IMG/VR virus record: IMGVR_UViG_3300043435_000891
Coordinates: 1-42,180 of that record
Source: a virus
Direction: 5' to 3' (one strand)
DNA length: 42,180 nucleotides
Shown here: one piece after another, positions 1-42,180 of the stretch
Position numbering within the stretch: the first letter of the stretch is position 1
How the letters are laid out: the number at the start of each line of letters is the position of its first letter
Made by a program: the position numbers and the translations under genes
Notes under the pieces: generated by a model
Told to the model about the DNA's origin: nothing
Database searches by the model: none
What the model saw: the letters and a program-made list of their open reading frames with translations, nothing else

Positions 1-422
1 TTGGTATTACAGCAGGACAACAAATTTTAAATAGAGCTAATTATTCTAATAACGTAACTTCTACAAATCGAAGTGGATATTGGAAAGTATGGACAAGAGA
101 TTTTTATAATGCTCTTAGAAGATCCAAATCAACGATGGGAGTCAGAAAGTCTGAATTTGTACCGTCTACAAATTACTTTATCCGTGTAAAAAATAAAGAA
201 TTTAATTATAGCAACAATCCAACTTTTGTTTCCGATGGAACAGATGGTTTGACTAAAGGAACTATTATTTATCAAGATTTGATTAATAATCCAAGAACCT
301 ATATTACCTCGGTCGGTTTGTATAATGATAATAATGAACTATTGGCAATTGGTAAAATTAGTCAACCTACAATGAAATCTTTTGACAACGAATTATTGAT
401 TAAGGTGCGGATTGATTTCTAA
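1..422 (+). CDS. Tail/adhesin-type structural protein, C-terminal part (5'-truncated)
   Basis: The reading frame is open from base 3 and runs through the ATG at 135 without a stop, so the gene most likely starts outside the window and only about 140 residues are seen. The C-terminus carries a motif (YITSVGLYNDNNELLAIGK, then SQP) that reappears at the C-terminus of the 858-residue protein at 1159-3735 (YITTVGLY, VAVAKLAHP). The shared end suggests a common assembly or attachment module of virion proteins. I do not recognise the upstream part. Its place beside FG-GAP and other structural genes suggests a baseplate or tail-fibre component; that is inference. A shorter protein starting at 135 is possible but less likely, because the upstream codons read like normal protein. 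Confidence 0.7.
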   Translation, partial: GITAGQQILNRANYSNNVTSTNRSGYWKVWTRDFYNALRRSKSTMGVRKSEFVPSTNYFIRVKNKEFNYSNNPTFVSDGTDGLTKGTIIYQDLINNPRTYITSVGLYNDNNELLAIGKISQPTMKSFDNELLIKVRIDF

Positions 423-458
423 TATATAATAGTTTGTTTTTATTCTATTTATAATAGA

Positions 459-1157
459 ATGATCAAATTTTTTAAAACACAAGACGTACTAGTAACCAGA
501 TTTACTGTTTCTAAGGAAAAGACGTTTAATAACGTTTTAAATAATCTTCTTTCTGGTATAGATGGTATCGACGATAGTATATTTCCTATACAATTGTCTT
601 ATATTGCGTGCGACAATAATAAATCAGGAAGTTGTGAAGAGATTTCATCAAATACTGCATATTTAGCAATTACACAATTTGAGGAATCCTCACAAATTGA
701 TTTTTCAGTGGGTAAATATGTAAATTCAAGTTCTGTTTTTTATCCATCATCAAGTGTTAATTGGAATCCAACGGTTAATCCTGTAAATGTTAATGGGACG
801 TATAAAGGTCAAGTTTATAATACTGTAAATAAAATGTATTATAATAATTACAACAATAGTTACAATATATTTGGATTTGACGATTACGATCACCAACGTA
901 CTAAATTGGATTTGACTAATGATTTTTCGTTGTATAGATTATCAGTTCCACAAACTGGCGACGGCATTAAAAGAAATTCAGTTGTAATATACAATCAATC
1001 AGGAGACATCGTTTCTAACATATTAGATGATGGCAATCACAATTTGATATTAGGCGGAACTTATTTTATTAATAGTTACGAATTTACGACGGATAATGAA
1101 GATACTGTAGAAAACCAAGGTAGTTATGGTTTGGGTTATTATTTATTGAATACATAG
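459..1157 (+). CDS. Hypothetical virion protein (232 aa)
   Basis: I do not recognise the family. The protein is rich in Asn, Ser, Tyr and Asp with few charged clusters, has no signal peptide or membrane segment, and has the alternating hydrophobic/polar look of beta-rich tail or baseplate proteins. It begins 36 bases after the preceding structural gene and ends one base before the FG-GAP propeller gene, so the three are probably one transcription unit. A TATTTAT sequence lies 6 bases upstream of the ATG, a variant of the box seen before many genes in this window. A structural role is inferred from context only. Confidence 0.7.
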   Translation: MIKFFKTQDVLVTRFTVSKEKTFNNVLNNLLSGIDGIDDSIFPIQLSYIACDNNKSGSCEEISSNTAYLAITQFEESSQIDFSVGKYVNSSSVFYPSSSVNWNPTVNPVNVNGTYKGQVYNTVNKMYYNNYNNSYNIFGFDDYDHQRTKLDLTNDFSLYRLSVPQTGDGIKRNSVVIYNQSGDIVSNILDDGNHNLILGGTYFINSYEFTTDNEDTVENQGSYGLGYYLLNT

Positions 1158-1158
1158 T

Positions 1159-3735
1159 ATGAGTTTAATTAACATATATAACGAACGATACGGATCCGCT
1201 GTTGCTACTAATGGCAGTATAATAGCAATAGGAAACCCACCAACTAAAAACTGGGATTATTCAGAGGGGTTTTCTCGCAAAGGTCAAATATTTTTAATTC
1301 GTAAAAATCAATTTCAATCAAATTATGAAGTAATTAAAACTTTAGTAAACGAAAATTTAAATTTGTTTACCCCATATTATACCGAACAAAGTAGTAGTAT
1401 GGTAAATACAAGTTCTTTAATCGCTAATAGCGGTAGTTTACCAAACATAGATTCATCCTGCAGTTATTTAACAATTGAAGATCAAAGTAGATTTGTTTAT
1501 CAAAGCAAATATGGAGAATCTTTAGATGTTAGTGATTATTTTCTCGCAGCGAGTGATATTTCACTAAGTCAAAGTCTTGATACTAGACATTTCTTCACAC
1601 AAAATCAAGTAAATATATACGAAATAGACCCAAACTATATATATGAAAACGGACGTATAACAGATAAATCTAATGAGTTTACTAAAGAAACTACAAGTAC
1701 TTATCAAATAAGCTCAACTCCAATTGCTTATTTAACATCATCCATAAATTCTCAATTTGGCAAATCTGTTAGTATTTCAAACAATTATTTAGCGGTCGGC
1801 GCGCCTGGCTATAATAATGGTAGAGGATGCGTTTATGTTTTTAAGAATGTAAATAATAACTACGATTTGGTACAAAAATTAAGTAGTAGTATTATTTTAG
1901 ACCCATATCAATCGTCGTTTGGATTTAGTGTTTGTATAGACAAATATAGTGAAGATAAGTTGGTGGTTGGGTCTAACCAAGTATCAGCTAGCAAAGTATT
2001 TTTATTTACATCTGGATCCGGCGGTTGGCATCTATCTCAGAGATTCCAAAATATAACAGGATCTGAATATTTGAAATTGGAAGGTTTTGAATTTGATTTA
2101 TATCCATCTGGAAGTTTGTCGGCCGCTCAGAAAAAAAATAGATTTGGTTATTCTGTATCTTTACATAAAAATGTTTTAACCGTGGGTTCGCCCAATGATC
2201 TTTTATACTATGAATATTCAGGATCTACGACACTGAGACAAAGAGGAGCGACTTATATTTATGAAAACGGACTGTGTCCAACAGGATCCAATCAGTATCT
2301 GTTTATTAAAAAACTTTACGGTGATGAAATAACTTTCAAAGATAATATGATGGGATATTCAGTTTCGACTCACAATAATAAAGTGTTAATTGGTTCGCCT
2401 AAACCATATTTCCCATTTAGTTCGCTTTATATTTCTAGTTCAGTTAAATATTACGATAAATTCTATGATGTAAATGATTATGGAGAATCAAGTTATTGCG
2501 GTCAGTGTTTATATTACAATGTTAGCAATTCCGTCGTAACACCGATTACCACAGATCCTATTGCCAAACGAAAAGAGTATAATAAACCATTTAGCGCATT
2601 TGGATATTCAGTAGCTTTATCAGAACCAAATTTGATAGTTGGATCCCCAATTCCACTAAATAACGATTTGTATTTAAGCATTCCATTGATAACCGAATCG
2701 GGTAGTTATAATGATCCAAGTTATATAAATACATCATCATTTAATCCTGAGAACTGTACTGAATCGGCTGATGTTGTATATTTTCAAATAGAAGATACGG
2801 TTTATGGTAGTGGTAGCATCAAAGCAAAAATTGCATTGCAGATGGAGTCTGATACATACACTGACATCGTTGGTAAAGCTTATATATACGATAGTTCTGA
2901 CTTAAAGACAAATTATCCAGTTGGCAATATTTTTTATAACAATAATAGTTTGATTTTGAATAATACAGGTAGCGTATTGAATCTATTAACAAGAGATCCT
3001 GTCGATCCAAATCAACCATCTTTGTATATGGATTACAGAACACTCATAACATCTTATGAGAAACAATATATTTGCACAATAATACCTGGTGAATTTAATA
3101 TATCCACTAATCCTACATCTACAACTTCATCTCTTATAAATTATTGTGTATTTAACAAAAGCACATTTAACTTTGAAAATTTGGACATCATTTTAAGATA
3201 TATAAACTACAAGAATACTGTCCCAGGTTCTGAAAAGTGGTATTTGAATATGATATCCAATGATGTAGAACAGAATATCTTTGGGTTTTATACATCATCT
3301 TATTCAGACTACAATACAAATCTATTAACCCCAACTTTAAAAAATCTATTAGCCGAAAAGAATTTGGACATAGACAGTAATGGTAGAGTGGATGTTAACG
3401 ATGGTAAAATGATGTGGAAGTATTTCATCGAAAAATTAAATTTCACTAACTATAAATCTTATTTGTCCACATTAAGTAATCGTAATAATTATGATGATAT
3501 CATTAGATTCTTAGACAATCAAACAGGTAAATCAATTAAGAATTATGTCAAACAACCATTTTTCAATTATCAATATAGTTCATCAATTGATCCAACGGGA
3601 TCTTATTTAGCGCCATATATAACCACCGTCGGATTATACAGTGGATGTGATCTGGTCGCAGTAGCTAAATTAGCACACCCAATTAAAAATACGGGTGAAA
3701 TTCCAATAAATATTTCTGTTAAATGGGATACTTAA
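1159..3735 (+). CDS. FG-GAP beta-propeller tail/adhesin protein with dockerin-like Ca2+ loop
   Basis: This 858-residue protein has about seven FG-GAP-like blades. Each has an aromatic-Gly-x-Ser-Val start and a (V/I)G(S/A/N)P strand: near residues 5, 117, 199, 253, 328, 397 and 480. FG-GAP repeats form seven-bladed propellers in integrin alpha chains and in many secreted adhesins. Residues 737-748 (DIDSNGRVDVND) match the calcium loop of dockerin/EF-hand repeats. The last ~40 residues contain the YITTVGLY module also found at the end of the first, partial gene. There is no signal peptide, so it is more likely a virion component (baseplate periphery or receptor-binding) than a secreted protein. 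The propeller call is good; the exact position in the virion is unknown. Confidence 0.8.
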   Translation: MSLINIYNERYGSAVATNGSIIAIGNPPTKNWDYSEGFSRKGQIFLIRKNQFQSNYEVIKTLVNENLNLFTPYYTEQSSSMVNTSSLIANSGSLPNIDSSCSYLTIEDQSRFVYQSKYGESLDVSDYFLAASDISLSQSLDTRHFFTQNQVNIYEIDPNYIYENGRITDKSNEFTKETTSTYQISSTPIAYLTSSINSQFGKSVSISNNYLAVGAPGYNNGRGCVYVFKNVNNNYDLVQKLSSSIILDPYQSSFGFSVCIDKYSEDKLVVGSNQVSASKVFLFTSGSGGWHLSQRFQNITGSEYLKLEGFEFDLYPSGSLSAAQKKNRFGYSVSLHKNVLTVGSPNDLLYYEYSGSTTLRQRGATYIYENGLCPTGSNQYLFIKKLYGDEITFKDNMMGYSVSTHNNKVLIGSPKPYFPFSSLYISSSVKYYDKFYDVNDYGESSYCGQCLYYNVSNSVVTPITTDPIAKRKEYNKPFSAFGYSVALSEPNLIVGSPIPLNNDLYLSIPLITESGSYNDPSYINTSSFNPENCTESADVVYFQIEDTVYGSGSIKAKIALQMESDTYTDIVGKAYIYDSSDLKTNYPVGNIFYNNNSLILNNTGSVLNLLTRDPVDPNQPSLYMDYRTLITSYEKQYICTIIPGEFNISTNPTSTTSSLINYCVFNKSTFNFENLDIILRYINYKNTVPGSEKWYLNMISNDVEQNIFGFYTSSYSDYNTNLLTPTLKNLLAEKNLDIDSNGRVDVNDGKMMWKYFIEKLNFTNYKSYLSTLSNRNNYDDIIRFLDNQTGKSIKNYVKQPFFNYQYSSSIDPTGSYLAPYITTVGLYSGCDLVAVAKLAHPIKNTGEIPINISVKWDT

Positions 3736-3764
3736 TTATATTTATTATATAATAAAACAAATAT

Positions 3765-4073
3765 ATGGCAACATCACCAGACGCAAAAGTAATCGACCGT
3801 GAATCATTAAAGACCAGCTTGGAAGCTAGATTTCTAGCCAAACAAAAAGCTGGCGGTACGTTTAATGCATATAAAGCTACAAGATTTATACCAGGTGGTA
3901 CTATGTTGGATGGATTACAAGGAGAAATGGGTTATTCACAAAAATCTCGCAAATATACAGTTAATCCAGGATTTCTTACATCAATCGACAATCAAGAAGT
4001 AAATTTTAATAAAGAAGCGTTGAATTACGTTGACACCTTGCCAGGATTTAATACGAAACGATATTTCCGTTGA
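3765..4073 (+). CDS. Small hypothetical protein (102 aa)
   Basis: A 102-residue soluble, basic protein, not recognised. It has no cysteines and no membrane segment. The N-terminal half looks helical (residues ~13-30), followed by a Gly/Tyr-rich middle and a C-terminus ending in FNTKRYFR. It lies between the adhesin-type genes and the RuvC-like gene, 12 bases before the latter. An ATATTTAT box lies 19 bases upstream of its ATG, so it may head the transcript that continues into the DNA-metabolism genes. The arrangement suggests a minor structural protein, but nothing in the sequence proves this. Confidence 0.65.
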   Translation: MATSPDAKVIDRESLKTSLEARFLAKQKAGGTFNAYKATRFIPGGTMLDGLQGEMGYSQKSRKYTVNPGFLTSIDNQEVNFNKEALNYVDTLPGFNTKRYFR

Positions 4074-4085
4074 TATGTATTTTAA

Positions 4086-4598
4086 ATGGTTATATTAGGT
4101 TTAGATTCATCTACATCAGTTACAGGGTGGGCATTTAGTAAAGACGGAAACGTCTTAGATGCTGGCTATATAGATACAAAAAAGTTTGAAACTACAAAAG
4201 AAAAAACTTACTTTGTTATATCCGAATTGGAAAAAAATCAGTTAATTAAAGATGTTACCGACATTAATTTAGAAGCTGCTCTTAGTGGTTTTGCCGGCGG
4301 ATTTACATCACAACAAGTTATTATCACATTAGCCCGTCACAATGCAGTGTTTGCTTACATTATCGAAGAACACTTCAAAATCAAAGTAAATTTATTGTCT
4401 GTTAACACTATACGCAAACAGTTGTTTGGCAAGTGTAGAATTAAAGGGGTTAAATCAAAAGATTTTGTGAAAATAGAACTCGAAAAGATATTACCTGCTG
4501 TTACCAAATTTACTGTATTAAATAAAAAAGGCAATTGGGATGCACGAAATGGTGATATGTACGATGGAATAGTTTGTTCTTTATATAAAAAGTTGTAA
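4086..4598 (+). CDS. RuvC-like Holliday junction resolvase (RNase H fold)
   Basis: The 170-residue protein has the RuvC/RNase H layout: an N-terminal strand with LGLDSSTSVTGWA (catalytic Asp7), an acidic residue at the end of the second conserved strand (INLEAAL, Glu63), and a C-terminal DMYDGIVCSL motif (Asp157 and Asp160). These acidic residues would bind the two metal ions that cleave four-way junctions. Its length is close to bacterial RuvC (about 170). In T4 the resolving enzyme is gp49, an unrelated fold, so a RuvC-type enzyme replaces it here. It precedes a primase and an SbcDC-type nuclease, consistent with recombination-dependent replication and trimming of branched DNA before packaging. 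Confidence 0.8.
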   Translation: MVILGLDSSTSVTGWAFSKDGNVLDAGYIDTKKFETTKEKTYFVISELEKNQLIKDVTDINLEAALSGFAGGFTSQQVIITLARHNAVFAYIIEEHFKIKVNLLSVNTIRKQLFGKCRIKGVKSKDFVKIELEKILPAVTKFTVLNKKGNWDARNGDMYDGIVCSLYKKL

Positions 4599-4627
4599 AT
4601 CGAAAAATCTGTGTTATAGTGTTTAAA

Positions 4628-5539
4628 ATGACTGTGGTTGACACTTTATCAAGATTATTTAAACAAAAGGTTCGCGTCCAAAAGGGAGGTGAAGAAATTA
4701 TTGTTTTTTGTCCCAACTGCAAACATCATAAACGGAAGTTAAATATAAACACCAAAACTGGGTTTTATCAATGTTGGGTCTGTAATTTTAGTGGGAAAAG
4801 TTTTTATAGTCTTCTTAAAAAAGTAAAAGCCTCTAAAGAATATTATGACATTTTGTGTAAAGATGCGCCAAAACGAAATGACTTTGTAGTAAAAGAAGAA
4901 AAAAAGATACTAAATTTACCCGATGAATTTAAACCTTTATGTAAATCAAATAGTGATATTGAATATAAACGTGCTTTAAGTTATTGTTTAAATCGAAACA
5001 TAACTACACTTGATATAGTTAGATATAATATTGGATATTGTAATAGTGGTGCATTTATTAATAGGGTTATTATACCATCATATGACTCAGTGGGAAAACT
5101 TAACTTTTACTGCGGTAGATCATTTTGTGATGGTTATCTAAAATATAGATTATGTGATGGTAGCAAGGATATTATAGGATTTGAGTTATTTACAGATTTT
5201 AATCAACCGATTACATTGGTTGAAGGCGTATTTGATGCTATGTCCGTAAAATATAATGCGATACCCCTTTTTGGTAAAACTTTATCCAAAACACTCAGAA
5301 TGAAGTTGATAGAAAATAAACCACCCAGAGTAAATGTACTGTTGGATAACGACGCGTTAACATCGAGTCTGAGAATTTGTGATTTTTTACTTGAGAATAA
5401 TATAGAAACTTATTTGATTCGGCCTGATGGTAAGGATCCAAATGAATTAGGTCACGAAAAGACTTGGCAAACCATACACAGCGGTGTTAGAATGGATGAG
5501 AGTCTACTATATAAATTTAAATTAATGGTTAAACTATGA
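4628..5539 (+). CDS. DnaG-type DNA primase (gp61-like)
   Basis: From the ATG at 4628 the protein has about 303 residues. An in-frame GTG at 4619 would add three; I prefer the ATG. The N-terminus carries a zinc ribbon, CPNC then CWVC (Cys28, 31, 49, 52), as in DnaG-type primases. Further on comes a TOPRIM domain with the glutamate motif TLVEGVFDAM and the DxD motif LLDNDAL, which bind catalytic Mg2+. The C-terminal DGKDPNELG also fits TOPRIM primases. It would make RNA primers for lagging-strand synthesis with a phage helicase not in this window. The stop overlaps the next start (ATGA at 5536), suggesting translational coupling. Confidence 0.85.
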   Translation: MTVVDTLSRLFKQKVRVQKGGEEIIVFCPNCKHHKRKLNINTKTGFYQCWVCNFSGKSFYSLLKKVKASKEYYDILCKDAPKRNDFVVKEEKKILNLPDEFKPLCKSNSDIEYKRALSYCLNRNITTLDIVRYNIGYCNSGAFINRVIIPSYDSVGKLNFYCGRSFCDGYLKYRLCDGSKDIIGFELFTDFNQPITLVEGVFDAMSVKYNAIPLFGKTLSKTLRMKLIENKPPRVNVLLDNDALTSSLRICDFLLENNIETYLIRPDGKDPNELGHEKTWQTIHSGVRMDESLLYKFKLMVKL

Positions 5540-8500
5540 TTGTATTAAAACGCACGGATAAAAAAATTAATTCAGTGATTCATATTGCTGATATTCATAT
5601 TCGTTTAACAAAACGTCACGATGAGTATACTTTGGTATTTGAGAAGCTCTATAAAGCGTTGGACAAAGCAAAAACATTAGACGCTATTCTGGTAATTGCT
5701 GGAGATTTGTTTCACAATAAATCCGATCTAAGTCCTGAGTGTGTCAAACTAGGAAGTGATTTTCTAAAAAGTTGTGCTGATAGAGTTCCTGTAATTTTGA
5801 CAGCTGGAAATCACGATGCTACTCTTGCTAATAAATCCAGATTAGATTGTATTACACCAATTGTTGATGCGTTAAATCATCCCAATTTATATTATCTAAA
5901 AAAGACAGATGTTTATCGTTACGAAAATATTTTGTTTAATAATCTCAGTGTTTTTGATTGGGATGCGCCTGAAAAATATATTAAATATACGGACATTCCA
6001 ACTAAATATCGTGACGAAACAGATCACCACATCGCTTTGTTTCACGGACCAGTATATAATGCTGTAACCGACATTGGTTATACGGTTAATAATAGATCCG
6101 TTACAAATGAAACATTTAATGGACATCATATTGCTATGCTTGGTGATATTCATAAACATCAAATGTTACAAGAGTACAACGAAGATGAATCATTACCCGT
6201 TATTGTGTATGCTGGATCTATGATTCAACAAAATCACGGTGAAGACCTCAAAGGACACGGATTACTTATATGGAATCTAAATCATAAGACTTATAAGCAT
6301 TATGAACTTGTAAATGAATATGGGTATTATACGGTTGAAGTAGATAAAGGCAAGTTAATTACCGATATTTCTGATATTCCTAAAAAAGTTACTCTTCGAA
6401 TCATTTGTCGTGAATCTATTCCGTCACAGGTAAAAGAGGTTGTAAATGATCTCAAGTGTAAATCTACTCTCATTGAAACTACATATGTTAGAGCAGATGA
6501 TGCGTTAAATGATATAAATTTAAATTCAGGTAAATCATTTGATATACATAATATTTTCGATGTTGATTATCAAAACAAGTTAATTGAAGATAATTTGATA
6601 TCTAAAAACATTGATAAATCTGTAATTGAGATGGTAAAGGATCTCAATAAGACTATCAATAAAGAAGTACCCAAAGATAAAGCTCCCAAGAACATTCGGT
6701 GGAAACCAAAGAAATTTGAGTTTGATAATATGTTCAGTTACGGCGAAGGAAATGTAATTGATTTTGCTAAATTGAATGGTACTATTGGACTATTTGCACC
6801 AAATGCTAGTGGTAAATCGAGTATTATGGATGCATTGGCGTTTTGTATATTTGACAAATTCAGCAAAGGGTACAAAGCTGTTCACGTATTAAATACTCAG
6901 AAAATGAGTTTTCGTTGTAAGTTTAATTTTGAAGTAAACGGAATTGATTATTTCATCCAACGTGAAGGTAAGGCTGATAAAAAAGGAAATGTTAAAGTAG
7001 AAGTTAAATTCTATAAGATGGAGAATGGAAATGAATCTCCTTTGAACGGCGAAGCTCGGCGTAGTACTAATGACATCATTAGAGATTATGTTGGTACATA
7101 TGAAGACTTTATTCTTACTGTACTGAGTATTCAAAACAGCAAAGTTGGATCATTTATCGACTTGGGTCAAACAGAACGCAAAGATCTTTTATGTCAGTTT
7201 ATGGGATTGGATGTATTCGACCAACTTTATACAATTGCAAATGATAAGTTTAAGGAAACAAATATATTATTAAAGAATATTAGCAAAGATCAACTTATTC
7301 AGGAATTAGAAGTTGTATCTGGTAGTATAGATTATAATAATACTAAAATCACAGAGTATAATGAAGAAATAAAGAAACACGAATTGTTGAAAGAGTCCCA
7401 TAACAATATGTTACTGGAACTGTCTAATAATATCACCAAAACAGTAAGTTTTGATTTTAATATTTCAGACTTGGAAAGTGATAAGATTAAGATTGAAAGT
7501 CAGATTGAACAGACTAATGTTAATGTCAAAAATCAAAAAGATAAATTGAAAGACATTGAAGTAAAGATTTCAGCATTATCTTTTTCACTATCAAACTGTG
7601 AAAACATTGATCAAGATTATGATAGTTACAAACAGGTCAAACAAAATTTTGATAATAAAACCAATGAATTGAATAATCTCAAGATCGTTGTAAAAAATAA
7701 AATGGACAAATTAAAAAAATTAGAGGATCATAAATACGATCCAAATTGTTCATATTGTGTTAATAACGTATTCGTAAAAGATGCAATTAAAGTTAAAGCT
7801 GAATTAGATAATGATAAGTCTAAAGCCAAAATTATTTTTGATGAATACAATGCATTAAAGTTGGCTTTGGATGGGTGTGGTGACGTGGAATCCAAATTCA
7901 AAGAATGTCAGAAGATAAATCTAGAAAAAGTAAATTTTGACAAAACTAGAAGTATAATTTCAAATACAATTCTTAAATTAGAAAATGATCTAATTAAAAT
8001 TCAAGCTACGGTCAAAAGTGTAACTGATAATATTAATATTTTTTATACAAATAAAGATATTATTGAAAATAATAATACCACATTGAAAGAAATAGGGGTT
8101 CAAAAAGATATAATTAAAAACCTAGACACAAATATTAAGTCTATTAATTCAAAGTTGTTTTCATCTTCCACTGAAAAAGGAAGACTTGAATTGCAATATA
8201 AAAATGTAACCGATCAGTTACAAAAAGTAAAAGACCTTGAATCTAGTTATGAATCTTTTAAACATTACACAACTGTTGTTAGTCGTGACGGCATTCCATA
8301 TGAAATCATAACTAAAACTCTACCGGAAATTGAAAAAGAAGTTAATAACATTCTTCAACAGTTGGTCGAATTTACAATTACACTCCAAACTGATGGTAAG
8401 AACATTATGACTAATATCGTATATGATGATCGTCAGTGGCCTCTTGAAATGGCTAGTGGTATGGAGAAGTTTGTGAGTGGTCTAGCCATTAGAGTCGCAT

Positions 8501-8727
8501 TGATTAATATTAGCAATTTACCAAGACCAAATATCATTTGTATCGACGAAGGTTTCGGATGTGCTGACAGTGATCATTTGGGTCAAATGGGTGCGTTATT
8601 TAACTATTTAAAACATCAATTTGATTTTATTTGGGTAATCAGTCATTTGGATCAAATGCGTGATATGGTTGATAATCAAATAGAAATAAAAAAAGATAAT
8701 GGGTTTAGTAAAGTAGTATATATTTAA
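5536..8727 (+). CDS. SbcD-SbcC (gp47-gp46) single-chain recombination nuclease
   Basis: One uninterrupted 1063-residue frame contains both halves of the Mre11-Rad50/SbcD-SbcC complex. Residues 1-~340 form a calcineurin-like phosphodiesterase: ADIH (18-21), GDLFH (from 56), GNHD (91-94) and GDIHKH (203-208). Residues ~385-1063 form an SMC-type ATPase: a Walker A motif APNASGKSS (421-429), a long coiled coil with a zinc-hook CSYC at 738-741, a signature region MASGMEKFVSG near 972, Walker B NIICIDEGFG (999-1008) and a His-switch VISH. T4 encodes the two subunits separately as gp47 and gp46. The enzyme would resect double-strand ends for recombination-dependent replication. It follows the primase with a four-base overlap. 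Confidence 0.9.
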   Translation: MIVLKRTDKKINSVIHIADIHIRLTKRHDEYTLVFEKLYKALDKAKTLDAILVIAGDLFHNKSDLSPECVKLGSDFLKSCADRVPVILTAGNHDATLANKSRLDCITPIVDALNHPNLYYLKKTDVYRYENILFNNLSVFDWDAPEKYIKYTDIPTKYRDETDHHIALFHGPVYNAVTDIGYTVNNRSVTNETFNGHHIAMLGDIHKHQMLQEYNEDESLPVIVYAGSMIQQNHGEDLKGHGLLIWNLNHKTYKHYELVNEYGYYTVEVDKGKLITDISDIPKKVTLRIICRESIPSQVKEVVNDLKCKSTLIETTYVRADDALNDINLNSGKSFDIHNIFDVDYQNKLIEDNLISKNIDKSVIEMVKDLNKTINKEVPKDKAPKNIRWKPKKFEFDNMFSYGEGNVIDFAKLNGTIGLFAPNASGKSSIMDALAFCIFDKFSKGYKAVHVLNTQKMSFRCKFNFEVNGIDYFIQREGKADKKGNVKVEVKFYKMENGNESPLNGEARRSTNDIIRDYVGTYEDFILTVLSIQNSKVGSFIDLGQTERKDLLCQFMGLDVFDQLYTIANDKFKETNILLKNISKDQLIQELEVVSGSIDYNNTKITEYNEEIKKHELLKESHNNMLLELSNNITKTVSFDFNISDLESDKIKIESQIEQTNVNVKNQKDKLKDIEVKISALSFSLSNCENIDQDYDSYKQVKQNFDNKTNELNNLKIVVKNKMDKLKKLEDHKYDPNCSYCVNNVFVKDAIKVKAELDNDKSKAKIIFDEYNALKLALDGCGDVESKFKECQKINLEKVNFDKTRSIISNTILKLENDLIKIQATVKSVTDNINIFYTNKDIIENNNTTLKEIGVQKDIIKNLDTNIKSINSKLFSSSTEKGRLELQYKNVTDQLQKVKDLESSYESFKHYTTVVSRDGIPYEIITKTLPEIEKEVNNILQQLVEFTITLQTDGKNIMTNIVYDDRQWPLEMASGMEKFVSGLAIRVALINISNLPRPNIICIDEGFGCADSDHLGQMGALFNYLKHQFDFIWVISHLDQMRDMVDNQIEIKKDNGFSKVVYI

Positions 8728-8728
8728 T

Positions 8729-9691
8729 ATGTCATTATCAGATACAATTTATCTAGAAAAATTCGGAAATATAACTATTGAAATTTCGGAAGATGGATTA
8801 TTTCAAACTATAAGTGATATCAATACTAATTGCGAATTCTTAATAACAATTAGAAGTTTAGATTCCAATCTCATATCACATTTATTGTACCATCATTGCA
8901 CAGTCGGTTATGATTTGTGGACGTATGAACGTCGTTTATTTTTCATAAAAGATGTATTTAATAAAACTCATCCTGGTTTTTCCATAGAAATAACCGACGT
9001 AAATAATAATAATCTTTTGTTTAGTAAAAATTATCACGGATCTAAAAAGTTTAGATGTTTAGATTTAAAATCTAAAGATGGCGATGTTACATATCAACCA
9101 TATCATACTTTTTTTAATGATGATTATTTTTTAGATAATTTCAAAATAAAAGATAACGATATTGTTTATGATTTAGGAGCTAACATAGGATCATTCTCAA
9201 TTGCGTGCTCTAATTATAATGTTAAAAAAATATATGCATTTGAACCACATCCAGAGATTTTTGGATATTTGAATTATAACTTAGATAAGTATGGAAAAAA
9301 TGTAACGACATTTAATAATGCAATCGATGGTACTTTTAAAAAAGTAAAATTTGGTACTACAGAATGGACGGTAGGATCCAAGATTAGTGATACAGGTACA
9401 TTTGAAGTGGATGCTATTAATTTAGAAAAATTTGTAGCAAATAATAACTTGGAATTACCAACATATTTTAAAATTGATATTGAAGGAGCTGAATATACAT
9501 TTTTTGAAAGTACGAGCAACGAATTTTTTAAAAATGTCCATAGTATATTTTTTGAATTTCATTACAACGATGGTATAAATGTTCCAAAGATAATTAATAG
9601 ATTTAAAAATTTAGGATATAAATTGATTCACAAAGAAAATGCTTTGGATCATAATCTATCACATATGAATGCGATCTATCTCAACAAGTAA
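8729..9691 (+). CDS. FkbM family SAM-dependent methyltransferase
   Basis: The 320-residue protein carries the SAM-binding loop VYDLGANIGSFS (Asp148-Gly154), the following acidic strand YAFEPHPE, and the FkbM hallmark FKIDIEGAE (Asp250-Glu255), ending with IFFEFH. FkbM enzymes mostly O-methylate sugars or small molecules. The first ~110 residues are less conserved and may be a separate small domain. The gene starts one base after the SbcDC fusion and is followed by two glycosyltransferase genes, so its likely substrate is a sugar these enzymes add, either on virion proteins or on a surface glycan. The specific acceptor cannot be read from sequence. Confidence 0.85.
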   Translation: MSLSDTIYLEKFGNITIEISEDGLFQTISDINTNCEFLITIRSLDSNLISHLLYHHCTVGYDLWTYERRLFFIKDVFNKTHPGFSIEITDVNNNNLLFSKNYHGSKKFRCLDLKSKDGDVTYQPYHTFFNDDYFLDNFKIKDNDIVYDLGANIGSFSIACSNYNVKKIYAFEPHPEIFGYLNYNLDKYGKNVTTFNNAIDGTFKKVKFGTTEWTVGSKISDTGTFEVDAINLEKFVANNNLELPTYFKIDIEGAEYTFFESTSNEFFKNVHSIFFEFHYNDGINVPKIINRFKNLGYKLIHKENALDHNLSHMNAIYLNK

Positions 9692-9694
9692 ATT

Positions 9695-11707
9695 ATGAAA
9701 AAAATATTGTTTATAGCGCCACATCTTTCCACTGGCGGATTGCCTCAGTTTTTGTTAAAAAAGATACAATCATTGATAAATGATTATGAAATATATTGTG
9801 TGGAATATGATGATATTACGGGAGGGGTTTTGGTTGTACAACGAAAACAACTTCAAAAAATATGCGGAGGAAGATTTTACACACTCTCGTCAAACAAGTT
9901 TGAATTATTTAAACTAATAGATGACATAAAGCCTGATATTATTCATCTTGAAGAAATGCCAGAGTATTTTATGGATGTTAATTTAGCGACTAAATTGTAT
10001 AATAAAGATAGAGAATATCTGATCGTTGAAACATCACACGATAGCAGCTTTGATCCTAAGAAAAAAAGAGTTTTTCCAGATCAGTTTACTTTTGTAAGTA
10101 ATTATCAAAAACAAAATCTTGAATCGTTAAATGTAAACACGGCGGTTATTGAGTATCCAATTGCAGTTAAACGTAGAAAAAATAGAACGGAGGGACTAAA
10201 CTTTTTGGGATTGGATGAAACTAAAAAACATGTATTGCATGTCGGATTATTTACGCCACGGAAAAATCAAAAAGAATTTGTAGAATACGCTCGAGCAATG
10301 GAAAATGAAAACGTTCAATTTCATTGTTTGGGTAATATGGCCGACAACTTTAAAACATATTGGCAGCCTATATTAGAAAATTTACCATCCAACGTAAAAG
10401 TCTGGGGTGAAAGAAAAGATGTAGAGAACTTCTATAGTTGTATGGATTTGTTTTTATTCACTAGTAGAGGACACGCTACCGATAAAGAAACAGCTCCAAT
10501 TGTAATTAAAGAAGCTATCTCTTATAATATACCATCGCTATTATATAATTTGCCTGTTTATCTCAACCGATATAATGTGTTTGAAAATATAAAGTATTTG
10601 GATGAAACCAATTTTAACCGCAATGTAAAACTTATAAAAAATAAATTGGGGATGAATTCAGATTTGGAAGTGGTTAATTTAATTTCTAACAAAACATCAA
10701 GTAAAGATACAGTAGTTATTATATCAACGCATCCAAATTTTAAAGCTGTTGAAGATACGACACTAGAATCAATTAATCAAGCTAAAAAAGCTGGGTATAA
10801 AGTATTATTGTCATCACATTATCCAGCTAGTGTGAATTTACAAAAAGCAGCTGATCACTATGTTTATGATGCAAATAATCCTATTTTAAAACACAACTTC
10901 TATAATAGGTGGACATACGATTTAAATAACACTAAAATTAGTTTATACTTTCCACCATCGGATTGTGACAACTATCATGGACTCGCTGTATTAATAAACT
11001 ATTATAACGGTATATCTCTAGCAAATAAAATTGGATATAAAAATGCAATTTGCTTTAATTATGATATGATTATTTCAGATTTAGATTTTTCAAAGTTATA
11101 TGACGTTGATGATATCCTGATTAATAAAAAAGCATTCTTTTTTTATGATAAAGCATTAGAGGGAGATACATTTAAGACAGTGTTCCATGGAATTAATACT
11201 CAATTCTTTTTGGAAAAATTCAAATATTATACGCCGGATGATTATATGGATTTTGTTACTAAAAAGAATATTTCAAATGGATTAGAACAATTTTATTATA
11301 ACAAACTAATTTCTTATAAAAATGATTTACACATAGATTATACAAACAACGAAGAAACTTATTTAAGTAATAGTAAGAATAATTTATTCTCGATGGTAGA
11401 ATATCTATCTGTACTGAGAATGAAGAATATAAATAAGTTTGGCGTTTTAACTTATATTAATAATAAAGTAGATGATAGAATAAATGAGATAATAATAAAA
11501 AAGAACGGAACAATGGAGAATTATCATACATACAATGTATCAGATAAAGTTTGCTTCTATTTAGCAAATGATTTTGAAAATGATAACTTTTACGAAATCG
11601 AAAACAATCTATATGATCAAAATAAAATTTTGTTGAGGAGTTATAAAAAATCTTTTAGACGACTTGAGGATATAGATATTAACGGTTCTATTGATATTAC
11701 ACAATGA
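9695..11707 (+). CDS. Two-domain glycosyltransferase (GT4-like N-terminus)
   Basis: The first ~330 of 670 residues look like a GT-B glycosyltransferase of the GT4 type: an N-terminal Gly-rich loop FIAPHLSTGGLPQFL, the strand HVLHVGLFTPRKNQKEF near residue 180, and the donor-binding segment APIVIKEAISYNIPSLLY near 270. The second half, from about residue 345 (DTVVIISTHPNF), starts like another nucleotide-sugar-binding domain and contains paired acidic residues (MIISDLDF), but I cannot place it in a family. There is no signal peptide or membrane anchor, so it should act in the cytoplasm. It overlaps the next glycosyltransferase by four bases, and the two probably act in sequence on one glycan. 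Confidence 0.75.
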   Translation: MKKILFIAPHLSTGGLPQFLLKKIQSLINDYEIYCVEYDDITGGVLVVQRKQLQKICGGRFYTLSSNKFELFKLIDDIKPDIIHLEEMPEYFMDVNLATKLYNKDREYLIVETSHDSSFDPKKKRVFPDQFTFVSNYQKQNLESLNVNTAVIEYPIAVKRRKNRTEGLNFLGLDETKKHVLHVGLFTPRKNQKEFVEYARAMENENVQFHCLGNMADNFKTYWQPILENLPSNVKVWGERKDVENFYSCMDLFLFTSRGHATDKETAPIVIKEAISYNIPSLLYNLPVYLNRYNVFENIKYLDETNFNRNVKLIKNKLGMNSDLEVVNLISNKTSSKDTVVIISTHPNFKAVEDTTLESINQAKKAGYKVLLSSHYPASVNLQKAADHYVYDANNPILKHNFYNRWTYDLNNTKISLYFPPSDCDNYHGLAVLINYYNGISLANKIGYKNAICFNYDMIISDLDFSKLYDVDDILINKKAFFFYDKALEGDTFKTVFHGINTQFFLEKFKYYTPDDYMDFVTKKNISNGLEQFYYNKLISYKNDLHIDYTNNEETYLSNSKNNLFSMVEYLSVLRMKNINKFGVLTYINNKVDDRINEIIIKKNGTMENYHTYNVSDKVCFYLANDFENDNFYEIENNLYDQNKILLRSYKKSFRRLEDIDINGSIDITQ

Positions 11708-13848
11708 AAATTATACAAGTTAATCTGGGTTTATTGCCTATTCCACCCAATGGATGGGGAGCGGTTGAAAAAATTATTTGGGATTACTACCAGCTTCTAA
11801 ATAATAAAGGATTGGATTGTCAAATAAAATATTTGAATGAAATTCATTATGCGGATGACACAATTGTACACGTCCACGTAGCAAATCTTGCGAACGAATG
11901 TCATAAACGTGGTATACCGTATATCTTTAGTTTACACGATCACCATTCTTATTTATATGGTAAAGAGTCAGATGTATATAAAGAAAACCTTCAAGCTATT
12001 GAGAACAGTGTACTATCAACATGTCCAGCCAAATATTTGGTTGATTATTTTGGCAGTAAGAAATTACGTTACTTTTCTCACGCGGTTAACACAGATGTAT
12101 TCGTGTGCAAAAATAATAAAAACGATGTAAATAAATTGTTATGCGTTGCAAATAATGGTTATGCGAATAATCAATCTTATGACAGAAAGGGATTTGTATA
12201 CGCAATTAAAGTTGCTAAAGAATTAGGATATCCAATTACAATTGCTGGTCCATCAAATAATAAAAAGTTCTTTGATCATTTAGATTCTGAATTAAATAAT
12301 TACGATAAATTAACCAAGCTATTTGATTTAACGGAGGAACAATTAATTAATTTATACAATGATCATTCTATATTTTTACACCCATCTGAATTAGAAGCCG
12401 GACATCCCAATTTAACTTTGTTAGAAGCAATGAGTTGTGGTTTACCTGTAGTAGGTACATTTGAAGAAAAATCATATAACGGTATGATTGTAGTTGATCG
12501 CAATGTAGAACAAATCAAGTCTGCTGTACAAACGATAACTAGTGATTATGACACGTATAAAAATAAAGCACTTCAATCCGCAAACGAAAATTCTTACTTC
12601 AATCGCGTGCATCAATTAATTGATTTATATGATCACTATACCGAAAGATTATTCGCCATTCGTCATATTAATGTTTATGAAAATATAAAAAAGAATGAAC
12701 AAAGTATTAAAACAAAAGCTATATTTAAATATACGTTCAATGACGCAGCTAAGATAGAAGTAGACAATCCATTGGATACAGATCAAAGTTTCCACGTCAC
12801 ATTCTATAATAGTGACGACGACACGATTAAGTACGAAACTGATTTAAAACATAATTGGTGGGGAAGTTGTAATTTTACATATTACATTCCTTATGAAATT
12901 CATATTAAAGATAATAAGACAAATGAATTGGTAGAAACTTATAAATTTAATTTAAAGAATAAAAAGGTATTGATTGAATATGAAAGTTTTTCTTTAGGCG
13001 ATCAATTAGCTTGGATGCCTATCATAGAACAATTCAGAAAGAAACACGAATGCGATCTTTACGTAAAATTGCCTTTAAAAAATATTTTTGAGAAAAAATA
13101 TCCTAAAATTAAGTTTATTGACAATAACAAATTTGTATCGGATGTATTCGCTACTTACAAATTGGGATATTATGTTGACGAAAATGGAGCAAACAATGAT
13201 AGATGTAAATCTGATCCTAGAAAACAACCACTGCAAAAAATAGCAAGTGATTATTTGGGATTGCCATATGAACCAGAGTCGCCTTTGATTGATTTTAAAA
13301 TCAAAGAACGACCACTAAAGAAAAGATATGTTACTATCGCAACACAAAGTACCTGTCAAGCCAAATATTGGAATAATAAAGGCGGATGGGAAAAAGTAAT
13401 CGAGTATCTTAAATCCAAAGATTTTGAAGTAATTTGTATCGATAAACATAAAGTATTTGGTAATGGCCGGGATTGTGTCAACAATATGCCATCAAATGCG
13501 TTAGATTATACAGGAGATAAACCACTTGTGGATCGTATGAATCAGATACACCACAGCGAATTCTTTATTGGTTTACCATCTGGCTTATCTTGGTTAGCTT
13601 GGGCAGTTAAAAAGCCAGTTGTACTTATTAGTGGGTTTTCTTATCCATATGCTGAATTTGAAACTCCATATAGAGTGCAAAATCACTCAGTATGTACAGG
13701 ATGTTGGAATGATTCTTTATTTGATAAGGGAAATTGGAAATGGTGTCCAAAATCAGATAAAAAAGAAGAATTTGAATGTACCAAAGAAATAACCCCAAAG
13801 ATGGTTATTGATGTTATCGATCAATTATTAATAGAACAAAAAATTTAA
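11704..13848 (+). CDS. GT4 glycosyltransferase fused to autotransporter-type protein O-heptosyltransferase
   Basis: Residues 1-~310 are a GT4 domain: Gly-rich loop NGWGAVEKI and the E-x7-E donor motif ELEAGHPNLTLLEAMSCG. Residues ~330-714 resemble the bacterial strand-loop-strand autotransporter O-heptosyltransferases (TibC/Aah type): a small beta-rich segment, then ESFSLGDQLAWMPIIEQFRK, AKYWNNKGGWEKVIEYL, GLPSGLSWLAWAVKKPVVLI, and a C-terminal four-cysteine cluster CTGCWND...WCP...FECT at Cys664, 667, 681 and 692. In TibC a comparable cysteine cluster binds iron. These enzymes put heptose on serines of secreted adhesins. Finding one in a phage, fused to a second transferase, suggests O-glycosylation of a virion or host-surface protein. 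The family call is strong; sugar and acceptor are unknown. Confidence 0.85.
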   Translation: MKIIQVNLGLLPIPPNGWGAVEKIIWDYYQLLNNKGLDCQIKYLNEIHYADDTIVHVHVANLANECHKRGIPYIFSLHDHHSYLYGKESDVYKENLQAIENSVLSTCPAKYLVDYFGSKKLRYFSHAVNTDVFVCKNNKNDVNKLLCVANNGYANNQSYDRKGFVYAIKVAKELGYPITIAGPSNNKKFFDHLDSELNNYDKLTKLFDLTEEQLINLYNDHSIFLHPSELEAGHPNLTLLEAMSCGLPVVGTFEEKSYNGMIVVDRNVEQIKSAVQTITSDYDTYKNKALQSANENSYFNRVHQLIDLYDHYTERLFAIRHINVYENIKKNEQSIKTKAIFKYTFNDAAKIEVDNPLDTDQSFHVTFYNSDDDTIKYETDLKHNWWGSCNFTYYIPYEIHIKDNKTNELVETYKFNLKNKKVLIEYESFSLGDQLAWMPIIEQFRKKHECDLYVKLPLKNIFEKKYPKIKFIDNNKFVSDVFATYKLGYYVDENGANNDRCKSDPRKQPLQKIASDYLGLPYEPESPLIDFKIKERPLKKRYVTIATQSTCQAKYWNNKGGWEKVIEYLKSKDFEVICIDKHKVFGNGRDCVNNMPSNALDYTGDKPLVDRMNQIHHSEFFIGLPSGLSWLAWAVKKPVVLISGFSYPYAEFETPYRVQNHSVCTGCWNDSLFDKGNWKWCPKSDKKEEFECTKEITPKMVIDVIDQLLIEQKI

Positions 13849-13882
13849 AGATATAATAAATAGTTAGTTCTTGGATTTTTCA

Positions 13883-13917
13883 GTTATATTTATAAATTAA
13901 ATATAACTTCGAAAGGA
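13883..13917 (+). promoter_or_regulatory. Leader of the sheath gene: AT hairpin, ATATTTAT box, SD-like site
   Basis: The 5' leader of the sheath gene has a 10-bp perfect AT-rich inverted repeat (13883-13892 and 13898-13907, loop of five). The repeat includes the ATATTTAT box at 13886-13893. A Shine-Dalgarno-like GAAAGGA follows at 13911-13917, 10 bases before the ATG at 13928. This is one of the better ribosome-binding sites in the window, as expected for a highly expressed structural gene. The hairpin lacks G/C and a T run and is unlikely to be a terminator. Whether the repeat acts as promoter or RNA structure is unknown. Confidence 0.5.
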
Positions 13918-13927
13918 TATTAATATT

Positions 13928-16900
13928 ATGCCAATAACAGAAGGCGGAAGATTCGCCCCAACACAAAATATAGTAAGCCCAGGTGTATTCACACGTGAAA
14001 ATGACCTCTCCGGTCTGGCTCAAGGAGTAGCAAACATTGGAGGAGCAATTATTGCTCCATTCGCTGACGGACCAGCGTTTTTTCCAAATACAATAACCAG
14101 CGTATCCGACTTGGAAACAAGATTCGGTGTCGCTGATGGTGTGTATTATGGACCATACACAGCGAAAGAATATCTACTACAACAAGGTATAGTTACTATT
14201 GTTCGTGTAGGTGGTCTAACCGGTTACTGGCAAAAGAATCCATTGATTGTATATGCCCAACCAGGTATCTGGGACAGAAACGCTGATAAAGGAGCTATCA
14301 CAACAGCTTCATTTATGTATATTGATACTACTGACTATGTATCAAACGTTAATTATCAACAAACTAGTACCGCTGTTAACATCACTGGTTCGGCTGAAAT
14401 TAAGGGTTCAGTAGGCAGTGGTATAACAGGATCAGCTACATTTACGAGAGCAACAACTGCTGAAATTTCATCATATTTAGCTACAGTCGGAAGTGTTACT
14501 GGAATCAATGCACTTTCAGCTTCTTTGGCAACTTCATCCAGTTTGGGTAAAGTATACAAAGTTGTTTCCACAAGACATTATGAATTGTTTAGCAGCTCTG
14601 TTGTTGCCAGAAACGGTAAAGTTGCAAAAGCGGGATCTTCAGTAGATCATTCTTTGGCCGCATTTGATTTTGATAAATCGCGTATAAGTGGTAGTGTTAC
14701 TGTCGGAGGTGGTGGTTCAAGTAAGTTCAAACTAACATTTGATAGTTCAAACAATAATTACTTAACCGCATCATTTACTGCTCCAAATACATTTGGTTTG
14801 GTTTTTGCTAACTACGGTGCAAATTCATCATTATCATTTACAACTGCGAGTTTGAGTGGTGCTGGATTGAGTTCTTCAATTCAATTGGTACAACGCATTG
14901 ATATTTCGACGATGACAATCAGTGGATCGTTGAATGTAAAATTCGGATCCGCAGCTGTAACAAGTGGTGTAACTGCAGATGACGCTGACGGTGTAGGTAA
15001 GTTAAGTGGTAGTATCTTGTACGCTAATAAAACAGTTGATATCGGTACAGTTTCTTCTGGGTTATTAGTACGTAAATTTAGTACCGCTACTCTAGCAAAT
15101 GGTAATGCAAAGCCAGTTGGTACTAAATTCTTCTTGTTGACATCAAGTTTACAAGGCGCAAATATAGATGCCGAAACATCCGTGGCCACAGCATTTGATG
15201 AAAGTACAACAACCGTTGATCTAGTAAGTTCATCTTACTTCAATGGTAATATCGCTTACAATTTATCAAACTTCAATGTAGAAGCAGGCACAACACTAAC
15301 ACTACAAAGTGGTAGTTTCCATTCACTACGTGGTGTTGGAAGTTGTGTAGCCGGTCTACAAGTAATAGGTGTGATAAGTGGTGACTTCGGTAAGTATAGT
15401 GGCGCATTTACAAGTCAAGACAATGCAAGCCCAGATCAATGTAATCCAGTACTAACAGGTCGTCAAAAGTTGATCTTGTCAGTATTAGCAAATACCCAAA
15501 ATGCTTCTACACAATTTAGCAATGATTATGAAGTATACGGATTCAATACCTCAACATTGAGCCAATTGACAAGTAGTACATTCCCATATAAGAATGTAAT
15601 CGACCCTAATGCAAATGTTTACAACTTGGCATTAAAGTATAGTTATACAAATACAGCTGGTGGCACAAGTGCTGGTACATATGGTTACTACGACTTCAGT
15701 TTAAATGAAAACGATAATAACTATATCAAAGACGTATTTGGTATGGATCCAACCGTTGGCAATCCTAATAAACAAGTGGCTGGTCAAAAAGTTGAAGCTG
15801 CTTACAACTACGTTCTATTCGAAGATAGCATCAAGAAGTTCGTAGCTGAAAAGACAAGTGCTTATGGATGGAAACTACAAGTAGGCACAAGCAATCTATC
15901 AGGAAGTTCAATTGTTGGCGAACCTCTAAAGTTTGTCGATCAATATAGTACTGATTTGAATAACGGCGATAGTCAATTTAGCATCACCAATGCTTCTACC
16001 CCTTGGATCTACAGTCAAAAGATTGCTCCATTCAAAGGTAGTGCTGATGTAGCCGCTTCACCAACTAAGTTCAAGTTGTTCAAAGTTCACACTTTGAGCG
16101 ATGGCACACCAAGTAACACTAAGTTCAAGATTGAAATCAGCAACGTTAAGTTGTCTGGTACTGTCCCAGGCAGTGAATGGGGTAGTTTCACACTATCAGT
16201 ACGTGCTTATAGTGATACTGATAAGAAGCCAAAGTATTTGGAAATCTATCAAAACTTGAATTTGGATCCAGAATCCGCAAACTATGTTGCTCGTAGAATT
16301 GGTAACAGATATGCATATATCACTTATGCTGGTAAAATAATTCAATTCGGTGATTTTACCACATTAAGTAAGTATATCAGAATTGAAGCCAGTGACGTTT
16401 CTTACCCAGTAAGTTGCGTACCATACGGATTTGAATCATATAGTACACCTATTGATAGTACTGCAAGTAGTTATGTACCTGCTATACAATACAGTAAGGC
16501 AAGTATCTACGGTCTAGGGCCTGGTAAGTATCCATCAGGTACAGTATTTGGTAGTGTACCAGGTACTGACACTGAAATTCAAGCTCTATATCCAACATCT
16601 TCATTTGGTGTAGGTGTAGAAAATAACACTAAGCAATACTTCAAGCCATTGCCATACTATGGATCAACTGATAGTAATGGTGCAAATATCGACTTCGATT
16701 TAGAAGATAAGGTATGGGGTACAACAAATAGTAAATTCTATGCTCAGGGTACATACGTGAGTACAGGATCATTACTATCTCCAACATTGAGTGGTAGTAT
16801 TCCAAGTGTTTACGACGCTGTAAATGAATCTACATATGTCAGACTACGTAAGTTCGTACTTGGATTCCAAGGCGGATTTGAAGGTCAATGGCCAGCAATT

Positions 16901-17842
16901 CCAATCAATGTGGGTGGTAATATTACAGCTGGTAATACACAAGGTTTAGATTGTACAAATATCAATAGTCCTGGTAGTATCGCTTATAAGCAATCTATTG
17001 CTGCAATCGGTAATCCAGATGAATTTGATATCAACTTGATTGTAACCCCAGGTATATTCCGTGAACAACACAGTTATGTAACTGAATTGGTTATCGATAT
17101 GTGTGAAACTCGTCAAGATTGTTTCTACATTATGGATAACGTAGTGTTCCCAGCAAGCAATCAAACCGTAGGATTGATTGATGCAGCTATCAACAGTGTA
17201 GCCACAATCGACAGTAATTATGTAGGTACTTATTATCCTTGGGTTAAGATCCTAGATACTAACACCAACAAGATTATCAATGTTCCTCCTTCAGTGGTAT
17301 TACCAGCAGTTTACGCTGCTAACGATAACTCCGCTGCTGAATGGTACGCTCCAGCAGGTCTAAACCGTGGTGGTATTGCAACCGCTGTACAAGTACTTGA
17401 TCGTGTAACCCACGGTGAACGTGATACGTTGTACGAAGGTCGTGTAAATCCAATCGCAGCATTCCCCGGTCAAGGTATCTGTGTATGGGGTCAAAAGACT
17501 CTACAAATCGCCCCAAGCGCTTTGGATCGTATCAATGTACGTCGTTTGTTGATCAACTTGAAGAAGTTTATCGCAAGTTCAAGCAACTACTTGGTATTCG
17601 AACAAAACGTTGCTTCTACAAGAAATCGTTTCTTGAGTATTGTAACTCCATACTTGGAATCAGTACAACAACGTAACGGTATCTACGCATTCCAAGTCAA
17701 AATGGACGATGAAAACAATACTCCTGACTTGATTGATCGTAATGTTCTTTACGGACAAATCTTCATCCAACCAACTAGAACTGCTGAATTCATTATTCTT
17801 GATTTCAACATTCTACCAACAGGTGCTAGTTTTAGTTCCTAA
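13928..17842 (+). CDS. Contractile tail sheath protein, enlarged (gp18-like)
   Basis: The 1304-residue protein has sheath hallmarks at both ends. The N-terminus has VSPGVFTRE and the following GPAFFPNTITSVSDLETRFG, TAKEYLLQQG and VRVG segments. The last ~350 residues (from about 957) hold the conserved core: INLIVTPGIF, TGSS-type spacing around CETRQDCFYIMD, AANDNSAAEWYAPAGLNRGG, NPIAAFPGQGICVWGQKTL, INVRRLLINLKKFI and the closing AEFIILDFNI. The sheath contracts to drive the tube through the envelope. T4 gp18 has 659 residues; here ~800 residues rich in Ser, Thr and Gly are inserted between the ends, probably as surface-exposed domains. The gene stands alone between an AT-rich leader and a strong terminator. 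Confidence 0.92.
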   Translation: MPITEGGRFAPTQNIVSPGVFTRENDLSGLAQGVANIGGAIIAPFADGPAFFPNTITSVSDLETRFGVADGVYYGPYTAKEYLLQQGIVTIVRVGGLTGYWQKNPLIVYAQPGIWDRNADKGAITTASFMYIDTTDYVSNVNYQQTSTAVNITGSAEIKGSVGSGITGSATFTRATTAEISSYLATVGSVTGINALSASLATSSSLGKVYKVVSTRHYELFSSSVVARNGKVAKAGSSVDHSLAAFDFDKSRISGSVTVGGGGSSKFKLTFDSSNNNYLTASFTAPNTFGLVFANYGANSSLSFTTASLSGAGLSSSIQLVQRIDISTMTISGSLNVKFGSAAVTSGVTADDADGVGKLSGSILYANKTVDIGTVSSGLLVRKFSTATLANGNAKPVGTKFFLLTSSLQGANIDAETSVATAFDESTTTVDLVSSSYFNGNIAYNLSNFNVEAGTTLTLQSGSFHSLRGVGSCVAGLQVIGVISGDFGKYSGAFTSQDNASPDQCNPVLTGRQKLILSVLANTQNASTQFSNDYEVYGFNTSTLSQLTSSTFPYKNVIDPNANVYNLALKYSYTNTAGGTSAGTYGYYDFSLNENDNNYIKDVFGMDPTVGNPNKQVAGQKVEAAYNYVLFEDSIKKFVAEKTSAYGWKLQVGTSNLSGSSIVGEPLKFVDQYSTDLNNGDSQFSITNASTPWIYSQKIAPFKGSADVAASPTKFKLFKVHTLSDGTPSNTKFKIEISNVKLSGTVPGSEWGSFTLSVRAYSDTDKKPKYLEIYQNLNLDPESANYVARRIGNRYAYITYAGKIIQFGDFTTLSKYIRIEASDVSYPVSCVPYGFESYSTPIDSTASSYVPAIQYSKASIYGLGPGKYPSGTVFGSVPGTDTEIQALYPTSSFGVGVENNTKQYFKPLPYYGSTDSNGANIDFDLEDKVWGTTNSKFYAQGTYVSTGSLLSPTLSGSIPSVYDAVNESTYVRLRKFVLGFQGGFEGQWPAIPINVGGNITAGNTQGLDCTNINSPGSIAYKQSIAAIGNPDEFDINLIVTPGIFREQHSYVTELVIDMCETRQDCFYIMDNVVFPASNQTVGLIDAAINSVATIDSNYVGTYYPWVKILDTNTNKIINVPPSVVLPAVYAANDNSAAEWYAPAGLNRGGIATAVQVLDRVTHGERDTLYEGRVNPIAAFPGQGICVWGQKTLQIAPSALDRINVRRLLINLKKFIASSSNYLVFEQNVASTRNRFLSIVTPYLESVQQRNGIYAFQVKMDDENNTPDLIDRNVLYGQIFIQPTRTAEFIILDFNILPTGASFSS

Positions 17843-17863
17843 TCTAAAGTAAATATAATAACG

Positions 17864-17893
17864 AACCCCGCTTAGAAATAAGCGGGGTTTTTT
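17864..17893 (+). terminator. Rho-independent terminator after the sheath gene
   Basis: A perfect 11-bp stem (AACCCCGCTTA at 17864-17874, TAAGCGGGGTT at 17879-17889) closes a GAAA tetraloop and runs into a T tract (17888-17893). It begins 21 bases after the sheath stop and ends the sheath transcript; the next gene has its own upstream ATATTTAT box. Confidence 0.95.
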
Positions 17894-17904
17894 ATTTGAT
17901 GGGT

Positions 17905-17912
17905 ATATTTAT
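17905..17912 (+). promoter_or_regulatory. ATATTTAT box, 5 bases before ATG
   Basis: This ATATTTAT box lies directly between the sheath terminator and the ATG at 17918, with exactly five bases between box and ATG. Since transcription from the left is stopped at 17893, a promoter is needed here, and this is the only candidate. It is the best argument that the box is a promoter element. Confidence 0.5.
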
Positions 17913-17917
17913 ATATT

Positions 17918-18208
17918 ATGATACGACTGACTAAAATCATTGAAGATTTAACCAAACCACAAGTTAAAGAATCAATTGATCCATCCCTATTAATATTAAT
18001 CGACAGAGTTATCACTGATACCAATGTATTAGTGGTTAATAATTTGGAAATGGTAAAAAAAATGTTATCTGAAGGGACTATTGATAAAGCTAAATTGGAT
18101 GTAGCATTAAGTAATTATAAGCGTTATTTTAATAGAGATAATGGTGGTACGCCTGAAGTTATACGTGGTATGACTATGCAATCTAAACTAGACCAATTAG
18201 CAAAATGA
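17918..18208 (+). CDS. Small protein with putative capsid-targeting N-terminus (96 aa)
   Basis: A mostly helical, soluble 96-residue protein of unknown family. Its N-terminus MIRLTKIIEDL resembles those of four other proteins in this window (M-[IK]-x-L-x-x-[IL]-[IL]...E). That pattern recalls the capsid-targeting peptides of T4 internal proteins, cut by gp21 after a [LI]-x-E-type site. It is the first gene after the sheath terminator. Its stop overlaps the next start as ATGA at 18205, linking it to the FMN reductase-like gene. I infer a packaged internal protein or a partner of the next two genes; no enzymatic motif is visible. Confidence 0.7.
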   Translation: MIRLTKIIEDLTKPQVKESIDPSLLILIDRVITDTNVLVVNNLEMVKKMLSEGTIDKAKLDVALSNYKRYFNRDNGGTPEVIRGMTMQSKLDQLAK

Positions 18209-18978
18209 TCAGTTTAACCGATTTATTATTAGAAGCCAAACTTCCTCAGAGCGAGCAAGATATGGATCTTTATGCTCGTAAATACAAAAAAACAATAGAT
18301 TATTTACGTACCAAAAACAAAGTACTATTATTAACTACTAGTAATAGATGGAGTGGACATAAAGATGATATTGCTAAAAGTACACAACTTGCATTTAAAA
18401 TACAAGAATTACTTGGTAAAGAAAAAGTAACTTTGATTGATACAACCAAGTTAAACATATTTCCGTGTGAGGGTAACGTATCATCTAAATGGGGAAATCA
18501 TTGTGGAACAAAAGATTCTTCATTAAAAGATAAAGAGAAAAATCCTACAGGTGATCATCGTTGCTGGGCTAGTATAAATAATAAAAGTGATGAATTATGG
18601 AAAATAAGTAAAGAATTATTTGAAAGTGATGTCGTTTTATTTTTTGCTAGTGTGAGATGGGGACAAGCCAACGGTTTTTATCAGAAATTAATTGAGAGAT
18701 TGACGTGGATTGAGAACAGACATTCTACTTTGGGTGAAAGTAATATAGTAAAAGATATAGATTCAGGATTTATTGCTACTGGTCAAAATTGGAATGGAAA
18801 AGATGTTACTCAAACACAAAAAGAAGTATTACAATTTTTTGGATTCAAAACGCCAAATGAATTATTTTGGAATTGGCAATTTACAGATAATGCTCTTGAT
18901 GAAACAAAGAGTTCTTACAAAAAAGCAATTCCTGTATTTGATAAAACATTTTTAAAACCATATGATAAGACTAAATAA
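18205..18978 (+). CDS. NAD(P)H-dependent FMN reductase/flavodoxin-like protein with putative capsid-targeting peptide
   Basis: After a 10-residue N-terminal segment MISLTDLLLE the 257-residue protein has a flavodoxin-like layout: a first strand KVLLLTTSNRWSGHKDD near residue 39 (phosphate-binding loop position), a second strand VTLIDTTKLNIFPCEGN, and SDVVLFFASVRWGQANGFYQ near residue 140, typical of NADPH-dependent FMN reductases. Cysteines occur at CEGN, HCG and RCW, so a metal site is possible. The N-terminus ends in LLLE followed by Ala, a good match to a T4-type prohead protease site. The gene overlaps its neighbours on both sides (4 and 17 bases). Flavin binding and packaging in the head are inferences. 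Confidence 0.65.
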   Translation: MISLTDLLLEAKLPQSEQDMDLYARKYKKTIDYLRTKNKVLLLTTSNRWSGHKDDIAKSTQLAFKIQELLGKEKVTLIDTTKLNIFPCEGNVSSKWGNHCGTKDSSLKDKEKNPTGDHRCWASINNKSDELWKISKELFESDVVLFFASVRWGQANGFYQKLIERLTWIENRHSTLGESNIVKDIDSGFIATGQNWNGKDVTQTQKEVLQFFGFKTPNELFWNWQFTDNALDETKSSYKKAIPVFDKTFLKPYDKTK

Positions 18979-19996
18979 TATATTAAACGAAGTAATTAGT
19001 GAAGGCGGTGTTGGTGGACATATGGCACACCCATTTGATTTTGCCGATACAGGCGCTAAATTGGTAGATGTATTTGCAAAATCAGTTAAATCTTTAAAAC
19101 AAGGAGCTGGCAGTGTAAAGATTGACGGTGTTAATGCAAGTATTCGTATGGTAAACGGTCAATTTGTAATGGATCGTGGATCAGCAAAACCGCTTGATAT
19201 TAAAGGAATGCGACCTGAGGACTTACAAACAAGATTTGGAGCTGGTCATGGATTTGTCAATATAGGGGCTAAAGTTATTAATATATTCGACGCAGCAATT
19301 TCATCTACACAAACTGAGTTAAAGACATTGGGTTTATTAGATAATCCTAATATACTATTCAACATTGAATATGTAGAGGGTCAAACAAATGTACTTGGAT
19401 ATGGAGAAATTGGAAACTTTTTAGCTATTCACGGGTTAAAAGAAATTAAGCCAAAAACTTTTGGTAAAGATGGAAGTGTTAAATCAAGAGAAGCTGTTGA
19501 AATACCGTATGATAAAACAGCTATGCAATCTTATATAAACAAATTAAATGTGGTTGCTATGAAGAGTGGTTTTAAGGTATTGGGTAGTGTTGATACTACT
19601 TTCAAATCAAAACCAAACCTAGCGAGTGTTTTGACGCAATCAGTTACGTTGTATCCCACAGGTGAAGCTGTAACTAAGTCTTTGAAAGACTGGTTAAAAG
19701 GATTACAGTTTAAAACGCCACTGATTACCCGTGAACAATTTTTAAAATCGGTTGATAGTAAAAATATCAGTCAAGATTTTGCCGGTCAAGATGTAAATAA
19801 AATAGTTAATGATACTATTGTTTATTTAACCACAATTAAATTGGGAGACGAAATATTAAAAAATGCTACCAGTGAAATTGGCGATTTAGAAAAACACGAA
19901 GGTATAGTTGTGAGAGATTCAAGTATTTACAGTGATCCATTTAAAATTACAGGAAGTTTTATTATAAAAGGTCTTGGAAGTAAGTTTAAGAAATAA
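18962..19996 (+). CDS. Nucleotidyltransferase (RNA/DNA ligase-like) with putative capsid-targeting peptide
   Basis: The 344-residue protein shows the order of motifs of covalent nucleotidyltransferases (ligases, capping enzymes): motif I SVKIDG with Lys53 as probable adenylated residue, a motif Ia-like FVMDRGSAKP, motif III-like ILFNIEYVEG, motif IV EGIVVRD near residue 314 and motif V FIIKG near the C-terminus. No separate C-terminal ligase domain is evident. The start at 18962 lies inside the preceding gene (17-base overlap) and gives MIRLNNILNEV, matching the putative capsid-targeting pattern (ILNE then Val). A packaged ligase or RNA-repair enzyme acting at infection is plausible but unproven. 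Confidence 0.65.
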   Translation: MIRLNNILNEVISEGGVGGHMAHPFDFADTGAKLVDVFAKSVKSLKQGAGSVKIDGVNASIRMVNGQFVMDRGSAKPLDIKGMRPEDLQTRFGAGHGFVNIGAKVINIFDAAISSTQTELKTLGLLDNPNILFNIEYVEGQTNVLGYGEIGNFLAIHGLKEIKPKTFGKDGSVKSREAVEIPYDKTAMQSYINKLNVVAMKSGFKVLGSVDTTFKSKPNLASVLTQSVTLYPTGEAVTKSLKDWLKGLQFKTPLITREQFLKSVDSKNISQDFAGQDVNKIVNDTIVYLTTIKLGDEILKNATSEIGDLEKHEGIVVRDSSIYSDPFKITGSFIIKGLGSKFKK

Positions 19997-20014
19997 ATTA
20001 AATACGTATTTGTT

Positions 20015-20662
20015 ATGAAGAAAGCATCAGGTAAAAGTAATCTAGGCATCGTTAAAGATTACCTAGAAGGCAATCGTCCATTCGTACAAGTTGGCTACGA
20101 TGCCAATTTGGAGAACAATAAACGCAAAGAAGGTGAAGAATGGGAGGATAGTCAAGGACACAAATGGGTTTGGAAGAATAATAGTAAACGCAGAGTTTCA
20201 AAACGTGCCACGATTATTAATGAAAAACGTTGTAAAACGTGTAATATGGATGTTCGATGGGGCAATTATTTGGACGACCGAGTTTGGCCTAAAACTGGAT
20301 ATTGTTACGACTGTTTTATTAATTTTCAAACTGAGTTAAAATTGATGGGTATGTTTGATGTCTATAATGAACTGCAGGATTTAAAAAATGAACGTAGTAT
20401 TTTAGAAGATTATAAGAAAAAGTTTGAAGAAAGTAAAAAGTTCTGTGAAGAAAATAAAGATAAAGATGTTACATTTCTTGAAGAAGATGGATCATTTGAA
20501 AAATGGGATGGCAATATAGATTACAATAAAATATTTGAAGATTTAATTAAAGATATAGGGGTTATTGATATACGATTAGATGAACTGACCCCTAAGATAA
20601 AAGAATACGAAGAAAAATATGAGTCAGCCAAATCTCAGAGAAATAATAAAACAAGAGTATAA
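20015..20662 (+). CDS. Zinc-ribbon protein upstream of terminase; candidate small terminase or packaging partner
   Basis: The 215-residue protein begins SGKSNLGIVKDYLEGNRPF, has a Trp/Lys-rich middle, a four-cysteine zinc site (Cys73, 76, 97, 100: CKTC and CYDC) and a charged, coiled-coil-like C-terminal half. It overlaps the large terminase gene by 44 bases, the position held by the small terminase (gp16) in T4. The zinc ribbon is not a feature I know from gp16, so the small-terminase idea rests on position and the coiled coil. It could instead be a DNA-binding regulator. Confidence 0.65.
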   Translation: MKKASGKSNLGIVKDYLEGNRPFVQVGYDANLENNKRKEGEEWEDSQGHKWVWKNNSKRRVSKRATIINEKRCKTCNMDVRWGNYLDDRVWPKTGYCYDCFINFQTELKLMGMFDVYNELQDLKNERSILEDYKKKFEESKKFCEENKDKDVTFLEEDGSFEKWDGNIDYNKIFEDLIKDIGVIDIRLDELTPKIKEYEEKYESAKSQRNNKTRV

Positions 20663-22208
20663 GAAGTGTATAGAGGATCCTATATACTTTATGAAGAAGT
20701 ATGTTAAGATTCAACATCCTATTAGAGGCACGGTTGCATTTGAACTATATCCATTTCAAGAAGATGCTTTACAAAACTTTGTTGATAATCAATTAAACAT
20801 TGTTCTTAAGAGTCGTCAGATGGGTATCAGTACCCTTACAGCCGCTTATAGTTTGTGGTTAATGACATTTCATAATGATAAGAACATTCTTTGTATTAGT
20901 ATTACGCAAGAAACAGCGAAAGAAATTGTCACTAAGGTAAGATTTGCAAACGATAACCTTCCAAGTTGGTTAAAAGTTCCTTGTGTAGAAGATAATAGAT
21001 TGTCATTACGATTAAAAAATGGTTCACAAATCAAAGCAGTTTCATCCGCCGGCACAGCAGGTCGTTCATCAGCACTATCTTTACTAATTATCGACGAAGC
21101 CGCATTTATCGATGGTATTGAAGAAATTTGGCTGTCTTCTCAATATACACTGTCTACTGGTGGTAGAGCTATTATACTAAGTACGCCAAACGGTGTTGGC
21201 AATTTCTTCCATAAAATTTGGGTTGAATCTGAAGAAGGCAAGAATAATTTTAAAACAATTAGATTACCTTGGCATTTACACCCAGAAAGAGATCAAACGT
21301 GGAGAGATAAACAAACTGAGTTGTCAGGAGTAAAAGGTGCAGCACAAGAATGTGATTGCGACTTTAGTACATCTGGTAATCAAGTTGTAAGTGTAGATAT
21401 TCTTGAGTTTTACAAACAAACACATCTAAAAGATCCTGTTGAAAAGCGAGGTAACAATCAAGACCTATGGATCTGGGATTATCCTAATTATAGTAAAAAC
21501 TACATATTGACAGCTGACTGTGCTAGAGGAGACGGTGGTGATTTTAGTGCATTCCACGTTATAGATATAGAAACATTGGAACAAGTAGCTGAATATAAAG
21601 GTCAGTTAACTACAAAAGATTATGGAAACTTATTGGTTAGTGTTGCTACTGAATATAACAATGCTTTATTGGTGGTAGAAAATAACACTATAGGGTGGGC
21701 TACATTACAACAAATTATTGACCGAGACTATCAAAATACGTTTTATAGCGCAACTGATTTGACGGTGATTGATGTAGAAAAAACATATTCTAATAAATTA
21801 AATACAGCTGATAAAAAGTTAATTCCTGGATTTACAACAACTAGTAAAAATAGACCTTTAATCGTAAGTAATTTGGAGTTATTTTTTAGACAAAAACAAG
21901 TGATTATGAAGTCTAAAAGATTATATGAAGAACTGAATGTGTTCGTTTGGAACGGACCCAAAGCAGAAGCGATGAGGGGTTATAATGACGATTTAGTTAT
22001 GGCAATTGGAATTGGATTGTGGATACGTGAAACAGCGTTGAAGCTTAGAAATGAACAAATAGCTTATAACCGTGCAATCATTTCAAAAATATCAAAAGTC
22101 TCAAGTCAAATTTCAATTCCGAAACAAGTAAGCGCGGTACCAGATCATCATAAAACTATGGATTTCACGGTAAATGACAAAAAAGAAAGTTTAACTTGGT
22201 TGATGTAA
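20619..22208 (+). CDS. Terminase large subunit (gp17-like)
   Basis: The 529-residue protein is a T4-type packaging motor. The ATPase has a deviant Walker A, LKSRQMGIST (residues 63-72), in which the usual P-loop Lys is replaced and Arg66 likely serves, as in other terminases with SRQ-type loops. Walker B is LLIIDEAAF. The C-terminal RNase H-type nuclease has TADCARGDGGDFSA, VVENNTIG and GYNDDLVMA acidic motifs. It pumps DNA through the portal and cuts concatemers. The start lies within the preceding zinc-ribbon gene; the portal follows after 26 bases. Length is slightly below T4 gp17 (610). Confidence 0.95.
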   Translation: MSQPNLREIIKQEYKKCIEDPIYFMKKYVKIQHPIRGTVAFELYPFQEDALQNFVDNQLNIVLKSRQMGISTLTAAYSLWLMTFHNDKNILCISITQETAKEIVTKVRFANDNLPSWLKVPCVEDNRLSLRLKNGSQIKAVSSAGTAGRSSALSLLIIDEAAFIDGIEEIWLSSQYTLSTGGRAIILSTPNGVGNFFHKIWVESEEGKNNFKTIRLPWHLHPERDQTWRDKQTELSGVKGAAQECDCDFSTSGNQVVSVDILEFYKQTHLKDPVEKRGNNQDLWIWDYPNYSKNYILTADCARGDGGDFSAFHVIDIETLEQVAEYKGQLTTKDYGNLLVSVATEYNNALLVVENNTIGWATLQQIIDRDYQNTFYSATDLTVIDVEKTYSNKLNTADKKLIPGFTTTSKNRPLIVSNLELFFRQKQVIMKSKRLYEELNVFVWNGPKAEAMRGYNDDLVMAIGIGLWIRETALKLRNEQIAYNRAIISKISKVSSQISIPKQVSAVPDHHKTMDFTVNDKKESLTWLM

Positions 22209-22234
22209 ATACTTATATATTATAGATAAATCAT

Positions 22235-24133
22235 ATGTCAGATAAATCTTTTCAAGAATTACGGAGTCGGTCTTTATTCGCTCGTTTGAAGCGTTTGTTT
22301 TCAAACGACGTGATCGTTCGCAACATTGGTGGTAAAAAACTAAAAGTTATTGATACTGATGAAATTCAGTACGCTACAGATCGTAATAGTTTAAGAGACA
22401 GGTTTAATAGATTACGTACTACTTCGTATAATCAATATACTAGAGATTTTAATTTATCATATCAAAGCAGTCGTGTAGAACTATTTCGTGATTATGATAC
22501 AATGGATATGGATCCAATTCTATCATCTGCGTTGGACATTTATGCAGATGAATGTACAACCCGAAATGAAATGGGTGAAGTAATTCATATCAAATCTTCC
22601 AACGATGAAATTAAAAACATTTTGCACAATCTATTCTATGATATTTTGAACATAGAGTTTAATTTATGGAGTTGGTCACGGTGTATGGTTAAATATGGTG
22701 ATTTTTATCTACGACTTCATATTAGCCCTGAATATGGTGTTTATTTGGTAGAACCATTGAGTACATATTATGTAACACGTGTAGAAAATGCACATTTGAC
22801 CAATAAAAACTTTGTTAAATTTCAAGTCAATTTGCCATATGGAAACAAGATGGAGGATTTGGAGAACTATCAAATTGCTCATTTTAGATTATTGAGCGAT
22901 AGTAACTTTCTCCCATATGGAAAAAGTACTTTAGAAGGCGCCCGACGTGTTTGGAAACAATTGAGTTTGATGGAAGACGCAATGTTAATTCATCGTATTA
23001 TGCGTGCGCCTGAAAAACGCATTTTCAAAGTTGATATTGGTAATATTCCACCAAATGAAGTTGACAATCATATGCAACGTATTATGGACCAAATGAAAAA
23101 GGTACCATATTTGGATCAAGAAACCGGAGATTATAATTTAAGATTCAATCTACAAAACATGGTAGAGGACTTTTTCTTGCCTGTTCGTGGTAGTGATAGT
23201 GGAACCAGTATTGAAAATTTATCTGGATTAGAGTGGACTGGTACCGATGACATTGAGTATCTTCGTAATAAAATGATGGCAGCACTTAAGATACCCAAAG
23301 CATTTTTGGGATATGATGAATCATTGAGTGGTAAAGCTACATTAGCAGCTGAAGACATAAGATTTGCTAGAACAGTAGAACGTATACAACGTATTATGGT
23401 TAGTGAATTGAATAAAATTGCGGTTATTCATTTATATAGCCAAGGATATAGAGACGAATCATTAGTAGATTTTACACTGGAATTAACTAATCCGTCCACT
23501 ATATTTGAAAAAGAAAAAATCGATGTATATAAGAGCAAAGTGGAACTTTGCAAAGATATGCAAGAACAAAAAGTATTTTCTAAGAAATGGATTTATGAAA
23601 ATATCTTTGGTTTATCAGATCATGATATGATAACTCTGCAAAAACAACTAATCGACGACGCTAAAGGAAATTATAGATTTAAGCAGATTGAAGAAGAAGG
23701 CAATGATCCAGCTCTATCCTTTTTAAATAAAAAAGATAAGGAGGGTGAAAGCGGCGGTGGTGGCGGAGCTGAACCAGGTGGTAGTGAGCCTGGGACTGAC
23801 ACTGCTCCTGAAGGAGGAGATGATAGTGGTAAAGATACCGGCGCTGAAGCTGGTGGTGAACCATCAACTCCCCCAAAGTTATCAGAAAAACGTGATCAAA
23901 CTGGTAGAAAAGATGCCAGTAAATATCCTTTTGGGGAAGATCCACTAGGCACATTAGAAAACAATAGACGCAGTGATTTATCAGTATCGCACAAATATAA
24001 AAATGGATCGCCATTGTCTGTGGAGTCTATTAAGGGGCTGACAGATTTGTTAAAAACGTTGGATCAAGAAAAAGAAAGTTTGATGGAAGGAAACAAAAAT
24101 TCTTTCATGGACGAACAAAATATAAAAGAATAG
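22235..24133 (+). CDS. Portal vertex protein (gp20-like)
   Basis: The 632-residue protein matches T4-type portals in its core: DPILSSALDIYADECTTRNE, EPLSTYYVTRVEN, RIMRAPEKRIFKVDIGN, SGLEWTGTDDIEYLRNKM and KAFLGYDESLSGKATLAAED. The ring forms the DNA channel at the head vertex and starts prohead assembly. After about residue 505 comes a flexible Gly/Glu/Pro-rich stretch and a polar tail of about 80 residues, which explains its length beyond T4 gp20 (524). It follows the terminase and precedes the prohead genes, a standard arrangement. Confidence 0.95.
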   Translation: MSDKSFQELRSRSLFARLKRLFSNDVIVRNIGGKKLKVIDTDEIQYATDRNSLRDRFNRLRTTSYNQYTRDFNLSYQSSRVELFRDYDTMDMDPILSSALDIYADECTTRNEMGEVIHIKSSNDEIKNILHNLFYDILNIEFNLWSWSRCMVKYGDFYLRLHISPEYGVYLVEPLSTYYVTRVENAHLTNKNFVKFQVNLPYGNKMEDLENYQIAHFRLLSDSNFLPYGKSTLEGARRVWKQLSLMEDAMLIHRIMRAPEKRIFKVDIGNIPPNEVDNHMQRIMDQMKKVPYLDQETGDYNLRFNLQNMVEDFFLPVRGSDSGTSIENLSGLEWTGTDDIEYLRNKMMAALKIPKAFLGYDESLSGKATLAAEDIRFARTVERIQRIMVSELNKIAVIHLYSQGYRDESLVDFTLELTNPSTIFEKEKIDVYKSKVELCKDMQEQKVFSKKWIYENIFGLSDHDMITLQKQLIDDAKGNYRFKQIEEEGNDPALSFLNKKDKEGESGGGGGAEPGGSEPGTDTAPEGGDDSGKDTGAEAGGEPSTPPKLSEKRDQTGRKDASKYPFGEDPLGTLENNRRSDLSVSHKYKNGSPLSVESIKGLTDLLKTLDQEKESLMEGNKNSFMDEQNIKE

Positions 24134-24164
24134 TATAATTCCTATATATTTAACCACATTGATT

Positions 24165-24172
24165 ATATTTAT
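24165..24172 (+). promoter_or_regulatory. ATATTTAT box upstream of 24190
   Basis: ATATTTATAAATA lies in the 56-base gap between portal and next gene, 17 bases before the ATG. It also contains TATAAATA, identical to the T4 late-promoter consensus. Confidence 0.5.
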
Positions 24173-24189
24173 AAATAATAATAAATAAT

Positions 24190-25068
24190 ATGCACAAGAA
24201 AGCAAAACATTCAAAATTCAAGAATGCTGGAATATTGTTTGAACTACTCACTCGACAAATTACATCAGACATTCTAGCGGGAAAAGATGAATCATTTACT
24301 AAAAATTTAATGTTCAAGTACTTCCACGAAAGTAAAGAACTTGGAAAAGAGGTGCAGCTTTATAATTTTATTTTACAACAAAAAAGTAAAGATGTATCTT
24401 CGGCCGAACGACTTTTGGGTGTTGTATTACAAACACGATCTAAACTTGACGAACGTGAATTAAATAAACAAAAGTATAGTATCATCAAAGAAATTAAAGA
24501 AAAATATAACATTGATGATTTTTTAAAGAACAAAATCCCAAATTATAAGTTATATGCTTCCATTTATAAATTATTTGAAGACCAAGATAAAAGTGGGGTT
24601 AAGTTTGAAGTTACTGAGTTAATAGAATCCAGAGAGTACATCGTTGAAAATTTGACAAAAGAAAAGAAGTCGGATCAAGAATCGTTGGATGTTTATGGAA
24701 GTCAAACTGCAGACGTTAGATTGTTAGCATACAAGTTTTTAATTGAAAATTTCAATAGTAAATACAACGATTTATTGCCAGATCAAAAGAAACTATTGAA
24801 GGAATATATTACCAATGTTTCAAATTCCAGTAAATTTACAAAATATGTCAATGAAGAATACAAAAGAATCAGCTTGGTATTAAAAGACCAAGTAAAAAAT
24901 GTTACATCTGACGTAGTTAAAATTAAAATAAATGAAGTTATTAGTCAATTTTCTACTAAATCTTGTGCCGGTATAATTAAAGAAAATCAATTGACATCTT
25001 TATTGAATGCGTATGAATTAGTAGAAGAAATTAAAAAGATTGATGTCAAAAATGAAACAAAATCTTAA
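24190..25068 (+). CDS. Hypothetical head-region protein (292 aa)
   Basis: I cannot assign a function. The protein is highly charged and helical throughout, with no membrane segment or cysteine cluster. It begins HKKAKHSKFKNAGILFELL and continues with LTRQITSDILAGKDESF and a long Lys/Glu-rich region that may form coiled coils. It lies between portal and prohead protease and overlaps the next gene by about 26 bases. This is where T4-like phages carry prohead-core genes, so a role in head assembly is inferred from position only. Confidence 0.75.
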   Translation: MHKKAKHSKFKNAGILFELLTRQITSDILAGKDESFTKNLMFKYFHESKELGKEVQLYNFILQQKSKDVSSAERLLGVVLQTRSKLDERELNKQKYSIIKEIKEKYNIDDFLKNKIPNYKLYASIYKLFEDQDKSGVKFEVTELIESREYIVENLTKEKKSDQESLDVYGSQTADVRLLAYKFLIENFNSKYNDLLPDQKKLLKEYITNVSNSSKFTKYVNEEYKRISLVLKDQVKNVTSDVVKIKINEVISQFSTKSCAGIIKENQLTSLLNAYELVEEIKKIDVKNETKS

Positions 25069-26053
25069 AGAAAAGATTAAACGAATTTTAACCAAGTTAA
25101 AGGTTAAAAATGAAGCTAGTACAACAGGTACAGGTGCGGTCGCGTCTGGTCCTGTTTCAGTTGGAGGCGATGCTGCTAGAACACCATTTGCATTTAGCCG
25201 CCGTGGACCAGGAAACATTAGAGCAGCGACACAATTGGGATATAAGTTAGCTAAAGCTATCAAAAGAAGTAATGGATATAAGTTGGAAAATCAAATGTAT
25301 AGTGGTCCGGCTTACGCAACACCAGCACAATCAATTGAATTAGGCGATACATATACTGACGAAAATGGTTTGGTTCAACACAATGATCCTGATATGGATC
25401 CCAATTTAATTGGATATAAACAAGGTGCTTTACCTATGTATGAGAGATTTGATACTCTTAAATACGAACAAGAAGATAAACCAGTTGCTGCCCCACAACC
25501 TGTTCAACCTGCTCAACCTGCTCAACCTGCTCAACCTGCTCAACCTAAACAACCCGCTGCGGCGCCGTCAGTAGATTTAAAAACATACGATGTTCTTCCT
25601 GACTTTACAGCATTTGATACAAAATTAAAAAGTTCGACTGAAGCATTAAAGAATAATCTTCAAAAGTCAATACAGGATAAAATTTTGGGTAAGAAGATTG
25701 TGGTTAGAGCTAGTAAAGGATACAAACAGCCTGAAACAGATTATACAATCAATGTAACAGGCGTTGCGATTGATTATTATTATGATAGATATGTCATCAT
25801 AATTATTGGACGAGAGGAAAATAAACAAAAGGTGGCTAAATTCTTTGTTAAACCAGGATTTAAACTTAAAATTTTAGGCAATGCTGATAATTTGAAGCCA
25901 AAGGATCAATATCAAGTTGCTAAATCAAAAGCATTAGTTGAACCAAACAGTCAACAAAATGTTGTTCCATCAAACAAAATAACCGCTGATAAAGAGGATG
26001 CGACTACTCAAGATCAAAACGCACAAACGGGAACAACACAACCTAAAGCTTAA
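25043..26053 (+). CDS. Hypothetical head-region protein with Pro-Ala-Gln repeats
   Basis: From the ATG at 25043 the protein has 336 residues; a further ATG at 25052 is possible. A basic N-terminus (KEKIKRILTKLKVK) is followed by a Gly/Ala-rich stretch, a conserved-looking segment RRGPGNIRAATQLGYKLAKA, a PAQ linker of four exact 9-base repeats, and a C-terminal domain with VVRASKGY and DRYVIIIIGRE strands. The segment KNEAST could be a prohead protease site, but that is weak. The gene precedes the protease by five bases. I do not recognise the family; a prohead or core protein is the best guess from context. Confidence 0.7.
   Translation: MSKMKQNLKEKIKRILTKLKVKNEASTTGTGAVASGPVSVGGDAARTPFAFSRRGPGNIRAATQLGYKLAKAIKRSNGYKLENQMYSGPAYATPAQSIELGDTYTDENGLVQHNDPDMDPNLIGYKQGALPMYERFDTLKYEQEDKPVAAPQPVQPAQPAQPAQPAQPKQPAAAPSVDLKTYDVLPDFTAFDTKLKSSTEALKNNLQKSIQDKILGKKIVVRASKGYKQPETDYTINVTGVAIDYYYDRYVIIIIGREENKQKVAKFFVKPGFKLKILGNADNLKPKDQYQVAKSKALVEPNSQQNVVPSNKITADKEDATTQDQNAQTGTTQPKA
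25502..25546 (+). repeat. 9-base tandem repeat encoding Pro-Ala-Gln
   Basis: Four exact copies of GCTCAACCT (25511-25546), preceded by a one-base variant at 25502, encode a flexible proline-rich linker inside the head-region protein. Its exactness suggests recent slippage. Confidence 0.9.
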
Positions 26054-26058
26054 TATAT

Positions 26059-26661
26059 ATGAAACAAGTACTGATAGATATTTTACCATTTGAATTTAAA
26101 AAAACATCTTTAAATGAATCTCTTAAAGATGGAAAATTATACGTAACCGGCGTATTACAACGTGCCGACGCAAAAAACCAAAACGGCCGTGTGTATCCAG
26201 TAGATGTGTTGAAGAGAGAAGCTGAGAAATATATGCAAAATTTCGTTAAACAACGTCGTGCTATGGGTGAATTAGATCACCCAGAATCATCTGTTGTTAA
26301 CTTAAAAAATGTAAGTCATAATATCGTAGATATGGGGTGGGAAAGTAAAGATTTAGTTGGTACAGTTGAAATTCTTCCTACGCCTAGCGGTAACATTTTA
26401 AGAGACTTGCTACAATCAGGTATTCTTTTGGGTATTAGTAGTCGCGGATTAGGAAGTGTTAAAAAAGATATGCGTGAAAATGCAGATGTTGTACAAGACG
26501 ATTTTGATTTAATTGCGTTTGATTTCGTAAGCAATCCAAGTACACAAGGAGCTTTTATGTATCCACAGGGAAAAATCAATGAAAGCGTTGAACAAAAAAT
26601 AATAATTAACCCATATAGTAATGTTGAAAGAATTATTCACAACATTCTATCAGAACTATAA
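26059..26661 (+). CDS. Prohead maturation protease (gp21-like)
   Basis: The 200-residue protein has the catalytic signature of T4-type prohead serine proteases: the histidine motif MGELDHPESS (His74) and the serine motif LLGISSRGLGSV (Ser127/128), followed by DLIAFDFVSNPS. These enzymes sit in the prohead core and cut scaffold, capsid and internal proteins, in T4 after (L/I)-x-E-type sites. A matching site is visible in the capsid protein here, and putative sites in several N-terminal peptides. The gene is 12 bases before the next core gene. Confidence 0.92.
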   Translation: MKQVLIDILPFEFKKTSLNESLKDGKLYVTGVLQRADAKNQNGRVYPVDVLKREAEKYMQNFVKQRRAMGELDHPESSVVNLKNVSHNIVDMGWESKDLVGTVEILPTPSGNILRDLLQSGILLGISSRGLGSVKKDMRENADVVQDDFDLIAFDFVSNPSTQGAFMYPQGKINESVEQKIIINPYSNVERIIHNILSEL

Positions 26662-26668
26662 TATTTAT
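26661..26668 (+). promoter_or_regulatory. ATATTTAT box, 5 bases before ATG
   Basis: The ATATTTAT box overlaps the end of the protease stop codon and lies five bases upstream of the ATG at 26674, the same spacing as at 17918, 36930 and 40192. Confidence 0.45.
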
Positions 26669-26673
26669 AAAGT

Positions 26674-27096
26674 ATGAAATTAAAACATTTACTGGAAAAC
26701 TCTACGGAATCGACTTATGTCGCTTTGACCAAAGAAGAAAAATCAAAAATGGTCGGGGTTATTAAATCTTACAACGAATATCGTAAAGGATTAAAAGCTG
26801 ATAGTGTCTATGAAACAGCACAAAAAATTATGGAAGCTGTTAATTTAGCAGAACGATATGCTATTAAAGAATGTAACGAATGGATGGAAGCTAAAATGGT
26901 GGAACGTGATATGAAAGAAATCAAACGTGATGCCGCTAAGATGTACGAAGAAGCACAAAAGATGAAAGCTATTGAACAACAACTTGAAATGTTGTATGAA
27001 CAAGTTGGTATGAGATTGGAACGTTATTTTGAGATCGCAGATTCAATGAATGAAAATCCACAAACAACCAATGTTAGTACTAACGCATCGGTATAG
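26674..27096 (+). CDS. Small helical prohead core-type protein (140 aa)
   Basis: A 140-residue, almost entirely helical and charged protein beginning MKLKHLLENSTES. The N-terminus matches the putative capsid-targeting pattern. The remainder is coiled-coil-like (KEIKRDAAKMYEEAQKM). It follows the prohead protease directly, where T4 keeps small core proteins such as gp67 and gp68, so a core or internal protein is likely. Its 3' end overlaps the opposing gene by 17 bases, and its transcript probably ends at the hairpin at 27163-27194 inside that gene. No direct homology to gp67 or gp68 can be claimed. Confidence 0.7.
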   Translation: MKLKHLLENSTESTYVALTKEEKSKMVGVIKSYNEYRKGLKADSVYETAQKIMEAVNLAERYAIKECNEWMEAKMVERDMKEIKRDAAKMYEEAQKMKAIEQQLEMLYEQVGMRLERYFEIADSMNENPQTTNVSTNASV

Positions 27097-27538
27097 AATC
27101 GATAAATTCCAACATCGAGATAAACGATTCAAAAACATATTTTCTATTTGATTCTAATACATAACCTTCGTCTGTTTTATAGACGAAGGTTTTTCTCTTT
27201 TCATTAACCATATCTAAAGAGGGAACTTCTACTTCAGAGAACATTCTGTACTCGTCATCTATACGAAAATCCATTTCGCCTAACAAATCTATCTCCATAA
27301 AATTCCATCCATTTGGATTATCTATATCTTCAAGTTTGTACATTTTTTCTTCTTCAAAATTATCATTATTTATAAAGTTAATTAATTTTGGCGATTTGTA
27401 CTTGTTATAACTATTATTCATTTCACGTACATCGGGATTTGAATAAGCGTTTTCTTCGCCAGTTCTTTTTATGAACTTATAATTATCTTTTTTAGAATTC
27501 ATATGTTTAGAAAAATTGGGATTAAAATTATAGGCCAT
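27080..27538 (-). CDS. Hypothetical accessory protein (152 aa)
   Basis: A polar, acidic 152-residue protein without membrane segments or cysteines; not recognised. It is on the minus strand between two plus-strand head-gene groups, in an accessory pair with the gene at 27528-28121, which overlaps it by 11 bases. The stop overlaps the end of the convergent core gene by 17 bases. Part of its coding sequence (codons for TFVYKTDEG) forms a terminator hairpin for the opposite strand. Confidence 0.65.
   Translation of the reverse strand: MAYNFNPNFSKHMNSKKDNYKFIKRTGEENAYSNPDVREMNNSYNKYKSPKLINFINNDNFEEEKMYKLEDIDNPNGWNFMEIDLLGEMDFRIDDEYRMFSEVEVPSLDMVNEKRKTFVYKTDEGYVLESNRKYVFESFISMLEFIDSIPMR
27163..27194 (+). 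terminator. Rho-independent terminator inside an opposing gene
   Basis: A perfect 11-bp stem (AACCTTCGTCT at 27163-27173; AGACGAAGGTT at 27181-27191) with a seven-base loop is followed by a T-rich run on the plus strand (from 27190: TTTTT, C, T, C, TTTT). It lies 67 bases after the plus-strand core gene but within the coding sequence of the minus-strand gene 27080-27538. Confidence 0.85.
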
Positions 27539-28121
27539 AAGAGTTAATTCTATCTATAAAGTCTGCTAACGAACTTGTTTGTTCACTATCTTTGTTTTTA
27601 TCTACACCGGTACTCAACATACTAAATATTTCTTTTTCTGGTCGATCAGGATAGGTTCTTTGTACAAAACAAGCATAAACAATTAAATTTTCATTTTTTT
27701 GATCTATTAATTTTTTAAACACATACTTTTTTGTACTACCGTTACTGAATATTTCGGTTTGTATCTGTGTGTTTTCCGGCGCATTTGGAATAAAATTGGT
27801 TTTGCCAAATCCGCTAAATCCATTTTGCTTATTTTGAAATATCAACATTTCTTTTTTGACAAATGGAACTCCTTCGTTTTCTTTCAACACTTGATTAAAA
27901 GATTTTCCTTTGATAATGTCAAAATCACTCAGTGAATACTCAGACTCTTTGAGACTTTTCAATATTTCTTTTAGTTTGGTAAAATCTTTAACGCTACTTG
28001 GTTTTATAGTACTAGCCATTGTACGTACTGTTGAAGATACTTTTCCAGGTTTAATTTTTCCTTTTTGTAAGGCTCGTACTAATCTGAATAGTCTCGCTTG
28101 CTTTTCACTTTGTGCTGGCAT
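27528..28121 (-). CDS. DUF3008-like N-terminal domain protein (197 aa)
   Basis: The N-terminus (MPAQSEKQARLFRLVRALQK, then KVSSTVRTMASTIKPSSVKDF) resembles the small DUF3008-type proteins found in many phages, which begin MPAxSxKQ and end in a Lys/Asp-rich helix. Residues beyond ~60 form a further domain I do not recognise. An ATATTTAT box lies six bases upstream of its ATG on the minus strand. It leads the two-gene accessory unit and overlaps the next gene by 11 bases. Function unknown. Confidence 0.6.
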   Translation of the reverse strand: MPAQSEKQARLFRLVRALQKGKIKPGKVSSTVRTMASTIKPSSVKDFTKLKEILKSLKESEYSLSDFDIIKGKSFNQVLKENEGVPFVKKEMLIFQNKQNGFSGFGKTNFIPNAPENTQIQTEIFSNGSTKKYVFKKLIDQKNENLIVYACFVQRTYPDRPEKEIFSMLSTGVDKNKDSEQTSSLADFIDRINSYGL

Positions 28122-28127
28122 ATATCA

Positions 28128-28135
28128 ATAAATAT
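28128..28135 (-). promoter_or_regulatory. ATATTTAT box (minus), 6 bases before ATG
   Basis: On the minus strand the box ATATTTAT precedes the ATG at 28121 by six bases. The divergent region 28122-28276 holds a second box on the plus strand. Confidence 0.45.
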
Positions 28136-28166
28136 AAAATATTTTGATATATTTACGTTTTTAATT

Positions 28167-28174
28167 ATATTTAT
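28167..28174 (+). promoter_or_regulatory. ATATTTAT box upstream of scaffold gene
   Basis: The plus-strand box lies 102 bases before the scaffold ATG in the divergent region. It is followed by a weak 6-bp inverted repeat (28184-28200). The long leader also has AAGAAAGG at 28256-28263 as a distant SD-like site. Confidence 0.4.
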
Positions 28175-28276
28175 TATTCAAATACATCATTCTTTGATGT
28201 GACAGCGATTTATCTTCTTTGGAGTTCTTCAATAGCTTCATAAACAAATAACAATAAGAAAGGCAGAAATATAATT

Positions 28277-29368
28277 ATGAGCGATCTATTAAAAGAAAGT
28301 ATTGCGGATGCAAAGGCTGTTCGTGAAACAGCATTGGCAAATGCAAAAACCTTCCTTGAAGAAAGTTTTGCAAACAGTATGAAAGAAATGTTTGCGGACA
28401 AACTCAAAGAAGAAATGGCAGAAGAATCAACCGAAGAAGAAGAAGGTAAGATTGAAGAAAAGCTTGCATCTTCTAACATTGGTAAAAATGATGGTTTAAC
28501 AGCTAAGACTTCTAAGCCAGCAAATCCATCTACACTCAAGTCTACATCTTCAAACGGTAAACAAGAATTTGATGTTAAACTTGAAGAAGAAGCTTCATCT
28601 GAAGAAGGCGATGAAGTAACTAGTGAAGAACTAGATGAAATTCTAGCTGAATTAGAAGGCGAAGTATCTGACGAAATGCACAGTCAAGGTTCTTCTGAAA
28701 CACCCGATACAGGTGAAGAAATGGGCGAAGACATGGGTGATATTAATCTAGACGAACTTCTTGCTGAACTAGAAGCTGAAGATCCTTCTGCACTAGCTCC
28801 AGCTCCAGCTCCAGCTCCAGCTCCTGTTGCTCCTGATGCTCAAGCACCTGTAGATCAAGTACCTGCAGCTCCCGCTCCAGCACAAGTTCCATCTCCTTCT
28901 GAAGGAGGATATGCAGACGAAGTTTCCGCCGAAGAAATGGCAGAAGCTTTGGTCGCTATCAACGAAGAAAACGAATCTCTTAAGAAACATTTATCAGAAG
29001 CTCTAAGCACTGTTAAGTTTATGAAGGGCGTTCTATCTGAAACCAACCTATTGAATGCTAAGTTGCTTTATACCAACAAGTTGTTCAAAGGTAAGAGTTT
29101 AACCGAAGATCAAAAACTTAAGATCATTAACACTTTCGACTTGACCAGAAACATCCGTGAAGTCAAGTTGGCATATACAGTTTTAGCCGAATCATTTAAT
29201 TCCGGTGCATCAGTTGTCAAGAAAAAAACCAATACAACTGCTCACACTATCACCGAAGGTTTGGCAAGCAAACAAGTATCATCAACTAAGCCAGTATCTA
29301 CTATTGTAGAACCACACGCTGACGAGATGACTTCAAGATTCCAAAAACTCGCAGGAATCAAGAAGTAA
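28277..29368 (+). CDS. Prohead scaffold/core protein (gp22-like)
   Basis: The 363-residue protein is strongly acidic, helical and of low complexity, and is placed directly before the capsid gene as in T4 (gp22 before gp23). It starts with a helical KESIADAKAVRETALANAK segment, has long Glu-rich stretches, an Ala-Pro linker (five GCTCC[A/T] units at 28796-28825), then a helical C-terminal half ending MTSRFQKLAGIKK, the type of C-terminus expected to bind capsid protein. It would form the core around which the capsid assembles and then be digested by the prohead protease. Call based on composition and synteny. Confidence 0.85.
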   Translation: MSDLLKESIADAKAVRETALANAKTFLEESFANSMKEMFADKLKEEMAEESTEEEEGKIEEKLASSNIGKNDGLTAKTSKPANPSTLKSTSSNGKQEFDVKLEEEASSEEGDEVTSEELDEILAELEGEVSDEMHSQGSSETPDTGEEMGEDMGDINLDELLAELEAEDPSALAPAPAPAPAPVAPDAQAPVDQVPAAPAPAQVPSPSEGGYADEVSAEEMAEALVAINEENESLKKHLSEALSTVKFMKGVLSETNLLNAKLLYTNKLFKGKSLTEDQKLKIINTFDLTRNIREVKLAYTVLAESFNSGASVVKKKTNTTAHTITEGLASKQVSSTKPVSTIVEPHADEMTSRFQKLAGIKK

Positions 29369-29421
29369 AATTAGTTTGCGAGTAAAAACCTAACAGTAAT
29401 TAAATAAAGAAAGATACAAAT

Positions 29422-31260
29422 ATGAGTATGGATATTAAAAGTCTATTGACAAACAATATGAATCCACAGGCCAAATTAATGGCAGAAACACGTGGACTAC
29501 AAGGCAAATGGGAAAAGACAGGCCTCCTAGAAGGTTGCAAAGGTGTTGAAAAAGCACATATGTCAATCCTATTAGAAAATCAAGCAAAACAATTGCTTGA
29601 CGAAGCAACCACAACTGGTACATCTACCAGTTCAGAACAATGGGCTGGCGTAGCTCTTCCATTGGTTCGTCGTGTGTTTGCTGAAATCGCTGCGAAGGAA
29701 TTCGTAAGCGTTCAACCAATGAATCTACCATCTGGTCTAATCTTCTATCTAGACTTCAAGTATGGTACTAACGCTCCTGGTTCAGATTTGCGCAACTTGA
29801 ACAACGGTAGTTCTGTAACTACCCGCGCCGGTAAGCAATTGAACGACAGTTTGTTTGGTGGTACAGGCAAGAAATTGGGTTCAACTGATAGCGCAGTACG
29901 TGGTTTATACGGCCAAGGTGCTTTTGCATATTCAGTTCGTCCAGTAAGTAGTTCCGCTATTACAATCACGTATTCATCAGGAGCAACCAATAACGGTGGT
30001 ACAATTCAAACCGCTTCTTGGAATGACGTACAATTTGATGCTGAATTGAGTGGTTCCGTGGTAGCTAAGAAATTGTTTAAAGTAATCTTGAATCACGATG
30101 ATAATAATACCCCTGTATCAAGTTACGGAAATCTATACAACGTTGACTTGAATGCAGTGCGTTCATTCAACTTGATCTCAGGTTCAGGTGCGACCAATCC
30201 AGGCGCACTCATTAAAAACGGTGTGGTGTTGAACACTTACAGCAAAGCGGTCAATACTGGTAGTTTGAGCAATCCATTCTATCAAACTGTATACATCGTA
30301 TCCGCTTCACAGAGTACATTCGCTGGCGCCGCCTCCGGTCCAAGACTTAAATTGATCTATAGTCTACAACCTACGGACAACCTACGTGGTGACTTTGAAG
30401 CTGGTAAGACACCAGGTGAAGGTTCTGGTACAGCTGCTAACGTTGCTACTCAAAGCATCGACACTGATATCAGTATCCCAGAAGTTAACTTGGTACTAAA
30501 CAGCGAACCAATCGTTGCTAAGACCCGTAAACTAAAGGCAGTCTGGACCCCAGAATTAGCGCAAGACTTGAACGCATATCACTCTATTGATGCAGAAGCA
30601 GAATTGACTGCTCTGTTGAGTGAATACGTATCTATGGAAATCGATCTAGAAATCCTAGAAATGTTGAACGGTGCCGTTCAAGGTATAACTACCGAAGCTT
30701 GGTCCGCCCAAATCGGTGTTGAATTCAGCAAGGGATTGAATGCAACTACTGGTGACGCAGTATTCACACGTAATGCAAATGCTTCTGCAAATCGTACAGC
30801 TTACGTTAAGAGCACTTGGTTCCAAACTCTTGGTAACAAGATTCAAAAGGTATCTAACACAATCCAAAAATTGACCCTCCGTGGTGGTGCTAACTTCTTG
30901 GTCGTAAGTCCAGACGTAGCAACCATCTTGGAATCAATTCCAGGATATGTAGTAAACACCGATGGTGACAGTGCTAAGTTCGCAATGGGCGTTGCACGTG
31001 TTGGTAGCTTCGCAAGTCGCTTCCAAGTTTACAAGAACCCATATATGACCGATAATATCGTATTGGTTGGTTTCCGTGGAAATAACTTCCTAGAAACAGG
31101 CGCAGTATATGCTCCTTATATCCCACTAATCCAAACTCCATTGGTCTATGATCCAGTGAACTTCACTCCACGTAGAGGTGTAATGACCCGCTACGCTAAG
31201 AAGGTCGTGCGCCCAGAGTTCTATGGAAAAGTTATTATCGGTGATCTCGATACCGTATAA
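29422..31260 (+). CDS. Major capsid protein (gp23-like)
   Basis: The 612-residue protein is a T4-type capsid subunit. The N-terminal region up to Glu61 (QAKQLLDE, then ATTTG) matches the removable propeptide of gp23, which in T4 is cut after Glu65. The following segments VALPLVRRVFAEIAAKEFVS and VQPMNLPSGLIFYLD are typical, as is the C-terminal PYIPLIQTPLVYDPVNFTPR, MTRYAKK. The protein is longer than gp23 (521). An AAAGAAAG site precedes the ATG, and a strong bidirectional-type terminator follows. Scaffold and capsid genes are separated by only 53 bases without a recognisable terminator, so they may be co-transcribed. Confidence 0.95.
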   Translation: MSMDIKSLLTNNMNPQAKLMAETRGLQGKWEKTGLLEGCKGVEKAHMSILLENQAKQLLDEATTTGTSTSSEQWAGVALPLVRRVFAEIAAKEFVSVQPMNLPSGLIFYLDFKYGTNAPGSDLRNLNNGSSVTTRAGKQLNDSLFGGTGKKLGSTDSAVRGLYGQGAFAYSVRPVSSSAITITYSSGATNNGGTIQTASWNDVQFDAELSGSVVAKKLFKVILNHDDNNTPVSSYGNLYNVDLNAVRSFNLISGSGATNPGALIKNGVVLNTYSKAVNTGSLSNPFYQTVYIVSASQSTFAGAASGPRLKLIYSLQPTDNLRGDFEAGKTPGEGSGTAANVATQSIDTDISIPEVNLVLNSEPIVAKTRKLKAVWTPELAQDLNAYHSIDAEAELTALLSEYVSMEIDLEILEMLNGAVQGITTEAWSAQIGVEFSKGLNATTGDAVFTRNANASANRTAYVKSTWFQTLGNKIQKVSNTIQKLTLRGGANFLVVSPDVATILESIPGYVVNTDGDSAKFAMGVARVGSFASRFQVYKNPYMTDNIVLVGFRGNNFLETGAVYAPYIPLIQTPLVYDPVNFTPRRGVMTRYAKKVVRPEFYGKVIIGDLDTV

Positions 31261-31285
31261 TACTTAGTAGAAATAAAATAACTCA

Positions 31286-31313
31286 AAAACCCCAACGAAA
31301 GTTGGGGTTTTTT
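31286..31313 (+). terminator. Rho-independent terminator after the capsid gene, probably bidirectional
   Basis: A perfect 11-bp stem (AAAACCCCAAC at 31286-31296, GTTGGGGTTTT at 31301-31311) closes a GAAA tetraloop, with T run 31308-31313. The A tract at the left end would give a U tract on the other strand, so it could serve the convergent Mom-like gene too. It is built like the sheath terminator. Confidence 0.95.
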
Positions 31314-31319
31314 CTTGCA

Positions 31320-32093
31320 CTAATCGAAAAATTCGTTGGTATTTTCTACAACGATTTCTTGCACTTCTTCTTTGAACGAAGTATCTTTGGGATAAGGTAG
31401 AACTTTATGTTTAAGAGATTTAACCAGTTTCTTATTTTCTATCTTGTTGCTTATAAACTTGATATAACGATGTTTACCGCTTTCACGTTTGCGCCAAAAT
31501 GTTCTACCAATACGTTCTTTTAGTTTATCTACACTGTGTGTTTTCCAACGTGCATATACACTTCTACTATGTATCCAATCATATTCAGTGGGGCCAATTA
31601 AACTAACACTATAGTTAGGCATCAGTGCAATATCCACATAGTTATCACCTTGATATACAAATCCAGTTGCTTGATATATTGTTCCAACGTGACCAGCTTC
31701 ACTATCCGCGTAACTAAGAATACATTTTATTTGTGGATAATCTGTGTTTAATAATCTAAAACTTTCAGCTATACAATAGCTTTCTATATTTTTACCATAA
31801 CCATCTGCAATCCACAGTCGTGTTAATTCCAACACATTGTTATTAGTAAGTAGAGGACATATGCTGGTACTTGCATTTCTACCCACGGCATTTCCATATA
31901 CTAATACACCTATTAGGCGTTCGTTAAAACCACCAAAGAATGTGCTTTCAATATACTCTTTATAATAAACTCCATAAGCTACAGTACAAAGAGACCATTT
32001 GTGTGTATAATGGTTTTTTTCAATAAGAGTTTTTGCAACATTCTTATTGATACTTTTGAGATAAAGCAATGAGGTATCACAATATTCGGACAT
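31320..32093 (-). CDS. Mom-like DNA modification protein (GNAT-like fold)
   Basis: The 257-residue protein resembles phage Mu Mom-type adenine-modification proteins, a GNAT-like family: an N-terminal helix with KTLIEKNHYTHKW (residues ~21-33), a strand LIGVLVYGNAVGR, then NVLELTRLWIADG (86-98), and the strongest segment, SYADSEAGHVGTIYQATGF (127-145). In Mu, Mom changes adenines to a carbamoylmethyl form and blocks restriction. The last ~90 residues are basic and may bind DNA. It faces the capsid gene across a terminator and ends a minus-strand island. It could instead be a plain acetyltransferase-like protein, but the SYAD/IYQATGF part favours Mom. Confidence 0.65.
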   Translation of the reverse strand: MSEYCDTSLLYLKSINKNVAKTLIEKNHYTHKWSLCTVAYGVYYKEYIESTFFGGFNERLIGVLVYGNAVGRNASTSICPLLTNNNVLELTRLWIADGYGKNIESYCIAESFRLLNTDYPQIKCILSYADSEAGHVGTIYQATGFVYQGDNYVDIALMPNYSVSLIGPTEYDWIHSRSVYARWKTHSVDKLKERIGRTFWRKRESGKHRYIKFISNKIENKKLVKSLKHKVLPYPKDTSFKEEVQEIVVENTNEFFD

Positions 32094-32130
32094 TCCCCCA
32101 TTATAAACCTATAATAAAGAATGTCAACAT

Positions 32131-32343
32131 TTATATTAAATAAAACAAGCCTTTTGAATTATAAACTACAATTCTGATCTTGGTATCGTTATCTTTAATG
32201 ATACCGAGTTTATCTGAAATTTGAAATGGACCTGGATGATTACTTGTACGTACACCCATTACTTTATCTTTTATTTTATATACATCCAAATCTGTATTAA
32301 CAACACTTGCGTGATATTGTCTTCCCAAAGGTATCATTTTCAT
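32131..32343 (-). CDS. Small hypothetical protein coupled to the cyclase gene (70 aa)
   Basis: A 70-residue, beta-rich protein of unknown family. Its ATG overlaps the stop of the ankyrin/cyclase gene as ATGA (32340-32343), which suggests translational coupling and supports it being real. The sequence has PLGRQYHASVV, PGPFQISDKLGIIKD and IRIVVYN strands. It might bind or regulate the cyclase or its product, but nothing shows this directly. Confidence 0.55.
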   Translation of the reverse strand: MKMIPLGRQYHASVVNTDLDVYKIKDKVMGVRTSNHPGPFQISDKLGIIKDNDTKIRIVVYNSKGLFYLI

Positions 32344-34118
32344 AATGGTTTATTTGTTGTTGGTTCTGCTTTTTTTACTCTACTTGATGGAAATTCTTTG
32401 TTACCAAACTCGGTACCGTGTAAACTGTACAAATGCATTATTACACCGTGTTTTACAATTACATCCCCCAAATCATTTACCAAAACGTATGCTGGTCTAT
32501 CATATTTCAACATTACAGCTGAACTAACTAATAAATGATTTGTTTCACCCGCATCCATTACTCTTTGAGCATAATTGATTCCATCACCGCTTATATTAAG
32601 ATTTCCATTGATATCTTCCATTGGAATTACAGGTCCACAGTGTACACCCATTCTCATTTGTAAGTCGGGTCTATCTTTTACTGCTTTAGCTATAGCAACG
32701 GCACAATTCATTGCATCTTCTAGATACGTGAAAAATCCCATTACCATACCATCTCCGGTGGGTAATATAATCAACTTTTCAAGAGCATTAGCTGTTTTAT
32801 ATTGCATTGTAGATTTAACTAGTGTACCCAAGTCTTTACAAGCCTTCTTTTGTTCATCTGTGGTTTTTTTACTGTAAGCCACAATATCCATAAAGAATAT
32901 GAAACCTTCTTGTTCAGTATCTAATTGTAATCGTCCTGATTTGACTTCCACGTCGATCTTGTCAACTTTACGAACTATTTGTTTAACTGGTTTTGGTACT
33001 TCAACCTTTGGTTGTTCTTCTTTCTTTTCTACAACCGGCATATTCTTTAATTTTAAAAAGTCTTTCCAGTTAATCTTTTTTGTTGGTGCATCTTTCTTTT
33101 TTGGTTCTTTTGCAGTCTGTTCTGCTTCTAGTTTCTTTATTGCTTCTTCTTCACGATTGCGTTTTTCAATGAATAACGCAATTTGTTTCTTAACTTCATC
33201 TGTAATATAAATGTTTACATCTTTACCATTACCACCCGTATCGTGTTTCTTCTTTCTTAAAGCACCTTTGGCTTGTAAATAACTTTGCATTTCTACATTG
33301 CCTGTCTTGAATGCAATGTCTAACGGAGCAATTTCTCCCTTAAAATCTGCACCATTAACATTTGCACCCAAATGTACCAAAAACTCCGTCATATCAACAT
33401 CGTTAGCATTAACGGCGTAATGTAATGGCATCCATCCATTCTTTTCATCTCTACCATTAATTTTACCGTCTTTATCAAAAAATGACTGTACACCTTCAAA
33501 ATCACCGGTTTCAGCACAAAAATGAATATTAACACCACCAGCAGATTTAGCGCCATTTTTATTTAACAACTTAACAATTTCACCTCTATTAACATTGGAT
33601 AACACATCTATTGGATTGTTTTTACCTAAGAAATCTTTCTTGTTGACATCAGCACCTTTAACAATTAAATATTCAACCAAATGTTTTTGTCCATAATTAA
33701 CCGCATAGTGTAGTGCTGTCCAACCTTTACCAGCGTCAACTTCATTGATATCTTGTTTTTTACTCAACATTTCTTCAATAGAAACAATATCACCATTCTT
33801 AGCAGCCAAATGAAAACTGCTACCACTACTATATTTTGCACCTCGACCTTGCAATAATTCTGAAATGTGTTTAAACCCTTTTTGTTCAGATATATCTAAT
33901 GCAGTATTTTTGCTTGTCCAATCTTTTACATTTACATCGGCGCCACGATTTAATAACAATTTGACTATTTCTATTTGATTTTCTTCTACTGCAACAACCA
34001 ATGGTGGATTGCCGGTATCGTCATCTCTCTGATTAACGTCTATTTTTTCTTTTTCGATGCAATTGTATACGTTATCATACAACCCTCGTTTAATGTGGGT
34101 AAAAATATTGATTGCCAT
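32340..34118 (-). CDS. Ankyrin-repeat protein fused to a class III nucleotidyl cyclase
   Basis: Residues 1-~285 of 592 hold about nine ankyrin repeats (LLLNRGADVNVKD, GWTALHYAVNYGQKHLVEYL, GWMPLHYAVNANDVDMTEFL). A Lys/Glu-rich linker follows (about 300-400). Residues ~405-575 form a class III adenylate/guanylate cyclase domain: metal-binding Asp411 in FFMDIVAYS and Asp456 in ILPTGDGMVMGFF, and transition-state residues Asn515 and Arg519 in GINYAQRVM. These catalytic residues are intact. The positions that select adenine in classical adenylate cyclases appear to be Leu and Asn, so the base used is uncertain. No membrane segment is present. It lies between an MscS-like gene (7 bases upstream) and a small coupled gene, in a minus-strand island. 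Confidence 0.85.
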   Translation of the reverse strand: MAINIFTHIKRGLYDNVYNCIEKEKIDVNQRDDDTGNPPLVVAVEENQIEIVKLLLNRGADVNVKDWTSKNTALDISEQKGFKHISELLQGRGAKYSSGSSFHLAAKNGDIVSIEEMLSKKQDINEVDAGKGWTALHYAVNYGQKHLVEYLIVKGADVNKKDFLGKNNPIDVLSNVNRGEIVKLLNKNGAKSAGGVNIHFCAETGDFEGVQSFFDKDGKINGRDEKNGWMPLHYAVNANDVDMTEFLVHLGANVNGADFKGEIAPLDIAFKTGNVEMQSYLQAKGALRKKKHDTGGNGKDVNIYITDEVKKQIALFIEKRNREEEAIKKLEAEQTAKEPKKKDAPTKKINWKDFLKLKNMPVVEKKEEQPKVEVPKPVKQIVRKVDKIDVEVKSGRLQLDTEQEGFIFFMDIVAYSKKTTDEQKKACKDLGTLVKSTMQYKTANALEKLIILPTGDGMVMGFFTYLEDAMNCAVAIAKAVKDRPDLQMRMGVHCGPVIPMEDINGNLNISGDGINYAQRVMDAGETNHLLVSSAVMLKYDRPAYVLVNDLGDVIVKHGVIMHLYSLHGTEFGNKEFPSSRVKKAEPTTNKPL

Positions 34119-34125
34119 AAGTAAA

Positions 34126-34515
34126 TTAGTCTTGTTTGTTTTCTTTTTTGAAACGAGCCAAATCCAACTGAGGTAGTGGTTTTTCTATATTTAGACCGGC
34201 CAATCTTTCATTTTGAATAACTAATTTACTGCCACCTACAACCTTACCATCTACTACATCATATATAAAGAATACCGTTTTGGTTAAACCTACACGTACA
34301 ATTCTTCCTGGTTTACCATCAACATATACAACGTCATCTTCTTTATAATCGGATCCAATAAACATAAAAAGCGCAGCTGCTAACTTTTCAATGCTTGATT
34401 TGAATATTAGAATTACTAAACCGGCTAAGAACATCCAGACATATTTGCCTGTCATATCTTGCGCTGTTGATTCTAATACTTTTTCTGAAATTACTTGTAC
34501 AGTATTTGTGTCCAT
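34126..34515 (-). CDS. Small MscS-like membrane protein
   Basis: The 129-residue protein has one clear membrane segment (WMFLAGLVILIF, ~28-42), then an amphipathic helix (SSIEKLAAALFMFIGS) and a small beta domain (DDVVYVDGKPGRIVRVGLTK, TVFF, GSKLVIQNERLAGLNI). This order matches the pore helix TM3 and the beta domain of MscS mechanosensitive channels, reduced to the core; MscS itself has about 286 residues. It likely forms an oligomer in the inner membrane. It sits between a lipoprotein gene and the cyclase gene on the minus strand; the cyclase start follows after seven bases. A channel linked to cyclic-nucleotide signalling is a reasonable hypothesis, but no nucleotide-binding domain is visible. 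Confidence 0.65.
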   Translation of the reverse strand: MDTNTVQVISEKVLESTAQDMTGKYVWMFLAGLVILIFKSSIEKLAAALFMFIGSDYKEDDVVYVDGKPGRIVRVGLTKTVFFIYDVVDGKVVGGSKLVIQNERLAGLNIEKPLPQLDLARFKKENKQD

Positions 34516-34565
34516 ATTTGTTTTTGGTTATTTAAAACGAGTTTAACACCTAAAACAATTATATA

Positions 34566-34573
34566 ATAAATAT
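34566..34573 (-). promoter_or_regulatory. ATATTTAT box (minus) upstream of the MscS-like gene
   Basis: ATATTTAT on the minus strand lies in the 69-base gap after the lipoprotein gene, 50 bases before the MscS-like ATG. It may be a promoter for the cyclase operon. Confidence 0.4.
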
Positions 34574-34584
34574 ATTTAATTATC

Positions 34585-35550
34585 TCACTTCGTCCACTTT
34601 TGTTCTTTCAAGATATCATCAATCAAATCTTTTTCAGAGTTGTCCATTTCTTTGTCAAATCTCTTTAACACTTCGGTCAATGGATATACTCTGTCAGGAG
34701 ATTCTTTTTGCTTTTCTTTGAGTTCTTGAATTACATCAACTATCTTAGTAAGTGGGGACTTATATTCATCAACTTTGTCTTTTGAAGCAAAGTTAGATAT
34801 TTCAAATGCATGTGGAGTTAATACTTTTACCAAACTTAATAGTCCGGATCCGATCATATTGAATATACTAAATACTGCACCAGCTGCTGGATGTACTGTT
34901 GCTAATATTCTAAGTATAACGAATACTACAACAAATATGATAATTGCGGTTAAAGCACTAATAAAGAACTTTTTTAAACCCCAAAATACAGCATTTAATC
35001 CAAACATACCACTCATTGTATCAAGTGTAGCCTTGCTTTGATCTGCTTCTTTTGCAATTTCTTTTGCTTTATCAGTCATTTGCCAAAGTTCATCATCATA
35101 CTTTTCTTTTAAAGCAGACTTTTCTTTTTGTAATTTGTTTATGATTTCGTCCCGTTGTGATAATAATTGATCACCTTTTTTTCGTTCTTCAGCTACTTGA
35201 GAATTAAGCAGATCAACTGTAGCTTTAATTCTTTTAATTTCATCTATGTGTGGAGAACCAACGATAGAAATTACTCGTTCATTCAAAGATTTAGCTGTTT
35301 CTACTTGTATAGGCGCATTAGTTACTTGACTTAACGAATGTTGAATACCAATTGATAAAGAAGAAGTTTGTACTATTTTACCTTTTTCTACTTTTTCCAA
35401 TTCTACCATTGTATTGTCTACTTTGGCTTCTTGTTTTGCAACGGCATCTTGTGCCACACTAACTTGCTTTGCTGATTTAACCTCTGATGAAATACATCCA
35501 GTTAATATCAAAATTACAATAGTATAAAACAGTTGCTTTTTAAAGTTCAT
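34585..35550 (-). CDS. Lipoprotein with coiled coil and internal membrane segments
   Basis: The 321-residue protein starts with a signal sequence and lipobox (VILILTGC, Cys19). A long charged, coiled-coil region follows (about 25-190), then a hydrophobic region with one or two membrane segments (AIIIFVVVFVILRILATV, then FNMIGSGLLSLV; about 195-240) and a charged C-terminal domain of about 80 residues. A lipid anchor plus membrane segments in one chain could tie two membranes together, somewhat like a unimolecular spanin, but the large C-terminal domain is not spanin-like. It is the first gene of the minus-strand cyclase unit. Function not recognised. Confidence 0.75.
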   Translation of the reverse strand: MNFKKQLFYTIVILILTGCISSEVKSAKQVSVAQDAVAKQEAKVDNTMVELEKVEKGKIVQTSSLSIGIQHSLSQVTNAPIQVETAKSLNERVISIVGSPHIDEIKRIKATVDLLNSQVAEERKKGDQLLSQRDEIINKLQKEKSALKEKYDDELWQMTDKAKEIAKEADQSKATLDTMSGMFGLNAVFWGLKKFFISALTAIIIFVVVFVILRILATVHPAAGAVFSIFNMIGSGLLSLVKVLTPHAFEISNFASKDKVDEYKSPLTKIVDVIQELKEKQKESPDRVYPLTEVLKRFDKEMDNSEKDLIDDILKEQKWTK

Positions 35551-35555
35551 ATAAT

Positions 35556-35563
35556 ATAAATAT
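35556..35563 (-). promoter_or_regulatory. ATATTTAT box (minus), 5 bases before ATG
   Basis: On the minus strand the box lies exactly five bases before the lipoprotein ATG at 35550. The divergent region to 35660 also holds the plus-strand box at 35584-35591. Confidence 0.45.
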
Positions 35564-35583
35564 TACTTTTTATAATAAAACTG

Positions 35584-35591
35584 ATATTTAT
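35584..35591 (+). promoter_or_regulatory. ATATTTAT box upstream of the GP88-like gene
   Basis: The plus-strand box lies in the divergent intergenic region, 69 bases upstream of the preferred ATG at 35661. Confidence 0.4.
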
Positions 35592-35660
35592 ACTCAAAGA
35601 AAAGTATAACCGTGTAATAAAAGGTAACGGCAGTTGAAAAGTAAGAATAACAAAACACAT

Positions 35661-36890
35661 ATGAAATTAATCGATTTGCTAACCGAAGTTAAAATGTATG
35701 AAAGTCTAGGATTACCAGCATCGGCTGTACAGTCATTAGATTCATTTGTTGCACAAGAATTAGACGAAGCTGATATGTTAGGCGCTGGCACCACAGAATT
35801 GCCATCCGATGAATTACAAGGATATTTAGACAGATCGGCCGGTCAACCTGCAGTTTATAAGAAAACTGGATTGCCTAAATTGGATAAAAAAGGTAAACAA
35901 AAGTATACTACTACAAAAGATCCAACTGATAAATTCAAGTATCCATATGTACATCCAAAGCTTGCCAGAGAGATACAAATTGTAGATCCAAGTGGCCGTA
36001 GGTTTGATTTAAACAAACTAAAAACCCATATCACCACACGTCCTGATAAGATTTTAAAACAAAATGAAAAAATTTCACACAGTGGCGGTGAAAGTACTCA
36101 GTTTTATAATATAGGATTGCCAGCTTTACAAGGACTTGGTTATGACGAAAAGAATCAAAAATTTGTTATCATAAATACGTGTCCAGGCGCAGGTGCATGC
36201 AAAGTTTATTGTTATGCTAAAAAAGGCGGTTATGTACAATATGTACCAGTTAACACATCGCAAACAAGACAACTTAACTTTTTGTTGAACGATCCGGATG
36301 GTTATAAAAATATGTTATCAAACGAAATTCGTGCAGCAGTTGAAAAAAATTCAAAGAAAAATGTAAAAACTGTGATTAGATGGCATGATTCAGGCGATTT
36401 CTTTAGTCCTGATTATGTAAACCTAGCATATAGTGTTGCAAAAACATTTCCCAACGTAGACTTTTATGCTTATACTAAAATGGCAGATGTGGCTAAAGGT
36501 GATAAACCAGTCAATTTCAAGATGAATTTTAGTGCGGGTGCAAAACCTGATCAAGAAAAACAAGTCGATTTTAAAACAACTAAACATTCAACTGTAGTAC
36601 CAAAGCAAATGTTTGCTGATTTAGTTGATAGAGAAGAAGTACCAGATCCAGATAAGCCAAATAAAACAATTAAAAAGTTGGTTTATAAATCCCCATCCGC
36701 TATTGATATTTTAAAGAAAAAGTTAGCATTAAAGTATAATGTTTCTGAAGACAGTGTCATTACCTACGATGAAATGATGAAAATTCCTGTGGGAGATAAA
36801 CCAAAGTGGAATGTTATAGTTAAACCAGGTGACGGCGACGATAGTGCAAATAGAGCAGATGTAGTGGGTACTTGGTTATTAATCCACTAA
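35661..36890 (+). CDS. GP88-like cysteine-cluster protein with putative capsid-targeting peptide
   Basis: I place the start at the ATG at 35661 (409 residues), because it gives MKLIDLLTEV, matching the targeting-peptide pattern; a TTG at 35634 is in frame but unlikely. The centre has NTCPGAGACKVYCYAKKGGY with Cys174, 180 and 184 (C-x5-C-x3-C), then VIRWHDSGDFFSPDYVNLAY and VDFYAYTKM. This matches the phage 'gene product 88' family, thought to be related to radical SAM proteins, though the cysteine spacing differs from the classical C-x3-C-x2-C. The C-terminal part is charged. Reaction and substrate are unknown. It stands just before the neck genes and has its own upstream box. Confidence 0.7.
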   Translation: MKLIDLLTEVKMYESLGLPASAVQSLDSFVAQELDEADMLGAGTTELPSDELQGYLDRSAGQPAVYKKTGLPKLDKKGKQKYTTTKDPTDKFKYPYVHPKLAREIQIVDPSGRRFDLNKLKTHITTRPDKILKQNEKISHSGGESTQFYNIGLPALQGLGYDEKNQKFVIINTCPGAGACKVYCYAKKGGYVQYVPVNTSQTRQLNFLLNDPDGYKNMLSNEIRAAVEKNSKKNVKTVIRWHDSGDFFSPDYVNLAYSVAKTFPNVDFYAYTKMADVAKGDKPVNFKMNFSAGAKPDQEKQVDFKTTKHSTVVPKQMFADLVDREEVPDPDKPNKTIKKLVYKSPSAIDILKKKLALKYNVSEDSVITYDEMMKIPVGDKPKWNVIVKPGDGDDSANRADVVGTWLLIH

Positions 36891-36916
36891 TTTAGTTGTA
36901 TTATCTCACTCCAGAG

Positions 36917-36924
36917 ATATTTAT
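36917..36924 (+). promoter_or_regulatory. ATATTTAT box, 5 bases before ATG
   Basis: This box lies five bases before the neck-protein ATG at 36930, inside the 39-base gap after the GP88-like gene. Its left end overlaps a small 6-bp hairpin (36902-36919). Confidence 0.45.
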
Positions 36925-36929
36925 AATCA

Positions 36930-38153
36930 ATGAGTGCTAATTTGGACCAAGATAGGGTAAGATGGCCCGGGAGTGGTAGTAGTGTTAATATAAACACTGT
37001 GCCATTTGGCTATTATCTAAACGAAAGTTGCGTTGGAGCTGAAACCACATTTGCAAATGATTGTAGTAGCAGTGCGATGTGGGCAGCAAAACGGTTGGGG
37101 TATCCAATCGTTGATATTGAAATGATCGACGTTAATTTCTACGCATGTTTTGAAGAATCTGTACTAGAATATAACCGTGTAGTTAATGAATTTAATATTG
37201 TTAACAACATGGTTGATTTACAGGGATTGCCTCAAAATAAATATAAAAATTTAACGGGGATGGGCGTAAAGAGTACTGGTTTACCTTTTATAGTTCAACT
37301 GAGCAAACAATATGGAGCCGAAGCACTTGTTGGCGGTGAATATGAAGTTAAGCGTAACTATGTAACTATTAGTGGTAGTATCAACCCTGGCAAAACACAT
37401 CAGGTTTATGACTTGAATACCTTAATTGGTCGAGACATTGAACATTTAACTGGGTCACGAATTGAAGTAAAAAGAATATTTCATAATAGACCCCCAGCAA
37501 TTGCTCGTATATACGATCCATTTAGTATGACAGGAATGAGTTACAGTAACGTACTCGGTGAAATGGGATTTGGGGCTTATAGTCCTGCTACACAATTCTT
37601 GATGACTCCTATTTTTGAAGATTTGGAACGTGTACAGGCCATTGAATTCAATGATATGGTTCGTAAAAGCGCTTATAGTTTTGAAATTTTAGGTAATAAC
37701 AAGTTGAGAATATTTCCAATACCATCTGAAAATTTCAAGGTATATATAGATTACATCGTTGAAAGTGAACGTGATATTACCAACTTTTATAGTGGATCTC
37801 GTTATGAATATATTAGTGACCCCAGTGATATTCCATACGAATACTGCACATATTGTAAAATTAATCAGCCTGGTAAACAGTGGATTAAAAAATATTTCTT
37901 AGCGTTGTGTAAGGAAACATTGGGTCGGATTCTTCAAAAATATAGTACAGTACCAATTCCTGGTGGAGAAGTAACTCTTGATGGCGCTGAATTACGATCC
38001 GAAGCCAAAGAAGAAAAAGATTCATTGCTTGAAAAACTAAGAGATATGTTGGAAAAGACACTTCGTGTTAATCAATTAGAAAATAAAGGAAAAGAAAGTG
38101 AAGAAATGAATAAGATGTTGTCCCGTGTACCTTTACATATTTATATAGGATAA
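36930..38153 (+). CDS. Neck protein (gp13-like)
   Basis: The 407-residue protein resembles head-completion/neck proteins of T4-like phages: CSSSAMWAAKRLGYPIVDIE, FYACFEESVLEYNRVVNEF, the central YDPFSMTGMSYSNVLGEMGF, and the C-terminal KYFLALCKETLGRILQKYS followed by a charged helix. In T4, gp13 with gp14 closes the filled head and connects the tail. It is followed after five bases by the gp14-like gene, which supports the assignment. It is longer than T4 gp13 (309). Confidence 0.75.
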   Translation: MSANLDQDRVRWPGSGSSVNINTVPFGYYLNESCVGAETTFANDCSSSAMWAAKRLGYPIVDIEMIDVNFYACFEESVLEYNRVVNEFNIVNNMVDLQGLPQNKYKNLTGMGVKSTGLPFIVQLSKQYGAEALVGGEYEVKRNYVTISGSINPGKTHQVYDLNTLIGRDIEHLTGSRIEVKRIFHNRPPAIARIYDPFSMTGMSYSNVLGEMGFGAYSPATQFLMTPIFEDLERVQAIEFNDMVRKSAYSFEILGNNKLRIFPIPSENFKVYIDYIVESERDITNFYSGSRYEYISDPSDIPYEYCTYCKINQPGKQWIKKYFLALCKETLGRILQKYSTVPIPGGEVTLDGAELRSEAKEEKDSLLEKLRDMLEKTLRVNQLENKGKESEEMNKMLSRVPLHIYIG

Positions 38154-38158
38154 AACAT

Positions 38159-38728
38159 ATGGCTGCACCTGTATCTCCACAGTATCCAAAAACGGATCCA
38201 AAATTTAAAGAATATTGGACATCAACTCGCACAGATGTTGGTATTTATAATAACAACTATTCACCTGGTAGATATTTTTCTTCAAGAGACTTAAACTTCT
38301 TGAACAGCGTTAGTTCTGAATTAATAGGTGATATAATTGAATGTGTTGTTCAAGTATTTAAGATTGCTGCTTATGAAACCAATACCAATATTTATGGTGA
38401 AAGTAGCAGTGACAAAGGAAAGGTGTTCTATTCGGGTATTGATTTGAGTTGTCTTGTTCAACGTGAAGATATTAATACTGAAAATCAAGGTTATGGACCT
38501 GATAGAAAACAAGACATTGTTTATAGATTCAGAGAACGTGATTGTATTACCACCAACTATTTTCCAGAAATTGGCGATTTGGTTTTGTACAATCAACGTT
38601 ATTACGAAATTGATAATGTTATCCAAGAACAATTTGCGGGTGGTCATCCAGACAAGTCTTTGAGTTTAATTGTTAATACTCATTACACAAGACTAAGCAA
38701 ACTTAACCTCGTAGAAAGACAAACATAA
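38159..38728 (+). CDS. Neck protein (gp14-like)
   Basis: The 189-residue protein shows gp14-type features: RDLNFLNSVSSELIGDIIEC, KIAAYETNTNIYGESSSDKG and the C-terminal PEIGDLVLYNQRYYEIDNV. In T4, gp14 joins gp13 at the neck. It is shorter than T4 gp14 (256). It lies between gp13-like and gp15-like genes, the T4 order, with gaps of five and three bases. An ATATTTAT sequence lies 13 bases upstream within the end of gp13, which may be chance. Confidence 0.8.
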   Translation: MAAPVSPQYPKTDPKFKEYWTSTRTDVGIYNNNYSPGRYFSSRDLNFLNSVSSELIGDIIECVVQVFKIAAYETNTNIYGESSSDKGKVFYSGIDLSCLVQREDINTENQGYGPDRKQDIVYRFRERDCITTNYFPEIGDLVLYNQRYYEIDNVIQEQFAGGHPDKSLSLIVNTHYTRLSKLNLVERQT

Positions 38729-38731
38729 TTT

Positions 38732-40120
38732 ATGGCATGGGGTCCAAATACTAATGTAAATCCACCGCCAAATCCGATTGAAAACGCATCAGCTCAATCA
38801 GATAGTAAAAAGCTTTATAATAGAGCCAATGCAACTCGCCGTGATACTGATAAACAGAAAAATTTCACGGTTACTCTATTAGATATTGATACAGCTATTA
38901 TTAATACTTTGAATGATACACTCAGACTTCAAGTTAATGATAATGGTGAAGTTGTAAAAGTACCAGTTATATATGGCAATCCTGAAAGATGGTTTGCTAT
39001 GAAAAAGTTTGGTCATATTAGAGATAATCAAGGCAAAATATTGTTGCCAGCCATAATGTTTCGTAGAAAAAGTGTTGAAAATAACAAAGAACTTGCCACG
39101 TTTAATCGTTATCTAAACTACGAAACTATAATGAATTATAGTGAAAAAAACAAGTATGATCGTTTTGATCTAATGAATAAAGGTGTTTTTACTAGCAAAC
39201 CAACCAAACAAATTTATAGCGTAAGTTTACCAGTTCACGTAAATATAACATACGAATGCATCATTTGGACTGATTATGTAGATCAAAATAATAAGTTACT
39301 GGAACAAATAAACTACGCAGCTAAAGACTACTGGGGTGACGCTGAGAGATTTAAATTTAGAGCTAGGATAGACAGTTATAGCATCGAACAAGAAGTTAAC
39401 GACGGCGAAGATCGTAATATCAAAACAACGTTCGATATAAATGTCAACGCTTACTTGTTAAATGAAAATTATATAACAAATTTAAACGGGGTAAAAAATA
39501 CTACCCAAAAGCTATTTACCGTAAGAAAAGTAATGATGCAAGAAAATGCTGTTGCTAGTGCGAGTGAAATGGGCACAATTACAACTAATATTATTAAAAA
39601 CAATAGCAATCTAAAAGACAGTCCATTGGATTATACCGATGTAACTGGTCAAGGTACAATGGCATTAAAGCCAAATGAAGTAACCAATTTAGATGGTTAT
39701 AACAAAATACCGTCAAATTATCAAAATATAGTAAATACGCCATTTCACCCAGCACCTAAATCTATTACTGATTATGGTGAAAATGGATGGTTAGCATATG
39801 ACAGTAAGTATATTTACGTATATCAATATCCATCTGGGTGGTTAAAAAGAGAAATTGCTACATTTGACTATGATTATAGTAGTCAAACATATATAAGTGG
39901 ATATGACTGTAATGGTAATCCTGTATACACTACAGCTAATAAAAGACCTATAAATACAGCTTTCAGAATATTTCAAAGATTTCCTGATAAATTCTATCAT
40001 CAAGTGCCATATCAGTCATCTGATTATGGAGAAGATGGCTGGGTAAGTTATGATGGTAATTATTTTTATATTTATAGCACATCACAATGGAGACGAATAC
40101 CAATTACTCTATTTAATTAA
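38732..40120 (+). CDS. Tail terminator / proximal sheath stabiliser (gp15-like) with duplicated C-terminal module
   Basis: The first ~250 of 462 residues match a gp15-type protein: YGNPERWFAMKKFGHIRDNQ, LPAIMFRRKSVE, then SLPVHVNITYECIIWTDYVD, YWGDAERFKFRARIDSYS and FDINVNAYLL. T4 gp15 (272 residues) caps the tail tube and joins it to the neck. The extra C-terminal part contains two related modules, residues ~344-381 (DYGENGWLAYDSKYIYVYQY, then W-x-R) and ~429-462 (DYGEDGWVSYDGNYFYIYST, then W-R-R). They look like small beta-hairpin repeats of display type. gp13-gp14-gp15 order is as in T4. Confidence 0.8.
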   Translation: MAWGPNTNVNPPPNPIENASAQSDSKKLYNRANATRRDTDKQKNFTVTLLDIDTAIINTLNDTLRLQVNDNGEVVKVPVIYGNPERWFAMKKFGHIRDNQGKILLPAIMFRRKSVENNKELATFNRYLNYETIMNYSEKNKYDRFDLMNKGVFTSKPTKQIYSVSLPVHVNITYECIIWTDYVDQNNKLLEQINYAAKDYWGDAERFKFRARIDSYSIEQEVNDGEDRNIKTTFDINVNAYLLNENYITNLNGVKNTTQKLFTVRKVMMQENAVASASEMGTITTNIIKNNSNLKDSPLDYTDVTGQGTMALKPNEVTNLDGYNKIPSNYQNIVNTPFHPAPKSITDYGENGWLAYDSKYIYVYQYPSGWLKREIATFDYDYSSQTYISGYDCNGNPVYTTANKRPINTAFRIFQRFPDKFYHQVPYQSSDYGEDGWVSYDGNYFYIYSTSQWRRIPITLFN

Positions 40121-40178
40121 TAATAATTAGTATTTCAATTTTTATACATTTTGTTGGTATTGCTTAATGGTTTTCTTT

Positions 40179-40186
40179 ATATTTAT
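40179..40186 (+). promoter_or_regulatory. ATATTTAT box, 5 bases before ATG
   Basis: ATATTTAT lies five bases before the ATG at 40192. The rest of the 71-base gap 40121-40191 shows no hairpin or other signal. Confidence 0.45.
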
Positions 40187-40191
40187 TAAAA

Positions 40192-42180
40192 ATGTCAACA
40201 TTGAAGAAAGATCCATGTGAAGTTTCTCCATTAAAATTGGACAATGCTTTGTATGACTACAAAAAATTAACAGCGACTTTTAAAGATCCTACTACACCAC
40301 TGTTTCTTAAAATAATCGAAGAATTACGTGTTATTATTAATTGTAATGCCAATTTACAAAAAAATACACAGTCTATACAAGAATTTCCATGTGATTCAAA
40401 AACAGATACATGGGTATATAATCATAATTTAAATTCGGAATTTGTATTGTTCATTGTATATGATCAAGATTTAAATCAAATAATACCTGAAAGCATAACT
40501 TTAAACAATAAAAACACAGCCACAATAAAATTCTCATTTCCTGCATGTGGTTATGTTTTTGCTATAGGTAGTAATGTAAGTACAAGTGGTATATCTGGCA
40601 CAGGCACAAGTGGTAGTAGCGGTCAAAGTGGATCTAACGGAACAAGCGGAACAAGCGGAACAAGCGGTACTAGCGGAACTAGTGGCGAAAGCGCATTAAG
40701 TGGTACTAGTGCTACTAGTGGTAGTAGTGGTGAAAAAGGTTCATCTGGATCAAGTGGTACTAGCGGAACGAGTGGATTTAGCGGAACGAGCGGAACTAAC
40801 GGAACTAACGGAACAAGTGGTACAAATGGAACTAGTGGATCTAGTGGTACAAGTGGATCCAGTGGTACAAGTGGAAGTAGTGGTAGTAGTGGATCTAGCG
40901 GATCTAGTGGTACAAGTGGTACAAGTGGTACAAGTGGCGAAAGTGGAACTAGTGGTACAAGCGGATCTAGTGGTACTAGCGGATCAAGTGGAACCAGTGG
41001 ATCTAGTGGATCTAGTGGATCTAGTGGTACAAGCGGATCTAGTGGAACCAGTGGAACTAGTGGAAGTAGTGGAAGTAGTGGAACCAGTGGAACTAGTGGA
41101 AGTAGTGGAACCAGTGGAACCAGTGGAACTAGTGGAAGTAGTGGATCAAGTGGAACCAGCGGAAGTAGTGGATCTAGTGGATCTAGTGGTACAAGTGGAA
41201 CAAGTGGAAGTAGTGGTGAAAGTGGTACCAGCGGAAGTAGTGGATCCAGTGGATCTAGTGGTAGTAGTGGATCTAGTGGATCTAGCGGAACTAGTGGTAC
41301 AAGTGGATCTAGCGAATCAAGTGGATCTAGTGGATCAAGTGGTACTAACGGAAGTAGTGGATCTAGCGGTACTAGTGGTGAAAGTGGTACTAGTGGTGAA
41401 AGTGGATCTAGTGGCGAAAGTGGATCTAGTGGTGAAAGTGGTACTAGTGGTGAAAGTGGTACTAGTGGTGAAAGTGGTACTAGTGGTACCAGCGGATCTA
41501 GCGGAACTAGTGGATCAAGTGGAACCAGTGGATCTAGTGGTACAAGTGGTACAAGTGGATCCAGTGGAACCAGCGGATCAAGTGGATCCAGTGGAACTAG
41601 CGGATCAAGTGGATCCAGTGGAACTAGCGGATCAAGTGGATCAAGTGGTACAAGTGGATCAAGTGGTACAAGTGGATCAAGTGGTACAAGTGGATCAAGT
41701 GGTACAAGTGGTACAAGTGGTACAAGTGGTGAAAGTGGTACAAGTGGATCAAGTGGATCAAGTGGTACAAGTGGTACAAGTGGTACAAGTGGTACAAGTG
41801 GATCAAGTGGATCAAGTGGATCTAGCGGATCAAGTGGTACAAGTGGATCTAGCGGATCAAGTGGTACAAGTGGTTTAAGTGGAAGTAGTGGTACAAGCGG
41901 ATCTAGTGGTACAAGCGGATCTAGTGGTACAAGCGGATCTAGTGGTACAAGCGGATCTAGTGGTACAAGCGGATCTAGTGATACAAGCGGATCTAGTGGT
42001 ACAAGCGGAACAAGTGGATCTAGCGGAACTAGTGGTACAAGTGGTACAAGTGGATCTAGCGGAACTAGTGGTACAAGTGGTACAAGTGGTACAAGTGGAT
42101 CTAGCGGAACTAGTGGTACAAGTGGTACAAGTGGATCTAGCGGAAGTAGTGGATCTAGCGGATCCAGTGGTACAAGTGGA
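40192..42180 (+). CDS. Collagen-like Gly-Thr-Ser/Gly-Ser-Ser repeat protein (3'-truncated)
   Basis: From the ATG at 40192 the frame stays open for 663 codons to the window end. Residues 1-~125 form a globular N-terminal domain (starting MSTLKKDPCEV; contains DTWVYNHNLNSEFVLFIVYD and a strand IKFSFPACGYVFAIG), probably the virion-attachment part. From about residue 133 the protein is Gly-X-Y with X mostly Thr or Ser (some Glu, Asn, Gln) and Y nearly always Ser, and no proline. Phage collagen-like repeats form trimeric fibre shafts. Without proline a stable triple helix is less certain. The Ser/Thr-rich face would be a natural O-glycosylation target. A long frame on the same strand, offset by one base, is a shadow of the repeat. 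Confidence 0.9.
   Translation, partial: MSTLKKDPCEVSPLKLDNALYDYKKLTATFKDPTTPLFLKIIEELRVIINCNANLQKNTQSIQEFPCDSKTDTWVYNHNLNSEFVLFIVYDQDLNQIIPESITLNNKNTATIKFSFPACGYVFAIGSNVSTSGISGTGTSGSSGQSGSNGTSGTSGTSGTSGTSGESALSGTSATSGSSGEKGSSGSSGTSGTSGFSGTSGTNGTNGTSGTNGTSGSSGTSGSSGTSGSSGSSGSSGSSGTSGTSGTSGESGTSGTSGSSGTSGSSGTSGSSGSSGSSGTSGSSGTSGTSGSSGSSGTSGTSGSSGTSGTSGTSGSSGSSGTSGSSGSSGSSGTSGTSGSSGESGTSGSSGSSGSSGSSGSSGSSGTSGTSGSSESSGSSGSSGTNGSSGSSGTSGESGTSGESGSSGESGSSGESGTSGESGTSGESGTSGTSGSSGTSGSSGTSGSSGTSGTSGSSGTSGSSGSSGTSGSSGSSGTSGSSGSSGTSGSSGTSGSSGTSGSSGTSGTSGTSGESGTSGSSGSSGTSGTSGTSGTSGSSGSSGSSGSSGTSGSSGSSGTSGLSGSSGTSGSSGTSGSSGTSGSSGTSGSSGTSGSSDTSGSSGTSGTSGSSGTSGTSGTSGSSGTSGTSGTSGTSGSSGTSGTSGTSGSSGSSGSSGSSGTSG
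40585..42180 (+). repeat. Degenerate 9-base tandem repeat array (Gly-X-Ser coding)
   Basis: About 1.6 kb of tandem units of the form GGN-NNN-AGY, mainly GGTACAAGT, GGATCTAGT, GGATCAAGT and GGAACTAGT, continuing past the window end. It encodes the Gly-X-Y shaft. The array changes character along its length: GAA-containing units cluster around 41370-41480, and TCA-containing units around 41575-41830. This suggests local slippage or unequal exchange. Confidence 0.95.

What the first reader, a model, noticed from the sequence alone, without database searches (positions are those of the whole stretch)
32131..35550. Minus-strand island with ankyrin-cyclase fusion, MscS-like pore protein and lipoprotein
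Four consecutive minus-strand genes sit inside the plus-strand head/neck block: lipoprotein with membrane segments, small MscS-like protein, ankyrin/class III cyclase with intact metal and transition-state residues, and a 70-residue protein coupled by ATGA. A cyclic-nucleotide synthase next to a membrane pore protein resembles the logic of Pycsar-type defence (cyclase plus membrane effector), but no nucleotide-binding domain is visible in the membrane proteins. The ankyrin part could sense a host or competing-phage protein and switch on the cyclase. It may be a superinfection-exclusion or host-takeover module. To my knowledge this gene combination is not a described phage system.
Basis: partly seen in the sequence, partly recalled or inferred. 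Interest (0 to 1): 0.9.

Follow-up and report, generated by a model that had tools for sequence, protein, structure and literature searches.

The report
Phage cyclase and membrane-channel signalling cassette
Large freshwater bacterial viruses carry a swappable block of genes that pairs an enzyme for making a cyclic-nucleotide signal with a tiny channel-like membrane protein, suggesting that they run their own chemical signalling inside the infected cell.

Summary
The island is real: four minus-strand genes (lipoprotein, 129-aa MscS-like protein, ankyrin + class III cyclase, 70-aa protein) in the head/neck block of a T4-like phage, followed by a Mom-like gene. The cyclase domain is firmly class III by fold (Z about 19) and keeps both metal aspartates and the Asn/Arg pair in 15 of 15 aligned rows; its substrate-selecting positions are Leu/Asn, so the product is unknown. 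MscS kinship is probable but weak. In 102 locus representatives the MscS-like gene is followed by a class III cyclase in 66 of 66 loci with room, and the ankyrin-cyclase has it upstream in 64 of 64 with room; a distant phage (L189) lacks it. The lipoprotein is separable. Some loci lack MscS-cyclase-p70 as a block; others add a sensor-type cyclase and an HD protein. A Verrucomicrobiales chromosome carries a 68-70% identical ankyrin-cyclase, without the MscS-like gene. Best reading: an exchangeable phage second-messenger cassette whose cyclase works with a minimal membrane channel. The logic resembles Pycsar, but no cyclic-nucleotide-binding domain was found in the four proteins or in 18 related records. 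Function is untested.

The parts
34585..35550 (-). 321-aa lipoprotein; helical-looking middle (by eye), membrane stretch and about 75-residue tail; first gene of the unit; separable from the rest
   Evidence: ORF; lipobox and hydropathy; alignment A3; found without the other genes
35494..35505 (-). lipobox LTGC (residues 16-19)
   Evidence: Cys19 invariant in 23 of 23 rows of A3
34861..34992 (-). main membrane stretch of the lipoprotein (residues 187-230, peak 3.17)
   Evidence: hydropathy scan
34126..34515 (-). 129-aa minimal MscS-like protein (pore-helix-like region plus beta-domain, no C-terminal cage domain)
   Evidence: Pfam MS_channel_2nd E 0.044, below cut-off; profile A2 finds a canonical bacterial MscS at 1e-4; Foldseek top rows MSL10/MscS; model pLDDT only 56; no PDB profile hit
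32340..34118 (-). 592-aa ankyrin + class III nucleotidyl cyclase
33249..34118 (-). ankyrin-repeat part (about residues 1-290)
   Evidence: Pfam; dN/dS 0.039-0.079 in six pairs
32421..32918 (-). class III cyclase domain (about residues 401-566); D411, D456 metal, N515, R519 transition state
   Evidence: AF2 pLDDT 86, pTM 0.85; Foldseek 1ybt 1.8e-9; Z 19.1 to Rv1264
32131..32343 (-). 70-aa protein, 4-base overlap (ATGA) with the cyclase gene; fastest-evolving whole gene of the four
32136..34557 (-). approximate block (MscS-like, cyclase, 70-aa gene) absent from the otherwise similar allele in L078
   Evidence: junction compared by eye; ends good to about 10 bases
31320..32093 (-). neighbour: Mom-like DNA-modification protein, separate transcription likely
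   Evidence: PF25680 1.8e-44; PHROG 1384
32100..32127 (-). sigma70-type promoter-like site (12 of 12) ahead of the Mom-like gene
   Evidence: consensus match only, and promoter-like sites in the region are no more numerous than in shuffles (27 against 26.7)
31285..31312 (-). terminator-like hairpin at the end of the minus-strand run

Best explanation
The island is one allele of an exchangeable phage signalling cassette. Shown: the ankyrin-cyclase is a conserved class III cyclase with intact catalytic residues; in this phage group it is kept together with a small MscS-like membrane protein; sister cassettes add a two-membrane-stretch sensor-type class III cyclase and an HD-domain protein. Inferred: a protein partner met in the infected cell binds the ankyrin repeats and sets cyclase activity; the enzyme makes a cyclic mononucleotide (base unknown); this signal, or the cyclase itself, controls an oligomeric pore made of the MscS-like protein in the inner membrane. 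The 70-aa protein would be a co-translated regulator and the HD protein, where present, the signal-degrading enzyme. The outcome would be a phage-timed change of host membrane permeability or turgor, most plausibly tied to lysis timing or to excluding other phages. The lipoprotein is a separate envelope protein that often shares the transcription unit.
For: MscS-like gene followed by a class III cyclase in 66 of 66 loci with room (59 of 66 within 21 bases, measured between BLAST hits; 4 more loci end within 45 bases of it); ankyrin-cyclase has it upstream in 64 of 64 loci with room (6 cut; distant L189 lacks it); sensor cyclase has it in 8 of 8 not cut before that point. Among 74 informative lipoprotein loci 57 have both and 17 neither, 0 discordant; Fisher p 1.9e-8 at 98% and 7.8e-4 at 80% clustering, where 3 of 10 clusters are mixed. 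Where the ankyrin-cyclase is missing (L123, L220) the MscS-like gene sits with the sensor cyclase. MscS-cyclase-p70 is absent as a block in L078 and in L297 and L298. Sensor cyclase Guanylate_cyc 2.8e-27, two membrane stretches, Lys/Thr at the substrate positions by eye. Purifying selection on cyclase, MscS-like protein and lipoprotein. Cyclase fold.
Against: No cyclic-nucleotide-binding domain in the MscS-like protein or in 18 related records, so how a signal would reach the pore is unexplained. MscS kinship is below Pfam's cut-off, the PDB profile search found none, the model is poor (pLDDT 56), and in the structural realignment a myosin domain ranks above MSL10 (Z 6.4 against 5.8). The genome of the bacterial orthologue has no match to the MscS-like or lipoprotein profiles, and the distant phage L189 has no MscS-like gene, so the cyclase can exist without it. 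One contig (L011/L117) carries lipoprotein and MscS-cyclase at separate places. Loci of one phage group are not independent. No activity, expression or phenotype data exist.
Confidence: 0.45

Rival explanations
1. Host-signalling mimic: the phage captured a host-type ankyrin-cyclase to raise or redirect a cyclic nucleotide that the host's own receptors read, reprogramming metabolism; the MscS-like protein is an osmotic helper, not an effector of the signal.
For: Chromosomal orthologue in a Verrucomicrobiales MAG, 68-70% identical over the full length to the group's phage copies, in a contig whose LigA is verrucomicrobial; related cyclase domains in other genomes of the phylum; slow evolution of the ankyrin part; no receptor domain PF00027 in 18 related records.
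Against: Does not explain why, in loci with room, the MscS-like gene is never without a cyclase. The close orthologue was seen in 1 of 288 phylum genomes and 1 of 50 family genomes; direction of transfer is unresolved; the host of these phages is not established.
Confidence: 0.27
2. Superinfection exclusion or anti-phage defence carried by the phage: ankyrin repeats sense a competing phage, the cyclase fires and the membrane protein kills or seals the cell (Pycsar-like logic).
For: Cyclase plus membrane protein; cassette is swapped and absent as a block in some relatives; L183 carries a strongly diverged cassette in the same head context (to the window: MCP 89%, cyclase 70%, lipoprotein 65%).
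Against: Ankyrin part under strong purifying selection (dN/dS 0.04-0.08), unlike a sensor in an arms race; PADLOC gave only ankyrin-type matches for the cyclase; no cNMP-binding or TIR domain.
Confidence: 0.13
3. Lysis-timing module: the lipoprotein (lipobox, helical-looking middle, inner-membrane stretch) acts like a unimolecular spanin and the MscS-like protein like a pinholin; the cyclase sets timing.
For: Lipoprotein architecture; some relatives have small proteins after the lipoprotein: one with three hydrophobic stretches and one weakly XhlA-like (E 0.012-0.031, below cut-off); the Melnitz paper proposed that a phage pore regulates lysis (PMC9004378, passages).
Against: No endolysin was sought; lipoprotein stands without the other genes in 17 of 74 informative loci; spanin likeness is recalled, not tested.
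Confidence: 0.08
4. Accidental neighbours: accessory genes gathered in a recombination slot without joint function.
For: The stretch between lipoprotein and Mom-like gene holds variable cargo, and genes that read like homing endonucleases sit near by in relatives (by eye).
Against: MscS-cyclase concordance in 74 of 74 informative lipoprotein loci, short spacing in 59 of 66 loci, same pair in other genomic settings (L046, L115, L011, and L051 with two genes between).
Confidence: 0.07

Closest known systems
Pycsar (pyrimidine cyclase PycC + PycTM or PycTIR)
   Same: Class III-type cyclase next to a membrane protein; two-gene logic of signal maker and membrane effector.
   Different: No cNMP-binding or TIR domain here; cyclase fused to ankyrin repeats; carried by phages; product unknown; substrate positions Leu/Asn. 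Source: passages of PMC11224242.
Adenylate cyclase in pelagiphage curli (T8SS) clusters
   Same: Class III cyclase in an accessory cluster with sensor proteins in phages; HTVC008M and Melnitz are among 9 phage records hit by the sensor cyclase of L029, at 37% and 35% identity over 44% of the query.
   Different: There linked to CsgG/CsgF, histidine kinase and FecR; here to an MscS-like protein and a lipoprotein. The ankyrin-cyclase itself matched 11 phage records, in its ankyrin part only. Source: abstract and passages of PMC9599517.
Other viral class III cyclase domains (BFVD)
   Same: 8 predicted viral structures match the cyclase domain at E 1e-3 or better, one from an uncultured Caudovirales phage (COG4252 sensor, 1.4e-6).
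   Different: Low identity (12-20%), mostly giant viruses; not ankyrin-fused as far as their names tell.
bCNG channels (MscS superfamily with a cyclic-nucleotide-binding domain)
   Same: Would link cyclic nucleotides to an MscS-type pore.
   Different: The 129-aa protein ends after the beta-domain and has no cNMP-binding domain. Known here only from reference titles in PMC4560390 and recall.
Cyclase-TPR proteins of two Verrucomicrobiota genomes (G014, G167)
   Same: Closest cyclase-domain kin found besides the orthologue (E down to 3.6e-49); same Leu/Asn substrate positions by eye in the four read.
   Different: N-terminal cyclase with TolB/TPR-like remainder (named by eye, not scanned) instead of N-terminal ankyrin repeats; from bacterial genome assemblies.
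Panoptes (mCpol + 2TMbeta)
   Same: Nucleotide cyclase paired with a small membrane protein.
   Different: Different cyclase superfamily and signal; known from search listing and recall only.

Membership tests
Class III nucleotidyl cyclase | Class III cyclase fold | tested here: met
   Pfam over cut-off; AF2 pLDDT 86; Foldseek 1.8e-9 to 1ybt; Z 19.1, rmsd 2.9, 156 aligned to Rv1264
Class III nucleotidyl cyclase | Two metal-binding Asp and transition-state Asn/Arg | tested here: met
   D411, D456, N515, R519 in 15 of 15 rows; also in L135 and L189. Roles of the positions recalled
Class III nucleotidyl cyclase | Canonical substrate pair (Lys with Asp or Thr for ATP, Glu/Cys for GTP) | tested here: not met
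   Positions read by eye as L452 and N508; motif recalled. Activity is not excluded
Pycsar | Class III-type cyclase | tested here: met
Pycsar | cUMP or cCMP as product | not testable with these tools
   needs an enzyme assay
Pycsar | Adjacent receptor with cyclic-nucleotide-binding domain plus membrane or TIR part | tested here: not met
   Pfam on the four proteins; PF00027 in 0 of 18 related phage records, some of them fragments; control positive in 11 of 14 genomes
Pycsar | Match to PADLOC Pycsar models | tested here: inconclusive
   only ankyrin-type models matched the cyclase, but I did not verify that the library holds Pycsar models
MscS channel superfamily | Pore helix plus beta-domain | tested here: inconclusive
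   PF00924 E 0.013-0.044, below cut-off, in 4 of 4 members tested; profile hit to a canonical MscS at 1e-4, in 1 of 288 genomes; Foldseek top rows MSL10/MscS, best E 6.6e-3; no PDB profile hit; low-confidence model; VIA-align Z 5.8
MscS channel superfamily | C-terminal cage domain and extra membrane helices | tested here: not met
   129 aa, no PF21082 match, one hydrophobic region at residues 20-53
bCNG channel | Cyclic-nucleotide-binding domain fused to MscS pore | tested here: not met
Pelagiphage T8SS cyclase cluster | CsgG/CsgF neighbours | tested here: inconclusive
   none among 8 + 10 window proteins and 10 accessory proteins of relatives scanned with Pfam; not every gene was scanned
Unimolecular spanin | Lipobox, periplasmic helical part, membrane stretch, lytic function | tested here: inconclusive
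   lipobox and membrane stretch present, helical part by eye; function not testable; definition recalled

The most novel reading that the evidence does not exclude
These phages carry a complete, mix-and-match second-messenger circuit of their own (soluble and membrane sensor cyclases, an HD hydrolase that removes the signal, a minimal MscS-type pore that answers it), used to change host membrane permeability at a chosen moment of infection. It would be a virus-coded cyclic-nucleotide-to-channel pathway of a kind for which I found no description.
Probability: 0.28. Interest if true: 0.87.

Novelty: new variant of a known kind. Interest (0 to 1): 0.64.

Why it matters
Cyclic-nucleotide signalling in phage biology is known mainly as bacterial defence that phages try to blunt. 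Here phages appear to own cyclases, paired with a membrane protein and traded as cassettes. If active, it gives a testable case of viral second-messenger signalling in bacteria, a minimal MscS-type pore as possible effector, and a clue to how these freshwater T4-like phages control the envelope of uncultured hosts.

Tried and rejected
Pycsar membership: rejected for lack of a cNMP-binding or TIR receptor; PycC entries were not among the 50 rows shown by VIA-align, which excludes nothing.

T4-like late promoter TATAAATA: 18 in the window against 9.2 expected, one 42 bases before the lipoprotein gene and in some relatives, but not in front of most other genes of the window; dropped.

Lipoprotein family: no Pfam, PHROG, NCBIfam or PADLOC match better than E 0.003, no PDB profile match better than 0.12. 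The 70-aa protein: nothing better than 0.025.

Origin of the cyclase: the tree places the bacterial copy with five phage rows at 84/34 support and L189 is a very long branch, so direction of transfer is left open. Host: not settled; terminase kin are Microcystis and Flavobacterium phages at 51-59%, the cyclase orthologue is verrucomicrobial.

Mel-JY01: no annotated cyclase between 1 and 37 kb, where the head genes lie; not examined further.

Counting choices: one search used 102 representatives, one per public contig as read from the listing, except that L117 is a second place on the contig of L011; it counts as a lipoprotein locus with neither gene although that contig has MscS-like gene and cyclase elsewhere. 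Further loci of the same contigs were dropped and near-identical contigs kept; contigs from one sample may be pieces of one genome (for example L039 and L217). L303 and L305, cut inside the HD gene, were not counted. Sensor-cyclase hits under 60% and ankyrin-cyclase hits under 40% identity were filtered out. In one search L189 was dropped, five loci added, and loci with under 2500 bases downstream left out (L078 among them, which also has neither gene); a mixed cluster counts in both classes. One search lists L063 as sensor cyclase without MscS-like gene, but that locus starts inside the ankyrin-cyclase. Of 88 and 108 lipoprotein stretches only the best 80 loci were returned. In one search a motif filter printed 4 of 11 loci. 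dN/dS values are pairwise Nei-Gojobori; several dS are near or above 1.
Full report
What is there. The window is a 42,180-base virus record with T4-type head genes: Gp23-like capsid protein (1.1e-72), S77-type prohead protease, and a terminase whose nearest isolates are Microcystis phage Mel-JY01 (58.5%) and Flavobacterium phages (50.7%). Between the capsid gene (29422-31260, +) and the neck genes lie five minus-strand genes: lipoprotein, MscS-like protein, ankyrin-cyclase, 70-aa protein and a Mom-like protein. The last has its own promoter-like site and a terminator-like hairpin follows it.

The cyclase. Pfam places Guanylate_cyc just over its cut-off; the best solved relative by sequence is 3mr7 (2.6e-4). 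The domain model has pLDDT 86 and pTM 0.85; Foldseek's best is Rv1900c (1ybt, 1.8e-9) and VIA-align gives Z 19.1 to Rv1264. D411, D456, N515 and R519 are invariant in 15 of 15 rows, window included. Read by eye, the positions that select ATP or GTP are Leu452 and Asn508, so the product cannot be called. dN/dS of the cyclase domain is 0.028-0.040 in five pairs (the sixth has dS 0.02), of the ankyrin part 0.039-0.079, of the MscS-like gene 0.052-0.100, of the lipoprotein 0.062-0.175 in four pairs, of the 70-aa gene 0.06-0.60 in five, and of the cyclase's last 26 residues 0.18-0.62. Several dS values are near or above 1.

The MscS-like protein. Evidence for kinship is threefold and each line is weak: Pfam beta-domain E 0.013-0.044 in 4 of 4 members tested, all below cut-off; a profile of 16 rows finds one protein in 1 of 288 genomes at 1e-4, and this is a canonical MscS, though other MscS proteins did not ring; Foldseek's top rows for a low-confidence model are MSL10 and MscS, E 6.6e-3. 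Against: no PDB profile hit, and VIA-align ranks a myosin domain above MSL10 (Z 6.4 against 5.8). It lacks the cage domain and any recognised nucleotide-binding domain.

The lipoprotein. It has a lipobox with Cys19 invariant in 23 of 23 rows, a helical-looking middle (by eye) and a membrane stretch, no known family, and no match in the phage collection or in 288 Verrucomicrobiota genomes (an empty answer without a positive control).

Linkage. Scans of IMG/VR gave 67 loci with the ankyrin-cyclase and 80 kept with the lipoprotein. In 102 representatives the MscS-like gene is followed by a class III cyclase in 66 of 66 loci with room, 59 within 21 bases between BLAST hits; four more end within 45 bases. 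These 70 equal the 70 loci that a separate scan for the MscS-like gene returned. The ankyrin-cyclase has the MscS-like gene upstream in 64 of 64 with room; six are cut; L189, another phage with a 42% identical protein, lacks it. Of 74 lipoprotein loci with enough sequence downstream, 57 have both and 17 neither. These loci share ancestry, so the Fisher values (1.9e-8 to 7.8e-4 by clustering level) overstate independence. One contig holds lipoprotein (L117) and MscS-like gene with cyclase (L011) at separate places.

Modularity. Between lipoprotein and Mom-like gene some relatives carry, besides or instead of the window's genes, a protein with two membrane stretches and a canonical class III cyclase (2.8e-27) followed by an HD-domain protein (Pfam E 0.0075, below cut-off; NCBIfam Npun_R2479 1.3e-14, far below its cut-off). 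Behind the lipoprotein in other genomic settings are a membrane-anchored PAS protein (1.3e-7), a barrel-like protein (OMP_b-brl 4e-4, below cut-off) and small membrane proteins. L123 and L220 keep the MscS-like gene with the sensor cyclase and have no ankyrin-cyclase. L011 has ankyrin-cyclase, 70-aa gene and HD protein without sensor cyclase. L078, 96% identical to the window in lipoprotein and Mom-like protein, lacks MscS-like, cyclase and 70-aa genes as one block; L297 and L298 also go straight from lipoprotein to the Mom-like gene. L183 has 89% identical capsid protein but only 70% identical cyclase and 65% lipoprotein, so cassettes are exchanged. The pair also sits away from the capsid gene in L046, L115, L011 and, with two genes between, L051; Gp23 was not found in those records, which may be fragments.

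Cellular kin. The genome scan found one bacterial orthologue, in a Verrucomicrobiales MAG: 594 aa, 68-70% identical to this group's phage copies, behind kdsB- and ligA-like genes named by eye; the LigA matches 52 of 58 genomes of the order, best full-length 68-69%. That genome has no match to the MscS-like or lipoprotein profiles. Close orthologues are rare: of 288 phylum genomes 4 match the cyclase profile at 1e-20, but only this one beyond 4e-49; 1 of 50 in the family. Direction of transfer is unresolved.

How it may work. The strongest inference is that cyclase and MscS-like protein form one functional unit. I propose that a protein partner acts on the ankyrin repeats, the cyclase makes a cyclic mononucleotide, and the MscS-like pore responds directly, through the cyclase, or through a host receptor; the HD protein, where present, would remove the signal. 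Shown: genes, fold, catalytic residues, linkage, selection, presence or absence as a block. Inferred: activation, product, gating, purpose.

What is known. Searches of the open-access library and a term search of the jumbo-phage survey PMC7824862 (MscS 0, ankyrin 0, mechanosensitive 0) showed no such phage system; most subscription papers are not held. Phage class III cyclases as such are known: pelagiphage curli clusters carry an adenylate cyclase with a histidine kinase (PMC9599517, abstract and passages); the Melnitz paper does not mention a cyclase (0 occurrences); BFVD holds a Caudovirales phage example. Pycsar shares the logic but uses a receptor that was not found here (PMC11224242, passages).

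Verdict. Real, conserved and unusual. New variant of a known kind: cyclase plus membrane partner, in a setting and composition for which I found no description.

Noticed in passing
window 31320-32093 (-): Mom-like DNA modification gene directly behind the island, with a 12-of-12 TTGACA-16-TATAAT site; 85-100% identical in the relatives shown.
   Followed up: partly
window 35634-36890 (+): GP88-like gene next to the island is highly variable between relatives (56-100%) while the neck gene behind it stays at 86-100% where matched; it too seems to be swapped.
   Followed up: no
L012:12800-13543, L015:11351-12106, L297:6835-7572: Genes that read like GIY-YIG homing endonucleases (by eye) sit between the Mom-like gene and the capsid gene in relatives; not in the window.
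   Followed up: no
L029:11379-12827 and 12829-13608: Sensor-type class III cyclase with an HD-domain protein behind it, in the same stretch as the island.
   Followed up: partly
L135:6322-8106: Chromosomal ankyrin-cyclase of a Verrucomicrobiales MAG, possible cellular source or recipient of the phage gene.
   Followed up: partly
L193, L194, L198, L203 (genomes G014, G167): Cyclase proteins with TolB/TPR-like remainder (by eye) that share the noncanonical substrate positions; 9 and 7 cyclase-profile matches in these two genomes.
   Followed up: no
window 40192-42180 (+): Very long GSSGTSG-repeat protein that runs off the window.
   Followed up: no
window 27080-28121 (-): Two further minus-strand genes inside the plus-strand head block, without Pfam match at 0.01.
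   Followed up: no
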